Below, piece after piece: positions 1 to 64,000 of a stretch of DNA of 64,000 nt; within the stretch, counting starts at the first letter, position 1; each line of letters begins with the position of its first letter. Below the pieces are notes generated by a model. It ran no database searches. It was given only the letters and a program-made list of their open reading frames with translations, and had not been told where the DNA came from. The stretch is from Pantoea sp. Cy-639 (lineage in GTDB: Bacteria > Pseudomonadota > Gammaproteobacteria > Pseudomonadales > Pseudomonadaceae). The stretch spans positions 248,001 through 312,000 of the forward strand of contig NZ_VWXI01000004.1 of the NCBI RefSeq assembly GCF_011752525.1. The letters are read 5' to 3'. Position numbers and translations under genes: made by a program.

Positions 1-578
1 GGGTGCACTGCGCCTGGCCTGCATGACCCGTTGTCCCCCGAACCGGGCAAAAAAAACCCGGGTTCTGGGGGGGGAATCCGGGTTAAGACCATTAGGAGTA
101 AAACAAAGGTACACGGTCCGTGGGTACCTTTATTGGCGCGCCACTTGGGGGGTATGCGCCGCGCCAACACTTCAAGTATTGGCCAGGATCGGCACCCCGC
201 CAGCCTGTGTTGGTCGTTTTTTAAACAGATTTGGAATACCCCCGAGATCCATAGGGCATTCAGCGCATGGCAGGTTGTCGCATCTTGTACAGCGCTGTAT
301 CGATCAGGTGCTGAACCGCGCTGGAACAAGGTAAAATCGCACCCCAGCAGCGCGCAGGATACAGGCGATGCCTTGGCTGTCCTGTGCTCGATGGATACGA
401 TCGCTGCGTGCTGGCCTGAGGTGGCGGGGCCGCGGGGCGATGCCCGCGTGGCCCAGGCAGTACAGCCTCACGGTGCCTGGTCGAACTCATCATGAAATAG
501 AGACATGGTGGAAGATCCGTGCAATTTGCCGTCACTTAGGCATAATAATCCGCTTCGATCGTCATCCCAGTCCTTCCT
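1..578. other. Non-coding or decayed region, no gene supported
   Basis: No frame here shows the strong G/C third-position bias of the neighbours, and no recognisable domain appears on either strand. The stretch has homopolymer runs (8 A at about 50-57, 8 G at 67-74), an imperfect inverted repeat at about 40-68 (GAACCGGG against CCCGGGTTC) and AT-rich patches around 217-240. It may be a decayed gene or a long intergenic spacer. The last part, around 535-550 (TAATAA), may carry the promoter of the following TetR gene. Confidence 0.6.
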
Positions 579-1214
579 ATGCAGAAAGAACCTCGTAAGG
601 TCCGTGAGTTTCGTCGTCGTGAGCAAGAGATCCTCGACACCGCGCTCAAGCTGTTTCTCGAACAGGGTGAAGACAGTGTCACCGTCGAGATGATCGCCGA
701 CGCCGTGGGCATCGGCAAAGGCACGATCTACAAGCACTTCAAGTCCAAGGCGGAGATCTACCTGCGCCTGATGCTCGATTACGAGCGCGACCTGAACGAG
801 CTGTTGCATTCGGCTGACGTCGACCGCGACAAGGAGGCCTTGTCCCGCGCCTACTTCGAGTTCCGCATGCGCGATCCGCAGCGTTATCGCTTGTTCGATC
901 GCCTGGAAGAGAAGGTGGTCAAGGGCAACCAGGTGCCGGAAATGGTCGAGCAGTTGCACAGCATCCGTGCTTCCAACTTCGATCGCCTCACGCAACTGAT
1001 CAAGGGCCGGATCAGCGAAGGCAAGCTCGAGGACGTGCCGCCGTACTTCCACTATTGCGCCGCCTGGGCGTTGGTGCATGGCGCGGTGGCGCTCTATCAC
1101 TCGCCGTTCTGGAGCAATGTGCTGGAGGATCAGGAGGGCTTCTTCCAGTTCCTCATGGATATCGGCGTGCGCATGGGCAACAAGCGCAAGCGCGACCCGG
1201 AGCCTACCAACTGA
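579..1214 (+). CDS. TetR/AcrR-family transcriptional regulator
   Basis: A 211-residue protein of usual TetR length. The N-terminal helix-turn-helix domain spans about residues 10-58, with the typical order of helix (DTALKLFLEQG), turn region (VTVEMIADAVGIGKGTIYKHF) and following helix (KSKAEIYLRLM). The remaining 150 residues are the variable ligand-binding/dimerisation part, so the inducer cannot be read from sequence. The ATG at 579 has only a weak Shine-Dalgarno, but the protein start fits the family. It stands alone, 124 bp upstream of a moaA-like gene on the same strand, so co-transcription is possible but unproven. A structured inverted repeat (1267-1312) lies between them. Confidence 0.9.
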   Translation: MQKEPRKVREFRRREQEILDTALKLFLEQGEDSVTVEMIADAVGIGKGTIYKHFKSKAEIYLRLMLDYERDLNELLHSADVDRDKEALSRAYFEFRMRDPQRYRLFDRLEEKVVKGNQVPEMVEQLHSIRASNFDRLTQLIKGRISEGKLEDVPPYFHYCAAWALVHGAVALYHSPFWSNVLEDQEGFFQFLMDIGVRMGNKRKRDPEPTN

Positions 1215-1266
1215 GGTAGGCCCGGCACCCGCAGAGCAATTCACTTGCCCAAATGCGTCATCTCTA

Positions 1267-1312
1267 CCGGCAGGGCTTGCAAAAACCTGATTTATGAGTC
1301 AGGTTTCGCCGG
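1267..1312 (+). promoter_or_regulatory. Nested inverted repeat in the moaA-like leader
   Basis: An 8-bp perfect stem (AAACCTGA at 1283-1290, TCAGGTTT at 1299-1306) lies inside an outer CCGGC/GCCGG stem. There is no T-run, so it is not a clear terminator. It ends 26 bp before the moaA-like start codon and could be an RNA structure or an operator. Function is unknown. Confidence 0.45.
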
Positions 1313-1338
1313 CCCGATTCTTCCACGCCGGAGTCACC

Positions 1339-2307
1339 ATGATCGTCGACCGTCAAGGCAGGCGCTTTCGCAACCTGCGCGTCAGCCTGACTGCCGCCTG
1401 CAATTATGCCTGCACGTACTGTGTGCCCGACGGCAAGCGCCTGGTGGCGGCTCACGACGAGCTCTCGGCTGATGCGCTGGCACAGGGGGTGGCGTATCTG
1501 GTGGAGGCGGCCGGTATCGAACGGTTGCGTATCACTGGTGGCGAGCCGCTGGTCAGTCCGCGGCTGCCGGCCTTTCTGGAGGCTGTGGCTCGCCTGGGGC
1601 TGGAAGAGATCAGCCTGACCACCAACGGCCAACTGCTTGCGCGCAAGCTGACGCTGCTACGCGATGCCGGTATTCGCCGCCTCAATGTCTCCCTCGATAC
1701 CCTCGACCCCCAGGCGTTTCGCCGCATTGCCCGGGGCGGCGACCTGGCCTGCGTGCTGCAGGGCATGGCGCAGGCCAGTGCTGCCGGCATGGCGATCAAG
1801 GTCAACATGGTGCCGATGCGCGGGCAGAACCTCGACCAGGTGCTGCCGCTGCTGGACTACTGCCTCGAGCATGGCTACGAGTTGCGCTTCATCGAACTGA
1901 TGCGCATGGGCCACCTCGCCCGTGACGGCAAGGCTTTCCTGGAGCAGTTCGTCGGCCTCGACACCTTGCTGGCGTTGATTGGCGAGCGTCATGCTTTCGA
2001 GCAGGCGCCGCGCCCGCTGGATGCCACGGCCTTGCGCTACCACATTCCCGGCAAGGGGCATTTCGGGGTGATCGCCAACGAAAGCGTGCCGTTCTGCCGG
2101 GCTTGCTCACGCTTGCGCCTGTCCTCCACCGGGTGGCTGCACGGCTGTCTTTCTTCGGGGAGCCGCCACTTTGTCGGCGATCTGCTGGACAAGCCTCGTC
2201 ACCAGGCGCTGCCAGCGCTGCAGCGCCTGTTGGTCAAGGCCCTGGCGGACAAGCAGGATGTGGCGTTTTCCGGTGATGTGATGGTGATGAAGGTGATCGG
2301 CGGCTGA
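1339..2307 (+). CDS. moaA: MoaA-type radical SAM enzyme (GTP 3',8-cyclase family)
   Basis: A 322-residue member of the MoaA family, which converts GTP to 3',8-cyclo-GTP in the first step of molybdenum cofactor synthesis. The radical SAM cluster motif CX3CX2C is at C21, C25 and C28, followed by the SAM-binding ITGGEPLV. A second C-terminal cluster motif, FCRACSRLRL...GWLHGC, binds the [4Fe-4S] that holds GTP in true MoaA. The protein ends in Gly-Gly (VIGG), which is also needed for activity in MoaA. All hallmark elements are therefore present. The start at 1339 was chosen over an upstream one at 1294 because GGAG lies 7 bp before it. No other moa/mog/moe gene is nearby; pseudomonads often carry more than one moaA copy, so this may be a paralogue. 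Confidence 0.9.
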   Translation: MIVDRQGRRFRNLRVSLTAACNYACTYCVPDGKRLVAAHDELSADALAQGVAYLVEAAGIERLRITGGEPLVSPRLPAFLEAVARLGLEEISLTTNGQLLARKLTLLRDAGIRRLNVSLDTLDPQAFRRIARGGDLACVLQGMAQASAAGMAIKVNMVPMRGQNLDQVLPLLDYCLEHGYELRFIELMRMGHLARDGKAFLEQFVGLDTLLALIGERHAFEQAPRPLDATALRYHIPGKGHFGVIANESVPFCRACSRLRLSSTGWLHGCLSSGSRHFVGDLLDKPRHQALPALQRLLVKALADKQDVAFSGDVMVMKVIGG

Positions 2308-2373
2308 TTCTGGCGCAAAAGCTGCATCTGGCGGCTGTTCGCCGGTTTTTCGTCACCGGCCTCTGGAGGAAAG

Positions 2374-2979
2374 ATGCGTAGCCTGGTCTTGCTGCTGGCG
2401 CTTATGGCGCTGGGCGGCTGCATGAATGTCAGCGATATGGGCGAAGGCGTCCGTTACCACATGAGTGACGCGGGCTTGCTCGATCACAGTGACACCACCC
2501 GGACGCTGTCGATCCGCTTGCAGCCCGACTCGTTCATCTTCATCGGCCAGGGTGCCTTCGTGCCGCCAGGCAAGGGGCCGGTGCCGCGACAGAACGCAGT
2601 GGCCGAGGAGGCCTTCAAGAGCTTTGTCGAGTATTTCCCGATGGTTCGCCGGGCCAAGGCGCCGCTGGGGCTGGAGGAGGCGATCGCCGAAGCCCGCTCG
2701 GTCGGTGCCGACTACGTGTTGTACACCCGCTTCGCCCGTACCGACGACCGTATCGGCAATGGCGACGAATGGTATGACGAACAGGCGGTCGACCGCCTGG
2801 GCTGGGACAGCGGCGTGGTGCAGATGATGCTTATCGAGACCAGTACCCGCTACCTGATCGACACCGCGCGGATCAAAAGCCGCGGCGGTTTGTTGACGTT
2901 CCACGACAACACTCCCCAGGATTTGCTTGCCGCCCCGATGCGCGAGTACGCTCGTAGCCTTCTGGGCATGAGTCGCTGA
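2374..2979 (+). CDS. DUF4823-type lipoprotein
   Basis: A 201-residue protein with a lipoprotein signal peptide: positive N-terminus (MRS), hydrophobic core (LVLLLALMAL) and lipobox GGC with the lipidated cysteine at residue 16. The next residue is Met, not Asp, so sorting to the outer membrane is expected. The rest looks like the DUF4823 family known from Pseudomonas, with a conserved middle part (AIAEARSVGADYVLYTRFAR). It starts 66 bp after the moaA-like gene and is followed after 11 bp by a DUF1285 gene, so the two are probably one transcript. Function is unknown. Confidence 0.85.
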   Translation: MRSLVLLLALMALGGCMNVSDMGEGVRYHMSDAGLLDHSDTTRTLSIRLQPDSFIFIGQGAFVPPGKGPVPRQNAVAEEAFKSFVEYFPMVRRAKAPLGLEEAIAEARSVGADYVLYTRFARTDDRIGNGDEWYDEQAVDRLGWDSGVVQMMLIETSTRYLIDTARIKSRGGLLTFHDNTPQDLLAAPMREYARSLLGMSR

Positions 2980-2990
2980 GCGAGGGTGAG

Positions 2991-3551
2991 ATGACCGATT
3001 CGGGCAAGGCCAACGATCTGCTGGCGCAGATTCCCGCACACAAGGGGCCGGCGCCGGTGCATCTGTGGAACCCGGATTTCTGCGGTGACATCGACATGCG
3101 CATCGCCCGCGACGGCACCTGGTACTACCTGGGCACGCCGATCGGGCGCAAGCCGATGGTGCGTCTGTTCTCCACCATCATTCGTCGTGATGGTGACGAC
3201 TACTTCCTGGTCACGCCGGTGGAGAAGGTTGGCATCCGTGTCGACGACGCGCCGTTCGTCGCGGTGTTGCTGGAGGTGCTGGGGCAGGGTGAGCAGCAAG
3301 TGCTGCGCTTCACCAGCAATGTCGAGGACCAGGTCGAAGCCGGGCCGGGCAATCCGCTGCGGGTCGAGATCGATCCTGTCACCCAGGAGCCGTCGCCCTA
3401 TGTGCGGATGCGCGGCAACCTCGAGGCGCTGATCCATCGGAATGTGTTCTACCAACTGGTCGAGCTGGCGGTACCGCGGGTCATCGACGGGGTCGAGTGG
3501 CTCGGGGTATGGAGCCGGGGCGAGTTCTACCCGATCGGGCCAGACGCCTGA
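2991..3551 (+). CDS. DUF1285 family protein
   Basis: A 186-residue cytoplasmic protein with no signal peptide or membrane segment. The features WNPDFCGDIDMRIARDGTWYYLGTPIGRKPMVRLFSTIIRRDGDDYFLVTPVEK match the DUF1285 family, a two-domain beta-rich fold found widely in pseudomonads and alphaproteobacteria whose function is not established. It starts 11 bp after the DUF4823 lipoprotein stop, behind a GAGGGTGAG ribosome site, and is probably co-transcribed with it. Confidence 0.9.
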   Translation: MTDSGKANDLLAQIPAHKGPAPVHLWNPDFCGDIDMRIARDGTWYYLGTPIGRKPMVRLFSTIIRRDGDDYFLVTPVEKVGIRVDDAPFVAVLLEVLGQGEQQVLRFTSNVEDQVEAGPGNPLRVEIDPVTQEPSPYVRMRGNLEALIHRNVFYQLVELAVPRVIDGVEWLGVWSRGEFYPIGPDA

Positions 3552-3654
3552 GCTGCGGCCTGTAGGCGGCCTCCCGGTTTTTCGCCGAATTGGCCGTTTT
3601 TCCCTGACGCGCCTGGGCCTAACCTGAAGGCAGATGCCAATCAGGAGAAACCCG

Positions 3655-4068
3655 ATGCAATTCATGCGCCTACCTGCCACGCTGCTGACCATCAGCATGC
3701 TGACCCCGTTTTCGCTGGCCTGGGCCCACGGCGATACACCCGACCAGGTCAAGATCCTGCAGGAACAACTGCCCACCAACGCCCCTGGCAAGAAAGCGGT
3801 GATGCTCACGGTCAGCTATGGTCCGGGTCAGGCATCACCGGCCCATCAACACCCCGGCGCGGTGATGGCCTATGTACTGGACGGTGCGGTCACCTCGAAG
3901 CTCAACGACGAGGCCGAGAAGACCTACACGACTGGCCAGTTCTGGTACGAGGCGCCGGGTACCGTGCACAGCATCTCGCGCAATGCCAGCAAGACCCAGC
4001 CGGCCAGGCTGCTGGTCTGGAGTCTGGTGGACGAGGGGCTGCCTGTTACCGAGCCCCTGTCCCATTGA
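3655..4068 (+). CDS. Exported small cupin-domain protein
   Basis: A 137-residue single-domain cupin with a Sec signal peptide (MQFMRLPATLL...LAWA, cleavage probably before HGD). The cupin metal motif is seen as HQHPGAVMAYVLDG, followed by a second half with FWYEAPGTVHSISRN, giving plausible His ligands for a mononuclear metal. Substrate is unknown; small periplasmic cupins are often annotated only by domain. The start at 3655 is preferred over 3634 because AGGAG lies 8 bp before it. It ends 3 bp from the convergent deaminase gene on the other strand. Confidence 0.87.
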   Translation: MQFMRLPATLLTISMLTPFSLAWAHGDTPDQVKILQEQLPTNAPGKKAVMLTVSYGPGQASPAHQHPGAVMAYVLDGAVTSKLNDEAEKTYTTGQFWYEAPGTVHSISRNASKTQPARLLVWSLVDEGLPVTEPLSH

Positions 4069-4071
4069 GCC

Positions 4072-5319
4072 TTAGCGCTTGGCCTGCACGGCGCTGATCA
4101 AGCGAGCGTCCAGTACCTGGCTGGGCGCAACCTGCACGCTCGTGGTGTAGAACGGCGGCAGCTTCTGCGCCAGGTCGGCCACGGCCTGGCTGGTGACGCC
4201 CGGGGGCAGCAGGACGTACTGCAGGTTGGAAGGGAACGATTGCGGTACGGGCCCTTCCATGGTCGAGCCGTAGGCACCGAAAGTCATCACCGCCTCGCTG
4301 GTGTTCGGGTCCGGGATGCGCAGGAACACGAAGGTGCCGTACTTGGGATGGGTCAGGTACTGCGCGGCCTGGGCGCGAACCTGCGGGTCGTTGTCATTCA
4401 TCAGTTTCCAGCGCAGTTCGGCGTATCCGCGCGTGGTCTCCATGAAGGCGGTGCGGATTGGCGACTGATGCTCCATGCCGCCCAGGCACGCCAGCAGGTT
4501 GCCGAAGGGGTCAAGCAGGGCCACGGCATTCGGGGTGTCGGCCTGGTCGGCGGTATCGACCAGGGCCGGCGCCAGTTCCGGGCCGGGCATGCGTGGGTTG
4601 GCACAGGTGACTTCCAGGCTCCAGGGGCTCAGCGCCGTCAGGGCCTGGCGGACCTTGCTGCTGGCGGGCAGCGTGGCGGGGTTGTGCAATTGCTCCGGTG
4701 GCAGGCCGCTGTTGTTGCTGGCCGCGCGCACGCTCGACACGCTGGCCTCGAAGATCGATCCGGTGAGGCTGAAGGCGGCGGCATCGACGCCGCAACCGGC
4801 AAACGCCGGTCCGCTGGCGGCACCCTGGTAGGCGCGGTTGATTGGCGCCGCGACCGCGTAGTAGCCCCAGCTGGCTTGTGCCTTCTGGCGCACGGTCGGT
4901 GGCAGGGTCGGGAAGTCGAACTGGCTGTTGTAGTTGATCCCGGCATAGGTGTCGATGGCACTTACTGCCACGTTGAAGCCTGCGCTCAGCAGCGAGCCGG
5001 CGCACATGGCACAGGGGTCGAGCGTGGTCACTACGGTAAGCTTGTCCGGTGCCGGCAGGTGCAGGCGCTCGCGGTTGGCGAAGTACCAGTCCACCAGTTG
5101 CCGCTCGCCATGGGCAGTCGGATCGTGGGGCAGGAAGGGTGGTTGCACGGTGCTGCCGGGGTAGGGCATCAGCACATTGTTGTGCATGGCCATCAGCACC
5201 TTGCCGGTGGCGTTGTCGATGATGCAGCCGCCGACCGCAAAGGTACCTTGCTGGCTGGCGAGGATTGCCTGGTTGGCGACGAGCTCGACCGCTTGCTGGG
5301 CCGATTGGATGGTGTCCAT
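4072..5319 (-). CDS. CDA-superfamily deaminase with long C-terminal extension
   Basis: A 415-residue protein. Residues 1-165 form a cytidine/deoxycytidylate-type deaminase domain with the zinc and proton-shuttle residues H70-x-E72 (TAHGERQLV) and PCAMC (C103, C106). Substrate cannot be deduced: the family covers cytosine, guanine, tRNA adenosine and others. About 250 further residues follow, far longer than simple members. Part of this tail (NAVALLDPFGNLLACLGG, then TAFMETTRGYAELRW) looks like a second deaminase-like half without zinc ligands; that is my inference. No signal peptide. It is monocistronic and convergent with the cupin gene. Confidence 0.8.
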   Translation of the reverse strand: MDTIQSAQQAVELVANQAILASQQGTFAVGGCIIDNATGKVLMAMHNNVLMPYPGSTVQPPFLPHDPTAHGERQLVDWYFANRERLHLPAPDKLTVVTTLDPCAMCAGSLLSAGFNVAVSAIDTYAGINYNSQFDFPTLPPTVRQKAQASWGYYAVAAPINRAYQGAASGPAFAGCGVDAAAFSLTGSIFEASVSSVRAASNNSGLPPEQLHNPATLPASSKVRQALTALSPWSLEVTCANPRMPGPELAPALVDTADQADTPNAVALLDPFGNLLACLGGMEHQSPIRTAFMETTRGYAELRWKLMNDNDPQVRAQAAQYLTHPKYGTFVFLRIPDPNTSEAVMTFGAYGSTMEGPVPQSFPSNLQYVLLPPGVTSQAVADLAQKLPPFYTTSVQVAPSQVLDARLISAVQAKR

Positions 5320-5406
5320 GTTGACTCCCTGTCTGTCATCGAAGCGCAGGATGCGCCCGCAGACGATAGTTCAGGGCAGTCGGAAAACAAGGGCGGGGAC
5401 GCAAAC

Positions 5407-5443
5407 GAAAAACCTCCAGTGCTTGCGCATCTGGAGGTTTTTC
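5407..5443 (-). terminator. Rho-independent terminator of tRNA-Asn
   Basis: Reading the minus strand just after the tRNA, a perfect AAAACCTCCAG/CTGGAGGTTTT stem with an 11-nt loop ends in a T-run. Confidence 0.85.
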
Positions 5444-5449
5444 AATGTC

Positions 5450-5525
5450 TGGCTCCGCGACCTGGACTCGAACCAGGGACCCAATGATTAACAGTCATTT
5501 GCTCTACCGACTGAGCTATCGCGGA
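5450..5525 (-). tRNA. tRNA-Asn (GTT)
   Basis: A 76-nt cloverleaf read on the minus strand: acceptor TCCGCGA, D arm TAGCTCAGTCGGTAGAGCA, anticodon loop with GTT, T arm with GGTTCGAGTCC, and encoded CCA. A good promoter lies upstream (5536-5563) and a terminator downstream (5407-5443), so it is an independent unit. Confidence 0.97.
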
Positions 5526-5535
5526 ATCTGCCGGT

Positions 5536-5563
5536 ATCTTACCGATCGTCCGGGGGAAGTCAA
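5536..5563 (-). promoter_or_regulatory. Sigma70-type promoter of tRNA-Asn
   Basis: On the minus strand TTGACT (5558-5563) and TAAGAT (5536-5541) are separated by 16 bp, about 10 bp before the tRNA 5' end. The -35 box lies in the loop region of the hairpin that follows the aminotransferase gene. Confidence 0.75.
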
Positions 5564-5576
5564 GCTTCCCTCGGAC
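5548..5576 (-). terminator. Hairpin downstream of the aminotransferase gene
   Basis: Twelve-base arms (GTCCGAGGGAAG and CTTCCCCCGGAC on the minus strand, one mismatch) with a 5-nt loop, 10 bp after the aminotransferase stop. There is no T-run, so it is a weak or Rho-assisted terminator, or a 3'-stabilising hairpin. Confidence 0.55.
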
Positions 5577-5586
5577 AATCAAGCAG

Positions 5587-6783
5587 TTACAGCACTTCGA
5601 CGATGGCCTTGGTGACCACGTGGATGTTGCTCTGGTTCAGCGCAGCCACCGCGATGCGGCCGGTGTCCAGAGCATAGATGCCGAACTCGTTCTTCAGGCG
5701 CGCGACCTGTTCCACGGTCAGGCCCGAGTAGGAGAACATGCCGACCTGGCGGCCGACGAAGCTGAAGTCGCGGTTGGCGCCGTATTCGGCCAGCAACTGG
5801 ACCATCTGCTTGCGCATGCCGTGGATACGGGTGCGCATTTCGGCCAGCTCGGTTTCCCACATCTGGCGCAGTTCGGGGCTGTTGAGCACGGCGGCGACGA
5901 TGCTGGCGCCGTGGGTCGGCGGGTTGGAGTAGGTGGTGCGGATCACCCGCTTGACCTGCGACAGCACGCGGGTGCTCTCGTCCTTCGAGGCGGTGACGAT
6001 CGACAGGGCGCCGACGCGCTCGCCGTACAGCGAGAACGACTTGGAGAACGAACTGGAGACGAAGAACTCCAGGCCCGACTCGGCGAACAGGCGCACGGCG
6101 AAGGCGTCTTCGGCGATGCCGTCGCCGAAGCCCTGGTAGGCCATGTCGAGGAAGGGTACATGGCCCTTGGCCTTGACCACTTCCAGCACGTTCTTCCAGT
6201 CGTCCAGGGTCAGGTCGACGCCGGTCGGGTTGTGGCAGCAGGCGTGCAGGACGATGATCGAGCCGGCCGGCAGCTTGTTCAGGTCCTCGAGCATGCCGCT
6301 GCGGTTGACGCCATTGCTGGCGGCGTCGTAGTAACGGTAGGTCTGTACCGGGAAACCGGCGCTTTCGAACAGCGCGCGGTGGTTCTCCCAGCTCGGGTCG
6401 CTGATGGCCACCATGGCACCCGGCTGCAGGCGCTTGAGGAAGTCGGCGCCGATCTTCAGCGCGCCGGTACCGCCGACGGCCTGCACGGTGACCACGCGGC
6501 CGGCGGCCAGCAGCGGCGACTCGGCGCCGAAGATCAGCTTCTGCACGGCCTGGTCGTACTGGGCGATGCCGTCGATCGGCAGGTAGCCGCGGGAGGCGTG
6601 CTGGGCAGCTCGGGTGGTCTCTGCCTCGATCACCGCGCGCAGCAGCGGAATGCGGCCTTCCTCATTGCAGTACACACCCACGCCCAGGTTCACCTTGTCG
6701 GTGCGGGTGTCGGCGTTGAATGCTTCGTTGAGGCCCAGGATGGGGTCGCGGGGTGCCAGCTCGACAGCGGAAAACAGGCTCAT
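5587..6783 (-). CDS. tyrB: Aromatic/aspartate aminotransferase (class I, PLP)
   Basis: A 398-residue fold-type I aminotransferase of the AspC/TyrB subgroup, which swaps amino groups between aspartate or aromatic amino acids and 2-oxoglutarate. Visible landmarks are CCHNPTG (N185), FLDMAYQG (D213, Y216 at the PLP ring), the Schiff-base lysine K248 in SSSFSKSFSLYGERVG, and R256 which binds the phosphate. Subgroup choice between aspartate and aromatic specificity is by recall of the Pseudomonas gene next to uvrB (usually annotated tyrB). The gene is divergent from uvrB with about 290 bp between start codons. Confidence 0.92.
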   Translation of the reverse strand: MSLFSAVELAPRDPILGLNEAFNADTRTDKVNLGVGVYCNEEGRIPLLRAVIEAETTRAAQHASRGYLPIDGIAQYDQAVQKLIFGAESPLLAAGRVVTVQAVGGTGALKIGADFLKRLQPGAMVAISDPSWENHRALFESAGFPVQTYRYYDAASNGVNRSGMLEDLNKLPAGSIIVLHACCHNPTGVDLTLDDWKNVLEVVKAKGHVPFLDMAYQGFGDGIAEDAFAVRLFAESGLEFFVSSSFSKSFSLYGERVGALSIVTASKDESTRVLSQVKRVIRTTYSNPPTHGASIVAAVLNSPELRQMWETELAEMRTRIHGMRKQMVQLLAEYGANRDFSFVGRQVGMFSYSGLTVEQVARLKNEFGIYALDTGRIAVAALNQSNIHVVTKAIVEVL

Positions 6784-7030
6784 TGTTACCTTGGCTCTGA
6801 TAGGAGAGTGATAGGGGTCGCCACGCTCCAGCCGAAGGCACTGAAGCGGTGCGCAAACGGGGAGTCAGTATAGTGATACCGACCGGTCACTGCGACAGTC
6901 TGGCGCAGCTTTTCCGGCTGTTTGCGCAAATATTTTTCGACCATTGGTCGAATTGCCCGGTCCATTGCAATGAGCGCTTGCAGGTTGGGCTTGAAAGCCA
7001 CGCCCGGCGGGCGCATTTGGGTATAGACTA

Positions 7031-7046
7031 CTGGCTAAATTTACAG
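7031..7046. promoter_or_regulatory. Probable LexA (SOS) box upstream of uvrB
   Basis: The 16-mer CTGGCTAAATTTACAG has the CTG-N10-CAG form of gammaproteobacterial LexA operators, with matching flanks (TA before, T after) and an AT-rich centre. It lies 27 bp before the uvrB start and directly behind a -10-like TATAGA (7022-7027), the usual place for repression. Confidence 0.75.
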
Positions 7047-7072
7047 TTGCCGCGCCATCCATGAGGTCCGTC

Positions 7073-9088
7073 ATGTCCGAATTCCAGCTCGTCACCCGAT
7101 TCCAGCCGGCCGGCGACCAGCCCGAGGCCATTCGCCTGATGGTCGAGGGCATCGACGCAGGGCTGTCGCACCAGACGCTGCTCGGGGTGACCGGCTCGGG
7201 CAAGACCTTCAGCATCGCCAACGTCATCCAGCAGGTGCAGCGCCCGACCCTGGTGCTGGCGCCGAACAAGACCCTCGCCGCGCAGTTGTATGGCGAGTTC
7301 AAGGCGTTCTTCCCCAACAACGCCGTCGAGTACTTCGTCTCCTACTACGACTATTACCAGCCCGAGGCCTACGTGCCCTCGTCGGACACCTTCATCGAGA
7401 AGGATGCGTCGATCAATGACCATATCGAGCAGATGCGCCTGTCGGCGACCAAGGCGCTGCTGGAGCGGCGCGACGCGATCATCGTCACTACCGTGTCGTG
7501 CATCTACGGTCTGGGCAGCCCCGAGACCTACCTGAAGATGGTCCTGCACGTCGACCGTGGCGACCAGCTCGACCAGCGTGCCTTGCTGCGCCGCCTGGCC
7601 GACCTGCAGTACACCCGCAACGAGATGGATTTCGCCCGTGCGACCTTCCGCGTGCGCGGCGACGTGATCGACATCTTCCCGGCCGAATCCGACCTCGAGG
7701 CCATTCGCATCGAGCTGTTCGACGACGAGGTCGAGAACATCGCCGCCTTCGACCCGCTGACCGGCGAGGTGATCCGCAAGCTGCCGCGCTTCACCTTCTA
7801 CCCCAAGAGCCACTACGTCACCCCGCGCGAAACCCTGCTCGAGGCGGTGGAGGGTATCAAGGAGGAGCTCAAGGACCGCCTGGAGTACCTGCACAAGCAC
7901 AACAAGCTGGTTGAGGCCCAGCGCCTGGAGCAGCGCACTCGTTTCGACCTGGAGATGATCCTCGAGCTGGGCTACTGCAACGGCATCGAGAACTACTCGC
8001 GCTACCTGTCCGGGCGCCCGGCCGGCGCGCCGCCGCCCACGTTGTACGACTACCTGCCGCCAGACGCGCTGCTGGTGATCGATGAATCCCACGTCAGCGT
8101 TCCTCAGGTCGGCGCCATGTACAAGGGCGACCGCTCGCGCAAGGAAACCCTGGTGGAGTACGGTTTCCGCCTGCCATCGGCACTGGACAACCGGCCGATG
8201 CGCTTCGATGAGTGGGAGGCGGTGAGCCCGCAGACCATCTTCGTCTCCGCCACCCCGGGGCCCTACGAGGCCGAGCATGCCGGCCGGGTGGTCGAGCAGG
8301 TGGTGCGTCCGACCGGCCTGGTCGACCCGCAGGTCGAGGTGCGCCCGGCGCTGACCCAGGTCGACGACCTGCTGTCGGAAATCGGCAAGCGCGTCGCCTT
8401 GGGCGAACGGGTGCTGGCCACCACCCTGACCAAGCGCATGGCCGAGGACCTCACCGACTACCTGGCCGATCACGACGTGCGGGTGCGCTACCTGCACTCG
8501 GACATCGACACCGTCGAGCGGGTCGAGATCATCCGCGACCTGCGTCTGGGTACCTTCGATGTGCTGGTGGGGATCAACCTGCTGCGTGAAGGCCTGGACA
8601 TGCCCGAGGTGTCGCTGGTGGCCATCCTCGATGCCGACAAGGAAGGCTTCCTGCGCTCGGAACGTTCGCTGATCCAGACCATTGGCCGCGCCGCGCGTAA
8701 CCTCAACGGCAAGGCGATCCTCTACGCCGACAACGTTACCGGGTCCATGCAGCGTGCCATCGATGAGACCGAGCGGCGTCGGGCCAAGCAGGTCGACTTC
8801 AACATCGCCCATGGCATCGTGCCCAAGGGCGTGGTCAAGGACATCACCGACATCATGGAAGGCGCCACCGTGCCGGGTGCCCGCAGCAAGAAGCGCAAGG
8901 GGCAGGCCAAGGCGGCGGAAGAGGCCGGGCGTTACGAGGCAGAACTGCAGAGCCCGGCCGAGATCACCAAGCGCATCAAGCAACTGGAGGAGAAAATGTT
9001 CCAGTTCGCTCGCGACCTGGAGTTCGAGGCTGCGGCGCAATTGCGCGACGAAATCGGCAAGTTGCGTGAACGGCTGATCGCCAGTTGA
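7073..9088 (+). CDS. uvrB: Excinuclease ABC subunit B
   Basis: A 671-residue DNA-damage-recognition helicase subunit of nucleotide excision repair, working with UvrA and UvrC. Walker A GVTGSGKT is at 38-45, the DESH helicase motif II at 337-340, the beta-hairpin region [12 protein letters not shown] follows motif Ia, and helicase motifs V/VI ([26 protein letters not shown]) are intact. A C-terminal UVR domain ([20 protein letters not shown]) binds UvrC. The start at 7073 has AGG about 6-7 bp before it; an in-frame ATG 12 bp earlier has no ribosome site. A LexA-type box upstream suggests SOS induction. Confidence 0.98.
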
Positions 9089-9193
9089 TCAACGCTTGCC
9101 GTTACCAGATGACGAGGGACGTGTCCGGCGAATGGCGATGCTGAGGTCACCGCCATCGCAGGGCAAGCCCGTCCCCGCTGGATCGAAACCGCC

Positions 9194-10744
9194 TCAATGG
9201 GCTTCCCCGGCTTTCAACCCCTGTGGCAGCTTGCGTGTCAATAACACCGCCACCATGCTCACTGCCAGGCCGATCCCGACAAAGTGGAAGGCGTCGTTGT
9301 AGGCCATGATCAGGGCCTGCTGATGGGTGATCTCGCTCAGCTTGCCCAGTGCGGCGCTGTCGCTGCCCAGCCGCTCGGCCAGCTGCGTCAGGCGCTCGGC
9401 CACCTGCGGGTTGCCCGGCACCACCGCTTCACGCAGGTAGTCGAAGTAGGCCCGGGTGCGCGCATCCAGCAGCGTCGCCAGCAGGGCAATGCCGATCGCA
9501 CCCCCGAGGTTGCGCAGGATGTTGAACAGGCTCGACGCCGACCCGGCATCCTGTGGCTGGATATAGGCGGTGGCGATCAGTGAGATGGTCACCATGATCA
9601 GCGGTTGGCCGAGGGCGCGGATCACCTGGATCTGGTTGAACTGCGGGCCGGCGAAATCCGGGTTGAGCACGCCCGAGCTGAAACTGGCCACCCCGAACAG
9701 ACAGAAGCCCAGGGCGCACAGGAGCTTGGGCGGGATCACCTTCATCAGCTGCGGCACCAGTGGGATCAGGAACAGCTGGGGCACCCCCATCCACATGATC
9801 ACTTCGCCGATCTGCAGGGCGTTGTAGTTCTGGATCTGTGCCAGGTACAGCGGCAACAGGTAGATCGAGCCATACAGGCCCACCCCCATGCCCAGGCTGG
9901 CGATGCTCGAAAGGCCGAAGTTGCGGTTGGCGAGAATGCGCAGGTTGATCAGTGGATGCGTCCGTGACAGTTGCAGGATCACGAACAGCACCAGGCTGAG
10001 CAGGGCCACGCTGCCCAGGCTGACGATCAGGTTCGATTCCAGCCAGTCCTTGCGGTGTCCTTCTTCAAGAAACACCTGCAGGCAGCCCAGGCCCAGGCCG
10101 AGGGTGACGATGCCGGCATAGTCGGTACTCTTGAGCAGCTCCCAGTGCGCTGGCTTCTTCTCCAAGCCGTACAGCAGGCCGGCGATCATCAGCAGCCCTG
10201 GTGGGATATTGATGTAGAAGATGTATTCCCAGCCCCAGTTCTCGGTGAGCCAGCCGCCCAGGGCCGGGCCGATGGAGGGCGCGAAAGTGGCGGTCATGGC
10301 GAACATGGCCATGCCTTTGGCGCGGTGGTGCTCGGGCAGCTTGATCAGGGTCAGGGTGAACGCCAGCGGGATCAGCGCGCCGCCAGTGAAACCCTGCAGG
10401 GCACGGAACAGGATCATGCTCTCCAGGTTCCAGGCCATCGAGCACAGCAGCGAGGACACCAGAAAGCCCAGCGAAACCCAGACCGCCAGGCGGCGTGCCG
10501 ACAGCAGTTGCACCAGCCAGGCGGTCAGCGGAATCATGATGATCTCCGCCACCAGGTAGGACGTGGAAATCCACGAGCCTTCCTCCAGGGTCGCCGACAG
10601 CGCGCCCTGGATGTCCTTGAGCGAGGCGTTGGTGATCTGGATGTCGAGGACCGCCATGAACGCCCCCAGCATCGCGCTCATCACCGCGATCCAGTCGCGC
10701 CGGCTTGGCTCTGCGGTGGGCCGCAGGAGTGCGTCACCGGCCAT
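9194..10744 (-). CDS. emrB: EmrB/QacA-type MFS efflux transporter (DHA2, 14 TM)
   Basis: A 516-residue inner-membrane drug:H+ antiporter of the DHA2 family, length and hydrophobic pattern fitting 14 segments. The N-terminal motif D1-like sequence FMAVLDIQITNASLKDIQGAL, the loop WISTSYLVAEIIMIPLTAWL and motif C-like region with APSIGPALGGWLTENWGWEYIFYINIPPG are typical of EmrB. It overlaps the upstream adaptor gene by 11 bp, so the two are translationally coupled and form the inner-membrane part of a tripartite pump; the TolC-type outer channel is not in this window. Substrate unknown. It ends 105 bp from the convergent uvrB. Confidence 0.93.
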   Translation of the reverse strand: MAGDALLRPTAEPSRRDWIAVMSAMLGAFMAVLDIQITNASLKDIQGALSATLEEGSWISTSYLVAEIIMIPLTAWLVQLLSARRLAVWVSLGFLVSSLLCSMAWNLESMILFRALQGFTGGALIPLAFTLTLIKLPEHHRAKGMAMFAMTATFAPSIGPALGGWLTENWGWEYIFYINIPPGLLMIAGLLYGLEKKPAHWELLKSTDYAGIVTLGLGLGCLQVFLEEGHRKDWLESNLIVSLGSVALLSLVLFVILQLSRTHPLINLRILANRNFGLSSIASLGMGVGLYGSIYLLPLYLAQIQNYNALQIGEVIMWMGVPQLFLIPLVPQLMKVIPPKLLCALGFCLFGVASFSSGVLNPDFAGPQFNQIQVIRALGQPLIMVTISLIATAYIQPQDAGSASSLFNILRNLGGAIGIALLATLLDARTRAYFDYLREAVVPGNPQVAERLTQLAERLGSDSAALGKLSEITHQQALIMAYNDAFHFVGIGLAVSMVAVLLTRKLPQGLKAGEAH

Positions 10745-11789
10745 CGTGGTCGGTATCCCCGCTGCGCAAGTCGACCGTGGCCGTGACCGACATGCCGGGA
10801 CGGATATGACCGCGCAGCGGATTGTCGGTGGTGAAGGTCAGCTTGACCGGAATGCGTTGCACCACCTTGGTGAAGTTGCCGGTGGCGTTGTCCGGTGGCA
10901 GCAGGCTGAACTGAGCGCCGGATGCGGCGAAGAGGCTGTCGACACGGCCTTCGATGGGGGTGTCGGGATAGCTGTCGAACAGCAGTTCGGCACGCTGGCC
11001 TGGCCGCATCTTGCCGATCTGGGTTTCCTTGAAGTTGGCCTGTACCCAGATATCCTGGTCCGGCACGATCGACAGCAGGTAGGCGCCAGCCTGCACCACC
11101 TGACCGTTGCGTGCGCTGCGCTGGCCGATGGTGCCGCTGATCGGCGCGTGGATCTCGCAGCGGGTCAGGTTGAGCTCGGCCTGGGCCAGGTCGGCTCGGG
11201 CGTTGGCGATCTGTGCGTCGAGGCGCTTGAGTTCGGCGGTCAGGGCGTCGACTTGCTGGCGCTGGCCCTTGAGATCGGCTTGCGCCTTGTCCACCTGCGA
11301 GCGGGCGACGTGGCTTTCTGCCGACAGGGTGGTGACCCGTTCCTCGGAGACAAAGCCGGGCTTGCGCAGGGCCTGGGCGCGATTGAGGTCCAGTTGCGAG
11401 CGGTCGAGGGTCGCCTGGTTGGCCGCCACCTGGGCCTGGCCGGCGGCGATCAGGCTGCCTTGCTGGGTCAGCCGGCTTTGCGCCTGCACCCGTTCAGCCT
11501 CGCGGGTGGCGAGGGTGGCCCGGGCACGCTCCAGGGCCAGCTCGAAATCGGCGGCTTCCAGGCGTACCAGCAGGTCGCCCTGGTTCACGTGCTGGTTGTC
11601 CTGGGCACGGACTTGCTCGATACGTGCGCCGAGCTGGCTGGAAATGCGGGTGATTTCGCCTTGCACGTAGGCGTTGTCGGTGCTTTCGTAGAAGCGGCCT
11701 TTGAAATACCAGTGGGCAAGGAAGGCAAGGCCCACCAACAGCACGAGGGTGATGAAGATCAGCAGGCGACGTTTGAGTTGGGCAGGCAT
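10734..11789 (-). CDS. emrA: EmrA/HlyD-type membrane-fusion adaptor of efflux pump
   Basis: A 351-residue periplasmic adaptor with one N-terminal membrane anchor (about 8-27), then the conserved STDNAYVQGEITRISSQLGARIEQVRAQDNQHVNQGDLLVRLE biotinyl/lipoyl-like half, a long alpha-helical hairpin with heptad-like Gln/Ala/Leu spacing (about 85-190), the second lipoyl half (IHAPISGTIGQRSARNGQVVQAG) and a C-terminal beta-barrel. It is first gene of the emrAB pair and divergent from gltX; a perfect CGTCAC/GTGACG inverted repeat in the shared upstream region could be a regulator site. Confidence 0.93.
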   Translation of the reverse strand: MPAQLKRRLLIFITLVLLVGLAFLAHWYFKGRFYESTDNAYVQGEITRISSQLGARIEQVRAQDNQHVNQGDLLVRLEAADFELALERARATLATREAERVQAQSRLTQQGSLIAAGQAQVAANQATLDRSQLDLNRAQALRKPGFVSEERVTTLSAESHVARSQVDKAQADLKGQRQQVDALTAELKRLDAQIANARADLAQAELNLTRCEIHAPISGTIGQRSARNGQVVQAGAYLLSIVPDQDIWVQANFKETQIGKMRPGQRAELLFDSYPDTPIEGRVDSLFAASGAQFSLLPPDNATGNFTKVVQRIPVKLTFTTDNPLRGHIRPGMSVTATVDLRSGDTDHDGR

Positions 11790-11839
11790 GGGGCTGTCGT
11801 TCCAGAAATGTAAGCAAATTTAACAGCGGCGTCCGATGC

Positions 11840-11853
11840 CGTCACAAGTGACG
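11840..11853. promoter_or_regulatory. Perfect 6-bp inverted repeat between emrA and gltX
   Basis: CGTCAC-AA-GTGACG is centred in the 142-bp divergent region, 51 bp from emrA and 79 bp from gltX. Symmetry suggests a dimeric regulator. No regulator gene is adjacent, so the protein is unknown. Confidence 0.4.
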
Positions 11854-11931
11854 ATAGCGCCATTGCTGGAGCCCGGTGCCCGCTCCCTGCTAACATCCCG
11901 CCTTTGTTTCAATCTTCGTTCGAGACTCACC

Positions 11932-13413
11932 ATGACCACCGTTCGCACGCGCATCGCGCCGTCGCCCACCGGCGACCCCCATGTCGGCACCGCCTACATC
12001 GCCCTGTTCAACTACTGCTTCGCCAAGCAGCACGGCGGTGAGTTCATCCTGCGTATCGAAGACACCGACCAGCTGCGCTCCACCCGCGAGTCGGAGCAGC
12101 AGATCTTCGACGCCCTGCGCTGGCTCGGCATCGAATGGAACGAAGGCCCGGATGTCGGCGGCCCGCATGGCCCGTATCGGCAGAGCGAGCGTGGCGAGAT
12201 CTACGCCAGGTACGCCAAGGAACTGGTCGACGCTGGCCACGCCTTCTACTGCTTCTGTACCGCCGAAGAGCTCGAGCAGATGCGCGCCGAGCAGATGGCC
12301 CGCGGCGAGACGCCGCGCTATGACGGCCGCGCGTTGCTGCTGAGCGCCGAGGAGGTCCAGCGTCGCCTGGACGCCGGTGAGCCGCACGTGATCCGCATGA
12401 AGGTACCGAGCGAAGGTATCTGCGTGGTCCCGGACATGCTTCGCGGTGATGTCGAGATCCCGTGGGATCGCATGGACATGCAGGTGTTGATGAAGAACGA
12501 CGGTTTGCCGACGTACTTCCTGGCCAACGTGGTCGACGACCACCTGATGGGCATCACCCATGTCCTGCGTGGCGAGGAATGGCTGCCGTCGGCGCCCAAG
12601 CTGATCAAGCTGTACGAGTACTTTGGCTGGGAGCAGCCCAAGCTGTGCTACATGCCGCTGCTGCGCAACCCGGACAAGTCCAAGCTGTCCAAGCGCAAGA
12701 ACCCTACCTCGGTGACGTTCTACGAGCGCATGGGCTTCATGCCCGAGGCGATGCTCAACTACCTCGGCCGCATGGGCTGGTCGATGCCCGACGAGCGTGA
12801 GAAGTTCTCCCTGGCTGAAATGGTCGAGCACTTCGACTTGTCGCGCATTTCCCTGGGTGGTCCGATCTTCGACATCGAGAAACTGTCGTGGCTGAACGGC
12901 CAGTGGCTGCGTGAGCTGCCGGTGGAAGAGTTCGCCGCGCGCGTGCAGAAGTGGGCGTTCAACAGCGACTACATGATGAAGATCGCTCCGCACGTTCAGG
13001 GACGGGTCGAGACCTTCAGCCAGATCGCCCCGTTGGGTGGTTTCTTCTTCGAAGGCGCGCTCAGGCTCGATGCCAAGCTGTTCGAAAGCAAGAAGCTGTC
13101 CGCCGATCAGGTGCGCCAGGTGATGCAGTTGATTCTGTGGAAGCTGGAAAGCCTGCGCCAGTGGGAGAAGGATCGCATCACCGGCTGCATCCAGGCCGTT
13201 GTCGAGGCGCTGGAGCTGAAGCTGCGTGACGCCATGCCGCTGATGTTCGCCGCCATCACCGGCCAGGCCAGTTCGGTATCGGTGCTCGATGCCATGGAAA
13301 TCCTGGGACCTGACCTTACGCGTTACCGCCTGCGCCAGGCGCTGGATCTGCTGGGCGGCGTGTCGAAGAAAGAAAACAAGGAGTGGGAAAAGCTGCTGGC
13401 GAACATCGCCTGA
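11932..13413 (+). CDS. gltX: Glutamyl-tRNA synthetase
   Basis: A 493-residue class Ic aminoacyl-tRNA synthetase that charges tRNA-Glu. The HIGH-type signature is at residues 12-19 (PTGDPHVG) and the KMSKS-type loop is KLSKR at 251-255; C-terminal anticodon-binding helices follow. The start at 11932 begins the canonical [13 protein letters not shown]; the frame stays open 96 bp upstream but without a ribosome site. Fittingly, two tRNA-Glu genes lie about 450-700 bp downstream. A short GC hairpin at 13481-13500 (GGGCTGC/GCGGCCC, then TTTC) may terminate it. Confidence 0.98.
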
Positions 13414-13608
13414 CAGCCTTTCGTCGCCCAGGGGCCGCGCAGCGGTCCCTGCGTTATCTGCCTTTGTGCACAAAACGCCAGGGCTGCTTTGCGGCCCTTT
13501 CACGACACAAGGCCGCCTCTGCAGGGGCGAAGCGCTCCGGCTTAGCGGGGCAGGGCGGTAAGTGATTGTTATCTGTGAAAAAACTTTTGAATATTTTCAA
13601 AAATTCGT

Positions 13609-13637
13609 TTGACAGCCTTGCAATCCGCTCTTAATAT
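13609..13637 (+). promoter_or_regulatory. Strong promoter of the Ala-Glu-Ala-Glu tRNA operon
   Basis: Consensus TTGACA (13609-13614), 17 bp, TAATAT (13632-13637), then a GC-rich discriminator (GCGCCCC) as in stringently controlled stable-RNA promoters. AT-rich tracts at 13577-13606 upstream look like an UP element. Confidence 0.88.
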
Positions 13638-13712
13638 GCGCCCCGTCCACAGCGATGAACGAAAACGAAACGCCAGGCACCCAGCCAGCGATTCGGTTCA
13701 GCGCGACATTGT

Positions 13713-13788
13713 GGGGCTATAGCTCAGCTGGGAGAGCGCCTGCATGGCATGCAGGAGGTCAGCGGTTCGATCCCGCTTAGCTCCACCA
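13713..13788 (+). tRNA. tRNA-Ala (GGC), copy 1
   Basis: A 76-nt cloverleaf from GGGGCTA to encoded CCA; anticodon stem CCTGC/GCAGG with loop ATGGCAT gives anticodon GGC. First gene of a four-tRNA operon; identical to the copy at 13988. Confidence 0.97.
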
Positions 13789-13859
13789 AATTCCGCTTAA
13801 CGGCATGGCCGGTAAGCAAGACCGGGTCCAGCAACCGGGTCTTGAAGGTAAGAAGGTTC

Positions 13860-13935
13860 GTCCCCTTCGTCTAGTGGCCTAGGACACCGCCCTTTCACGG
13901 CGGTAACAGGGGTTCGAGTCCCCTAGGGGACGCCA
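13860..13935 (+). tRNA. tRNA-Glu (TTC), copy 1
   Basis: A 76-nt cloverleaf from GTCCCCT to GCCA; anticodon stem CCGCC/GGCGG with loop CTTTCAC gives TTC. The 71-nt spacer after tRNA-Ala contains an AAGACC/GGTCTT stem, perhaps for RNA processing. Confidence 0.97.
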
Positions 13936-13987
13936 GTTTCACACAAGCGATGTTACACATGTCGCTGGGCCGCGAGGCTATAAATCC

Positions 13988-14063
13988 GGGGCTATAGCTC
14001 AGCTGGGAGAGCGCCTGCATGGCATGCAGGAGGTCAGCGGTTCGATCCCGCTTAGCTCCACCA
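13988..14063 (+). tRNA. tRNA-Ala (GGC), copy 2
   Basis: Identical over 76 nt to the copy at 13713, 52 bp after tRNA-Glu copy 1, with no new promoter visible, so part of the same transcript. Confidence 0.97.
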
Positions 14064-14105
14064 ATTTTGCCGCGGTTCGCGAAGGCGGATCGGCACGAAG
14101 GTTAC

Positions 14106-14181
14106 GTCCCCTTCGTCTAGTGGCCTAGGACACCGCCCTTTCACGGCGGTAACAGGGGTTCGAGTCCCCTAGGGGACGCCA
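14106..14181 (+). tRNA. tRNA-Glu (TTC), copy 2
   Basis: Identical over 76 nt to the copy at 13860. Last gene of the operon, followed by a terminator hairpin. Confidence 0.97.
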
Positions 14182-14208
14182 TTTTTACCCGTGTTTTACG
14201 GGACTTAT

Positions 14209-14247
14209 AAGGCTCATTCGCATATTGAATGGGCCTTTTGTTTTTTC
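14209..14247 (+). terminator. Rho-independent terminator of the tRNA operon
   Basis: Stem AAGGCTCATTC/GAATGGGCCTT (one mismatch) with a short AT loop, followed by TTTTGTTTTTT. Confidence 0.85.
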
Positions 14248-14294
14248 TGCCTTCCTGAAATCTTCCTCTCGCGCCGAATGGTCGTGGTTTTCGC

Positions 14295-14337
14295 TTGCCA
14301 ATTAATATTATGAGCATAATATGTTGTTCATAATATT
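14295..14337 (+). promoter_or_regulatory. Promoter with overlapping palindromic operator (TetR autoregulation)
   Basis: A promoter TTGCCA (14295-14300), 16 bp, TAATAT (14317-14322) is overlaid by AATATTATG-AG-CATAATATG (14304-14323), a near-perfect palindrome; a third half-site CATAATATT follows at 14329-14337. Directly upstream of a tetR gene this is the usual layout for self-repression. Confidence 0.7.
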
Positions 14338-14349
14338 TTGAGGTGAGCC

Positions 14350-14889
14350 ATGAGCGACAAGAAGAGCAAGACCCGCGAGCGTATCCTCGAGGCCGCGCGC
14401 AGCGCGCTGATCCAGCATGGCCCCGCCGAGCCGAGCGTCAGCCAGGTCATGGGTGCCGCCGGGTTGACGGTGGGTGGCTTCTACGCGCACTTCCAGAGCA
14501 AGGACGAGCTGATGCTCGAGGCCTTCAGCCAGTTGCTCGCCGAGCGTCGCGCGCTGCTCGCCCAGGTCGACCCCAGCCTCGATGGCGTCGAGCGCCGAGC
14601 CTTGGCGGCGGCCTTCTACCTGTCGCGCAAGCATCGTGACGCCGAAGTGCAGGCTTGCCCCATTCCCAGTGCGCTGAGCGAGATGCAGCGCTTGCCCGAT
14701 GCCTTTCGGGAGGTGCTGGCCGAGCATATCGAGTTGATGGCGGCTCAGATGGTCGACCGTCCAGAAGACATGAACAAAGCCCTCGCCGACCTGGCGCTCA
14801 TGGTCGGTGGGCTCGCGGTGGCACGAGCGCTGGGCGATGGCGAACTGTCCGACCGTATCTTGCGTGCCGCCAAGTCGGCGGTGATCTGA
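14350..14889 (+). CDS. TetR-family regulator, likely self-regulated
   Basis: A 179-residue regulator. The N-terminal HTH domain covers about residues 8-55 (TRERILEAARSALIQHG, then SVSQVMGAAGLTVGGFYAHFQSKDELMLEAF). The C-terminal part (CPIPSALSEMQRLPDAFREV) has a conserved Cys like regulators of the AcuR/NemR-like groups; whether this Cys senses electrophiles is not known. Ribosome site GAGGTGAG precedes ATG 14350. The following alpha/beta-hydrolase gene starts 25 bp later and is probably its co-transcribed target, both under the palindromic operator at 14304-14337. Confidence 0.9.
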   Translation: MSDKKSKTRERILEAARSALIQHGPAEPSVSQVMGAAGLTVGGFYAHFQSKDELMLEAFSQLLAERRALLAQVDPSLDGVERRALAAAFYLSRKHRDAEVQACPIPSALSEMQRLPDAFREVLAEHIELMAAQMVDRPEDMNKALADLALMVGGLAVARALGDGELSDRILRAAKSAVI

Positions 14890-14914
14890 GCAACCTCAAT
14901 CCTGGAGCATGGCG

Positions 14915-15748
14915 ATGACGACCCTGAACTGGATTCGCAGTGTCAACGGCACCCTTGGCCACCTGGTTCCCGAGCTCATGGCCGGTCGCATGCGCCGAGC
15001 CTTCATGACCCCGCGCAGCTTGCCGCCCAGGCAGTGGGAGTTGCCGTTGCTGGCCCGGGCCGAGCGTCTGACCCTGCGTTTCGGGCTGTCGGCGCTGCGT
15101 TGGGGGCAGGGGCCGACCGTGCTGCTGATGCATGGCTGGGAAGGGCGTCCGACTCAGTTCGCGGCGTTGATCGAGACCTTGGTCGAAGCAGGATATACCG
15201 TTGTGTCGCTGGAAGGCCCCGCCCATGGCTGCTCGCCTGGGTCCCAGGCAAATGTGGTGGTGTTTGCCCGAGCGTTGCTGGAGGCCGCCGCCGAGTTGCC
15301 GCCCTTGCGGGCGGTGATCGGCCATTCCATGGGCGGGGCCAGTGTGCTGTTGGCGCTGCAGTGGGGGCTGCGCGCCGATGCCGCGGTGAGCATTGCCGCG
15401 CCAGCGCAACTGCTGGGGGTGTTGCGCGGCTTTGCCCGGCACCTGGGCTTGCCGGCGCGCGCGCGGGCCGCGTTCATCCGCCAGGTCGAGCGGGAGGTTG
15501 GTGTGCAGGTGGCACGCCTGGATGTCAGTGGCTACCAGTTGGATCTGCCAGGTCTGGTTGTGCATGCCAGTGACGACGGCCTGGTGGCGGCCAGTGAATC
15601 CCAGCTCATTCACAAGGCCTGGTTCGACAGTCGTCTGCTGTTGCTGGAGGAGGGCGGGCACCAGCGTGTGCTGGCCGATCCACGCCTGGGCGAAGCGGTG
15701 CTGGAGCTGCTGACAAGCGCTATGCAGCGCGCCCGGCAAAGCGCTTGA
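14915..15748 (+). CDS. Alpha/beta-fold hydrolase
   Basis: A 277-residue hydrolase of the alpha/beta superfamily. The oxyanion-hole motif LLMHGWEGRPTQF, the nucleophile elbow GHSMGG with S138, an acid in the VVHASDDGLV segment and H249 in GGHQRVL make a complete catalytic triad. No signal peptide, so cytoplasmic. Substrate unknown (esters or lactones are usual). The start at 14915 is preferred over ATG 14909 because GGAG is 8 bp away instead of 2. It lies 25 bp downstream of the tetR stop and probably belongs to its operon. Confidence 0.9.
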   Translation: MTTLNWIRSVNGTLGHLVPELMAGRMRRAFMTPRSLPPRQWELPLLARAERLTLRFGLSALRWGQGPTVLLMHGWEGRPTQFAALIETLVEAGYTVVSLEGPAHGCSPGSQANVVVFARALLEAAAELPPLRAVIGHSMGGASVLLALQWGLRADAAVSIAAPAQLLGVLRGFARHLGLPARARAAFIRQVEREVGVQVARLDVSGYQLDLPGLVVHASDDGLVAASESQLIHKAWFDSRLLLLEEGGHQRVLADPRLGEAVLELLTSAMQRARQSA

Positions 15749-15791
15749 GCATCCGTTACACTCTGCCCGTTCACTGATATCGGGAGCGGGC

Positions 15792-16226
15792 ATGAGCTGG
15801 GACCTGGCAGCACCATTCATCATCGACCTGCGCGTCGGCAGCGAGGACATCGACGGCCTCGGCCACGCCAACAATGCGGTCTACGTCACCTGGCTGGAGC
15901 GTTGCGCCTGGCGCCATTCCCAGCGCCTGGGGCTGGACCTGGCGGAGTACCGCCGACTGGACCGGGCCATGGCCGTGGTCCGCCACGAAATCGACTACCT
16001 GGCCGCGGCCTATGAGGACGACGAGCTGCAACTGGCGACCTGGATCATCGACTGGGACCAGCGCCTGCGCATGACCCGACGCTTCCAGCTCAAGCGCCCA
16101 AGCGATGGCGTGACCCTGCTGCGTGCGCAGACCACCTTCGCCTGCATCGAGCTATCCAGCGGCAAGCCCCGGCGCATGCCGGCGGAATTCCTCGACGGTT
16201 ACGGCCCGGCGCTGATCGGCAGCTGA
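15792..16226 (+). CDS. Hotdog-fold acyl-CoA thioesterase
   Basis: A 144-residue single hotdog domain of the YbgC/4-hydroxybenzoyl-CoA thioesterase type, which hydrolyses acyl-CoA thioesters. The signature is [26 protein letters not shown]: the Asp (here in the position [10 protein letters not shown]) and the helix start match the family active site. It begins 43 bp after the hydrolase stop, behind GGGAGCGGGC, so may be in the same transcript. Substrate is not predictable. Confidence 0.9.
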
Positions 16227-16278
16227 ACGGCGGCGAATCTTTGCTAGACTGCCGCCTTTTTCGCGGCGAGACCCCGAT

Positions 16279-17250
16279 ATGCAAATTGCCCTGGCCCCCA
16301 TGGAGGGGCTGGTCGACAACATCCTGCGCGACGTCCTGACCCGGGTCGGCGGCATCGATTGGTGCGTCACCGAGTTTATTCGTGTCTGCGACCGGCTGCT
16401 GCCAGCGTCCTCGTTCGACAAGCTGGCGCCAGAGTTGCGCAACGGCGCGCGGACGGCCGCCGGGGTGCCGATGCGTGTGCAACTGCTTGGCTCCGACCCG
16501 GTGTGCCTGGCCGAGAACGCGGCACTCGCCTGTGAGCTGGGCGCACCGGTGATCGACCTGAACTTTGGCTGCCCGGCCAAGACCGTCAACAAGTCCAGGG
16601 GTGGCGCGGTGCTGCTCAAGGAGCCCGAACTGCTGCACGCCATTGTCCGCGAAGTGCGGCGCGCGGTGCCGGCGCACATTCCCGTGACCTCGAAGATGCG
16701 CCTGGGCTACGACAGCCCGGATGGTGCGCTGGACTGTGCCAGGGCGCTCGCCGAAGGCGGGTCGGCGCACCTGGTGGTGCATGCGCGGACCAAGGTCGAG
16801 GGCTACAAGCCGCCTGCCCATTGGGAGTGGGTGGCGCGGGTGCAGGATGTGGTCGCGGTGCCGGTGTTCGCCAACGGCGAGATCTGGACGGTCGATGACT
16901 GGCGGCGTTGCCGCGAAGTGAGTGGCGCCGAGGACATCATGCTCGGTCGTGGCCTGGTGTCGAGGCCGGACCTGGCATTGCAGATCGCCGCGGCCCGCGA
17001 TGGCGTGGACTATCAGCCAATGAGCTGGGACGAACTGATGCCGCTGCTGCGTGAGTTCTGGCGTCAGGCCCAGGCCAAGCTGTCGCCGCGCTATGCGCCA
17101 GGGAGGATGAAGCAGTGGCTGGCGATGTTGACCCGGGGCTATCCGGAGGCAGTGGCGTTGTTCGCCGAATTGCGGCGCGAGGACGATTGCCAGCGGATCA
17201 GTGGGTTGCTGGGCTATCAGGAGCCGATGCTCGAGGAGCGCGTGGCCTGA
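16279..17250 (+). CDS. dusC: tRNA-dihydrouridine(16) synthase
   Basis: A 323-residue FMN enzyme that reduces uridine 16 in the tRNA D-loop. It starts [21 protein letters not shown], has the catalytic Cys in [19 protein letters not shown] and the FMN-binding TIM-barrel end ([26 protein letters not shown]). The VNKSRGG sequence and C-terminal helical domain fit the DusC subgroup rather than DusA or DusB. It has its own ribosome site and lies 52 bp after the thioesterase gene. Confidence 0.95.
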
Positions 17251-17317
17251 GCCGGCGCTATCGTGAAGCAATCCCCGCGACGGGATCGAGCCAGACGCAC
17301 ATTTTTTCCTGCTGCCC

Positions 17318-17343
17318 CTTGAAAGCGTTTTACCCGGACATAT
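17318..17343 (+). promoter_or_regulatory. Sigma32-like heat-shock promoter of hsp20
   Basis: CTTGAAA (17318-17324) followed by CCCGGACATAT (17333-17343) resembles the sigma32 pattern CTTGAA / CCCCATNT, with spacing close to normal. Position before a small heat-shock gene supports it; the -10 is imperfect. Confidence 0.55.
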
Positions 17344-17351
17344 CTCTTGAG

Positions 17352-17413
17352 TACGCGATGCCGAAGTCGGGTCGCGTAATGACTTTACTTGCTGAATCTC
17401 AGGAGTTATGACC
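17352..17413 (+). promoter_or_regulatory. ROSE-like RNA thermometer in the hsp20 leader
   Basis: A perfect 7-bp stem TACGCGA/TCGCGTA (17352-17358, 17372-17378) with an inner CCG/CGG is followed by TTGCT (17389-17393), which can pair with the Shine-Dalgarno AGGAG (17401-17405) using the G-G mismatch typical of ROSE elements (conserved U(U/C)GCU opposite the SD). At heat-shock temperature the SD would open. Confidence 0.75.
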
Positions 17414-17857
17414 ATGACCACCGCTTTCTCTCTCGCACCACTTTTCCGCAACTCTGTTGGTTTCGACCGTTTCAACGACTTGTTCGAAGCCGCCGCGCGC
17501 AACGAGGCCGGTAGCAGCTACCCGCCCTACAACGTGGAAAAGCATGGTGAAGACCATTACCGCATCGTGGTTGCCGCAGCCGGCTTCCAGGAGCAGGACC
17601 TCGACCTGCAGGTCGAAAAAGGCGTCCTCACCGTCATTGGCGGCAAGCGCGACAACAGCAGCGAAGGCGTGACTTTCCTGCACCAGGGCATCGCCCAGCG
17701 GGCCTTCAAGCTCTCGTTCCGCCTGGCCGACCATATCGAGGTCAAGGGCGCGGGCCTGGCCAACGGCCTGCTCAGCATCGAACTGCTGCGCGTCGTGCCG
17801 GAAGAAGCCAAGGCCAAGCGCATCCCGATCAACGGCGAAAAGCCAGCGCTGAACTGA
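17414..17857 (+). CDS. ibpA: Small heat-shock protein (Hsp20/IbpA type)
   Basis: A 147-residue holdase chaperone of the IbpA class that binds unfolding proteins. The alpha-crystallin domain covers about residues 35-130 (YNVEKHGEDHYRIVVAAAGF, LTVIGGKR, FKLSFRLADHIEVKGAGLANGLLSIEL), followed by a short tail; the C-terminal IPI-like motif is present as RIPIN. The start at 17414 is preferred over the ATG at 17408 as the SD is 8 bp away. Regulated most likely by sigma32 and by a ROSE-type thermometer. A strong terminator follows. Confidence 0.95.
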   Translation: MTTAFSLAPLFRNSVGFDRFNDLFEAAARNEAGSSYPPYNVEKHGEDHYRIVVAAAGFQEQDLDLQVEKGVLTVIGGKRDNSSEGVTFLHQGIAQRAFKLSFRLADHIEVKGAGLANGLLSIELLRVVPEEAKAKRIPINGEKPALN

Positions 17858-17873
17858 GTTCGCTGACATGAGC

Positions 17874-17898
17874 AAAGGGCACCTTCGGGTGCCCTTTT
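17874..17898 (+). terminator. Rho-independent terminator of hsp20
   Basis: Perfect AAAGGGCACC-TTCG-GGTGCCCTTT stem with a stable UUCG tetraloop, running into T residues. Confidence 0.92.
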
Positions 17899-17926
17899 GC
17901 ATTGGATCGAAACGTGCAGCTACTAG

Positions 17927-17953
17927 CGTGGGAGTGGGCTTGCCCCGCGATTG
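17927..17953 (+). repeat. Single REP element
   Basis: GTGGGAGTGGGCTTGCCCCG and following CGATTGC match the core of the other REP copies in this window (31767, 63651). Lies between the convergent hsp20 and GGDEF-EAL genes. Confidence 0.7.
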
Positions 17954-17991
17954 CAATGCTGCATCCAGTTCGCGAGCGCAGGCGAGTCCGC

Positions 17992-20900
17992 TCAATAATC
18001 CGCCGGTGCCTCCAGCAGTATCTGGCGAAACTCCTGCAGCGGCAGCGGCCGGCTGTGCAGGTAGCCCTGGTACAGGTGGCAGCCCAGCCGCTCGAGGAAC
18101 TCGAGTTGCTCGGTAAGCTCCACGCCTTCGGCGATCACCGCCAGGTCCAGGCTGCGTGCCATGGCGACGATGGCGCGGACGATCTCGGCGTCGTTGGGGT
18201 CGAGCGGTGCGTCGCGCACGAACGTCTGGTCGATCTTCAGCGCATCGACCGGCAGGCGCTTGAGGTAGGTCAGCGAGGAGTAGCCGGTGCCGAAGTCGTC
18301 CATCGCGAAGCTCACCCCGAAGTGCTTGAGCTCGCGCATCTTGCTGATGGTGTCCTCGAGGTTCTGGATGACGATGCCTTCGGTGATCTCCAGGGTCAGC
18401 ATGCTCCGGGGCAGGCGATAGTCATCGAGGCTGCGCAGCACCCGTTCGACGAAGTCGTTCTGGCGGAACTGGCGCGGGCTGATGTTGACGCACAGGCTGA
18501 AATCGTCGGCCTCGACCAGCCCGTCGGCAAGCATGCGCGCGCAGGCATCGCAGGCCTCGTCGAGGATCCAGCTGCCAACCTCGAGAATCAGGCCGCTTTC
18601 TTCTAGTACCTGGATGAATTGCGCCGGCGGCTGCTGGCCCAGTTGCGGGTGGTGCCAGCGCAGCAGCACCTCGGCGCCGACGATGCGGTTGTCGCGGGCA
18701 TCGACCTGGGGCTGGAAGTGCAGCGCCAGTTCGCCGCGGGCCAGGGCCAGGCGCAGGTCGCTCTCCATGCGCAGGCGCTCGCTGGCGGCCTTCTGCATGG
18801 TGGTGTGGAACAGTTGGGTGGTGTTGCGCCCGGAATCCTTGGCCCGATAGAGGGCGATGTCGGCGCGCTTGAGCAGGTCGGCCGGGGTCGCGCCGTGGTC
18901 GGGAATCAGCGCCACGCCAATGCTCGGGGTGACCTGCAGGCGTTGCCCGTCCAGCGACATGGGCTCGGCCAGCAGTTCGCGCAGGGTGTCGGCCAGCTCG
19001 CGGACCTTGCTTTCGACCAGCTCGCGGCTGCCTTCCAGGCCGCTGAGCAGTACCACGAACTCGTCACCGCCCAGGCGCGCCACGGTGTCTTCCAGGCGCA
19101 CACTGGCCTCGAGCCGGGCGGTGATGATCTTCAATACCGTATCGCCCACCGGATGGCCGAGGGAGTCGTTGATGTGCTTGAAGTGGTCGAGATCGAGGAA
19201 CAGCAAGGCGCCGCGCAGGTTGTGGCGCTTGAGCAGGGCGATCTGCTGGCTCAGGCGGTCCATCAGCAGGGCGCGGTTGGGCAGGTTGGTCAACGGGTCG
19301 TGATAGGCCAGGTGGCGGATTTGCGCCTGGGCGTTCTTCAGCAGGCTGACGTCGCGGGCGGTCAGCAGCAGGCAGTCGGTTTCGTTGAGGCTGATCGGCT
19401 CCACCGAGACTTCCACGGTGAGGATGTCGCCGCGCTTGTTGCGCCCAAGCATCTCGCGGTGGTGCACGCGGCCGCGCTCGCGCAGCTCGTTGAGCAGGGC
19501 GGCATGCTGCCGGTCGTCGGCGAGGATGCCGATCTCGTGGACCGTGCGGCCGAGCACTTCGCTGGCGGCAAAGCCGGTCAGGCGGCTGAAGCCGTCGTTG
19601 ACTTCCAGGTAGCGGCCATTGTGGCGCTCGAGGATGGTGATGGCGTCGGGGCTGGAGTGGAAGGCCTTGGCGAACTTCTCCTCGCTGGTCTTTAAGGCGG
19701 CCTCGGCCCGCTGCTGCTGGGTGATGTCGCGCAGGGTGGTGACACTGCAGGGCTGGTCGTCGACGCGGATCAGGCGACTGGAGATCACGCAGGTCAGCGA
19801 TGTGCCGTTGCGGTGGTTGACGCCGATGGCCACATTGCTCAGGGCCTGCTCGCGGATCACCCGTTCGATGCGTTCGGCGCGTTCGGCCGATTCCGCCCAC
19901 AGGCCCAGCTCGGCGGCGGTCCGGCCGATGACCTGCTCGGCGTCCCAGCCGAAGGTCTGGCTGAAGGCCGGATTGACCTCGATGAACTGCCCGGTGTCCT
20001 GGCGGGTCACGCAGATCGGATCGGGGCTGACCTGGAACAGGCTGGCGAATTTCTCTTCCGAGGCGCTCAGGCGTTGTTCGCGCTCGACCTGGTCGGTGAT
20101 GTCGAGCAGCGTGCCGGCCATGCGCAACGGGTTGCCCTGCTCGTCGCGGTACAGCCGGGCGCGGCTTTCGATGTAGCGTGAGGCGCCGCTGCCCAGTTCG
20201 ACCCGGTAGGTGATCTGGTAGTTGCCTGCTGGGCCTTCGCGCAGGCTGCGGTAGGCCTGGCGCATGCTGTTGCGCTCATGCTCGGGCACGCCCTCGAAGA
20301 AGGCATCGAAGGATTCGTGGAACGGTACCGGGTCAAGCCCGTGCAGTTGCGCGGCGCGGGCCGAACCGTAGAGCATGCCGCTGGGAATGTGCCAGTCCCA
20401 GGTGCCCAGCTGGGCTGAGTCCAGCGCCAGGTCGAGGCGCTCCTGGCTGTCCTTGAGCGCCTGTTCGGCGCGCTTGCGCTCGGTGGTGTCGACGAACGTG
20501 CTGATCAGGTAGGTGATGCCTTCGAGCTCGATGCCCTGGGTGCAGAGGATGCCATCGTGGACCTTGCCGCTGGTGGCGCGGAACTGCACTTCCATGATCA
20601 GCGGGCCGCTGCCGGCGCGGGTGGCGTCGAGCACCTGGTGGCGCTGCTCGGGATTGACCCACAAGCCCAGCTCCAGGCTGGTCTTGCCGACCACCTGGGC
20701 GCCGGGCCAGCCGAACATGTGTTCGAAATGCTGGTTGACCTCGAAGATCATGCCGTCGCTGCGGCGGGTCAGCAGGATGGCGTTGGGGCTGAGGTGGAAC
20801 AGCGTGGCGAAACGCTTTTCGGAATTGATCAGCGCCGTCTCCCGCTCGCGCTGACGGGTGATTTCGCGAATTACCCCGATCATCTGTGGTCGGCCGTGGG

Positions 20901-21288
20901 CGTCGTGGGTCAGGCTGCCGTTGATTTCCAGCCAGTGCACGCTGCCATCGGGCCAGCGGATGCGGTGGCGCATGGCCTGCTCGATGGGTTCGCCATTGAC
21001 CACCGCCTGGAATGCCTGGCGGGTGCGGGCGCGGTCTTCCTCGGGGAGCAGGTCGAGGTAGTCGACATCGTTCGGTAGCGGGCGTTGCGGGTCGAAGCCG
21101 AATAGCGCCTGGGTGCCGCGCGACCAGCTCACCCGGCCGCTTTCGATATCCCAGAGCCAGGCGCCCAGACGGGCACCGTTGAGCGCGGCCAGCAGTTGCG
21201 GCGCGTTCTGCCAGGCTTGCTCCGACTCCTGTGGATCGGCTGCGGGGATGCGTGGCAGACGCGGGAAATGGTTCGCTGATTTGGGCAT
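17992..21288 (-). CDS. Five-PAS GGDEF-EAL cyclic-di-GMP signalling protein
   Basis: A 1098-residue cytoplasmic protein without membrane segments. I count five tandem PAS domains (about 33-150, 155-275, 278-405, 408-528, 530-650), each ending in the linker DITxxxxxE. The diguanylate cyclase domain (about 655-815) keeps the catalytic RLGGDEFVVLLSG. The EAL phosphodiesterase domain (about 835-1090) has E-V-L in place of E-A-L, but the metal and catalytic segments NISPRQF, LEITEG, DDFGTGYSSL and AEGVE are intact, so it may be active. It probably senses cytoplasmic cofactor or redox signals; ligands are unknown. Monocistronic. Confidence 0.93.
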   Translation of the reverse strand: MPKSANHFPRLPRIPAADPQESEQAWQNAPQLLAALNGARLGAWLWDIESGRVSWSRGTQALFGFDPQRPLPNDVDYLDLLPEEDRARTRQAFQAVVNGEPIEQAMRHRIRWPDGSVHWLEINGSLTHDAHGRPQMIGVIREITRQRERETALINSEKRFATLFHLSPNAILLTRRSDGMIFEVNQHFEHMFGWPGAQVVGKTSLELGLWVNPEQRHQVLDATRAGSGPLIMEVQFRATSGKVHDGILCTQGIELEGITYLISTFVDTTERKRAEQALKDSQERLDLALDSAQLGTWDWHIPSGMLYGSARAAQLHGLDPVPFHESFDAFFEGVPEHERNSMRQAYRSLREGPAGNYQITYRVELGSGASRYIESRARLYRDEQGNPLRMAGTLLDITDQVEREQRLSASEEKFASLFQVSPDPICVTRQDTGQFIEVNPAFSQTFGWDAEQVIGRTAAELGLWAESAERAERIERVIREQALSNVAIGVNHRNGTSLTCVISSRLIRVDDQPCSVTTLRDITQQQRAEAALKTSEEKFAKAFHSSPDAITILERHNGRYLEVNDGFSRLTGFAASEVLGRTVHEIGILADDRQHAALLNELRERGRVHHREMLGRNKRGDILTVEVSVEPISLNETDCLLLTARDVSLLKNAQAQIRHLAYHDPLTNLPNRALLMDRLSQQIALLKRHNLRGALLFLDLDHFKHINDSLGHPVGDTVLKIITARLEASVRLEDTVARLGGDEFVVLLSGLEGSRELVESKVRELADTLRELLAEPMSLDGQRLQVTPSIGVALIPDHGATPADLLKRADIALYRAKDSGRNTTQLFHTTMQKAASERLRMESDLRLALARGELALHFQPQVDARDNRIVGAEVLLRWHHPQLGQQPPAQFIQVLEESGLILEVGSWILDEACDACARMLADGLVEADDFSLCVNISPRQFRQNDFVERVLRSLDDYRLPRSMLTLEITEGIVIQNLEDTISKMRELKHFGVSFAMDDFGTGYSSLTYLKRLPVDALKIDQTFVRDAPLDPNDAEIVRAIVAMARSLDLAVIAEGVELTEQLEFLERLGCHLYQGYLHSRPLPLQEFRQILLEAPADY

Positions 21289-21350
21289 CGGTACCAGACC
21301 TTTGGCGGATAAGGCGTCCCTTGGGAGTGAAATGCCGTACTGACGAGCGC

Positions 21351-22229
21351 TCAGGCAGACCCTGCGTGGCTGTCGAGCAGGGCCATGAAGGCCTTGGCCG
21401 CGTTCGACAGCGTACGCTCGGTGTGCAGTATGTAGCCTAGCTGGCGTGACAGCTGTATGCCGGGCAGGGCGATGGACGCTACCTGCTCATCGAGCATAGT
21501 ACGTGGCAGCACACTCCATGCCAGGCCGATGGACACCATCATCTTGATGGTTTCCAGGTAGTTGGTGCTCATGGCGATGTTCGGCGTCAGTCCCTGGCTT
21601 TCGAACAGGCGTTGGACGATGTGGTGGGTGAAGGTATTGCCGCCGGGGAATACGGCCGGGTGGCGGGCGATGTCGGCCAGGCTGACCACGCCGTTGCTGG
21701 CCAGCGGGTGCTCGGGGGAGGCAACGAAGTCCAGGGCGTCGTCCCATACCGGCACGGCGCGGACCAGGTGGTGAGGCTCCGGGGCCAGGGTGATCACGGC
21801 GATTTCCGCGCGGCCATGGAGGATTTCGTCATAAGCGGCCTCCGAATCGAGGAACTCGATGTCCAGGGCCACCTTCGGGTACTGGCGGGTGAAGGCGCGC
21901 AACAGCGGTGGCAGGCGATGCAGGCCGATGTGATGGCTGGTGGCCAGGGTCAGCCGACCGCTCACCTCGCCGGTCAGGTTGGTCAGGGCGCGGCGGGTGT
22001 CATCCAGTACATTGAGGATCTGGTAGGCGCGGGGCAGCAGGGCGCGGCCGGCTTCGGTGAGGGTGACTTCGCGGCCGAGGCGGTCGAACAGGCGCACGTC
22101 CAGCTGCTGCTCGAGCCCGGCGATGCGTTTGCTGATGGCGGGCTGGGTCAGGTGCAGGCGTTCGCCGGCCCCGGAAAAGCTGCCGGTTTCGGCAATGGCG
22201 ATGAAGGCGCTGAGGTTGGCCAGGTCCAT
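21351..22229 (-). CDS. LysR-family transcriptional regulator, divergent from leuC
   Basis: A 292-residue LysR-type protein with N-terminal winged HTH (DLANLSAFIAIAETGSFSGAGERLHLTQPAISKRIAGLEQQL, residues 2-45) and a C-terminal periplasmic-binding-like co-inducer domain. The start at 22229 is preferred over 22262, because AGGA lies upstream and the protein then begins like its family. It is divergent from leuC with 132 bp between starts, the classic LysR layout, so it may control the leucine operon or itself. The effector is not known from sequence. Confidence 0.92.
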   Translation of the reverse strand: MDLANLSAFIAIAETGSFSGAGERLHLTQPAISKRIAGLEQQLDVRLFDRLGREVTLTEAGRALLPRAYQILNVLDDTRRALTNLTGEVSGRLTLATSHHIGLHRLPPLLRAFTRQYPKVALDIEFLDSEAAYDEILHGRAEIAVITLAPEPHHLVRAVPVWDDALDFVASPEHPLASNGVVSLADIARHPAVFPGGNTFTHHIVQRLFESQGLTPNIAMSTNYLETIKMMVSIGLAWSVLPRTMLDEQVASIALPGIQLSRQLGYILHTERTLSNAAKAFMALLDSHAGSA

Positions 22230-22251
22230 CGTTTTAGAATTCCTGATGGTT

Positions 22252-22304
22252 ATGCAAAGCATGAAAATTATGAATTTGAGTTATTCAATCTATCGCCATA
22301 GGAT
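22252..22304 (+). promoter_or_regulatory. leuC promoter with upstream palindrome
   Basis: TTGAGT (22276-22281), 17 bp, TAGGAT (22299-22304), 57 bp before leuC. The palindrome ATGC-AAA-GCAT (22252-22262) lies just upstream, where a LysR protein would bind to activate leuC and repress itself. Confidence 0.55.
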
Positions 22305-22361
22305 CGACCGTACAAGCCAAGGGGTCTTTGGCATAGAAAGACGCTGATGAGGAACAGTCTG

Positions 22362-23795
22362 ATGGCTGGCAAAACGCTCTACGACAAACTCTGGGAAGCC
22401 CATGAGGTCAAGCGCCGCGATGACGGCTCATCCTTGATCTACATCGATCGCCACATCATCCATGAAGTGACTTCGCCCCAGGCCTTCGAAGGCCTGCGTC
22501 TGGCCAGCCGCAAACCTTGGCGCATCGATGCCAACATCGCCACGCCCGACCACAACGTGCCGACCACGCCAGAGCGCAAGGGCGGCATCGAGGCCATCGC
22601 CGACCAGGTGTCGCGCCTGCAGGTGCAGACCCTCGATGAGAACTGTGACGAATACGGCATCGTCGAATTCAAGATGAACGACGAGCGCCAGGGCATCGTC
22701 CACGTCATCAGCCCGGAGCAGGGCGCCACCTTGCCGGGCATGACCGTGGTCTGCGGCGATTCGCATACCTCCACCCACGGCGCCTTCGGCGCCCTGGCCC
22801 ATGGCATCGGCACTTCCGAGGTCGAGCATGTGCTCGCCACCCAGTGCCTGGTGGCCAAGAAGATGAAGAACATGCTGGTGCGCGTCGAGGGTCGCCTGGC
22901 GGCCGGCGTCACCGCCAAGGACATCGTCCTGGCGGTGATCGGCAAGATCGGTACCGCTGGCGGCAACGGCCATGCCATGGAGTTCGCCGGCAGCGCCATC
23001 CGCGACTTGTCGATGGAAGGGCGCATGACCATCTGCAACATGTCCATCGAGGCGGGTGCCCGTGTTGGCCTGGTGGCCGTGGACGACATCACCGTCGCCT
23101 ATGTCGAGGGGCGTCCCTACGCGCCGAAGGGCGAGCAATGGACGCAGGCTGTCGCGGCCTGGAACGGGCTGGTTTCCGATGCCGATGCCGTGTTCGACAC
23201 GGTGGTCGAGCTCGATGCCGCGCAGATCAAGCCGCAGGTCAGCTGGGGCACCTCGCCGGAGATGGTCCTGGCCGTCGATCAGCGCGTGCCGGATCCTGCC
23301 GCCGAACCCGACTTGATCAAGCGTGGCTCGATCGAGCGCGCCCTCAAGTACATGGGACTCGCCGCCAACCAGGCGATCACCGAGATCAAGCTCGACCGCG
23401 TGTTCATCGGCTCGTGCACCAATTCGCGCATCGAAGACCTGCGCGCCGCCGCCGAGATCGCCAAGGGTCGCAAGGTGGCCGCCAACGTCAAGCAGGCGCT
23501 GGTGGTGCCGGGCTCGGGGTTGGTCAAGGCCCAGGCCGAGCGCGAGGGGCTGGACAAGATCTTCCTCGAGGCCGGCTTCGAATGGCGTGAACCGGGCTGT
23601 TCGATGTGCCTGGCGATGAACCCGGACCGGCTGGAGAGCGGCGAGCACTGCGCGTCCACTTCCAACCGCAACTTCGAAGGCCGCCAGGGTGCCGGTGGTC
23701 GTACCCATCTGGTCAGCCCGGCCATGGCCGCCGCCGCCGCAGTGACCGGCCACTTCATCGATGTCCGCGAGTTGATCCAAGGGAGCGCAGCATGA
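22362..23795 (+). CDS. leuC: 3-isopropylmalate dehydratase, large subunit
   Basis: A 477-residue aconitase-family subunit which, with LeuD, isomerises 2- to 3-isopropylmalate in leucine synthesis. The [4Fe-4S] ligands are C352 (GSCTNSR), C413 and C416 (GCSMC); [15 protein letters not shown] is the substrate-binding segment. Start 22362 has AGGA 8 bp before it; an in-frame ATG 15 bp earlier has none. The stop overlaps the leuD start by 4 bp (ATGA), so the two subunits are translationally coupled. Confidence 0.98.
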
Positions 23796-24436
23796 AAGCC
23801 TTTACCCAGCACATCGGCTTGGTCGCACCGTTGGACCGTGCCAACGTCGACACCGACCAGATCATTCCCAAGCAATTCCTCAAGTCGATCAAGCGCACCG
23901 GCTTCGGCCCCAACCTGTTCGACGAGTGGCGCTACCTGGACGTGGGCCAGCCTTACCAGGACAACAGCAAGCGCCCGCTCAACCAGGAGTTCGTGCTCAA
24001 CCATGCGCGTTACCAGGGTGCCAGCGTGCTGCTGGCCCGCGAGAACTTCGGTTGCGGCTCCAGTCGCGAGCATGCGCCGTGGGCATTGGACGAGTACGGC
24101 TTTCGCAGCGTGATTGCGCCGAGCTTCGCCGACATCTTCTTCAACAACAGCTTCAAGAACGGCCTGCTGCCGATCATCCTCGACGCCGCCGAAGTGGACG
24201 AGTTGTTCAAGCAGGTCGAAGCCAACCCAGGTTACCAGCTGACCATCGATCTCGAAGCCCAGGCGGTGACCCGTCCGGACGGCAAGGTACTGAAGTTCGA
24301 GGTCGACGCGTTCCGCAAGCATTGCCTGCTCAATGGCCTCGACGACATCGGCCTGACCTTGCAGGACAGCGATGCGATCAAGGCGTTCGAAGGCCGGCAC
24401 CGCGCCAGCCAGCCCTGGTTGTTCCGCGATGCCTGA
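23792..24436 (+). CDS. leuD: 3-isopropylmalate dehydratase, small subunit
   Basis: A 214-residue swivel-domain subunit partner of LeuC. It begins [32 protein letters not shown] and contains the [15 protein letters not shown] signature that contacts substrate. Start codon overlaps the leuC stop; ribosome site GGGAGCG lies inside leuC. A weak, degenerate REP-like stretch occupies part of the 116-bp gap to leuB. Confidence 0.98.
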
Positions 24437-24552
24437 TTGATCTGGCCTCATTGCGCACGCGGCAGCGGACTTGCCCCGCGATGAGGCCCGTTGGACACTG
24501 AGTTTATCGGCGCGTCGACTGGGCGCGCCGCTTGATTGGATACGAGGAAAGC

Positions 24553-25635
24553 ATGAGCAAGCAGATTCTGATTCTCCCGGGTGATGGCATCGGTCCGGAA
24601 ATCATGGCCGAGGCGGTCAAGGTGCTGGAACTGGCGAACGACAAGTTCCAGCTCGGCTTCAGCCTCGTCCATGACGTGATCGGTGGCGCGGCCATCGACA
24701 AGCACGGCGTGCCGCTGGCCGACGAGACCCTCGAGCGTGCGCGCCAGGCCGACGCCGTGCTGCTGGGTGCCGTGGGTGGTCCGAAGTGGGACAAGATCGA
24801 GCGCGACATCCGCCCGGAGCGTGGCCTGCTGAAGATCCGCTCGCAACTGGGCCTGTTCGCCAACCTGCGTCCGGCGATCCTCTATCCGCAACTGGCCGAT
24901 GCTTCCTCGCTCAAGCCCGAGATCGTCTCCGGCCTGGATATCCTCATCGTTCGTGAGTTGACCGGCGGTATCTACTTCGGCGCGCCGCGTGGCCAGCGCG
25001 AACTGCAGGGCGGCGAGCGCCAGGCCTACGACACCCTGCCGTACAGCGAAAGCGAAGTGCGGCGGATTGCCCGTGTCGGTTTCGACATGGCCCGTGTGCG
25101 CGGCAAGAAACTGTGCTCGGTGGACAAGGCCAACGTGCTGGCCTCCAGCCAGTTGTGGCGCGAGGTGGTCGAGGACGTGGCCAAGGACTACCCGGACGTC
25201 GAGCTGAGCCACATGTACGTCGACAACGCGGCCATGCAACTGGTGCGTGCGCCGAAGCAGTTCGACGTGATGGTCACCGACAACATGTTCGGCGACATCC
25301 TGTCGGATGAGGCTTCCATGCTCACCGGTTCCATCGGCATGCTGCCTTCGGCGTCGCTGGATGCCGACAACAAGGGCATGTACGAGCCGTGCCACGGTTC
25401 GGCGCCGGACATCGCCGGGCAGGGGATTGCCAACCCGTTGGCGACCATCCTGTCGGTGTCGATGATGCTGCGCTACAGCTTCAACCAGACGGCCGCCGCC
25501 GAGGCGATCGAGAAGGCCGTGAGCCTGGTGCTGGACCAGGGCCTGCGCACTGGCGATATCTTCTCGCAAGGCTGCCGCAAGGTTGGCACGCAGGAAATGG
25601 GCGACGCAGTAGTCGCAGCGCTGCGGAATCTGTAA
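24553..25635 (+). CDS. leuB: 3-isopropylmalate dehydrogenase
   Basis: A 360-residue NAD-dependent beta-decarboxylating dehydrogenase, third enzyme of leucine synthesis. It starts [21 protein letters not shown]; other landmarks are the substrate arginines in [21 protein letters not shown], the catalytic Tyr in [18 protein letters not shown] and the metal-binding [15 protein letters not shown]. The start at 24553 has GAGG 5 bp upstream. Separate ribosome site and a 116-bp gap from leuD, but likely the same regulon. Confidence 0.98.
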
Positions 25636-25642
25636 TCTCTCT

Positions 25643-25673
25643 GGCCCGCCACCAAAAACTCCCGGTGGCGGCC
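25643..25673 (+). terminator. Hairpin between leuB and asd
   Basis: GGCCCGCCACC and GGTGGCGGCC arms with a 10-nt loop, followed only by CACTTTT, 7 bp after the leuB stop. Probably a moderate terminator or attenuator separating leuB from asd. Confidence 0.6.
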
Positions 25674-25698
25674 CACTTTTAGCAAAGGTGTAGTTGCG

Positions 25699-26811
25699 AT
25701 GAAACGTGTAGGTCTGATCGGTTGGCGTGGAATGGTCGGTTCCGTGCTCATGCAGCGGATGCTCGAAGAGCAGGACTTCGACCTGATCGAGCCGGTGTTC
25801 TTCACCACCTCCAACGTGGGTGGCCAAGGTCCGAGCGTGGGCAAGGATACCGGCCCGCTCAAGGACGCCTACAGCATCGACGAGCTCAAGACCCTCGACG
25901 TGATCCTGACCTGCCAGGGTGGCGACTACACCAACGAAGTCTTCCCCAAGCTGCGTGAAGCCGGCTGGCAGGGCTACTGGATCGACGCGGCCTCGTCCCT
26001 GCGCATGCAGGATGACGCGGTGATCATCCTCGACCCGGTCAACCGCAAGGTCATCGACCAGCAGCTGGACGCAGGCACCAAGAACTACATCGGTGGCAAC
26101 TGCACCGTCAGCCTGATGCTGATGGGTCTGGGTGGTCTGTTCGAGGCGGGCCTGGTCGAGTGGATGAGCGCCATGACCTACCAGGCGGCTTCCGGTGCCG
26201 GCGCGCAGAACATGCGTGAGCTGATCAAGCAGATGGGTGGTATTCATGCTGCGGTCGCCGATGACCTGGCCAACCCGGCCAGCGCGATTCTCGACATCGA
26301 TCGCAAGGTTGCCGAGGCCATGCGTGGCGAGGGCTTCCCGACCGAGAACTTCGGTGTGCCGCTGGCTGGCAGCTTGATTCCGTGGATCGACAAGGAGCTG
26401 CCGAACGGGCAGAGCCGTGAAGAGTGGAAGGCTCAGGCCGAGACCAACAAGATCCTGGGGCGCTTCAAGAGCCCGATTCCGGTGGATGGTATCTGTGTGC
26501 GTATCGGTGCGATGCGTTGCCACAGCCAGGCGCTGACCATCAAGTTGAACAAGGACGTGCCGCTGGCGGATATCGAGGGCATGATCAGTCAGCACAACCC
26601 TTGGGTGAAACTGGTGCCTAACCAGCGGGAGATCAGCATGCAGGAGCTGAGTCCGACCAAGGTGACGGGGACCTTGAATGTGCCGGTTGGGCGTTTGCGC
26701 AAGTTGAACATGGGGTCGCAGTACATCGGGGCCTTCACTGTTGGGGATCAGTTGCTGTGGGGGGCTGCAGAGCCTCTGCGGCGTATGCTGCGGATTCTGC
26801 TGGAGCGGTGA
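25699..26811 (+). CDS. asd: Aspartate-semialdehyde dehydrogenase
   Basis: A 370-residue NADPH enzyme making aspartate semialdehyde from aspartyl phosphate, feeding lysine, diaminopimelate, threonine and methionine. N-terminal NADP fold [18 protein letters not shown], catalytic C135 in GGNCTVSLM, and a conserved His in [18 protein letters not shown]. Length and sequence type match the gammaproteobacterial form. It is followed by a terminator and the repeat island, then by a non-catalytic paralogue. Confidence 0.98.
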
Positions 26812-26844
26812 TCGCTTTGGTTTGAGTTTCGTGGTGGATGGGGG

Positions 26845-26880
26845 AGCCTGTGCCTTGAGGGGTGCGGGCTTTTTCTTTTT
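26845..26880 (+). terminator. Probable terminator after asd
   Basis: AGCC-GTGCC / GGTGC-GGGCT stem (with two G-U pairs) 34 bp after the asd stop, followed by TTTTTCTTTTTTT. Confidence 0.7.
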
Positions 26881-26936
26881 TTGGGGGAGGTTTGCGTCAG
26901 GGTTTGGTTGTTTGGTTGTTTTGGTGTTGTGTGTGC

Positions 26937-27200
26937 ATTCATTTGCTTTAGCGACGCATAGTCACCTTTCCGCCCTTACGGCGGGTCACTTTTTGTCAAA
27001 CGCGACAAAAAGTAACCAAAAAACGCTGCGCTCCGTTCATCCGGCCCTACGCTTCGCTCCGGGTTCCTCCGCTCCGGCGTCTTGCGGGCCAGCGCGGCCT
27101 CCGACTTGCTACGCAAGTCTACATCTCGCGCCCTCGGCGTAGCCGAGGGGTGCTGCGCACCTGGCCCTCCAGACGCCTGCGCTCAGCCTCCTGAAGTCGC
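26937..27200 (+). repeat. Dispersed repeat element, left inverted copy
   Basis: About 264 bp, recognisable again in reverse at 27610-27873 with roughly 80 per cent identity by eye. It runs from near CGACGCATAGTCACC to CTCCTGAAGTCGC. It contains several small hairpins: CCCTCGGC-GTA-GCCGAGGG, CTTGCTACGCAAG, and CCGCCCTTACGGCGGG. I recall such elements as common in Pseudomonas intergenic regions; no transposase or clear terminal repeats. Confidence 0.85.
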
Positions 27201-27263
27201 GAAAGTACGGGCGGCGACTGGGATGGCGCAGCTGTCGCTAGCAGAGCTTCGCGTGATCTTGCC

Positions 27264-27356
27264 GGCCCCATCGCTGGCTCCGCCAGCTCCCACATTTTCC
27301 GCCGCAGGCCGGCAGGCCGCCGGTTGTGGGAGCTGGCGAAGCCAGCGATGGGGGCC
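27264..27356. repeat. Inverted pair of REP-like elements
   Basis: Arms of about 31 bp (27264-27294 and 27325-27356), with core CCATCGCTGGC and GGGAGCTGGCGAAG, around a 30-bp GC-rich loop. Same family as the large hairpin at 59967. Confidence 0.85.
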
Positions 27357-27474
27357 GAAAGCTATACATTTAGGTTACAGACCAAACAGGCATATGTTCG
27401 ATAGAAGCATCGGTTGATAAAACAGGTGCCCACTGCCAAACAATTCCCGGAAGGTTATTTAAAGTTTCAAACTT

Positions 27475-27570
27475 CTTGCTCTTGCTCTTGCTCTTGCTCT
27501 TGCTCTTGCTCTTGCTCTTGCTCTTGCTCTTGCTCTTGCTCTTGCTCTTGCTCTTGCTCTTGCTCTTGCT
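27475..27570. repeat. Tandem hexanucleotide tract, 16 perfect CTTGCT units
   Basis: Sixteen uninterrupted CTTGCT units (AGCAAG on the minus strand), 96 bp. Lies between the two inverted copies of the 264-bp element, next to the right one. Perfect short tandem arrays mutate by slippage, so copy number should vary between strains. Confidence 0.97.
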
Positions 27571-27609
27571 TTGGCTTGTAAGCGCGCAATAGTCCAGGCG
27601 ACACCTATT

Positions 27610-27873
27610 GCGACTTCAGGAGGCCGAGCGAAGGTGCCTGTAGGGCCAGGTGCGCAGCACCCCTCGGCGTAGCCGAGGGCGCGAGATGTAGACTTGCGCA
27701 GCAAGTCGTAGGCCGCGCTGGCCCGAAAGGCACCGTAGCGAGGGGACCCCGAAGCGAAGCGTAGGGGCCGGATGATGGAGCGAGGATTTTTTGGTTCCTT
27801 TTTGATCCTTCAAAAAGGGACCCGCCGTAAGGGCGGAAAGGTGACTATGCGTCGATAAAGAAAACGAATGCGC
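27610..27873 (-). repeat. Dispersed repeat element, right inverted copy
   Basis: Reverse-oriented partner of 26937-27200, from GCGACTTCAGGAGGC to about GACTATGCGTCG and beyond. The internal hairpins are conserved even where the sequence differs, suggesting selection or homogenisation on structure. Confidence 0.85.
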
Positions 27874-27988
27874 ATACATCTATCAAAACCACCCCCCCTG
27901 AACCCCGAACCCGAACCTACCCCAATCCCCATAATCCAAGTAAAGTGCCGCCCCCGCCATACCCGCAGAAGCAGAAGGAGCCCAGCCC

Positions 27989-28993
27989 ATGACTACCCCT
28001 CCAGACATCGCCATCGTCGGCGCCACCGGCACTGTCGGCGAAACCCTCGTGCAGATTCTCGAAGAGCTGTCCTTCCCTGTCGCTACCCTGCACCTGCTGG
28101 CCAGCATGGAGTCCGCTGGCAGCAGCGTCATGTTCGCGGGCAAGAAGCTGAAAGTCCGTGAAGTGGATAGCTTCGACTTCACCCAAGTCCAACTGGTGTT
28201 TTTCGCTGCCAGCCCCGCCGTCAGCCGCAGCTTCGCGCCCAAGGCCCGCGCCGCCGGCTGCGCGTTGATCGATCTGTCCGGTGCCCTGGACGGCGCCATG
28301 GCGCTGGTCCCGGAAGCCAACGGCGAGCGCATTGCCGACCTGCCGCAGCCAGCGCTGATCACCAGCCCAAGCGCCGGCGCGGTCGCCCTGGCCGTGGCGT
28401 TGGCGCCACTCAAGGACCTGCTCGAGATCGAGCGAGTCCAGGTCAATGCCTGCCTGGCCGTCTCCGAGCAGGGCAGGGAAGCCGTCAGCGAGCTCGCCCG
28501 CCAGACCGCGGAACTGCTCAATGCCCGCCCCCTGGAGCCCCGCTTCTTCGACCGCCAGGTCGCATTCAACCTGCTGCCCCAGGTCGGTACCCCCGACGAC
28601 CAGGGCCACACGGCAGTAGAACGCCGCCTGGTCGGCGAACTGCGCCAGTTGCTGGACCTGCCGCAACTGAAGATTTCCGTGACCTGCATTCAAGTCCCGG
28701 TGTTTTTCGGCGATAGCTTCAGTGTGGCCGTGCAAAGCCGTCGGACAGTCGACCTGGCGGCGGTCAATGCCGCCTTGGAAAACGCCGAAAGTATCGAGCT
28801 GGTCGAGCCGGGTGACTATCCGACACCGGTCGGTGACGCAGTGGGCCAGGACGTGGTCTATGTTGGTCGTGTACGCCATGGTGTCGACGAGGACCAGCAA
28901 CTCAACCTCTGGCTGACCACCGACAACGTGCGCAAAGGTGCGGCACTCAACGCCGTACAGGTGGCGCAATTGTTGATAAAACACATGGCGTAA
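27989..28993 (+). CDS. usg: Asd-like protein lacking the catalytic cysteine (Usg type)
   Basis: A 334-residue member of the semialdehyde dehydrogenase family with an intact Rossmann start (IAIVGATGTVGETLVQIL). Where Asd has the catalytic Cys (GGNCTV), this protein reads SPSAGAV with Ala near residue 129, so the thioester chemistry cannot occur. This matches the Usg proteins, Asd paralogues encoded near asd and fimV-truA in pseudomonads, of unknown role. The C-terminal domain (CIQVPVFFGDSFSVAVQS) keeps the dimer fold and a VTCIQVPVFFGDS region similar to Asd. Cofactor binding may persist as a regulatory or structural function. Confidence 0.88.
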   Translation: MTTPPDIAIVGATGTVGETLVQILEELSFPVATLHLLASMESAGSSVMFAGKKLKVREVDSFDFTQVQLVFFAASPAVSRSFAPKARAAGCALIDLSGALDGAMALVPEANGERIADLPQPALITSPSAGAVALAVALAPLKDLLEIERVQVNACLAVSEQGREAVSELARQTAELLNARPLEPRFFDRQVAFNLLPQVGTPDDQGHTAVERRLVGELRQLLDLPQLKISVTCIQVPVFFGDSFSVAVQSRRTVDLAAVNAALENAESIELVEPGDYPTPVGDAVGQDVVYVGRVRHGVDEDQQLNLWLTTDNVRKGAALNAVQVAQLLIKHMA

Positions 28994-29065
28994 AAGATAC
29001 TGCGAGCTATTTTTGTCCTGCACCGCAACAGGGTTTTTGGGACGGTTCTTACAAGGGAAGAGTTC

Positions 29066-31753
29066 ATGCTTCGAATTCGCAAACTGGTTCTGGCCATCGC
29101 GGCAGCCTCGGCGCTGTCATCCGGCGTGGCGAACGCCCTGGGGCTGGGGGAGCTGACCCTCAAGTCGGCGCAGAACCAGCCGCTGGATGCCGAGATCGAA
29201 CTGCTCGATGTGCGCGACCTCACCGCAGCGGAGGTGGCGCCCAGCCTGGCGCCGGCGGAAGACTTCGCCAAGGCCGGCGTGGCCCTGCCGCCATACCTGC
29301 AAGACCTCACCTTCACACCCGTGCTCAATCCCAATGGCAAGAGCGTGTTGCGTGTCACCTCCAGCAAGCCGCTGCCGGAGCCCGTGGTCAAGTTCCTGGT
29401 GCAGGTCATGTGGCCACAGGGCCGCCTGCTGCGCGACTACAGCGTGCTGCTCGACCAGGCGCAAGCCCAGGGCAGTCAGCCGGCCCCCGCTGGCGTCAAT
29501 CCGGCAGTGAGCAGCGCCAGCTACACCACCAAGCGGCGTGACACGCTTTGGCAGATCGCCGCGCGCAACACCCATGGCGGTTCGATCCAGCAGACCATGC
29601 TGGCGATCCAGGCGCTGAACCCAGATGCCTTCATCGGCAACAACATCAACCAGCTCAAGACCGGGCAAGTGCTGCGCCTGCCCGATCAGCAGCAGATCCA
29701 GGCCCTTGCCCAGCCCGCAGCCACGCGCGAAGTGGCCGAGCAGTACGCAGCCTGGCGCGAAGGCCGTCGCCTTGGCCCGCGTGCCCGGCAGCTGGACGCC
29801 ACTCGCCGCGGCGAGGCCGGCGCGGCACCGTCGCGCATCGCCCAGGGCGACAACCTGCGCCTGGTGAGCCCTGGCGGCAAAGGTGCGGCCGGCGAGGCCA
29901 AGGCCCTCAGTGACAAGCTGGCCGTGGCCCAGGAAAGCCTGGACACCAGCCGTCGTGACAACGAAGAACTCAAGAGCCGCATGACCGACCTGCAGAGCCA
30001 GCTGGACAAGCTGCAGCGTCTGATCGAACTCAAGAACGACCAACTGGCGCGCCTTGAAGCGCAGGGCGCGGCGCCCCAGGCGCCCGCCGTCGCGTTGCCA
30101 GGCGAGCCCGCACCAGCGCAGCCGGCGGTCAACGCCCAGCTGACGCCGGCACAGCCAGTCGTCACCCCGCCGCCAGCGGCAGTCGACACTGCTCCGGAAC
30201 CAGCACCAGCCACCAGCGAAACACCAGCCGCCGAACAGCCTGGATTGCTTGATCAGGTGATGGGCAATCCGCTGCTGCTGGGATTGATCGCGGGTTCGGC
30301 GTTCCTCGTCCTGTTGCTGTTGCTGCTGCTCCTGGCGCGCAAGCGCAAGGCCCAGCAGGAAGCCGAGAAGCACCTGCGCATGGCGCGTGCCCTGGCCGAG
30401 GAGGGGGAGCGCAACCCGGACCTGGACCTGCCACCGAGCAGTTTCGACGGCTTGGACGTATCGGCACCGAGCGTGACCTTGGCGCCGGCTGTGGTCGCGG
30501 CGTCTGCAGCGGCGGCTGCCGCAGCAGAAAAACCGTCGGAGCCCGAGGCTGTGGTCGCTGCCCCGGCGCAGGATCCTCACGCCGTGCTGTTGGCCGAAGT
30601 CGACGAAAGCCTGGCCAAGGGCCGGCTCAACCATGCCGCCGACCTGCTGGAGGCAGCCGTGGCCGCCGAGCCTCAGCGCGACGATTTGCGCCTGAAGCTG
30701 ATGGACGTGTATGGCCGCCAGGGCGACCAGAGCGCCTTCGCCGAGCAGGAGCGCAAGCTTGCACCGAGCGAGCCGAACACGGCCGAGGTCAGCGCCCTCA
30801 AGGAGCGTTTCCCGGCGATGCTGGGCCTTGCCGCCGTGGCGGCGGGGGCTGCGGCCCTGGCTGCGGAGATGGACGAGCAGTATGTCCAGGACCTGCTGCA
30901 GGACCCGGAGCCGGTCGCCGAGGCAGAGCCAGAACTGGTATCGGAGCCTGAACCGGTTGCCGAGCCGGAGCCGGTCGTTACGCCTGAGCCTGAGCCGGAA
31001 GTCGTCCCTGAACCTGTCGCGGATCTTGAGCAGGACGATCTGGACAGCGCCTTCGACCTGAGCCTGGACGACGATCTGCCGGTCGACGAACCGCTTGACC
31101 TGCCAGTGCTCGACGAGCCTGAGCCAGTCGTCGAGCAACCGCTCGAGCAGTCGGTCGAGGCCGAGGCGGCGCCAGTCGCCGACACCGATGCCGACGATGA
31201 TTTCGAGGCGTTGCTGGCGCAGGCCCAGGCGCCGGCCGAGCCACAGGCGCTGGACGACCTCGCCGACTTCGATCTGGATGTCGCCGAGCCGCAAGCCCCG
31301 GCGGTTGCCGAGGAGGCACCGGTGGACGTGGCCGCCGAGCTGGCAGCATTCGACGCGATCCCCGAGTTCGATCCGATCTCCGAACTGGAGTTGCCGGACG
31401 ACTTCGACCTGTCGCTGTCGCTGGACGATGAGTCGCCGGCGGCGAAGAACTTCGCCTCCGAGCTGGACGATGTCAACGCCGAGCTCGACAAGCTGTCGCA
31501 GAACCTCGAGTCGCCGTCGCTCGAACCGCAGTTCACCGCTGAGGACGCCGCCCAGGAGCCAGCACCGCTGGACGACCTGGACTTCGATTTCTTCTCCGGT
31601 AGCGACGAAGTGGCCACCAAGCTCGACCTGGCGCGTGCCTACATCGACATGGGGGATCACCAGGGCGCTCGCGACATCCTCGATGAAGTGGTCAAGGATG
31701 GCGACGACAACCAGCGCGAGGAAGCCAGCGAGATGCTCTCCCGCCTGGTCTGA
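29066..31753 (+). CDS. fimV: FimV-type polar hub protein (LysM, TM, acidic repeats, TPR end)
   Basis: An 895-residue inner-membrane protein needed in pseudomonads for type IV pilus assembly, twitching and polar organisation. N-terminal signal peptide, FimV N-domain (LGELTLKSAQNQPLDAEIEL), LysM peptidoglycan domain at about 152-210, coiled coil at about 285-335, one membrane segment at about 402-424, a highly acidic cytoplasmic region rich in Glu-Pro and Asp-Leu blocks (about 600-830), and the conserved C-terminal TPR-like domain (DLARAYIDMGDHQGARDILDE). Upstream gene is the Asd paralogue, downstream truA. Confidence 0.96.
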   Translation: MLRIRKLVLAIAAASALSSGVANALGLGELTLKSAQNQPLDAEIELLDVRDLTAAEVAPSLAPAEDFAKAGVALPPYLQDLTFTPVLNPNGKSVLRVTSSKPLPEPVVKFLVQVMWPQGRLLRDYSVLLDQAQAQGSQPAPAGVNPAVSSASYTTKRRDTLWQIAARNTHGGSIQQTMLAIQALNPDAFIGNNINQLKTGQVLRLPDQQQIQALAQPAATREVAEQYAAWREGRRLGPRARQLDATRRGEAGAAPSRIAQGDNLRLVSPGGKGAAGEAKALSDKLAVAQESLDTSRRDNEELKSRMTDLQSQLDKLQRLIELKNDQLARLEAQGAAPQAPAVALPGEPAPAQPAVNAQLTPAQPVVTPPPAAVDTAPEPAPATSETPAAEQPGLLDQVMGNPLLLGLIAGSAFLVLLLLLLLLARKRKAQQEAEKHLRMARALAEEGERNPDLDLPPSSFDGLDVSAPSVTLAPAVVAASAAAAAAAEKPSEPEAVVAAPAQDPHAVLLAEVDESLAKGRLNHAADLLEAAVAAEPQRDDLRLKLMDVYGRQGDQSAFAEQERKLAPSEPNTAEVSALKERFPAMLGLAAVAAGAAALAAEMDEQYVQDLLQDPEPVAEAEPELVSEPEPVAEPEPVVTPEPEPEVVPEPVADLEQDDLDSAFDLSLDDDLPVDEPLDLPVLDEPEPVVEQPLEQSVEAEAAPVADTDADDDFEALLAQAQAPAEPQALDDLADFDLDVAEPQAPAVAEEAPVDVAAELAAFDAIPEFDPISELELPDDFDLSLSLDDESPAAKNFASELDDVNAELDKLSQNLESPSLEPQFTAEDAAQEPAPLDDLDFDFFSGSDEVATKLDLARAYIDMGDHQGARDILDEVVKDGDDNQREEASEMLSRLV

Positions 31754-31766
31754 CGCCACGTTGCGC

Positions 31767-31831
31767 ATCGCGGGGCAAGCCCGCCCCCACAAAGCATGCA
31801 GGTGCTTGTGGGGGCGGGCTTGCCCCGCGAT
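31767..31831. repeat. Inverted REP pair between fimV and truA
   Basis: Perfect 26-bp arms (31767-31792, 31806-31831), core GCGGGGCAAGCCCGCCCCCA, loop extended by AAGCA/TGCTT. Can act as a 3' mRNA-stabilising hairpin or gyrase/IHF site, as REP pairs do. Confidence 0.95.
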
Positions 31832-31899
31832 CGTTTCGGCCCTTGCGCGGTTTGCCGTTATACTGCGCGCCTTTGGTTTCATCATCAGGTTTTCCGCGC

Positions 31900-32754
31900 T
31901 TGGACATTATCGACACCGCCACCGCCGAATCGGCGGCCGAAGGCTTCTCCCGCATCGCCCTGGGCGTTGAATACAAGGGCTCGCGCTACCGCGGCTGGCA
32001 GCGCCAGGCCAGTGGCGTGCCTAGTGTCCAGCAGGCGCTGGAGGAGGCGCTGTCGAAGGTCGCCAACGAGCCGATCTCGGTGATCTGCGCCGGGCGCACC
32101 GATGCCGGGGTGCATGGCTGTGGGCAGATCGTGCACTTCGACACCCGCGCCGTGCGCGACGAGCGTGCCTGGACCCTGGGCACCAATTTCAACCTGCCAC
32201 ACGACATCAGCGTGGTCTGGTCGGCGCCCATGCCAGCGCACTTCCATGCCCGCTTCAAGGCCACCGCGCGACGCTATCGCTACGTGATCTACAACGACCC
32301 GATCCGCCCGGCCCACCTTGCCGAAGAGGTGACCTGGAACCATCGGCCGCTGGATGTGGCGCGCATGGCCGAGGCGGCCCAGTACCTGCTTGGCACCCAC
32401 GACTTCAGTGCGTTTCGCGCCAGCCAGTGCCAGGCCAAGTCGCCGATCAAGCATATCCATCACCTGCGCGTCACCCGCCACGGACGAATGATCGTGCTCG
32501 ACGTGCGCGCCACGGCATTCCTGCACCACATGGTGCGTAACATCGCCGGGGTGCTGATGACCATCGGCGCTGGCGAGCGCCCGGTGGAGTGGGCGCGCGA
32601 GGTGCTGGAGGGGCGCAACCGCCGTGAGGGAGGGGTCACCGCCCACCCGTATGGGCTATACCTGGTGCAGGTGGAGTATCCACACGAGTACGCCTTGCCG
32701 CAGCGTTACATCGGCCCACACTTTCTGAGCGGTTTCGACAGTCTGGTGGACTGA
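31900..32754 (+). CDS. truA: tRNA pseudouridine(38-40) synthase
   Basis: A 284-residue enzyme isomerising uridines 38-40 in the anticodon stem. Catalytic D68 is in CAGRTDAGVHG; GVEYKGSRYRGWQRQ and the RNA-binding FLHHMVRNIAGVLM follow. Start choice is uncertain: I prefer TTG 31900 with CAGG upstream, because a TATACT -10 box (31859-31864) lies after the upstream ATG 31843, and residues before 31900 look unlike the family. Same strand as fimV but separated by a REP pair. Confidence 0.95.
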   Translation: MDIIDTATAESAAEGFSRIALGVEYKGSRYRGWQRQASGVPSVQQALEEALSKVANEPISVICAGRTDAGVHGCGQIVHFDTRAVRDERAWTLGTNFNLPHDISVVWSAPMPAHFHARFKATARRYRYVIYNDPIRPAHLAEEVTWNHRPLDVARMAEAAQYLLGTHDFSAFRASQCQAKSPIKHIHHLRVTRHGRMIVLDVRATAFLHHMVRNIAGVLMTIGAGERPVEWAREVLEGRNRREGGVTAHPYGLYLVQVEYPHEYALPQRYIGPHFLSGFDSLVD

Positions 32755-32814
32755 CGGGGCGTGGGGCATTTGCTAACATCCGGCCCTTCACCGATCACTC
32801 AAGGTTCGCTGTCC

Positions 32815-33435
32815 ATGAGCAACGTTCGCAGCAAGATCTGCGGGATCACCCGCGTCGAAGACGCCCTGGCGGCCGTCGAGGCAGGCGCCGACGCCATCGG
32901 GTTGGTCTTCTACGCGAAAAGCCCGCGGGCAGTGGACGTGCGTCAGGCGCGGGCGATCGTCAATGCGTTGCCCCCCTTCGTGACCACCGTGGGGCTGTTC
33001 GTCAACGCTTCGCGTTGTGAGCTCAACGAGATCCTCGAAGCGGTTTCGCTGGACCTGCTACAGTTCCACGGCGATGAAGCGCCGGCCGATTGCGAAGGTT
33101 ATCACCGGCCCTGGATCAAGGCCCTGCGGGTGCGCCCAGGGGACGATCTCGAGGCGGCCTGCCTGCAGTACGCCGGTGCTCGCGGTATTCTTCTGGATAC
33201 TTTCGTGCCGGGTGTGCCGGGGGGAACCGGCGAGGCCTTCGACTGGTCTCTGGTGCCGGAGAAGCTGAGCAAACCCATCATCCTCGCTGGCGGCCTGTCC
33301 GCGGCCAACGTCGCCCAGGCGATCCGCCAGGTGCGTCCGTACGCGGTGGATGTCAGTGGCGGGGTGGAGCAGGCCAAAGGCATCAAGGATGTGGCGAAGA
33401 TCGAAGCCTTCATGCAGGCGGTGAGGCAGGCGTGA
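32815..33435 (+). CDS. trpF: Phosphoribosylanthranilate isomerase
   Basis: A 206-residue TIM-barrel enzyme of tryptophan synthesis, converting N-(5-phosphoribosyl)anthranilate to the carboxyphenylamino-ribulose phosphate. Active-site Cys in [11 protein letters not shown], the [19 protein letters not shown] phosphate/substrate loop and the final [11 protein letters not shown] and [15 protein letters not shown] motifs are complete. Start 32815 ([12 protein letters not shown]) is the family start. It is separated from trpBA, as usual in Pseudomonas. Confidence 0.98.
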
Positions 33436-33662
33436 GCCTGGATGTGACGGCTGGCCGCGCGCCATCGTCCATAGCTTTCGCAGCCCGATGCAGCTGGCGC
33501 GCCCGTGCGGTGAGCAGGCCAGCCATCGGCGTAGATATTGGAGGTGGGGCGCTACACGGCAAGGCCGTGACCGGTCCATCGTCGTTTCGAAGAAGTATTT
33601 GAGCTCAAGGGCAGGGCGGGGCAGGCAAGGCCTCCCGCCGGCCAAAACTGGAGAAAGTGAGC

Positions 33663-34556
33663 ATGAGCAACTGGTTGGTAGACAAACTGATCCCTTCGAT
33701 CATGCGTTCCGAGGTGAAGAAGAGCTCGGTACCGGAAGGACTGTGGCACAAGTGCCCGTCCTGCGAAGCCGTGCTCTATCGCCCGGAGCTGGAAAAGACC
33801 CTCGATGTCTGCCCCAAGTGCAACCATCACATGCGCATTGGCGCACGTGCACGTATCGACATCTTCCTCGACCAGGATGGCCGCGCCGAACTGGGTGCCG
33901 ACCTGGAACCGGTCGACCGCCTGAAGTTCCGTGACGGCAAGAAGTACAAGGACCGCCTGAGCGGTGCGCAGAAGCAGACCGGCGAAAAAGACGCGCTGAT
34001 TTCCATGAGCGGTACCCTGATGGGCATGCCGATCGTGGTCAGCGCCTTCGAATTCTCGTTCATGGGCGGCTCCATGGGCGCCATCGTCGGTGAGCGCTTC
34101 GTGCGCGCAGCCAACTATGCCCTCGAAAACCGCTGCCCGATGGTCTGCTTCTCCGCCTCCGGTGGTGCGCGCATGCAGGAAGCGCTGATCTCGCTGATGC
34201 AGATGGCCAAGACTTCGGCCGTGCTGGCGCGCCTGCGCGAAGAGGGCATCCCGTTCATCTCCGTGCTGACCGACCCGGTCTACGGCGGTGTTTCCGCCAG
34301 TCTGGCGATGCTCGGCGACGTGATCGTCGGCGAACCCAAGGCGCTGATCGGCTTCGCCGGCCCGCGGGTGATCGAGCAGACCGTTCGCGAGAAACTGCCG
34401 GAAGGCTTCCAGCGCAGCGAGTTCCTGCTGGAGCACGGTGCCATCGACCTGATCATCTCTCGTGAAGAGCTGCGTCCGCGCCTGGCTCGCCTGCTGGCGC
34501 AGATGACCGGCCAACCGACGCCGGAAGCGGCCAAAGAGGTCGCCGCGGTCGCGTGA
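33663..34556 (+). CDS. accD: Acetyl-CoA carboxylase carboxyltransferase, beta subunit
   Basis: A 297-residue subunit of the carboxyltransferase that, with AccA, makes malonyl-CoA. N-terminal zinc ribbon C31, C34, C50, C53 (CPSC...CPKC); crotonase-like domain with [21 protein letters not shown] and [30 protein letters not shown]. The ATG at 33663 has GGAG 9 bp upstream; a GTG 6 bp earlier is less likely. Its stop overlaps the folC start by 1 base (TGATG), so translation is coupled. Confidence 0.98.
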
Positions 34557-35866
34557 TGAACCAGCAGCGCACCCTGGGCGACTGGCTCGCCTATCTCGAA
34601 CAGCTGCACCCGTCGGCCATCGACATGGGGCTGGAGCGCTCGCAGCAAGTGCTGGCGCGCCTGGCGCTGGGGCGCCTGGCGCCGCACGTGGTGACGGTCA
34701 CCGGTACCAACGGCAAGGGCTCGACCTGCGCCTTCGTCGCCGCGATGCTGCGAGCCCAGGGCCTCAAGGTCGGGGTGTACAGCTCGCCGCACCTGCTGCG
34801 CTACAACGAGCGGGTGCTCATCGAGGGCGCCGAGGTCAGCGACGAGCGCCTGTGCGAGGCTTTCGCCGCTGTCGAGGCAGCCCGGGGCGAGATTTCCCTG
34901 ACCTATTTCGAGATGGGCACCCTGGCGGCGTTCTGGCTGTTCAGGCAGTCGGCGCTGGATGCGGTGGTGCTCGAGGTCGGCCTGGGCGGTCGGCTGGATG
35001 CGGTCAATCTGGTGGATGCCGATATCGCGCTGGTTACCAGCATCGGCGTCGATCATGCCGATTACCTGGGAGATACCCGTGAATCGGTAGCCTTCGAGAA
35101 GGCCGGGATCTTCCGGGCGGGCAAGCCGGCCCTCTGCGGTGACCTGGACCCGCCGCAGCCCTTGCTGGACAAGGCGCGTGAGCTGGGTTGCCCGCTCTTC
35201 CTGCGGGGGCGCGACTTCGACCTGGACATTGCCGGCGATAGCTGGCATTGGCATGGCCGCCGGCTCGACGGTTCGTCGGTAGCGCTGCGCAACTTGCCGT
35301 TGCTCGACCTGCCAATGGAAAACGCGAGCCTGGCGTTGCAGGCGTTCCTGCTCATGGGGTTGTCCTGGGACGAGGCGCAGGTGCGCCAGGCGTTGCAGGC
35401 GGCGCGCATCACCGGTCGTCTCGACCGGCGTGCGTTGATGTTCCAGGGCAGGCCGGTCGAGCTGATGCTGGATGTCGGGCACAACCCGCATGCTGCCGAG
35501 TACCTGGCGCGCCGGCTGGCGGCACGTCCGCCGAAAGGCCGCCGCCTGGCGGTGTTCGGCCTGCTCGCCGACAAGGACCTGCAAGGCGTGCTCGCGCCGC
35601 TGCAGGGGCTGGTCGACGAATGGGCGGTGACGCCCCTCGCCACGCCGCGCAGTCGTCCGGCCTCGGCATTGGCGCAGGCCTTGACGAACCTCGGTGCCTC
35701 GGTGAAGTCTTACGCCAGTGTCGACGCGGCCCTCGAAGGGCAGTGCGCGCAGGCGACGGCGGATGACCAGATCCTGCTGTTCGGTTCGTTTTTCTGTGTC
35801 GGCGAGGCGCTGGCCTGGCTCGAGCGGCAGGCCCCTGAGGATGGAGTAGATGGCAGTGCTGGATAA
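34556..35866 (+). CDS. folC: Folylpolyglutamate / dihydrofolate synthase
   Basis: A 436-residue Mur-ligase-family enzyme adding glutamate to dihydropteroate and tetrahydrofolates. P-loop TGTNGKGST at 49-57, then YSSPHLLRYNERVLI, the Mg2+ site region LEVGLGGRLDAVN, TSIGVDHADYLGDTRESVAFEKAGIFR, and the C-terminal DVGHNPHAAEYLA. Coupled to accD upstream and overlapping the SPOR-protein gene by 17 bp downstream. Confidence 0.98.
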   Translation: MNQQRTLGDWLAYLEQLHPSAIDMGLERSQQVLARLALGRLAPHVVTVTGTNGKGSTCAFVAAMLRAQGLKVGVYSSPHLLRYNERVLIEGAEVSDERLCEAFAAVEAARGEISLTYFEMGTLAAFWLFRQSALDAVVLEVGLGGRLDAVNLVDADIALVTSIGVDHADYLGDTRESVAFEKAGIFRAGKPALCGDLDPPQPLLDKARELGCPLFLRGRDFDLDIAGDSWHWHGRRLDGSSVALRNLPLLDLPMENASLALQAFLLMGLSWDEAQVRQALQAARITGRLDRRALMFQGRPVELMLDVGHNPHAAEYLARRLAARPPKGRRLAVFGLLADKDLQGVLAPLQGLVDEWAVTPLATPRSRPASALAQALTNLGASVKSYASVDAALEGQCAQATADDQILLFGSFFCVGEALAWLERQAPEDGVDGSAG

Positions 35867-36527
35867 AGGGATGAAGCAGCGCATGATCGGTGCGCTGGTG
35901 CTGGTGGCGCTGGCGGTGATCTTCCTGCCGATGCTGTTCACTCGCGAGGACGAAATGCGCCAGGTACGGGTCGAGGCGCCGGAAGCACCGGCCATGCCGA
36001 GCCTGCCCCAGGTGCAGGTGGAGCCGGTCCAGGTACCGGAACCGCAGCCGTTGCCGTCGCAGGACGAGCAGCCACCGGTGGTGGTCAACGAATCCAGCGC
36101 GCCGCTGAGCGCACCGAGCCAACCGATTGCACCGGCGCCGTCCGCGGTGCCGCCGGCCCAGCCGCAGCCCAGGGCGCAGACCCCGGTGCCGACGCCGAAG
36201 GTCGAGGCCCGTCCCGCACCCGCCGTTACGCCGGCTCAGACAGCCGCTGCCAAGCCGGCTGCGCCGTCGAAGATCGACGCCAACGGCCTGCCGGTGAGCT
36301 GGTCGATTCAGCTGGCCAGCCTGTCCAATCGTGCCGGGGCCGACAACCTGCAGAAGACCTTGCGCAGCCAGGGCTACAACGCCTATATCCGTTCGGCCGA
36401 TGGCATGAACCGGGTGTTCGTCGGGCCGCTGATCGATCGCGCCGAGGCCGAGCGCCTGCGCGATGTGATCAACCGCCAGCAGAACCTCAAGGGCTTCGTG
36501 GTGCGTTTCCAGCCGGAGCGCGGCTGA
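35850..36527 (+). CDS. dedD: DedD-like SPOR-domain cell division protein
   Basis: A 225-residue bitopic membrane protein: short cytoplasmic start, one membrane segment (about 12-30), a Pro/Ala/Gln-rich periplasmic linker and a SPOR domain (about 146-225, SWSIQLASLSNRAGADNLQKTLRSQGYNAYI, MNRVFVGPLIDRAEAERL) that binds denuded septal peptidoglycan. Position between folC and cvpA is that of E. coli dedD. Ribosome site GGAG is inside folC. Confidence 0.95.
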   Translation: MAVLDKGMKQRMIGALVLVALAVIFLPMLFTREDEMRQVRVEAPEAPAMPSLPQVQVEPVQVPEPQPLPSQDEQPPVVVNESSAPLSAPSQPIAPAPSAVPPAQPQPRAQTPVPTPKVEARPAPAVTPAQTAAAKPAAPSKIDANGLPVSWSIQLASLSNRAGADNLQKTLRSQGYNAYIRSADGMNRVFVGPLIDRAEAERLRDVINRQQNLKGFVVRFQPERG

Positions 36528-36529
36528 GC

Positions 36530-36592
36530 ATCATCGCCGGGCAAGCCCGTTTCCACGTGTTTGGGTGGTTGCAGGCTTGCCCTCGCGAGAGG
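36530..36592. repeat. Degenerate REP pair
   Basis: CGCCGGGCAAGCCCGTTTCC and, inverted, GGTTGCAGGCTTGCCC with CTCGCG. Arms are clearly related to the REP core but decayed. Lies just after the dedD stop. Confidence 0.65.
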
Positions 36593-36655
36593 CTTTGCAG
36601 GATGTAAAGCTGTCTCGGGAGTCAGCCTGTAGCCCTTCAAACACGTGACATTCCG

Positions 36656-36685
36656 CTTACCCCAAGCCCGCTGCTCTGTTAAAAT
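36656..36685 (+). promoter_or_regulatory. Possible promoter of cvpA-purF
   Basis: TAAAAT (36680-36685) with a weak -35 (CTTACC, 36656-36661), 30 bp before the cvpA GTG. The -10 is good; the -35 is poor. Confidence 0.4.
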
Positions 36686-36715
36686 GCGCCGCCTCAAACG
36701 TCGGTAGGCAGCACC

Positions 36716-37270
36716 GTGGCATTTACCTGGGTTGATTGGGCGATCATCGCGATCGTCGCCGTTTCCTCACTGATCAGTCTCAAGCGCGGCTTCGTCAAGG
36801 AAGCCTTGTCCCTGCTCATCTGGATAGTCGCCGGCGCGGTGGCCTGGATGTTCGGCGGTTCGCTCTCGCAGTACCTGGAAAGCTATATCCAGACACCGTC
36901 CGCGCGGGTCATCGCCGGCTGTGCCATTCTTTTCGTCGCCACGCTGCTGGTCGGGGCGATGGTCAATTTCCTCATCGGCGAGCTGATTCGCGTGACCGGA
37001 CTGTCCGGCACCGATCGCTTCCTTGGCATGGCCTTCGGCGCCGCCCGTGGCGGCCTGCTGGTGGTGGTGGCCGTCGGGCTGCTGAGCCTGGGGCCGGTGC
37101 AACAGGATCCGTGGTGGCAGGAATCGCGCCTGATACCACAATTTCTATTGGTAGCCGACTGGTCGAAGAATCTGATCCTCGGGTTCACCGGCCAGTGGAT
37201 GTCCAGTGGGGTCACCGCTCCGGTCGATCTTCCGTTCAAGGAGCAGTTGCTCGGGCCTGCAAAGCCCTGA
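36716..37270 (+). CDS. cvpA: CvpA family membrane protein
   Basis: A 184-residue inner-membrane protein with four predicted membrane segments (about 7-25, 31-50, 62-85, 103-125) and the family start FTWVDWAIIAIVAVSSLISLKRGFVKEAL. It belongs to the Colicin V production family, linked to envelope homeostasis; the true activity is unknown. GTG start with GGTAGG 7 bp upstream. Directly precedes purF, as in E. coli. Confidence 0.95.
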   Translation: MAFTWVDWAIIAIVAVSSLISLKRGFVKEALSLLIWIVAGAVAWMFGGSLSQYLESYIQTPSARVIAGCAILFVATLLVGAMVNFLIGELIRVTGLSGTDRFLGMAFGAARGGLLVVVAVGLLSLGPVQQDPWWQESRLIPQFLLVADWSKNLILGFTGQWMSSGVTAPVDLPFKEQLLGPAKP

Positions 37271-37312
37271 GCGCTCTTCACTCAAGTTTCATCAAAGTAG
37301 GGGTTGCGTCGC

Positions 37313-38818
37313 ATGTGTGGCATCGTCGGTATCGTCGGTAAGTCGAACGTCAATCAGGCGCTGTATGACGCGCTAACCGTGCTCCAGCACCGCGGCCAGG
37401 ACGCTGCCGGTATCGTGACCAGCCACGACGGCCGGTTGTTCCTGCGCAAGGATAACGGTCTGGTGCGCGATGTCTTCCAGCAGCGTCACATGCAGCGCCT
37501 GGTCGGCCACATCGGCATCGGCCACGTACGCTACCCGACCGCTGGCAGCTCGACTTCGGCCGAGGCCCAGCCGTTCTATGTCAACTCGCCGTACGGCATC
37601 ACCCTGGCGCACAACGGCAACCTGACCAACGTCGAGCAGTTGGCCAAGGAGATCTACGAGGCCGACTTGCGCCACGTCAACACCAACTCCGATTCGGAAG
37701 TGCTGCTGAACGTGTTCGCCCACGAGCTGGCCGTGCGTCACAAGCTGCAGCCTACCGAGGACGACGTGTTCGCTGCCGTCTCCCATGTGCACGACCGCTG
37801 CGTCGGCGGCTACGCGGTGGTGGCGATGATCACCGGCTACGGCATCGTCGGCTTCCGCGACCCCAACGGCATCCGCCCGGTGGTGTTCGGCCAGCGCCAC
37901 ACCGATGAAGGCGTCGAGTACATGATCGCCTCGGAAAGCGTCGCCCTGGACGTGCTCGGCTTCACCCTGATCCGCGACCTCGCCCCGGGCGAGGCGGTCT
38001 ACATCACCGAGGAAGGCCAGTTGTTCACCCGTCAGTGCGCCAAGGCGCCGAAGCTGCAGCCATGCATCTTCGAGCACGTCTACCTGGCCCGCCCGGACTC
38101 GATCATCGATGGCATTTCGGTGTACAAGGCGCGCCTGCGCATGGGCGAGAAACTGGCCGAGAAGATCCAGCGCGAGCGCCCGGATCACGACATCGACGTG
38201 GTCATCCCGATCCCGGACACCAGCCGCACCGCCGCCCTGGAGCTGGCCAACCACCTGGGCGTCAAGTTCCGCGAAGGTTTCGTCAAGAACCGCTACATCG
38301 GCCGTACCTTCATCATGCCCGGCCAGGCCGCGCGCAAGAAATCGGTACGCCAGAAGCTCAATGCCATCGAGCTGGAGTTCCGCGGCAAGAACGTGATGCT
38401 GGTGGACGACTCGATCGTGCGCGGCACCACCTGCAAGCAGATCATCCAGATGGCTCGCGAAGCGGGCGCCAAGAACGTCTATTTCTGCTCCGCCGCCCCG
38501 GCGGTACGCTACCCCAACGTCTACGGCATCGACATGCCGAGTGCACACGAGCTGATCGCCCACAACCGTACCACCGAGCAGGTGGCCGAGTTGATTGGCG
38601 CCGACTGGCTGGTCTACCAGGACCTGCCTGACCTGATCGAATCGGTCGGTGGCGGCAAGATCAAGATCGACAACTTCGATTGCGCGGTGTTCAACGGTGA
38701 GTATGTCACCGGCGATATCGACGAAGCCTACCTCGACCGCATCGAGCAGGCCCGCAACGACCTGGCCAAGGTCAAGACCCAGGCTGTCAGCGCGATCATC
38801 GACCTGTACAACAACTGA
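37313..38818 (+). CDS. purF: Amidophosphoribosyltransferase
   Basis: A 501-residue enzyme of purine synthesis, making phosphoribosylamine from PRPP and glutamine. After Met removal the N-terminal Cys ([14 protein letters not shown]) is the glutaminase nucleophile; [21 protein letters not shown] and the PRPP-binding [16 protein letters not shown] (about 361-376) are intact. An in-frame ATG 9 bp earlier would bury the Cys and is rejected. 42 bp after cvpA. Confidence 0.98.
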
Positions 38819-38833
38819 TTTGGGAGCGACGGC

Positions 38834-40045
38834 ATGACCGATCAATGGGATGCCGGTCGACTGGACAGTGACCTCGAGGGTGTCGGTTTCGACACCCTGG
38901 CGGTACGCGCCGGTCAGAACCGCACACCGGAGGCCGAGCACAGCGAAGCGCTGTTCCTGACCTCCAGCTACGTCTTCCGCACGGCTGCCGACGCCGCCGC
39001 GCGTTTTGCCGGCGAAACGCCGGGCAATGTCTATTCGCGCTACACCAACCCGAGCGTGCGTGCCTTCGAGGAACGCCTGGCGGCAATGGAAGGCGCCGAG
39101 CAGGCCGTGGGCACGTCCACCGGCATGGCGGCGATCCTTGCCGTGGTGATGTCGCTGTGCAGCGCCGGTGATCATGTGCTGGTGTCGCAGAGCGTGTTCG
39201 GCTCGACCATCAGCCTGTTCGAGAAGTACTTCAAGCGCTTTGGCGTACAGGTGGACTACGTGCCACTGGTCGACCTGGACGGCTGGGCGCAGGCCATCAA
39301 GGCCAACACCAAGCTGCTGATCGTCGAGTCGCCTTCCAACCCGCTGGCCGAGCTGGTCGACATCCCGGCACTGGCCGAGATCGCCCACGCCCGCGGCGCC
39401 ATGCTGGTGGTGGACAACTGCTTCAGCACCCCGGCCTTGCAGCAGCCGCTCAAGCTCGGCGCCGATATCGTGTTCCATTCGGCGACCAAGTTCATCGACG
39501 GCCAGGGTCGTTGCATGGGTGGCGTGGTGGCTGGTCGTGCCGAACAGATGAAGGAAGTGGTCGGTTTCCTGCGTACAGCCGGCCCGACCCTCAGCCCGTT
39601 CAACGCCTGGATCTTCACCAAGGGGCTGGAGACGCTCAAGCTGCGCATGCGCGCGCACTGCGAGAGCGCCCAGGCCCTGGCCGAGTGGCTGGAGCGCCAG
39701 GACGGCGTGGAGAAGGTGCATTACGCCGGCCTGCCGAGCCACCCGCAGCACGAACTGGCCAAGCGCCAGATGAGCGGTTTCGGTGCGGTGGTCAGTTTCG
39801 AGGTCAAGGGTGGCAAGGAAGGCGCCTGGCGTTTCATCGACGCCACCCGGGTCATTTCGATCACCACCAACCTGGGCGACAGCAAGACCACCATCGCCCA
39901 CCCGGCGACCACCTCCCATGGCCGACTGACGCCGCAGGAGCGTGAGGCGGCGGGTATCCGTGACAGCCTGATCCGGGTGGCGGTCGGCCTCGAAGACGTG
40001 GCCGACCTGCAGGCCGACCTGGCTCGCGGCCTGGCGGCACTGTGA
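38834..40045 (+). CDS. metZ: O-succinylhomoserine sulfhydrylase
   Basis: A 403-residue PLP enzyme of the Cys/Met metabolism family; in Pseudomonas MetZ makes homocysteine directly from O-succinylhomoserine and sulfide. PLP lysine is K219 in [36 protein letters not shown] and the carboxylate-binding [21 protein letters not shown] are as in the family. 15 bp after purF, with GGGAGCGAC ribosome site. Its stop overlaps the SDR start by 4 bp. Confidence 0.96.
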
Positions 40046-40815
40046 TCGACTGGACAGGCGGCGAGCCCGGCCATAACGGCCGGGTAGCCCTGGTGACCGG
40101 TGCCGCCCGCGGCATTGGCCTGGGTATTGCCGCCTGGTTGATCTGCGAAGGATGGCAAGTGGTGCTCAGCGATCTTGACCGCCCACGTGGCGCCAAGGTG
40201 GCCAAGGCCTTGGGCGACCATGCCTGGTTCATCAGCATGGACGTGGCTGATGAGGCCCAGGTCAGTGCCGGGGTGTCCGAAGTGCTTGGGCAGTTCGGGC
40301 GCCTGGATGCGCTGGTATGCAACGCGGCCATCGCCAACCCGCACAACCAGACGCTGGAAAGCCTGTCGCTGGCCCAGTGGAACCGGGTACTGGCAGTCAA
40401 CCTCAATGGCCCGATGCTGTTGGCCAAGCACTGTGCTCCTTATCTGCGCGCCCATGGTGGCGCCATCGTCAACCTGACCTCGACCCGTGCTCGGCAGTCC
40501 GAACCGGACACCGAGGCCTATGCGGCGAGCAAGGGTGGCCTGGTGGCACTGACCCATGCGCTGGCAATGAGCCTGGGGCCGGAGATTCGGGTCAACGCGG
40601 TCAGCCCTGGCTGGATCGATGCCCGCGATCCGTCGCAACGCCGTGCCGAGCCGCTGAGCGAGGCCGACCATGCCCAGCATCCGGCGGGCAGGGTAGGGAC
40701 GGTGGAGGACGTGGCGGCGCTGGTGGCCTGGTTGCTGTCGCGCCAGGCAGGTTTCGTCACCGGCCAGGAATTCGTGGTCGATGGCGGCATGACTCGCAAG
40801 ATGATCTACGTCTGA
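40042..40815 (+). CDS. Short-chain dehydrogenase/reductase
   Basis: A 257-residue classical SDR. The cofactor motif TGAARGIG is at 19-26, NAAI follows, the catalytic Tyr-Lys are Y160 and K164 (YAASKGG), and the Ser lies in NLTSTRA. Downstream end [19 protein letters not shown] is normal. GTG start overlaps the metZ stop (GTGA), so it is translated with metZ, though its substrate is unknown and no link to methionine is evident. A strong terminator follows. Confidence 0.93.
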
Positions 40816-40830
40816 GCGCTACGCTAATGC

Positions 40831-40874
40831 GACAAACAGCAAGAGGGGACCGTGAGGTCCCCTTGTTGTTTGTC
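40831..40874 (+). terminator. Rho-independent terminator after metZ-SDR
   Basis: Long stem GACAAACA-GCAAG-AGGGGACC / GGTCCCCT-TGTTGTTTGTC with a GTGA loop, containing a T-rich 3' arm. Confidence 0.85.
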
Positions 40875-40976
40875 GGGGGCACAGAGCCTAGTACAAGCGG
40901 CAGGCTTTTTCTTGTCGCTTGCAGTTCACGGCTTGCAGCTTTTTTGCCCTTTTTGAAAAAAAATTCAATGGGGGTA

Positions 40977-41005
40977 TTGACTTAGCATCGGTACCTGCGT
41001 AAATT
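40977..41005 (+). promoter_or_regulatory. Promoter of the tRNA-Val/Asp cluster
   Basis: TTGACT (40977-40982), 17 bp, TAAATT (41000-41005). The preceding 40 bp has T and A tracts like an UP element. Confidence 0.75.
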
Positions 41006-41046
41006 TCGCGGCCTCAGCGAAGCAAACGCAACAAGCAACATCGCGG

Positions 41047-41122
41047 GGGTGATTAGCTCAGCCGGGAGAGCATCTGCCTTACAAGCAGAGGGTCGGCGGT
41101 TCGATCCCGTCATCACCCACCA
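41047..41122 (+). tRNA. tRNA-Val (TAC)
   Basis: A 76-nt cloverleaf GGGTGATTAG...CACCCACCA; anticodon stem TCTGC/GCAGA with loop CTTACAA gives TAC. First of a cluster of four tRNAs. Confidence 0.97.
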
Positions 41123-41201
41123 CTTCCTGAGACGTTCCTGGTTCAGCAGTTTCGAAAGAAACGATCTGGCAGAGAGGAACAGGACGCAAGTCCAGCTATG
41201 C

Positions 41202-41278
41202 GCAGCGGTAGTTCAGTCGGTTAGAATACCGGCCTGTCACGCCGGGGGTCGCGGGTTCGAGTCCCGTCCGCTGCGCCA
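41202..41278 (+). tRNA. tRNA-Asp (GTC), copy 1
   Basis: A 77-nt cloverleaf from GCAGCGGTAG to GCGCCA; anticodon loop with GTC between CCGGC and GCCGG arms. Identical to copies 2 and 3. Confidence 0.97.
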
Positions 41279-41361
41279 CTTTTATCCAGATGGGTGCTTG
41301 CACCGGTCTGAGGCCGCAAGGCCAGATCCTAGTTTCAATCAGGCGCAAGCCTGAACGATAC

Positions 41362-41438
41362 GCAGCGGTAGTTCAGTCGGTTAGAATACCGGCCTGTCAC
41401 GCCGGGGGTCGCGGGTTCGAGTCCCGTCCGCTGCGCCA
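41362..41438 (+). tRNA. tRNA-Asp (GTC), copy 2
   Basis: Identical 77-nt sequence to copy 1. The 37 bp before it resemble those before copy 3 (AGTTTCAATC...GCAAGCC...GATAC), showing duplication of gene plus leader. Confidence 0.97.
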
Positions 41439-41482
41439 TCTTCGCTTCGAGCCCCTTGAACAGCTCGAAGCAACATGGAAAG

Positions 41483-41507
41483 AGCGATCTTGATGTCGCT
41501 TTTTTTA
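41483..41507 (+). terminator. Possible terminator after tRNA-Asp copy 2
   Basis: AGCGAT/GTCGCT stem (one G-U pair) followed by TTTTTTT. Short stem, so it may be a leaky terminator or a remnant of the original cluster end before duplication. Confidence 0.55.
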
Positions 41508-41581
41508 TGCCCTCGATTTTCGCGCCAAGGCGCTTGAAAGTCAGGATCCCAGTTTCAATCGGGTGCAAGCCCGAGCGATAC

Positions 41582-41658
41582 GCAGCGGTAGTTCAGTCGG
41601 TTAGAATACCGGCCTGTCACGCCGGGGGTCGCGGGTTCGAGTCCCGTCCGCTGCGCCA
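41582..41658 (+). tRNA. tRNA-Asp (GTC), copy 3
   Basis: Third identical copy, followed by a clear terminator. Confidence 0.97.
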
Positions 41659-41693
41659 TCTTCGCTTCAAGGTCCCATGAACACCTTGAAGCA

Positions 41694-41724
41694 CGAAAAA
41701 GCGACCTGAGGGTCGCTTTTTTCG
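41694..41724 (+). terminator. Rho-independent terminator of the tRNA-Asp cluster
   Basis: AAAAAGCGACC/GGTCGCTTTTTT stem-loop with loop TGAG. Confidence 0.88.
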
Positions 41725-41759
41725 TTTCTGCCGCCCGCCCTGGGCGATCGCCTGCTCGT

Positions 41760-43310
41760 TCACAGGCGGAAGCTGCCAATCAGCCCTTCCAGTTCCTGGT
41801 CCAGGTGGCCAAGCTCGTCAGTGGCCGCCTCGATGTCCCGGGTGGCACGCAAGGCTTGTTCTGCTACGTCCCGTACATTGTCCATGTTGCCGCGGATGGT
41901 CGAGACCATGACACTCTGTTGCTCGGTGCTGGCAGCAATCTGCTGGTTCATGCCCTGGATGTCGTCCACGTTCGTGGTGATGACCTGCAGTGCCTCGCTC
42001 GCCTGGTTGGCCAGGGCCACGCTGTGGCCTGCCGCGTCACGACTGCCGTGCATGCGCTCGACGGCGTGCCGCGCGCCTTCCTGCAAGCTGCCGACCAAGG
42101 CCTCGATTTCGCTGGTCGAGCGCTGGGTGCGCTGGGCGAGGCTGCGCACTTCGTCGGCGACTACGGCGAAGCCACGGCCGGCATCGCCGGCGCGGGCGGC
42201 TTCGATGGCGGCGTTCAGGGCCAGCAGGTTGGTCTGTTCGGCCACTGCGTGAATCACGGTCATGATGCTGCCGATCTGTTCGGTGCCTTCGGACAGTTGC
42301 TGGACGGCCTGGGTGCTGCCTTCGATGTCCTCGGCCAGGCGGACAATCTGCTGCTGTGTGTCGCGCACCACCTGGCGACTGAAATCGGCCCTGTCGCTGG
42401 CCTGGTCGGTTGCCTGGCTGGCCAGGGCGCTGTTCTGGGCGATTTCCTGCACGGCGCCGGCCATCTGGCTCATGGCGGTGGCGACTTGCAGGGTTTCGCT
42501 TTGCTGGCGGGTGGCACCGTCGCTGGTGTGTTCGACGGTGACGGCCAGCGTGCCCGACGTCTGGCGCAGGCGCGTGCTGACCTGGCCAAGGCTTTGCACG
42601 ATGCCGCGCAAGCTGGCGCAACTGCGTCCGAGTGCCTGGAGCAGTTGGCCGAACTCGTCGCTGCGTGGCGTCAATGCCGGTTGTCGGAGGTCGCCTTGGC
42701 CAATGCGCTGCGCCAGGTCCAGTGCTTCCTGCAGGGGCGAGCAGATCTGCCGGATCAGTAGCCAGGCCACCAGGCACGCCAGTATCAGCGTGGCGCCGAA
42801 CAAGGCCAGCATCAGGCGGGTGCGTTGGCTGAATTCGTCGGCGCTGACCTGGTTCTGCAGGGTTATCAGGGCGTTGATCTGTTCGATGGCTGCGAGCACC
42901 TGCCCGACCAGTTGCTTGCCGTTGTGCCCGACCAGGGCGGTGGCTCCGTTTTCAAGGTGTTGCTCTAGGCGTTGCAGGTACTCGGCCATCAGGCTGCGGG
43001 TGCTGCCAAGTTTGTCCTGGGCCTCGGGAAATGGCATGTGCGCCAGGTTTTCGTCGATCAGCGTGTCCATGTGGGCAAGTGCCTGGCGCAGGTCGTTCAG
43101 GTCCTCTGGTTGCTGGTCCAGGGCATAGGCCATCTGTGCCGAGCGGATATCATTGAGGCTGTCGAGGATGTAGTTCACCGACACCAGGCGCTCGGCGCGG
43201 TGCGTCAGCGAACCCAGGCTGAGGATCGCCGTCAGGGCGAGGAGGGCTGCGAGCAGGACCAGGGGAAAAAGGCTGAGCAGCAGTTTCAGGCGTACCGAGA
43301 GGTTTTTCAT
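41760..43310 (-). CDS. Methyl-accepting chemotaxis protein
   Basis: A 516-residue chemoreceptor. First membrane segment at about 8-30, a periplasmic helical region of some 145 residues (four-helix-bundle-like, not dCACHE length), second segment around 170-190 ([17 protein letters not shown]), a HAMP domain (about 192-245) and the cytoplasmic signalling hairpin with tip [38 protein letters not shown]. Start ATG 43310 has AAGGAG 6 bp upstream. No C-terminal CheR-tethering pentapeptide is seen. Ligand unknown. It is convergent with the tRNA-Asp cluster. Confidence 0.95.
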
Positions 43311-43540
43311 CGCAGGCTCCTTGCGCAAGCGGAAAAACGCAAGAGTCTAATGGCGACGTGTCAGCGAGATGACTAGGTCCTTTTTCTGTATTGAGAAGGA
43401 TGCATCCGCTTCAAACGTGCGAAATTTCTCTGTGATCGTGTGCAAGGCTTTACATGAACCTTGCACCTACATGGTTTCGGTCACTTGCGGATGTGTTGCA
43501 CAATAGGCGCCGTTCGATTCATCCCCCCCCGGAATTCACG

Positions 43541-44362
43541 ATGTCCAGATCATCCGTCTACGGTGCGCTCGGGCTGGCCCTGGTGCTGGCAAGCGTGTCC
43601 GGTTGCTCCTCGAAGAAACCCGCCGTGTACGAGCACGAGAACTTCGACGACTCAGGCACCTTCTCGCGCAGTTTCCCCGTCAGCGAGGCCAGCACCTGCG
43701 AAGCGGCCAGGCGTGCCTTGTTGAGCCAGGGCTACATCATCACCCGCAGCGACGCCAACCAGGTGGCTGGCAACAAGAGTTTCCAGCAAAACGCTGAAAA
43801 CCACATGCAGATCAGTTTCAACATCACCTGCGTGCCCGACATAGGCGACCGACAGCGTTCGACCATGTTCGCCAACGCCCTGCAGGATCGCTACACCCTG
43901 AAGAAGTCCAATACTTCCGCGAGTCTTGGCGTGGGCGTGCTGGGCTCGGTGTCGATGCCGATCGGCTCGACTGACGACTCGATGGTCAAGGTCGCTAGCG
44001 AGACGGTTACCGCAGCGCAGTTCTACGACCGTTATTTCGCCCTGGTGGAAAGCTACCTGCCCAAGCCGAAGAAAGTGAAAAAGGCCGAAGCGACACCGCT
44101 GCCGGCGGTGGAGAAGCCAGCGGTCGACCTGGGCTTGCCTGAATCTGCCCCGGCCACGCCGACTCCGCCAGCGCCTGCCAGTGCTGGCGAGCCTGTCCCG
44201 GTAGCGCCGTCGGCGCCTGCCGTGCCGGCCAGCGAAGCTCCTGCGGCGCCCGTGCTCGATGACAGCAAGGGCTCGCAACCCATCGCGCCGCCGGTTGAGC
44301 CTGCACCGATCCATGTGGAACCGACGCCGGCGGCAACCACGGGCGCCCCTGCGCCACTCTGA
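43541..44362 (+). CDS. DUF2242-type lipoprotein
   Basis: A 273-residue lipoprotein: signal peptide SSVYGALGLALVLASVSGC, lipidated Cys about residue 22 followed by Ser, so outer-membrane sorting. The globular part (HENFDDSGTFSRSFPVSEASTCEAARRALLSQGYIITRSDANQVAGNKSFQQNAENH) matches the DUF2242 family. The C-terminal 80 residues are Pro/Ala-rich and probably disordered or wall-spanning. Start 43541 begins the signal peptide. Function unknown; ends 124 bp before a very small acidic ORF. Confidence 0.88.
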   Translation: MSRSSVYGALGLALVLASVSGCSSKKPAVYEHENFDDSGTFSRSFPVSEASTCEAARRALLSQGYIITRSDANQVAGNKSFQQNAENHMQISFNITCVPDIGDRQRSTMFANALQDRYTLKKSNTSASLGVGVLGSVSMPIGSTDDSMVKVASETVTAAQFYDRYFALVESYLPKPKKVKKAEATPLPAVEKPAVDLGLPESAPATPTPPAPASAGEPVPVAPSAPAVPASEAPAAPVLDDSKGSQPIAPPVEPAPIHVEPTPAATTGAPAPL

Positions 44363-44486
44363 CGCTTCGATAATTACGCGGGTGCTTGCTACGTTTACCT
44401 TTCAGGGGAATGTCATCATTCCTTCATCCGGCCGGCCTAGGTTGACGGCTGAACCCATGAAAACGTGAATGAGAGGATGCAGGCGG

Positions 44487-44573
44487 ATGGACGATTATCA
44501 GGAAGAACTGCTCGAGTTCCAGGCCTATGAACTGGATACCCCGGAGCCGGCAGACGACGCCACCGAGCTCTAG
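44487..44573 (+). CDS. Putative 28-residue acidic small protein
   Basis: MDDYQEELLEFQAYELD followed by 11 more residues. Eleven of 28 residues are Asp or Glu and none is Lys, Arg or His. GAGAGG lies about 10 bp before the ATG; an in-frame ATG six codons earlier is possible. It sits in the 299-bp space between a DUF2242 lipoprotein gene and a convergent AraC gene. The amino-acid pattern looks coding rather than random and I recall similar short proteins in other pseudomonads, but that needs a search. Function unknown. Confidence 0.5.
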   Translation: MDDYQEELLEFQAYELDTPEPADDATEL

Positions 44574-44661
44574 TCTTGCACGAAAGGTAGGGTCTCCATC
44601 GTTGTAGGAGCAGCGCACCGCCGCTCCCACAAGACTGTTCTACAGAGCCTGGAACCGCGCG

Positions 44662-45702
44662 TCAGAGCGCCTGCCGCTGGTTGCGGCGGTATTCCCCCGG
44701 GGTCAGGCCGGTCCAGCGCTTGAAGGCACGCTGGAAGGCCTCGGCCGAGGCAAATCCCAACAGGTAGGCGATTTCGCCGAAGGCCAGCTCCGTGTCGCGG
44801 ATATAGGTTTCGGCCAGATCGCGGCGCGTGTCGTTGAGCAGGTTGCGAAAACGCGTGCCTTCCTCGGCCAGCTTGCGCCGCAGGGTCCAGGTCGGCAGTT
44901 GCAGGTGTTGCGCGACTTCCTCCAGATCCGGCTCGCGCCCGCCATTGAGCAGCGGTCCTAGCAGGTGGGTGATGCGTTCGCCCAGGCTGCGCACGCGGGT
45001 GCGCTGCGCCAGCTCTGTCTCGCACAACTGCACCAGGTGCTGCCAGGTGCCTGGGCAATGCTGCGGGTTGGCCAGGGCCAGGGTGGCCTGGCCCAGGCGC
45101 AACTGATTGAGCGGCGTGCCGAACTGCACCGTGCCACTGCACAGGCTCTGGTATTGCTGAGCGTAGGCGGGGGCTTCGAACTCGATCTCCAGGCGCTCGG
45201 CCTGGATCGGCTGGTCGCTCAGGCCCGACAATTGCGCCAGCCAGCCGCCGAGCACCGAGTCGACCACGAACCGGTTGTAGGCGTTGTACGGGCTGATCGA
45301 GTAGAAACGCAGCCAGGCACCCTGGCTGTCTTCGTGGAAGCTCGAGTGGCCGCGGTAGTTGGCGGCATACAGTGGCTCGAAGCGCAGCAGGGTCCGCGCG
45401 GCCTCGCCCAGCGTCGGCGCCTGGGCGGCGGTGATGCCGGCCAGCCCGGCCTGGGCCAGGCGGCTGACACGGGCCATGTGCAGGCCCAGGGCAGGCTCGC
45501 CGCTCAGGGCGATGGCGGCGTGGCCCAGATGCATGTAGCGCGGGATCGACAGGCGTGCACCGGGCTCGGCCAGGCGCTTGGCATCGAGGCCGTAGCGCAG
45601 CAGCAGTGGCTGCGGATCGTGGCCGAGTGCCTGCAGTGCCTCGGCCAGGGGGTGGACGAAGCCTATCGACAGCTCGCCCAGGCGCACGCGGGGACGGGGC
45701 AT
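44662..45702 (-). CDS. AraC-family regulator (OruR-type N-terminus)
   Basis: A 346-residue regulator with the N-terminal arabinose-binding-like domain of the PF12625 type (about 20-205, LGHAAIALSGEPALGLHMA, LAQAGLAGITAAQAPTLGEAARTLLRFEPLYA) and a C-terminal double HTH (about 255-343: LEEVAQHLQLPTWTLRRKLAEEGTRFRNLL and IAYLLGFASAEAFQRAFKRWTGLTPGEYRRNQ). It starts 4 bp after the nitrilase-like gene stop, so is in one operon with it, and is 1.3 kb from the divergent fadH; it may control fatty-acid or amine genes, but no target is proven. Confidence 0.93.
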   Translation of the reverse strand: MPRPRVRLGELSIGFVHPLAEALQALGHDPQPLLLRYGLDAKRLAEPGARLSIPRYMHLGHAAIALSGEPALGLHMARVSRLAQAGLAGITAAQAPTLGEAARTLLRFEPLYAANYRGHSSFHEDSQGAWLRFYSISPYNAYNRFVVDSVLGGWLAQLSGLSDQPIQAERLEIEFEAPAYAQQYQSLCSGTVQFGTPLNQLRLGQATLALANPQHCPGTWQHLVQLCETELAQRTRVRSLGERITHLLGPLLNGGREPDLEEVAQHLQLPTWTLRRKLAEEGTRFRNLLNDTRRDLAETYIRDTELAFGEIAYLLGFASAEAFQRAFKRWTGLTPGEYRRNQRQAL

Positions 45703-45706
45703 GGCG

Positions 45707-46825
45707 CTACAACCACAGGTTCAGCAGGCGCGCACCGTGGCTGGCGGTACCGATCAGCAAGGTGCCGCTCTGGCTGGCAAAGCCCTGGCCATCCCCGGCC
45801 AGTTCCCAGAACTGGCCACGCAGGAACACGCTCATGTTGCGAGTGCCCTGGTTGGTGCTCGGTACCAGTTGCTGCCAGGCCGCCTCTTCGCTGACCTGGC
45901 CACGCTGCAGCGGCAGGTCCCGGGCGGCTGGCTGGTGACGGTTGCCGCGCCAAGGGGTCTGCCAGCTTTGCCGGCCGCTGAGGAACGCCGGGTTGGCAAT
46001 CAGCTGGACCGACTGGCTGGCCAACTGTTGGTAGTTGGCCGGATACCAGCTGTCGCTGCCCACCAGCACACCCAGGCGTCCGGCAGGGGTCTGCAGGACT
46101 TGCAGGGGGTACTGGCGGCCATCGTGCACGTAGCGACGGGTTTCGCTGTCCGGGTACTGCTGGTGCTGCGGCTGGCCGAGCACACTGCCGTCCCCGGCGA
46201 ATACCAGACTGCTGTTGAACAGCGGGCCATTGCCGGTGCGCAGCACGCCGTTTTCCACGTAGGGCGCCGGCAGGATGATCGAGCCTGCCACCAGGGTCAC
46301 GCCGAACTCCCGGGCCAGGCCGCCGAACAATTGCTGGTAGTCGCTGGCCATCTGCGCCGCCTTCATGCGCAGATGCGCGTCGCTGCGCCAGTCATCGCTG
46401 CGAGTGGCCAGCGCCGCGAGGCCATAGTGCAGCGGGTTGCTCAGTTCCAGCCATTGCCAGGCCTCGCGACGATGCGTCACCTGGTAGAGCTCGTTCTTCT
46501 CGCCGCGGGCCCATAGCCAGGTGCCGATGTGTTCGGGCAGCACCACCACGGTACGGGGGGTGATCAGACCTTGGGCCCGGGCTTGTTCGAGGTAGGCGGC
46601 CAGTTTGCGGTGCAGGCGGGTGAGATTCTGGTAGTCGCCGGGAAACAGCAGCGGCTCGACGCCCAGCAGGTTGCCGTGTTCGCCTGGTATGCCCTGGTTG
46701 AGCGCGAGTTCGATGCGCAGGTCGGACAGGTAATGGCCTTCCGGACGCTGCAGGGTCCAGAAGCCATAGCCGCAGAGGGCGGCGAGGACTACCAGCGCCA
46801 GGGCGCCGGCTAGCAGTTTGCGCAT
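45707..46825 (-). CDS. Membrane-anchored nitrilase-superfamily protein with lost Cys
   Basis: A 372-residue protein with an N-terminal signal-anchor (about 5-22, LLAGALALVVLAALCGYGFW) and a carbon-nitrogen-hydrolase-like domain. The first triad residue looks kept (Glu in VVVLPEHIGTWLW), but the expected Lys position reads H (QPQHQQYPD) and the Cys position reads GSDSWYP, with Ser/Asp instead of Cys. It is therefore probably not a normal amidase or nitrilase. Start ATG 46825 (GGA 7 bp upstream) is preferred over GTG 46840. Operon with the AraC gene; divergent from fadH. Confidence 0.75.
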   Translation of the reverse strand: MRKLLAGALALVVLAALCGYGFWTLQRPEGHYLSDLRIELALNQGIPGEHGNLLGVEPLLFPGDYQNLTRLHRKLAAYLEQARAQGLITPRTVVVLPEHIGTWLWARGEKNELYQVTHRREAWQWLELSNPLHYGLAALATRSDDWRSDAHLRMKAAQMASDYQQLFGGLAREFGVTLVAGSIILPAPYVENGVLRTGNGPLFNSSLVFAGDGSVLGQPQHQQYPDSETRRYVHDGRQYPLQVLQTPAGRLGVLVGSDSWYPANYQQLASQSVQLIANPAFLSGRQSWQTPWRGNRHQPAARDLPLQRGQVSEEAAWQQLVPSTNQGTRNMSVFLRGQFWELAGDGQGFASQSGTLLIGTASHGARLLNLWL

Positions 46826-46995
46826 GGAGCGGTCCGGCACGGTGGCGAATGAGGTGCACTAGGGTAAGCCCGTTGTACAGCAGGATCAATAAGTTGTCAG
46901 TTTCGATCATTGAGCGCGTTCAAACGCCTGTTTAATGTCGGCTGCAGACAAACGACGGGCCCCGCCAACGTGGCAGAGGTGCCCGCATTCCGTGA

Positions 46996-49056
<2,061 letters not shown>

Positions 49057-49094
49057 GGCGCGTCAGGCCCGATAGTCGAGCACCGATGTAATCG

Positions 49095-49125
49095 CTGCAG
49101 GAGCCGGCCTTGCCGGCTCCTGCAG
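49095..49125. terminator. GC-rich hairpin after fadH
   Basis: Near-perfect CTGCAGGAGCCGGC/GCCGGCTCCTGCAG with CTT loop, 39 bp after fadH. Without a T-run; a probable Rho-assisted terminator or REP-like element. Confidence 0.6.
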
Positions 49126-49160
49126 CTTGCCGGATGCCTCGAGCTGATAGACTCGGCGCC

Positions 49161-50054
49161 ATGTCTGAGTTCTCCCTGCCCCATGCCCCCTTGCAACGTC
49201 TCGACCTGCCCTGGCTGCGCCAGGCCGGTATCGAGGCCGCCATCCTGCGCCTGGACCTGGTCGACCCACTGATCAGCGGCAACAAATGGTTCAAGCTGCG
49301 CCACCATCTGCTCGCCGCGCGCCAGGCCGGCTCGCCGGGGCTGATCAGCCTGGGTGGCAACCATTCCAATCACCTTCACGCCCTGGCCGCTGCCGGCAAG
49401 CGTTTTGGCTTCGCTACCGTCGGCTTGCTGCGCGGCCATCCCCAGGACACCCCCACCGTGGATGACCTGCGGGCGTTCGGCATGCAGCTGCACTGGCTCG
49501 GCTATGGTGGTTACCGGGCCCGTCACGAAGCCGGCTTCTGGGCGCCCTGGCAAGCCCGCTACCCCGGTTGGCATTGCATCCCCGAAGGTGGTGGAGGCCT
49601 GGCCGGAGCGCAAGGCTGCGCCTTGATCGTCGAGCAGTGCAAGGCGCAACTGGCGACACTCGGCTGGACGGACTATGACGCCTGGTGGCTGGCGGCCGGT
49701 ACCGGGACGACCCTTGCAGGCCTGGTGCTGGCGGAGGCGGGCGAACACCCGGTGCACGGCGCGCTGGCGGTCCCGCCGGATCATGGCGTGGCGGAGCAGG
49801 TGGCGGCACTGGTGGGGGCGACGGGCTATGTGCTGCACGATGCCAGCCGGGGCGGTTTCGCCCGTCTCGACGAGGTGTTGCTGGCCTTCGTCGATGAGGC
49901 CGAGCGGCATGCGGCGATACCGCTGGAGGCGCTCTATACCGGCAAGGCGCTACTGGCCCTGCGCGACCAGGTCGAGGCCGGGCGTTTCGTCCCCGGCACC
50001 CGCCTGGTGTTCCTGCACACCGGTGGCCTGCAGGGGCGCCGCGGTTACTTGTAG
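49161..50054 (+). CDS. D-cysteine desulfhydrase / ACC-deaminase-family PLP enzyme
   Basis: A 297-residue beta-family PLP enzyme. The PLP lysine is in SGNKWFKLRHH (K42), SLGGNHSNHLHALAAAGKRFG is the substrate/phosphate loop, and AAGTGTTLAGLVL binds the phosphate. Family members include D-cysteine desulfhydrase and 1-aminocyclopropane-1-carboxylate deaminase. ACC deaminases are usually about 338 residues, so the shorter desulfhydrase-like group is more likely; sequence alone cannot decide. Ends with a 10-bp overlap on the convergent cytochrome gene. Confidence 0.87.
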   Translation: MSEFSLPHAPLQRLDLPWLRQAGIEAAILRLDLVDPLISGNKWFKLRHHLLAARQAGSPGLISLGGNHSNHLHALAAAGKRFGFATVGLLRGHPQDTPTVDDLRAFGMQLHWLGYGGYRARHEAGFWAPWQARYPGWHCIPEGGGGLAGAQGCALIVEQCKAQLATLGWTDYDAWWLAAGTGTTLAGLVLAEAGEHPVHGALAVPPDHGVAEQVAALVGATGYVLHDASRGGFARLDEVLLAFVDEAERHAAIPLEALYTGKALLALRDQVEAGRFVPGTRLVFLHTGGLQGRRGYL

Positions 50055-50590
50055 GGCAGCATGCGCTGCAGGGTGTTGTCGCGCAGCACGTAGTGGTGGT
50101 ACAGCCCGGCCACGGCGTGCAGGCCGATCAGCCAGTAGCCCCAGCTGCCGATGCGCTCATGCCAGCCCTTGATGAACTTGGCCAGGTCCGGATCGGGCGA
50201 GGTGATCGCCGGCAGGTCCAGGCCATAGAACGGGATCGGCTTGTCGGCGGCGCTCAGGATGGCCCAGCCGGCCAGGGGCAGGCCGATCATCATCAGGTAC
50301 AGCAGCAGGTGCACCAGGTGCGACAGGCCGGTCTGCCAGGCCGGTGGCTTCGGCACGATCGGCGGAGTAGGGCGCGACAGGCGCAGGATCAGGCGCAGCC
50401 AGACCAGTACGAACACGCTCAGGCCAAGCATGAAATGCAGGTCTTTCATCAGGTCGCGCTCGGCGCTGCCCTTGGGGAACATGCCGCGCAGTTCGATGGT
50501 GGCGTAGACGGCGGCCAGCAGCACCAGCATCAGCCAGTGCAGGGCGATCGACGGGCGCGCATAGTGGGCCGCGGGGGTGGATGAAGCCAT
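50045..50590 (-). CDS. cybB: Cytochrome b561
   Basis: A 181-residue four-helix inner-membrane di-heme b cytochrome. Candidate axial His residues lie in ALHWLML (H18), DLHFMLGLS, and the final helix GLHAVAGLYHHYV; membrane segments at about 14-30, 50-68, 88-112, 145-165. Such proteins pass electrons from quinol or scavenge superoxide. Ends by overlapping the convergent PLP-enzyme gene; upstream on the other strand is the WG-repeat gene. Confidence 0.95.
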   Translation of the reverse strand: MASSTPAAHYARPSIALHWLMLVLLAAVYATIELRGMFPKGSAERDLMKDLHFMLGLSVFVLVWLRLILRLSRPTPPIVPKPPAWQTGLSHLVHLLLYLMMIGLPLAGWAILSAADKPIPFYGLDLPAITSPDPDLAKFIKGWHERIGSWGYWLIGLHAVAGLYHHYVLRDNTLQRMLPYK

Positions 50591-50765
50591 GGTGGGTCCT
50601 CGTCATCAGGTAGGAATGGGCACTCTTGCTGGCGCCTCATCTTCACTCTAATCGCTGGCACGGAATTTTGTTTGCTACAGATCTATGCGCGGTGGCCGAC
50701 ACAGCGAGTCGAGTGATGGCCAAGGGCCTTCGCTGATTTTCCATCGCACAAGGATTCCGTGTTCA

Positions 50766-52379
50766 ATGAAACGCCTCATCACCGCCCCTCGCGCGGCGCT
50801 GTTCTGCTCCCTGTCCCTCCTGCTCGCCGGATGCGAGCAACCTCCTGCGCCAAGCGTGCCGGCGATCGGTGCCCTGACCATCCCGCTGTGCGTGAACGAC
50901 GAGTGCGCGGTCCTCGACCAGAACGGCGCATTTCGTATCGCCCCCGGCAGCGAGTTCACCCAGCTTTACACCCAGCCGTTCACCGATGCCTTCATCTTCG
51001 GGCGCGGCGACTATTGGCACCTGGCCAGTGGCGACGGCAAGCAGGTGATCCGCGCCGACCTCACCGACGAGCTGTACACCCTGACACCGGGCCTGTTCGG
51101 CTTTGGCCGCGACGGCAAGGTCGGGGTGATGGACGAGCAGGGCAAGGAAGTCCAGCCGGCCGTGTTCGACACCGTCTATGTCGGTGGCGACAACCAGTTC
51201 ATCGTCTACGAGATCGACGACCTGCGCGGCATCCTCACGCCCAAGGGCGAGAAAGTCAGCGAGGCGGTGTTCGATTCGCTGTACGTGCGCGAGGACTTCG
51301 CCAAGCGCGGCAACTGGGTGCTGGCCGAGCGCCAGGGTGAGCACTGGGGCTACAACCTGCAGACCCAGGCGCTGCGCAAGCTCGACTTCGACACTATTCT
51401 CAGCGCCGCCGACGGCCACCTGGTGGTATCCCGCGAGGGCGTGGCCGGCAAAGGCCTGGCCGATGCCGCCGGCGATCTGGTGATTGCGCTCGAGAAGAAC
51501 TGGCTGGGCACTCCGGGCGGTGGCCTGGTAGCGTTCCGCGACGGCTACGACAAGCCCTGCGGCTACCTGGACTACCAGGGCAAGGTGGTGATCGAGGCGC
51601 AGTACCAGAGCTGTGAACCCTTCGGCAAGGTCGGTGGCATGGTCCAGGTGCAGGGCAACGAGGGCGGCCGAGGCAAGTCGGGCATGATCGGTCACGACGG
51701 CAAGTGGCTGATCGAGCCCGAGTACGACTCGGTCGGCGACGCCGGCATGGGCCTGCTGGGCATGAGCGGCCACCGTCCGGGCTTCAGCCATATCGGCAAG
51801 CTGCAGAGCGCCTTCCTGGCGACCTACGGGACGATGGACCTGGACCAGGGCAAGGTGCTGTTCCAGCCGACCTACCAGCAGATCGGCCTGGTCGCGCCCA
51901 AGCGCTTGGCCTTCACCGAGCTCAAGTCGCCACGCAAGACCGTGATGCTGTTCGGCATGCCCAGCGAGGCGGCCACGGTCGGCCTGATGGACGACCAGGG
52001 CCAGGTGCTGATCAAGCCGGAGCAGTTCGTCTCGTACCAACTGCTGGCCGATGGTCATCACCTGCTGGCTGCCGAGGGTAACGGTGCCCAGGCCCTGCGT
52101 GCGCTGTACGACCTCGATGGCAAGCTGCTGGTACCCGCCAAGTGGCAGGATGTGACGGTCGATGAAGGCCGTGGCGCGATCTTCGGCTACCGGGTCGAGG
52201 GCAATGGCGATGATGCGGTACGCACCCTGCGGGCCTTGTATCGCCTCGACGGCAGCGTGGTATTCGAGACCAATCGCCTGCCATGCGGCGCGGAACAGGT
52301 GGTCGATGGCAAGGGCCAGGTGCTGTGGCCGCAAGATGCCCAGGCCTACTGCCCGGAGCCGGACGCCGAGGCGTCCTGA
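50766..52379 (+). CDS. WG-repeat lipoprotein
   Basis: A 537-residue lipoprotein: signal MKRLITAPRAALFCSLSLLLAGC with lipidated Cys about 23 (next Glu). Repeats of the WG/KWG beta type follow: GVMDEQGKEVQPAVFDTVYVGGDN, GILTPKGEKVSEAVFDSLY, GYLDYQGKVVIEAQYQSCEPFG, GMIGHDGKWLIEPEYDSVG and GLMDDQGQVLIKPEQFVSY. These units usually build a solenoid or propeller of unknown role. Start at 50766 with AAGGA upstream. Monocistronic. Confidence 0.9.
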   Translation: MKRLITAPRAALFCSLSLLLAGCEQPPAPSVPAIGALTIPLCVNDECAVLDQNGAFRIAPGSEFTQLYTQPFTDAFIFGRGDYWHLASGDGKQVIRADLTDELYTLTPGLFGFGRDGKVGVMDEQGKEVQPAVFDTVYVGGDNQFIVYEIDDLRGILTPKGEKVSEAVFDSLYVREDFAKRGNWVLAERQGEHWGYNLQTQALRKLDFDTILSAADGHLVVSREGVAGKGLADAAGDLVIALEKNWLGTPGGGLVAFRDGYDKPCGYLDYQGKVVIEAQYQSCEPFGKVGGMVQVQGNEGGRGKSGMIGHDGKWLIEPEYDSVGDAGMGLLGMSGHRPGFSHIGKLQSAFLATYGTMDLDQGKVLFQPTYQQIGLVAPKRLAFTELKSPRKTVMLFGMPSEAATVGLMDDQGQVLIKPEQFVSYQLLADGHHLLAAEGNGAQALRALYDLDGKLLVPAKWQDVTVDEGRGAIFGYRVEGNGDDAVRTLRALYRLDGSVVFETNRLPCGAEQVVDGKGQVLWPQDAQAYCPEPDAEAS

Positions 52380-52421
52380 CCCAGGCCGTGCCCCTGTCGT
52401 GAGCGTGGCGGCGACAGGGGT

Positions 52422-53357
52422 TCAGCGTGGGGGCAGGTCCGGCCAACTGTCGGCCACCAGAAACACCCGCTCGACCTCCTCCCACGCCCCGTCTTCCTGC
52501 TCGTGCAGCCTGGCCAGCAACTGCGCGGGCGCATGCGGCTCCAGGCCCGTGCGCCAGGCCTCGAACTGCGCCGTGCCCCAGCAGTCCTGCGCACTCAACC
52601 GTGCCGCTGCCAGCCACGCCTGACGTGGCAGCGGTTGCCAGCGCTGGCCTGGCTGCGCGATCCAGTCACCCTGGCGCAGCCAGCCACCGCGCAGGTGGTC
52701 GGGGTTGGCGCCTTCGGGTGGATAGGTGTCACCTGTCGAGGGGTAGAACAGGTAGCCACCCAGCCACAAGTGCCCCTGCAACTGCTCCAGGCCCAGCCCG
52801 GCCAGCACTGCGCGGCTCTGAGGTCCGCGCGACATGGGCAACTGGTGCCCGGCCAGGTGCGCGAGCTTGTGCCCCAGCCGATCATGACAACCCGGACCGA
52901 GCCACGCCTGCGGGTCACGGCCGTCGCTGGCCGGCGGGCCGAGGTAGAGCTTGATCGCCAGTTCCAGGTGATGATCGCCATCCCGATCGCGCAGCACGAT
53001 GTCCAGTTCGCCGAGGGTCCGTCCGCCGTCGCGGATCGCCAGGTTGGCCGCCAGCAGCTCCACGCCCGGGGCCTGGCGCAGGGCGAACTGCCACAGGGCT
53101 TCGTAGTAAAGCCCCAGGCGCCGGCTGGTCAGGCGCGCCAGCCATGCCAGCAACGGCTCCGGCGCCTGGTCGAGGGCGTGCAGCCAGGCAGCCAGGCGTT
53201 GTGGATCCTCGGCCCAGTGGCTGGCGTGCAACGGGTGGCGTTGCGGGCCGGGCGCCTGGCACAGCAGCGGCGGCGACAGGATCACCCAGGCCAGGTCGCG
53301 CACGGCGGGGTGGCGCAGCTGGCGGGGCAGGGGCTGAAGGTCGGCGAAGGGTATCAT
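52422..53357 (-). CDS. DUF1853 family protein
   Basis: A protein of about 311 residues. LRHPAVRDLAWVILSPPLL, DGGRTLGELDIVLRDRDGDHHLELAIKLYLG and CHDRLGHKLAHLAGHQLPMS match the DUF1853 family. The order ...GELDIVL...ELAIK resembles the D-(E)xK layout of PD-(D/E)XK nucleases, though the acidic residue before the Lys is not canonical; this is inference. Start is uncertain: ATG 53357 fits the family, while ATG 53402 is in frame. Divergent from nadK; convergent with the WG-repeat gene. Confidence 0.83.
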   Translation of the reverse strand: MIPFADLQPLPRQLRHPAVRDLAWVILSPPLLCQAPGPQRHPLHASHWAEDPQRLAAWLHALDQAPEPLLAWLARLTSRRLGLYYEALWQFALRQAPGVELLAANLAIRDGGRTLGELDIVLRDRDGDHHLELAIKLYLGPPASDGRDPQAWLGPGCHDRLGHKLAHLAGHQLPMSRGPQSRAVLAGLGLEQLQGHLWLGGYLFYPSTGDTYPPEGANPDHLRGGWLRQGDWIAQPGQRWQPLPRQAWLAAARLSAQDCWGTAQFEAWRTGLEPHAPAQLLARLHEQEDGAWEEVERVFLVADSWPDLPPR

Positions 53358-53446
53358 CCTGCGAGCATAGCCGGTTTGCCGCTGGCCAGTCCTTTCGCCC
53401 ATAATCCCGGGATTGTCACCCCGCCGCAGAGCCTCGCAGGAGCACC

Positions 53447-54337
53447 ATGGAGCAATTTCGCAATATCGGTATCATCGGACGCCTTGGCAGCTCCCAGGTG
53501 CTCGACACCATCCGCCGACTGAAAAAATTCCTCCTCGAGCGCCACCTGCACGTAATCCTCGAGGACACCATCGCCGAAGTCCTGCCCGGCCACGGCCTGC
53601 AGACCTCCACCCGCAAGCTGCTGGGCGAGGTATGCGACCTGGTCATCGTGGTCGGCGGCGACGGCAGCCTGCTCGGCGCCGCCCGCGCCCTGGCCCGGCA
53701 CAATGTCCCGGTGCTGGGCATCAACCGCGGCAACCTGGGCTTTCTCACCGACATCCGCCCGGACGAGCTGGAGCAGAAAGTCGCCGAGGTGCTCGACGGC
53801 CACTACCTGGTGGAGAACCGCTTCCTGCTGCAGGCCGAGGTGCGTCGCCACCACGAAGCCATCGGCCAGGGCGATGCGCTCAACGACGTGGTCCTGCACC
53901 CGGGCAAGTCGACACGGATGATCGAGTTCGAGATCTACATCGACGGTCAGTTCGTCTGCAGCCAGAAGGCCGACGGCCTGATCGTCGCCACCCCGACCGG
54001 CTCGACTGCCTACGCCCTGTCGGCCGGCGGCCCGATCATGCACCCCAAGCTCGACGCCATCGTCATCGTGCCGATGTACCCGCACACCTTGTCGGGCCGA
54101 CCGATCGTGGTGGATGGCAACAGCGAGCTGAAGATCGTCGTGTCCAACGACCTGCAGATCTACCCGCAGGTGTCCTGTGACGGGCAGAATCACTTCACCT
54201 GCGCTCCCGGCGACACCATCACGGTGAGCAAGAAGCCGCAGAAGCTGCGCCTGATCCACCCGCTCGACCACAACTACTACGAGGTCTGCCGTACCAAGCT
54301 CGGCTGGGGCAGCCGCCTGGGAGGCAGGGACGACTGA
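53447..54337 (+). CDS. nadK: NAD kinase
   Basis: A 296-residue enzyme making NADP from NAD and ATP. The catalytic-site motif VVGGDGSLLGAAR has D72; NRGNLGFLTD and the conserved substrate loop LNDVVLHPGKSTRMIEFEIYIDGQFV, TPTGSTAYALSAGGPI and the C-terminal CDGQNHF follow. Start at 53447 with CAGGAGC ribosome site. First gene of a run that overlaps: nadK, a metallophosphatase and a rhomboid protease. Confidence 0.98.
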   Translation: MEQFRNIGIIGRLGSSQVLDTIRRLKKFLLERHLHVILEDTIAEVLPGHGLQTSTRKLLGEVCDLVIVVGGDGSLLGAARALARHNVPVLGINRGNLGFLTDIRPDELEQKVAEVLDGHYLVENRFLLQAEVRRHHEAIGQGDALNDVVLHPGKSTRMIEFEIYIDGQFVCSQKADGLIVATPTGSTAYALSAGGPIMHPKLDAIVIVPMYPHTLSGRPIVVDGNSELKIVVSNDLQIYPQVSCDGQNHFTCAPGDTITVSKKPQKLRLIHPLDHNYYEVCRTKLGWGSRLGGRDD

Positions 54338-55308
54338 TGCTCGATCCGGCGCGCAGTTTCGACATCATCGGCGACGTGCACGGCTGTGCGCTGACCCTCG
54401 AACGGCTGCTCGACACCCTCGGCTACAAGCGCGTGGGTGGTGTCTGGCGGCATCCGCGGCGCCAGGCGCTGTTCCTCGGCGACATCGTCGACCGCGGCCC
54501 GCGCATCCGCGAGGCGCTGCACATCGTCCACGACATGGTCGAGGCCGGCCAGGCGTTCTGCATCATGGGCAACCACGAATACAACGCCCTGGGTTGGGTC
54601 ACCCCGGCGCTGCCCGGCAGCGGCAAGGCCTATGTGCGCGAACACACTCCGCGCCACGCCCGCCTGATCGACGAGACCCTCACCCAGTTCGCCCAGCACC
54701 CGGGCGACTGGCACGATTTCATCCGCTGGTTCTACGAACTGCCGCTGTTCGTCGACGCCGGACGCTTCCGCCTGGTACACGCCTGCTGGGACCGGCAACT
54801 GATCGAGCCGCTGCGCCGCGAACATCCGGACGGGCGTATCGACGAGCATTTCGTCCAGGCTTCGGCGGTGCCCGACAGCTTCGCCGCCACCGTGTGCAAC
54901 CGCCTGTTGCGCGGCACCGACATGCGCCTGCCGGATGGCCTGACCCTGACCGGCGGCGACGGCCTGACCCGGGCCTTCTTCCGCACCAAGTTCTGGGAGG
55001 AGGACCCGCAGACCTACGGCGACATCGTGTTCCAGCCCGATGCCTTGCCCGACGACGTGGCGCGCACGCCGCTCAGCCGTAGCCAGAAGAACGCCCTGCT
55101 GCGCTATGCCGAGGACGAACCGCTGCTGTTCGTCGGCCACTACTGGCGCAGCGGGCGCCCCGGCCCGATCCGCGACAACCTGGCCTGCCTGGACTACAGC
55201 GCCGTGCTCTACGGCAAGCTGGCGGCCTATCGGCTGGATGACGAAACCCGCATCGACCCGCACAAGTTCGTCTGGGTCGATGTCGAACGCCCGCAGGTGA
55301 GCCAATGA
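54337..55308 (+). CDS. Metallophosphoesterase (PrpE/ApaH-like)
   Basis: A 323-residue dinuclear-metal phosphoesterase: FDIIGDVHGCALTLERLLDTLGY, GDIVDRGPRI and MGNHEYNALGW are motifs I, II and III of the calcineurin/PPP superfamily, and LVHACWD plus LFVGHYW give the later His ligands. Substrate may be a dinucleoside polyphosphate or phosphoprotein. Start overlaps the nadK stop by 1 base (TGATG), stop overlaps the rhomboid start by 4 (ATGA), so three genes are coupled. Confidence 0.93.
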   Translation: MLDPARSFDIIGDVHGCALTLERLLDTLGYKRVGGVWRHPRRQALFLGDIVDRGPRIREALHIVHDMVEAGQAFCIMGNHEYNALGWVTPALPGSGKAYVREHTPRHARLIDETLTQFAQHPGDWHDFIRWFYELPLFVDAGRFRLVHACWDRQLIEPLRREHPDGRIDEHFVQASAVPDSFAATVCNRLLRGTDMRLPDGLTLTGGDGLTRAFFRTKFWEEDPQTYGDIVFQPDALPDDVARTPLSRSQKNALLRYAEDEPLLFVGHYWRSGRPGPIRDNLACLDYSAVLYGKLAAYRLDDETRIDPHKFVWVDVERPQVSQ

Positions 55309-56180
55309 ACGTGATTGAAGTCCTGCGCCTGCCCCTGAGCGTCGACCTGGCCGGTTTCGTCGCCCTGTTGCGGCGCCTGCAAGTGCCCCACCGGGTGGTG
55401 GAGGAGGGCCAGGAGCAGGTGCTCTGGGCGCCGCCGGCCATGGCCGAGGATGTCCGCGAACTGTACCGGCGCTACCCCGAGGGCAACGCCGATCTGGTGG
55501 TGCCCCCGGAGGCGCTGGGTGGCGGCTTGCCGGCACAGCCCTCGCTGAAGGAGCAGGCCATCGCCTGCAAGGTCACCACCTTCGTCCTCTTCCTGTGCGT
55601 GGTGGTGGCCGGGCTGACCAGCCTGGGCGACAACCTGGCGACCATCGGCTGGTTCACCTTCCTGCCGTTCCAGGTGCAGGGCGAGTACCTGCATTTCACT
55701 CCGTGGCTCCAGGCCCTTGGCGAAGGTCAGTGGTGGCGCCTGGTATCGCCGATGCTGCTGCATTTTGGCGTGTTGCACCTGGCCATGAACGGGCTGTGGT
55801 ACTGGGAACTGGGCAAGCGCATCGAACTGCGCCAGGGGCCGTGGGTGCTGCTGGCGCTGACGCTGCTGTTCAGTCTGGTGTCCAACCTGGCCCAGCACTT
55901 CACCAGCGGGCCGAGCCTGTTCGGTGGCTTGTCCGGGGTGCTCTATGGCCTGCTCGGGCATGTCTGGCTGTACCAGTGGCTGGCGCCCAACCCCCTGTTC
56001 AGGCTGCCGCGTGGCGTGCTGGTGATGATGCTGGTCTGGCTGTTGATCTGCCTGAGCGGCGTGGTCGGCCAGCTCGGTTTTGGCCAGATCGCCAACGCCG
56101 CCCATGTCGGCGGGTTGCTCATCGGATGCCTGACCGGCCTCTTGGGCGGCGCGCTCGCCAGGCGTAGACTGTCGGCCTGA
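55305..56180 (+). CDS. Rhomboid family intramembrane serine protease
   Basis: A 291-residue protein with a soluble N-terminus of about 70 residues followed by six or more membrane segments starting near 87. Catalytic Ser S210 lies in GGLSGVLYGLLGH and His H267 in NAAHVGG, the Ser-His dyad of rhomboids; FGVLHLAMNGLWYWELG is the family's conserved segment. It is longer at the N-terminus than E. coli GlpG, with the same layout of cytosolic domain then membrane core. Substrates unknown. Confidence 0.95.
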   Translation: MNVIEVLRLPLSVDLAGFVALLRRLQVPHRVVEEGQEQVLWAPPAMAEDVRELYRRYPEGNADLVVPPEALGGGLPAQPSLKEQAIACKVTTFVLFLCVVVAGLTSLGDNLATIGWFTFLPFQVQGEYLHFTPWLQALGEGQWWRLVSPMLLHFGVLHLAMNGLWYWELGKRIELRQGPWVLLALTLLFSLVSNLAQHFTSGPSLFGGLSGVLYGLLGHVWLYQWLAPNPLFRLPRGVLVMMLVWLLICLSGVVGQLGFGQIANAAHVGGLLIGCLTGLLGGALARRRLSA

Positions 56181-56193
56181 CTGAGGAGTTACC

Positions 56194-56454
56194 ATGTCCA
56201 CTTTCGCGCAAATGATTGAAAACATTACCCCCGAGATCTACGAGAGCCTGAAGACGGCCGTGGAGATCGGCAAATGGTCCGACGGCCGCAAGCTCACCGC
56301 CGAGCAGAAGGAGCTGTCGCTGCAGGCGGTGATCGCCTGGGAGATGAAGAACCTCCCCGAAGAGCAACGCACCGGCTACATGGGCCCGCAGGAATGTGCC
56401 TCGAAGTCCGCGCCGATCGCCAACATCCTGTTCAAGTCGGACTCGGTACATTGA
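56194..56454 (+). CDS. yeaC: YeaC-like protein (DUF1315)
   Basis: An 86-residue cytoplasmic protein of the DUF1315 family (IENITPEIYESLKTAVEIGKWSDGRKLTAEQKELSLQAVIAWE, KNLPEEQRTGYM). Function unknown. Starts 13 bp after the rhomboid stop, with GAGGAG ribosome site. The stop overlaps a TTG start of the next gene (TTGA). Confidence 0.93.
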   Translation: MSTFAQMIENITPEIYESLKTAVEIGKWSDGRKLTAEQKELSLQAVIAWEMKNLPEEQRTGYMGPQECASKSAPIANILFKSDSVH

Positions 56455-57281
56455 TCGAACTCGCTCGTGGCTCTTTGAGCAAGATGGCGGTGCGCCTCGA
56501 TGCACCGGTCGTTCAATACAGTTTCCGCCTGGATGACACCGAGGTGCCGGTCAACCCGCTGATCGGCCAGTCGCTGCGCCTGGAGTACCTCGGCGCGATC
56601 CATTGCACGCACTGCGGCAAGCGCACCAAGACCAGCTTCAGCCAGGGTTACTGCTACCCGTGCATGACCAAGCTGGCGCAGTGCGACGTATGCATCATGG
56701 CCCCGGAAAAATGCCACTACGACGCCGGCACCTGCCGCGAACCCTCGTGGGGCGAGCAGTTCTGCATGACCGACCATGTGGTCTACCTGGCCAACTCGTC
56801 GGGCATCAAGGTCGGCATCACCCGCGCCACCCAGTTGCCCACCCGCTGGCTCGACCAGGGCGCCAGCCAGGCGCTGCCGATCATGCGCGTGGCCACCCGG
56901 CAGCAGTCCGGGCTGGTCGAAGACGTGCTGCGCAGCCAGGTGCCGGACCGCACCAACTGGCGCGCGCTGCTCAAGGGCGACGCCGAGGTGCTCGACCTGC
57001 CGGCCATCCGCGAGCAGATCTTCGACGCCTGCGCCGACGGCATCCGTGGCCTGCAGGAGCGCTTCGGGCTGCAGGCCATTCAGCCGCTGCCCGGTGCCGA
57101 GGTGGTGCAGATGCGCTATCCGGTCGAGGCCTATCCGAAAAAGATCGTCAGCTTCAACCTCGACAAGGACCCGGTCGTGGAAGGCACGCTGCTGGGCATC
57201 AAGGGTCAGTACCTGATCTTCGATACCGGCGTGATCAACATTCGCAAGTACACGGCCTACCAGTTGGCCGTGCTCCAGTAA
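56451..57281 (+). CDS. DUF2797 family protein
   Basis: A 276-residue protein with an N-terminal cysteine-rich, probably zinc-binding part (CTHCGKRTKTSFSQGYCYPCM, CDVC, CHYDAGTC) and a GIY-YIG-like region VVYLANSSGIKVGITRATQLPTRWLDQGASQA, whose Tyr, Ile and Gly pattern recalls the GIY-YIG fold; I infer this and have not tested it. Start is TTG 56451, coupled to yeaC; a later ATG 56484 is the alternative. 13 bp before pepN. Confidence 0.88.
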   Translation: MIELARGSLSKMAVRLDAPVVQYSFRLDDTEVPVNPLIGQSLRLEYLGAIHCTHCGKRTKTSFSQGYCYPCMTKLAQCDVCIMAPEKCHYDAGTCREPSWGEQFCMTDHVVYLANSSGIKVGITRATQLPTRWLDQGASQALPIMRVATRQQSGLVEDVLRSQVPDRTNWRALLKGDAEVLDLPAIREQIFDACADGIRGLQERFGLQAIQPLPGAEVVQMRYPVEAYPKKIVSFNLDKDPVVEGTLLGIKGQYLIFDTGVINIRKYTAYQLAVLQ

Positions 57282-57294
57282 AAGGATCGTCACC

Positions 57295-59952
57295 ATGCGT
57301 ACCGAACAACCGCAAGTGATCTACCTCAAGGACTATCAGGCCCCCGAGTACCTGATCGACGAGACCCACCTGACCTTCGAACTGTTCGAGGACCACAGCC
57401 TGGTCCATGCGCAACTGGTCATGCGCCGCAACCCCGAGCGCGGCGCCGGCCTGCCGCCGCTGGTGCTCGACGGCCAGCAACTGGAGCTGCTGAGCGTGCA
57501 ACTGGACGACCAGGCGCTGACCGCCGGCGACTATCAGCTGGATGCCGACAGCCTGACCGTGCAGCCCAAGACCGAGCGCTTCACCCTCGACACCAGCGTG
57601 AAGATCCACCCGGAGAGCAACACTGCGCTGGAAGGCCTGTACAAGTCCGGCAAGATGTTCTGCACCCAGTGCGAGGCCGAGGGTTTTCGCAAGATCACCT
57701 ACTACCTCGACCGCCCGGATGTGATGAGCACCTTCACCACCACGGTGATCGCCGAGCAGCACCGCTACCCGGTGCTGCTGTCCAACGGCAACCCGGTCGG
57801 CGATGGCCCGGCCGAGGACGGTCGCCACTGGGCGACCTGGGAAGACCCGTTCAAGAAGCCGGCCTACCTGTTCGCCCTGGTGGCGGGTGACCTGTGGTGC
57901 GTCGAGAGCGAATTCACCCGCCAGTCCGGCCGCGACGTGACCCTGCGCATCTACGTCGAGGAAGAGAACCTCGACAAGTGCGACCACGCCATGGTCAGCC
58001 TGAAGAAGTCCATGCGCTGGGACGAAGAGGTGTACGGTCGCGAGTACGACCTGGATATCTTCATGATCGTCGCGGTCAACGACTTCAACATGGGCGCCAT
58101 GGAAAACAAGGGCCTGAACATCTTCAACTCGAGCTGCGTGCTGGCCCGCGCCGAGACCGCCACCGATGCCGCCCACCAGCGTGTCGAAGGCGTGGTCGCC
58201 CACGAGTACTTCCACAACTGGTCGGGCAACCGCGTGACCTGCCGCGACTGGTTCCAGCTGTCGCTAAAGGAAGGTTTCACGGTGTTCCGCGACGCCGAGT
58301 TCAGCGCCGACATGAACTCGCGCACGGTCAAGCGCATCGAGGATGTCGCCTACCTGCGCACCCACCAGTTCGCCGAGGACGCAGGCCCCATGGCCCACCC
58401 GGTGCGCCCGGACAGCTTCATCGAGATCTCCAACTTCTACACCCTGACCGTGTACGAGAAGGGCGCCGAAGTGGTGCGCATGGTGCGTACCCTGCTGGGC
58501 GCCGAGGGTTTCCGCAAGGGCAGCGACCTGTACTTCGAACGCCACGATGGCCAGGCGGTGACCACCGACGACTTCATCAAGGCCATGGAAGACGCCAACG
58601 GCGCCGACCTGACCCAGTTCAAGCGTTGGTACAGCCAGGCCGGCACCCCGCGCCTGGCGGTGAGCGAGGCCTATGACGCAGCCGCGCAGACCTACAGCCT
58701 GAACTTCCGCCAGAGCTGCCCGCAGACCCCGGACAAGGCCGAGAAGCTGCCGTTCGTGATCCCGGTGGAACTGGGCCTGCTCGACGCCGACGGCAACGAC
58801 CTGCCGCTGCAACTGGCCGGCGAAGCCGAAGCGGCGGGGACCACCCGGGTGCTGTCGGTGACCGAGGCCGAGCAGACCTTCACCTTCCAGGGCATCGCCG
58901 CCAAGCCATTGCCGTCGCTGCTGCGCGGCTTCAGCGCGCCGGTCAAGCTGAGCTTCCCGTACGACCGCGACCAGTTGATGTTCCTCATGCAGCACGACAG
59001 CGACGGTTTCAACCGCTGGGAAGCGGGGCAGCAGCTGTCGGTGCAGGTGTTGCAGGAGCTGATCGGCCAGCACCAGCGTGGTGAAGCGCTCGCCCTCGAC
59101 CAGCGTCTGATCACCGCCCTGGGTACCGTACTGGGCAATGAAACGCTGGACGCCGCAATGGTCGCCGAGATGCTCTCGCTGCCGGGCGAGGCGTACCTCA
59201 CCGAGATCAGCCAGGTGGCGGACGTGGATGCCATCCACGCTGCCCGCGAGTTCGCCCGCCAGCAGATCGCCGAGCAGTTGTTCGACGCCCTCTGGGCGCG
59301 CTACCAGGCCAACCGCGACGTCTCGCGCAAGACGGCCTATGTGGCCGCCGCCGAGCACTTCGCCCGCCGCAGCCTGCAGAACATCGCCCTGTCGTACCTG
59401 ATGCTCAGCGCCAAGCCACAGGCGCTGGAGGCCGCACTGGAGCAGTTCGAGCACTGCGACAACATGACCGAACGCCTCACCGCCCTGGCGGTGCTGGTCA
59501 ACTCGCCGTTCGAGGCCGAGCGGGCCAAGGCCCTGGATGCCTTCGCCGAGCACTTCAAGGACAACCCGCTGGTCATGGACCAATGGTTCAGCGTGCAGGC
59601 GGCCAGCACCCTGCCGGGTGGCCTGGCGCGGGTCAAGGCGCTGATGCTGCACCCGGCCTTCACCCTGAAGAACCCGAACAAGGTGCGCGCCCTGGTCGGC
59701 GCCTTCGCCGGGCAGAACCTGGTCAACTTCCACGCCGCCGATGGTTCGGGCTACCGCTTCCTGGCGGACCTGGTGATCGAGCTGAACGCGCTCAATCCGC
59801 AGATCGCTTCGCGTCAACTCGCCCCGCTGACTCGCTGGCGCAAGTACGACGATGCGCGCCAGGCGTTGATGAAGGGCGAGCTGGAGCGGATTCTCGCCTC
59901 CGGCGCGCTGTCCAGCGATGTGTATGAGGTGGTGAGCAAGAGCCTGGCGTAA
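57295..59952 (+). CDS. pepN: Aminopeptidase N (M1 metallopeptidase)
   Basis: An 885-residue cytoplasmic zinc aminopeptidase. Substrate-binding GAMENKG is at 267-273; zinc ligands H303, H307 (HEYFHNW) and E326. E304 is the general base. Length matches the E. coli type PepN. Starts 13 bp after DUF2797, with AAAGGATC ribosome site. A large REP-type hairpin follows. Confidence 0.98.
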   Translation: MRTEQPQVIYLKDYQAPEYLIDETHLTFELFEDHSLVHAQLVMRRNPERGAGLPPLVLDGQQLELLSVQLDDQALTAGDYQLDADSLTVQPKTERFTLDTSVKIHPESNTALEGLYKSGKMFCTQCEAEGFRKITYYLDRPDVMSTFTTTVIAEQHRYPVLLSNGNPVGDGPAEDGRHWATWEDPFKKPAYLFALVAGDLWCVESEFTRQSGRDVTLRIYVEEENLDKCDHAMVSLKKSMRWDEEVYGREYDLDIFMIVAVNDFNMGAMENKGLNIFNSSCVLARAETATDAAHQRVEGVVAHEYFHNWSGNRVTCRDWFQLSLKEGFTVFRDAEFSADMNSRTVKRIEDVAYLRTHQFAEDAGPMAHPVRPDSFIEISNFYTLTVYEKGAEVVRMVRTLLGAEGFRKGSDLYFERHDGQAVTTDDFIKAMEDANGADLTQFKRWYSQAGTPRLAVSEAYDAAAQTYSLNFRQSCPQTPDKAEKLPFVIPVELGLLDADGNDLPLQLAGEAEAAGTTRVLSVTEAEQTFTFQGIAAKPLPSLLRGFSAPVKLSFPYDRDQLMFLMQHDSDGFNRWEAGQQLSVQVLQELIGQHQRGEALALDQRLITALGTVLGNETLDAAMVAEMLSLPGEAYLTEISQVADVDAIHAAREFARQQIAEQLFDALWARYQANRDVSRKTAYVAAAEHFARRSLQNIALSYLMLSAKPQALEAALEQFEHCDNMTERLTALAVLVNSPFEAERAKALDAFAEHFKDNPLVMDQWFSVQAASTLPGGLARVKALMLHPAFTLKNPNKVRALVGAFAGQNLVNFHAADGSGYRFLADLVIELNALNPQIASRQLAPLTRWRKYDDARQALMKGELERILASGALSSDVYEVVSKSLA

Positions 59953-59966
59953 GCCTTGGAAAGTTG

Positions 59967-60065
59967 GGGCCGCGGCGCGCCCCGTCGCAGGCTTCGCCAG
60001 CGCCCACAGCGTGCATGGTTCACTGTGGGAGCTGGCGAAGCCTGCGACGGGGTGCGCCGCGGCCC
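59967..60065. repeat. Large inverted REP-type hairpin after pepN
   Basis: Two 43-bp arms (59967-60009 and 60023-60065, about three mismatches) around a 13-bp loop. Core GTCGCAGGCTTCGCCAG also occurs at 27264-27356. Lies 15 bp after the pepN stop. Confidence 0.93.
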
Positions 60066-60226
60066 TTCTGTATTTGGCGGTTAACAAAACATAACGTCCC
60101 GCTCGTTGTGTTCTGTCGGACAATCCCGATAGCATGGCCCGAAGCTATTCCAGGCCTCTGGAACAGGGGTTTCGGCAGTACCTGGCAATAGATTGACCCA
60201 CCACAAGAACACAACAGGGGGCAGTC

Positions 60227-61243
60227 ATGAGGGAGCGGATTTCGCCACGTCGCCGGCTGGCGGCAGGTGCGATGCTGGCATTTGCGCTGGGCATCGGCGC
60301 CAGCGATGTCGAGGCGGCAGTGGCCGCCGACGCGTATTCGGTGGAGTCGGCCAAGGCCAGCCAGAGCCTGCTGATCGGCGCCAGCCATGCCGGTTCACGC
60401 CTGGTGGTGGTCGGCGACCGTGGCCACATTCTGTTCTCCGACGACCAGGGCAAGACCTGGACCCAGGCCCGGGTGCCGACCCGGCAACTGCTCACCGCGG
60501 TGTTCTTTCTCGACGACAAGCGCGGCTGGGCCGTCGGCCATGACGCGCAGATCCTCGCCAGTAACGATGGCGGTGCGACCTGGAGCAAGCAGTTCGAAGA
60601 CCTCGCCCGCGAAGCCCCCTTGCTCGACGTCCGCTTCCTCGACCCGCAACACGGCTTTGCCGTCGGCGCCTATGGCGCGCTGCTGGAAACCACCGACGGC
60701 GGCCAGCATTGGCAGGATGTCGCCGAGCGCCTGGACAACCCCGACCAGTTGCACCTGAACGCCATCACCCAGGTCAAGGATGCCGGCCTGTTCATCGTCG
60801 GCGAGCAGGGCGGCATGTTCCGTTCCGCCGACAACGGCCAGACCTGGAGCAAACTCGCCGGCCCCTACGAGGGCTCGCTGTTCGGCGTGATCGGTACCGC
60901 CCAGCCGCGCACCGTGCTGGCCTACGGCCTGCGCGGCAACCTGTTCCGTTCCACCGATTTCGGCGACAGCTGGCAGCCCGTGGCGCTGCAGGCCGAGCGC
61001 GGCCCGTTGGAGTTCGGCCTGGCCGGGGCCACCCTGCTCGCGGACGGCAGCCTGGTGCTGGTCGGCAACGGCGGCAGCGTGCTGCGCAGCCATGATGACG
61101 GCCAGACCTTCAGCGTGCACAACCGTGCCGACCGCATCGCCCTGGCGGGTGTCAGCGCCCTGAGTGGCGGCGGTCTGCTGCTGGTCGGCCAGGGCGGCGT
61201 GCACCTGGCCGACGCCGATGGCCGCGAAGAGGTGCGCCCATGA
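60227..61243 (+). CDS. Exported Ycf48/BNR-repeat beta-propeller protein
   Basis: A 338-residue periplasmic protein: signal peptide RRRLAAGAMLAFALGIGASDVEAA, then repeats of the Ycf48/PSII-assembly type with S/T-x-D-x-G-x-TW (SDDQGKTWTQ, SNDGGATWSK, TTDGGQHWQD, SADNGQTWSK, STDFGDSWQP, SHDDGQTFSV): six to seven blades. No photosynthesis is implied. Its stop overlaps the RND gene start (ATGA), so the pair functions together, a pairing often seen in pseudomonads. Role unknown. Confidence 0.9.
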   Translation: MRERISPRRRLAAGAMLAFALGIGASDVEAAVAADAYSVESAKASQSLLIGASHAGSRLVVVGDRGHILFSDDQGKTWTQARVPTRQLLTAVFFLDDKRGWAVGHDAQILASNDGGATWSKQFEDLAREAPLLDVRFLDPQHGFAVGAYGALLETTDGGQHWQDVAERLDNPDQLHLNAITQVKDAGLFIVGEQGGMFRSADNGQTWSKLAGPYEGSLFGVIGTAQPRTVLAYGLRGNLFRSTDFGDSWQPVALQAERGPLEFGLAGATLLADGSLVLVGNGGSVLRSHDDGQTFSVHNRADRIALAGVSALSGGGLLLVGQGGVHLADADGREEVRP

Positions 61244-63642
61244 CCCGTCAGGAGAGCTTCGACATGCACCAGCAGCACCACAACGACAAGGCCACCCTGC
61301 TGGAGCGCCTGATCTTCAACAACCGCCCGGCGGTGATCGGCCTGTGCCTGCTGGTGAGTATCTTCCTGTTCTGGCAGGCCACGCAGATTCGGCCTTCCAC
61401 CAGTTTCGAGAAGATGATTCCGTTGCAGCACCCGTTCATCGAACAGATGCTCGAACACCGCAACGACCTGGCCAACCTCGGCAATACCGTGCGCGTGTCG
61501 GTGGAGGCGACGCAAGGCGACATCTTCGACAAGGCCTACATGGAGACGCTGCGCCAGATCCATGACGAGGTGTTCTACCTCCCCGGTGTCGACCGCGCCG
61601 GCCTGAAGTCGCTGTGGAGCCCCAGCGTGCGCTGGAGCGAGGTCACCGAGGAGGGCTTCTCCGGCGGCGAGGTCATCCCCAATACCTACGATGGCTCCCA
61701 GGACAGCCTCGACACCCTGCGCGACAACGTGCTCAAGTCAGGCCAGGTCGGGCGCCTGGTGGCCAACAACTTCAAGTCCAGCATCGTCGACATCCCGTTG
61801 CTGGAGAGCTACCCCGACCCGCAGAACCCAGGGCGCCAGGTCAAGCTCGACTACCAGCAGTTCTCCCACCAGCTGGAAGAGAAGATCCGCGACAAGTTCC
61901 AGGCGCAGAACCCCCATGTGAAGATCCACATCATCGGCTTCGCCAAGAAGGTCGGCGACCTGATCGACGGGTTGGTGATGGTGGCGATGTTCTTCGGCGT
62001 GGCGCTGGTGATCACCTGGGCGCTGCTGTACTGGTTCACCTGGTGCATCCGCAGCACCATCGCCGTGCTGATCACCACCCTGGTGGCGGTGGTCTGGCAA
62101 CTGGGGCTGATGCACGCGGTGGGCTTCGGCCTTGATCCGTATTCGATGCTGGTACCGTTCCTGATCTTCGCCATCGGCATTTCCCACGGGGTGCAGAAGA
62201 TCAACGGCATCGCCCTGCAATCCAGCGACGCCGACAATGCCCTGACCGCCGCCCGGCGCACCTTCCGCCAGCTGTTCCTGCCGGGGATGATCGCCATCCT
62301 CGCCGATGCGGTGGGCTTCATCACCTTGCTGATCATCGACATCGGGGTGATTCGCGAACTGGCCATCGGCGCCTCGATCGGCGTGGCGGTGATCGTCTTC
62401 ACCAACCTGATCCTGCTGCCGGTGGCGATCAGCTACGTCGGCATCAGCCAGAAGGCCGTCGCCCGCAGCAAGAAGGACGCCACCCGCGAACACCCGTTCT
62501 GGCGCCTGCTGGCCAACTTCGCCAGCCCCAAGGTGGCGCCGGTGTCGGTGTTGCTGGCGCTGCTGGCCTTCGCCGGCGGGCTCTGGTACAGCCAGAACCT
62601 GAAGATCGGCGACCTCGACCAGGGCGCCCCGGAACTGCGTCCGGACTCGCGCTACAACCAGGACAACCGCTTCATCATCAGCAACTACTCGACCAGCTCC
62701 GATGTGCTGGTGATCATGGTCAAGACCCCGGCCGAGCAGTGTTCGGTGTACTCGACCATGGCGCCGATCGACGAACTGATGTGGACCATGGACAACACCC
62801 CTGGGGTGCAGTCGACCATCTCCTTAGTGACCGTGTCCAAGCAGGTCATCAAGGGCATGAACGAGGGCAGCCTGAAGTGGGAGACCTTGTCGCGCAACCC
62901 GGACATCCTCAACAACTCCATCGCCCGCGCCGACGGCCTGTACAACGCCGACTGCTCGCTGGCGCCGGTGCTGGTGTTCCTCAACGACCACAAGGCCGAG
63001 ACCCTGGAGCGAGTCACCGCCGCGGCCAAGGCTTTTGCCGACAGTCATGACAAGGATGGGCTGCAGTTCCTCCTGGCCGCCGGTAACGCGGGGATCGAGG
63101 CAGCCACCAACGAGGTGATCAAGTCGGCCGAGCTGACCATCCTGATCCTGGTCTACCTGTGCGTGGCGGCGATGTGCATGATCACCTTCCGCTCCTTCGC
63201 CGCGACGCTGTGCATCGTCCTGCCGCTGGTGCTGACCTCGGTGCTGGGCAACGCGCTGATGGCCTTCATGGGCATTGGCGTGAAGGTCGCCACCTTGCCG
63301 GTGGTGGCGCTGGGCGTGGGTATCGGCGTGGACTACGGCATCTACATCTACAGCCGCCTGGAGAGCTTCCTGCGCGCTGGCCTGCCGTTGCAGGAGGCCT
63401 ACTACGAGACCCTGCGTTCCACCGGCAAGGCGGTGCTGTTCACCGGGCTGTGCCTGGCCATCGGCGTGTGTACCTGGATCTTCTCGGCGATCAAGTTCCA
63501 GGCCGACATGGGCCTGATGCTGACCTTCATGCTGCTGTGGAACATGTTCGGCGCGCTGTGGCTGCTGCCGGCGCTGGCGCGGTTCCTGATCAAGCCACAG
63601 AAGCTGGCGGGCAAGCAGGGCGGGTCGATCTTCGCCCATTGA
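61240..63642 (+). CDS. RND-superfamily (MMPL/HpnN-like) transporter
   Basis: An 800-residue inner-membrane protein with two repeated halves, each with a membrane segment, a large periplasmic loop (about 55-240 and 445-620) and five more segments, the layout of MMPL-type RND exporters and hopanoid or lipid transporters, not of AcrB length (about 1050). Start 61240 (GAGG 7 bp upstream, overlapping the Ycf48-like stop) is preferred; ATG 61264 has AGGAG 9 bp upstream and is nearly as good. Substrate unknown, perhaps a lipid. Confidence 0.92.
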   Translation: MTRQESFDMHQQHHNDKATLLERLIFNNRPAVIGLCLLVSIFLFWQATQIRPSTSFEKMIPLQHPFIEQMLEHRNDLANLGNTVRVSVEATQGDIFDKAYMETLRQIHDEVFYLPGVDRAGLKSLWSPSVRWSEVTEEGFSGGEVIPNTYDGSQDSLDTLRDNVLKSGQVGRLVANNFKSSIVDIPLLESYPDPQNPGRQVKLDYQQFSHQLEEKIRDKFQAQNPHVKIHIIGFAKKVGDLIDGLVMVAMFFGVALVITWALLYWFTWCIRSTIAVLITTLVAVVWQLGLMHAVGFGLDPYSMLVPFLIFAIGISHGVQKINGIALQSSDADNALTAARRTFRQLFLPGMIAILADAVGFITLLIIDIGVIRELAIGASIGVAVIVFTNLILLPVAISYVGISQKAVARSKKDATREHPFWRLLANFASPKVAPVSVLLALLAFAGGLWYSQNLKIGDLDQGAPELRPDSRYNQDNRFIISNYSTSSDVLVIMVKTPAEQCSVYSTMAPIDELMWTMDNTPGVQSTISLVTVSKQVIKGMNEGSLKWETLSRNPDILNNSIARADGLYNADCSLAPVLVFLNDHKAETLERVTAAAKAFADSHDKDGLQFLLAAGNAGIEAATNEVIKSAELTILILVYLCVAAMCMITFRSFAATLCIVLPLVLTSVLGNALMAFMGIGVKVATLPVVALGVGIGVDYGIYIYSRLESFLRAGLPLQEAYYETLRSTGKAVLFTGLCLAIGVCTWIFSAIKFQADMGLMLTFMLLWNMFGALWLLPALARFLIKPQKLAGKQGGSIFAH

Positions 63643-63650
63643 TGGGGCCT

Positions 63651-63708
63651 GGGAGCGGGTTTGCCCCGCGCTTGCCGGGCTGTCCCGGCGCGGGGCAAGC
63701 CCGCTCCC
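63651..63708. repeat. REP pair after the RND gene
   Basis: GGGAGCGGGTTTGCCCCGCG and inverted CGCGGGGCAAGCCCGCTCCC. Both arms extend to CCGGG/CCCGG at a short loop. Confidence 0.93.
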
Positions 63709-63740
63709 GCGTTCGCCATGGCTTGTACCCGTGTCCGACA

Positions 63741-63769
63741 GCCTGCGCGGTGGTCCCAACGGTTATAAT
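63741..63769 (+). promoter_or_regulatory. -10 element before the last gene
   Basis: A perfect TATAAT at 63764-63769, 28 bp before the ATG; the -35 region is weak (GCCTGC at 63741-63746). Confidence 0.45.
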
Positions 63770-63797
63770 GACGGCCTTTTTCTCCCAAGGTATCTTC

Positions 63798-64000
63798 ATG
63801 ACCACCCTCGCCACCGCCCTGGCAGCCTGCGACATGCTGCTGATCGACGGCCTGCACGCCTTCGACTTCACCTTCGACGACACCGGCCTGGTGATCGAAT
63901 GCATGGACGGCCGCCAGTTGCGCCGCTGGAGCTTCACCCCCGAGCAGGTCGCCGCCGCCACAGGTGCCGGCGACGACTGGAGCCTCGTCGATGCCGATGG
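63798..64000 (+). CDS. DUF5629-like small protein (partial)
   Basis: Begins MTTLATALAACDMLLIDGLHAFDFTF and is cut by the window end after 67 complete codons; no stop is seen. No signal peptide. I think it belongs to the DUF5629 family of pseudomonads (from recall, moderate certainty). A hydrophobic then acidic pattern (FDDTGLVIECMDGRQLRRWSF) suggests a small beta-rich cytoplasmic protein. Function unknown. Confidence 0.6.
   Translation, partial: MTTLATALAACDMLLIDGLHAFDFTFDDTGLVIECMDGRQLRRWSFTPEQVAAATGAGDDWSLVDAD

Follow-up and report, generated by a model that had tools for sequence, protein, structure and literature searches.

The 64,000-nucleotide stretch of Pantoea sp. Cy-639 DNA analysed here (NZ_VWXI01000004.1, positions 248,001 to 312,000; "the window") harbours one copy of a dispersed, hairpin-rich, palindromic and probably non-autonomous element. 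Each element is typically built of two structured arms, A and B, paired in inverted orientation and with short tandem tracts at the edges. It is present in some species and absent from others, and in most of the genomes tested its orientation relative to the replication fork is fixed. The best reading of these observations, held tentatively, is a mobile element without a gene of its own that is tied to single-stranded DNA at replication forks, and whose edge tracts would have grown by slippage. If a repeat present in up to tens of copies per chromosome follows the fork this strictly, it would be a mobile element coupled to the fork, for which no enzyme is known, or else a site that organises the chromosome.

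The island lies between an upstream gene (25699-26811), which we take to be asd from its open reading frame, and a downstream gene (27989-28993), presumably an asd paralogue. This position was as given in the initial annotation, which had also reported two inverted copies of about 264 bp around a 409-bp spacer containing a REP pair and a perfect hexanucleotide array. An inverted-repeat search and an alignment recovered the same arrangement, with arms 85% alike over approximately 290 bp and a spacer (27201-27609) holding the REP pair and 16.2 copies of the hexanucleotide at 100% match. The inverted-repeat matches were located at 27058-27205/27605-27752 (86%), 26928-26995/27811-27878 (91%) and 27008-27067/27744-27803 (70%). 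Just outside arm A, a short repeat (GTTTGGTT, 2.5 copies) was called by TRF at 26902-26921, which corresponds to positions 91-110 of the intergenic stretch. Arm A runs outer to inner on the plus strand (26935-27200, 266 bp; alignment and HMM), has a type II multi-hairpin cassette, ends in ..CCTCCTGAAGTCGC, and scored 145.6 bits with R1, a covariance model of the outer ~140 arm positions built from 20 arms. It is followed by inner module A (GAAAGTACGGGCGGCGACTGGGATGGCGCAGCTGTCGCTAG; 27201-27241, plus strand), which is like the modules after A arms in loci L016 and L023 and in genome G104, and by the inverted REP pair (27258-27361; halves 27258-27294 and 27325-27361, 89% complementary). The perfect (TCTTGC)16.2 tract (27474-27570, TRF) adjoins inner module B (AATAGGTGTCGCCTGGACTATTGCGCGCTTACAAGCCAA on the minus strand; 27571-27609), which is like those after B arms in L016-L018 and in G104/G110. 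Arm B is read outer to inner on the minus strand (27610-27871, 262 bp, aligned at 85% identity to arm A; R1 match 162.4 bits), and its outer terminus (TGGTTTTGATAGATGTATGC on the minus strand, 27872-27891) is similar in L017, L018, L023 and L024. The right outer edge (27892-27925) is a degenerate A/C-rich short repeat (..CCTGAACCCCGAACCCGAACC..), read from the sequence and not called by TRF. The same place in relatives is occupied by a CCTGAA tract (L027) or an AAGCCG tract (L024), both called by TRF, or by GAAGCC repeats recognised by eye (L030).

The 20 aligned arms measured 249-273 bp from the GCATTC at the outer end to the inner end. The order from the outside is a terminus (GGTTTTGATA..TGTATGCGCATTC), a CCGCC/GGCGG hairpin, a long A/T-rich hairpin and a G+C hairpin. 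A multibranch cassette, which exists in two types and has an outer stem closing it, comes next, and the conserved inner end CCTCCTGAAGTCGC completes the arm. One of two modules adjoins this inner end. Module A (GTCGCGAA.. or GTCGCGAG..) is usually continued by GGCGGCGCCTG..GCAGCTGTCGCTAG, and module B (GTCGCAA.., GTCGCAT.. or GTCGCGATCTG..) is usually continued by ..CGCGCTTAGAAGC and a tract. The elements occur in two layouts, outer-facing (tract, B, central tract, A, tract; for example L150) and inner-facing (A, REP-like spacer, tract, B; the window). By our own sorting, the 60 loci fetched from five complete genomes comprised 40 outer-facing elements, several of them interrupted by insertion sequences, 19 inner-facing elements and one single arm. 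Two units in inverted orientation were thus found in 59 of the 60, a share that is overstated because the regions were picked mostly for two close matches; unpaired matches also exist.

The arm hairpins, described in the initial annotation as conserved despite divergence, keep their pairing, and none of 500 shuffles reached the covariation score in either of two alignments. Each structure was derived from the alignment on which it is scored, which favours it. The first alignment, A3, consists of 10 arms from relatives; 98.2% of its 656 pair cells were paired over 11 helices, with changes on both sides in 17 of 66 pairs, and pairing fell to 38-51% when the partner was slid. In the second (A1, 19 distinct arms including both window arms) 98.6% of 437 cells were paired. 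Weaker measures were matched by chance more often: "further pair types" were reached by 241 (A3) and 117 (A1) of the 500 shuffles, and "pairs with a change on both sides" by 51 for A1. The strand that folds was assessed on 97 distinct arms, from the 102 of 119 aligned rows kept after rows with at least 25 gaps were dropped. Watson-Crick pairs filled 5936 of 6323 cells, compared with 1681-2212 when slid; these arms are related, so the counts are not independent. Among the Watson-Crick-majority pairs (three G-T-majority pairs left out) there were 52 G-T and 41 A-C cells, and single helices leaned opposite ways, the closing stem to G-T and the outer stem of the cassette to A-C. As no single RNA strand explains this mixed lean, the arms are predicted to fold as a conserved multi-hairpin without strand preference, for which DNA is at least as likely as RNA.

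Tandem tracts, defined as units of 4-12 bp in at least three copies with at least 85% match, were found within 160 bp of the inner arm end in 90 of 118 arms and past the outer end in 102 of 119, but in none of 259 control windows of the same loci. The controls, taken at least 250 bp from the arms, were largely coding sequence; where a pair is outer-facing, a single central tract may be counted in both of its outer windows. The units were diverse. With the two strands of a unit kept apart, there were 25 distinct ones at inner ends (AAGAGC, AAGATC, AACGGC, AACAGC, AAAGCC and 11-mers among them) and likewise 25 at the outer ones (AAAGTC, GGTTCG, GGTTGTTT and others). At the asd locus, for stretches of 100-3900 bp, arm sequence was accompanied by a tract in 11 of 12 intergenic stretches (the window included), compared with a tract in 1 of 55 without arm sequence (Fisher p 1.1e-10). 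Slippage had been suspected in the CTTGCT array, and a comparison between species, with one genome per species, revealed that the array does differ at this locus. The unit beside module B is TCTTGC in the window (16.2 copies), in L023 (5.2 copies) and in G104, an 11-mer in L027 and L024, and TTGCTG in L030 (10.8 copies). The tract may well slip; a "switch" acting on asd expression is an unsupported guess. The simplest reading of the tracts would be seed repeats that grow and mutate by slippage.

A genome-wide search with the arm detected several places in the organism's own genome, often as inverted pairs (13 matches at E≤0.01), in agreement with a repeat that is not confined to asd. R1 matched 183 of 199 Pseudomonas species genomes and left 16 without a match (E≤0.001; strict filters, 16 candidates per genome scored). 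Across the order it matched 34 of 244 genomes in 13 of 112 genera (E≤1e-4, own genus included), and across the class 19 of 274 genomes in 18 of 222 genera (E≤1e-6). The scores fall outside Pseudomonas, and the arm model fades beyond the genus. In five complete genomes of relatives 172 arm matches were obtained at E≤1e-5 (G104 43, G110 70, G091 38, G163 7, G190 14). The 11 outer-facing copies of G104 were 91.4-99.8% identical (median 96.5%), and the flanks of different copies had no detectable similarity. The closest copies, L161 and L162, are 99.8% identical and lie in unrelated places. Degraded copies (L015, L017-L020) are also present.

The asd site was read in 80 relatives, of which 57 had both genes on the contig, 13 had contig ends, and in 10 no asd was found upstream. 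Arm sequence was present in six of the 57 (L023, L027, L030, L047, L048 and L061). The gap between asd and the paralogue was 111-308 bp in 44 of the 57, and 925-1129 bp in the five with two arms. In the 13 interrupted contigs the break lies less than 700 bp upstream of the paralogue, and five of them carry arm pieces; the element probably causes assembly breaks at this locus. In two relatives (L035, L053) about 3.4 kb separates the genes, without arm matches, and an element-free relative (L022) has a long near-perfect palindrome (..GCGCCCTTGAGATCGAGCGCCGC..) in the same intergenic site. The inner-facing layout occurs at asd in the window, L023, L027, L030 and G104 (L169), and the outer-facing layout in L048 and L061; the site has therefore been filled or rebuilt more than once. 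Empty sites elsewhere were sought with the joined flanks of four G104 elements, for which many genomes matched one flank and were uninformative. For the L162 site, the flank matches lay 47-575 bp apart in 12 genomes, a gap shorter than the ~800-bp element, so the site lacks the element in those genomes; for L157 the flanks were 97 and 133 bp apart in G007 and G015. Target-site duplications and exact junctions were not readable at these sites, as the empty-site relatives are too diverged.

Orientation was measured relative to the fork with oriC set at dnaA and the terminus assumed opposite. Of 14 genomes, 13 contain a dif-like site, recognised by a motif that we take to mark the terminus, and it lies no more than about 0.2 Mb from the assumed position. 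In G104, G110, G091, G163 and G190 every typed A arm runs outer to inner with the fork and every B arm against it. All 118 typed arms (59 with, 59 against; those of the 172 matches with a readable inner end in fetched loci) follow this rule, in both layouts and on both replichores. A script pattern labelled 102 of these arms; the other 16, of which it left 14 unlabelled and mislabelled two, were assigned by eye from the module sequence. As the five genomes are related, their elements are not all independent. Of the flanking genes, 69 point along the fork and 41 oppose it, and all four arrangements occur; transcription direction therefore does not account for the polarity.

In eight further complete genomes types were not assigned and most lengths were rounded, and the counts refer to the matches listed (150 of 189). 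Unpaired arms among these listed matches were with/against the fork 12/0 in G005, 14/0 in G061, 20/0 in G062, 14/1 in G111, 8/2 in G010, 7/3 in G017, 4/3 in G020 and 1/13 in G029. The higher-scoring arm of close pairs, again among the matches listed, was 1/0, 1/0, 5/0, 3/0, 1/1 and 9/0 in the first six of these, none in G020 and 1/2 in G029. On these matches four genomes were near-perfect, two partial, one mixed and one reversed. In G015, the pairs counted by hand had no polarity (8 with, 7 against) and the unpaired arms were 10/3. A fork-orientation bias of the kind known for IS200/IS605 elements was thus found, with G015 (pairs), G020 and G029 as exceptions. In G029, dnaA lies unusually near a second DnaA-like gene and the dif-like site was not found, for which reason its origin may have moved; origin relocation or an assembly inversion is a possible cause of the reversed polarity.

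This orientation hints at how the element spreads or at what it does. In the tentatively preferred reading, arms A and B would be chains of DNA hairpins around the multibranch cassette, and the element would move as folded single-stranded DNA exposed at forks, by an enzyme acting in trans rather than one from the element itself. The edge tracts would be seed repeats that grow, shrink and mutate by slippage beside the hairpins. Moving as fork-exposed single-stranded DNA would fix the orientation relative to the fork; a fork-fixed orientation, arms that fold from one strand and the lack of an own gene are the traces expected of single-strand transposition in trans. Mobility through single-stranded DNA, the helper in trans and slippage as the source of the tracts are what we infer. 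The working analogy for the polarity is the IS200/IS605 family, whose members IS608 and ISDra2 target the lagging-strand template via folded single-stranded ends (PMC6006769). The element differs from that family in its long paired arms, and neither an HUH transposase gene nor a cleavage site was identified in it. A bolder version, which we regard as unlikely, would make it a new class of bacterial mobile DNA: two hairpin-chain arms forming a palindrome without a gene, which would insert at the fork in one orientation. Short tandem repeats, mostly of 6 bp, would cap or lengthen its edges again and again as a product of the end-joining step, and the two layouts would be one circular molecule opened at different points.

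The main rival to single-strand transposition is that selection keeps the polarity: the element would be a chromosomal site that works in one direction, serving fork passage, segregation, repair or nucleoid binding, and its wrong-way copies would be lost. This would explain a strict rule shared by both layouts in several genomes, copies on both replichores, and hairpins preserved over wide divergence. We nevertheless consider it rather unlikely, given that the G015 pairs, G020 and G029 break the rule and that the 16 of 199 genomes lacking a match (E≤0.001, strict filters) suggest a dispensable element. In addition, GGGNAGGG, which we take to be a KOPS-like motif, is absent from 135 arm matches on both strands, and the copies occur all along the chromosome instead of clustering around dif. 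The copies could also be inert remnants of an old mobile family whose likeness is maintained by gene conversion, with template switching mending the hairpins, tracts drifting by slippage and no present movement or function. The degraded copies and the tract units that vary from copy to copy would be compatible with this. Drift does not explain a strict polarity over whole chromosomes, and the identity of L161 and L162 in unrelated places also speaks against inertness, although gene conversion could produce high identity between copies as well; the chance of this explanation is small.

Smaller still is the chance that the arms are structured or regulatory RNAs, acting as transcripts or as terminators or 3' ends of the upstream gene. 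The strong compensatory changes and the intergenic positions, often after a gene end, are what such RNAs would produce, whereas the mixed G-T and A-C lean is not, and the two arms of one locus, being inverted, would be read as opposite strands. A search of 26700-28100 against Rfam 15 returned nothing above the gathering score; the five matches far below it (four miRNA models and one sRNA) all lay on the REP hairpin and none on the arms. The initial annotation had proposed a slippage switch and a spacer invertible by recombination between the arms, a proposal prompted by inverted arms around a perfect hexanucleotide tract; such a device might control asd or its paralogue. Arm-arm recombination would turn the inner modules round, and none of the 19 inner-facing elements (nine in G104, ten in G110) is inverted, which contradicts the inversion; the inner modules keep one fork-relative orientation in all 118 typed arms, including the 16 labelled by eye. 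Similar elements sit in unrelated places. Of the 57 relatives in which one contig carries both genes, 46 have no arm and no large insert between them (gap 111-516 bp), and the two with the 3.4-kb gap also lack arms. This control function is accordingly exceedingly improbable.

Several catalogued repeats resemble the element. REP/REPIN sequences with their RAYT (TnpAREP) enzymes are likewise intergenic, palindromic, arranged in inverted pairs and non-autonomous, and a REP pair sits in the window spacer. REPs are 21-65 nt long according to PMC6006769, whereas the arm is ~260 nt, with many hairpins in place of a short single one, and edge tracts. The many near-identical copies in unrelated flanks (11 in G104) are MITE-like; the edges of the element are variable tracts, and no autonomous copy was seen. 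Ppu-1 of P. putida is an intergenic family (617-bp model, 39 (28) members) with a common predicted stem-loop (RNAz 0.97); in description it is alike, and the portion of PMC2267715 at hand does not mention arms, tracts or polarity. The R0-R200 families of P. fluorescens are dispersed intergenic repeats, several with inverted repeats (Silby 2009, PMC2718517). Two of them approach the arm in size, namely R200 (320 bp, with 47 copies in SBW25) and R26 (352 bp); both are dispersed and intergenic as described, and differ in being tabulated without inverted repeats and, in the sections consulted, without paired arms, edge tracts or polarity (PMC2718517). By description, the element may already be catalogued as Ppu-1, R200 or R26. 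The paired arms, edge tracts and polarity had no recognisable description in the literature searched, which does not mean that they are unpublished, and four 15-letter arm pieces did not occur in it.

The arms were also inspected for coding capacity, helper genes and foreign origin. Four ORFs over the arms and tract had no Pfam domain, bar one low-complexity match below the cut-off, and arm lengths differ by non-multiples of three; coding was therefore rejected. A plasmid or phage origin was likewise rejected, with one 60-base match in one plasmid record and none in phages. A crude HUH-type motif scan of 190 loci detected no helper gene or autonomous copy, and a single ORF near an arm that looks like an ordinary RAYT. 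This ORF (L231 744-1277, minus strand, genome G028; NHLH..WQ..YIHMNP) lies ~220 bp from the arm amid REP-like inverted repeats, apparently its own, and its proximity is probably a coincidence.

Inserts of ~1.45 kb between arms in G110 and G091 were considered as helper genes and rejected, being insertion sequences with Pfam HTH_Tnp_1 and rve domains, of a family that we take to be IS3-type. The insert (1444-1446 bp) occupies the same point of the HP1 hairpin in nine loci of these genomes, as CGCCGT/IS/CGTAAGGGCG or a near equivalent (L143 746-2191, HTH_Tnp_1 and rve; also L144-L147, L149, L198, L200 and L201). It has its own ends inside the arms that contain it, and appears to use the arm repeat as a landing site; ISPpu9, which is reported to land in REPs (PMC8450116), is a parallel. 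The element offers a repeated landing site for one insertion sequence, and its edges, where short tandem tracts adjoin hairpins, form natural series in which slippage could be studied. L147 has a further insertion at 753-2299, in the other arm of its element, with a transposase pair (rve; HTH_Tnp_1) different from the first.
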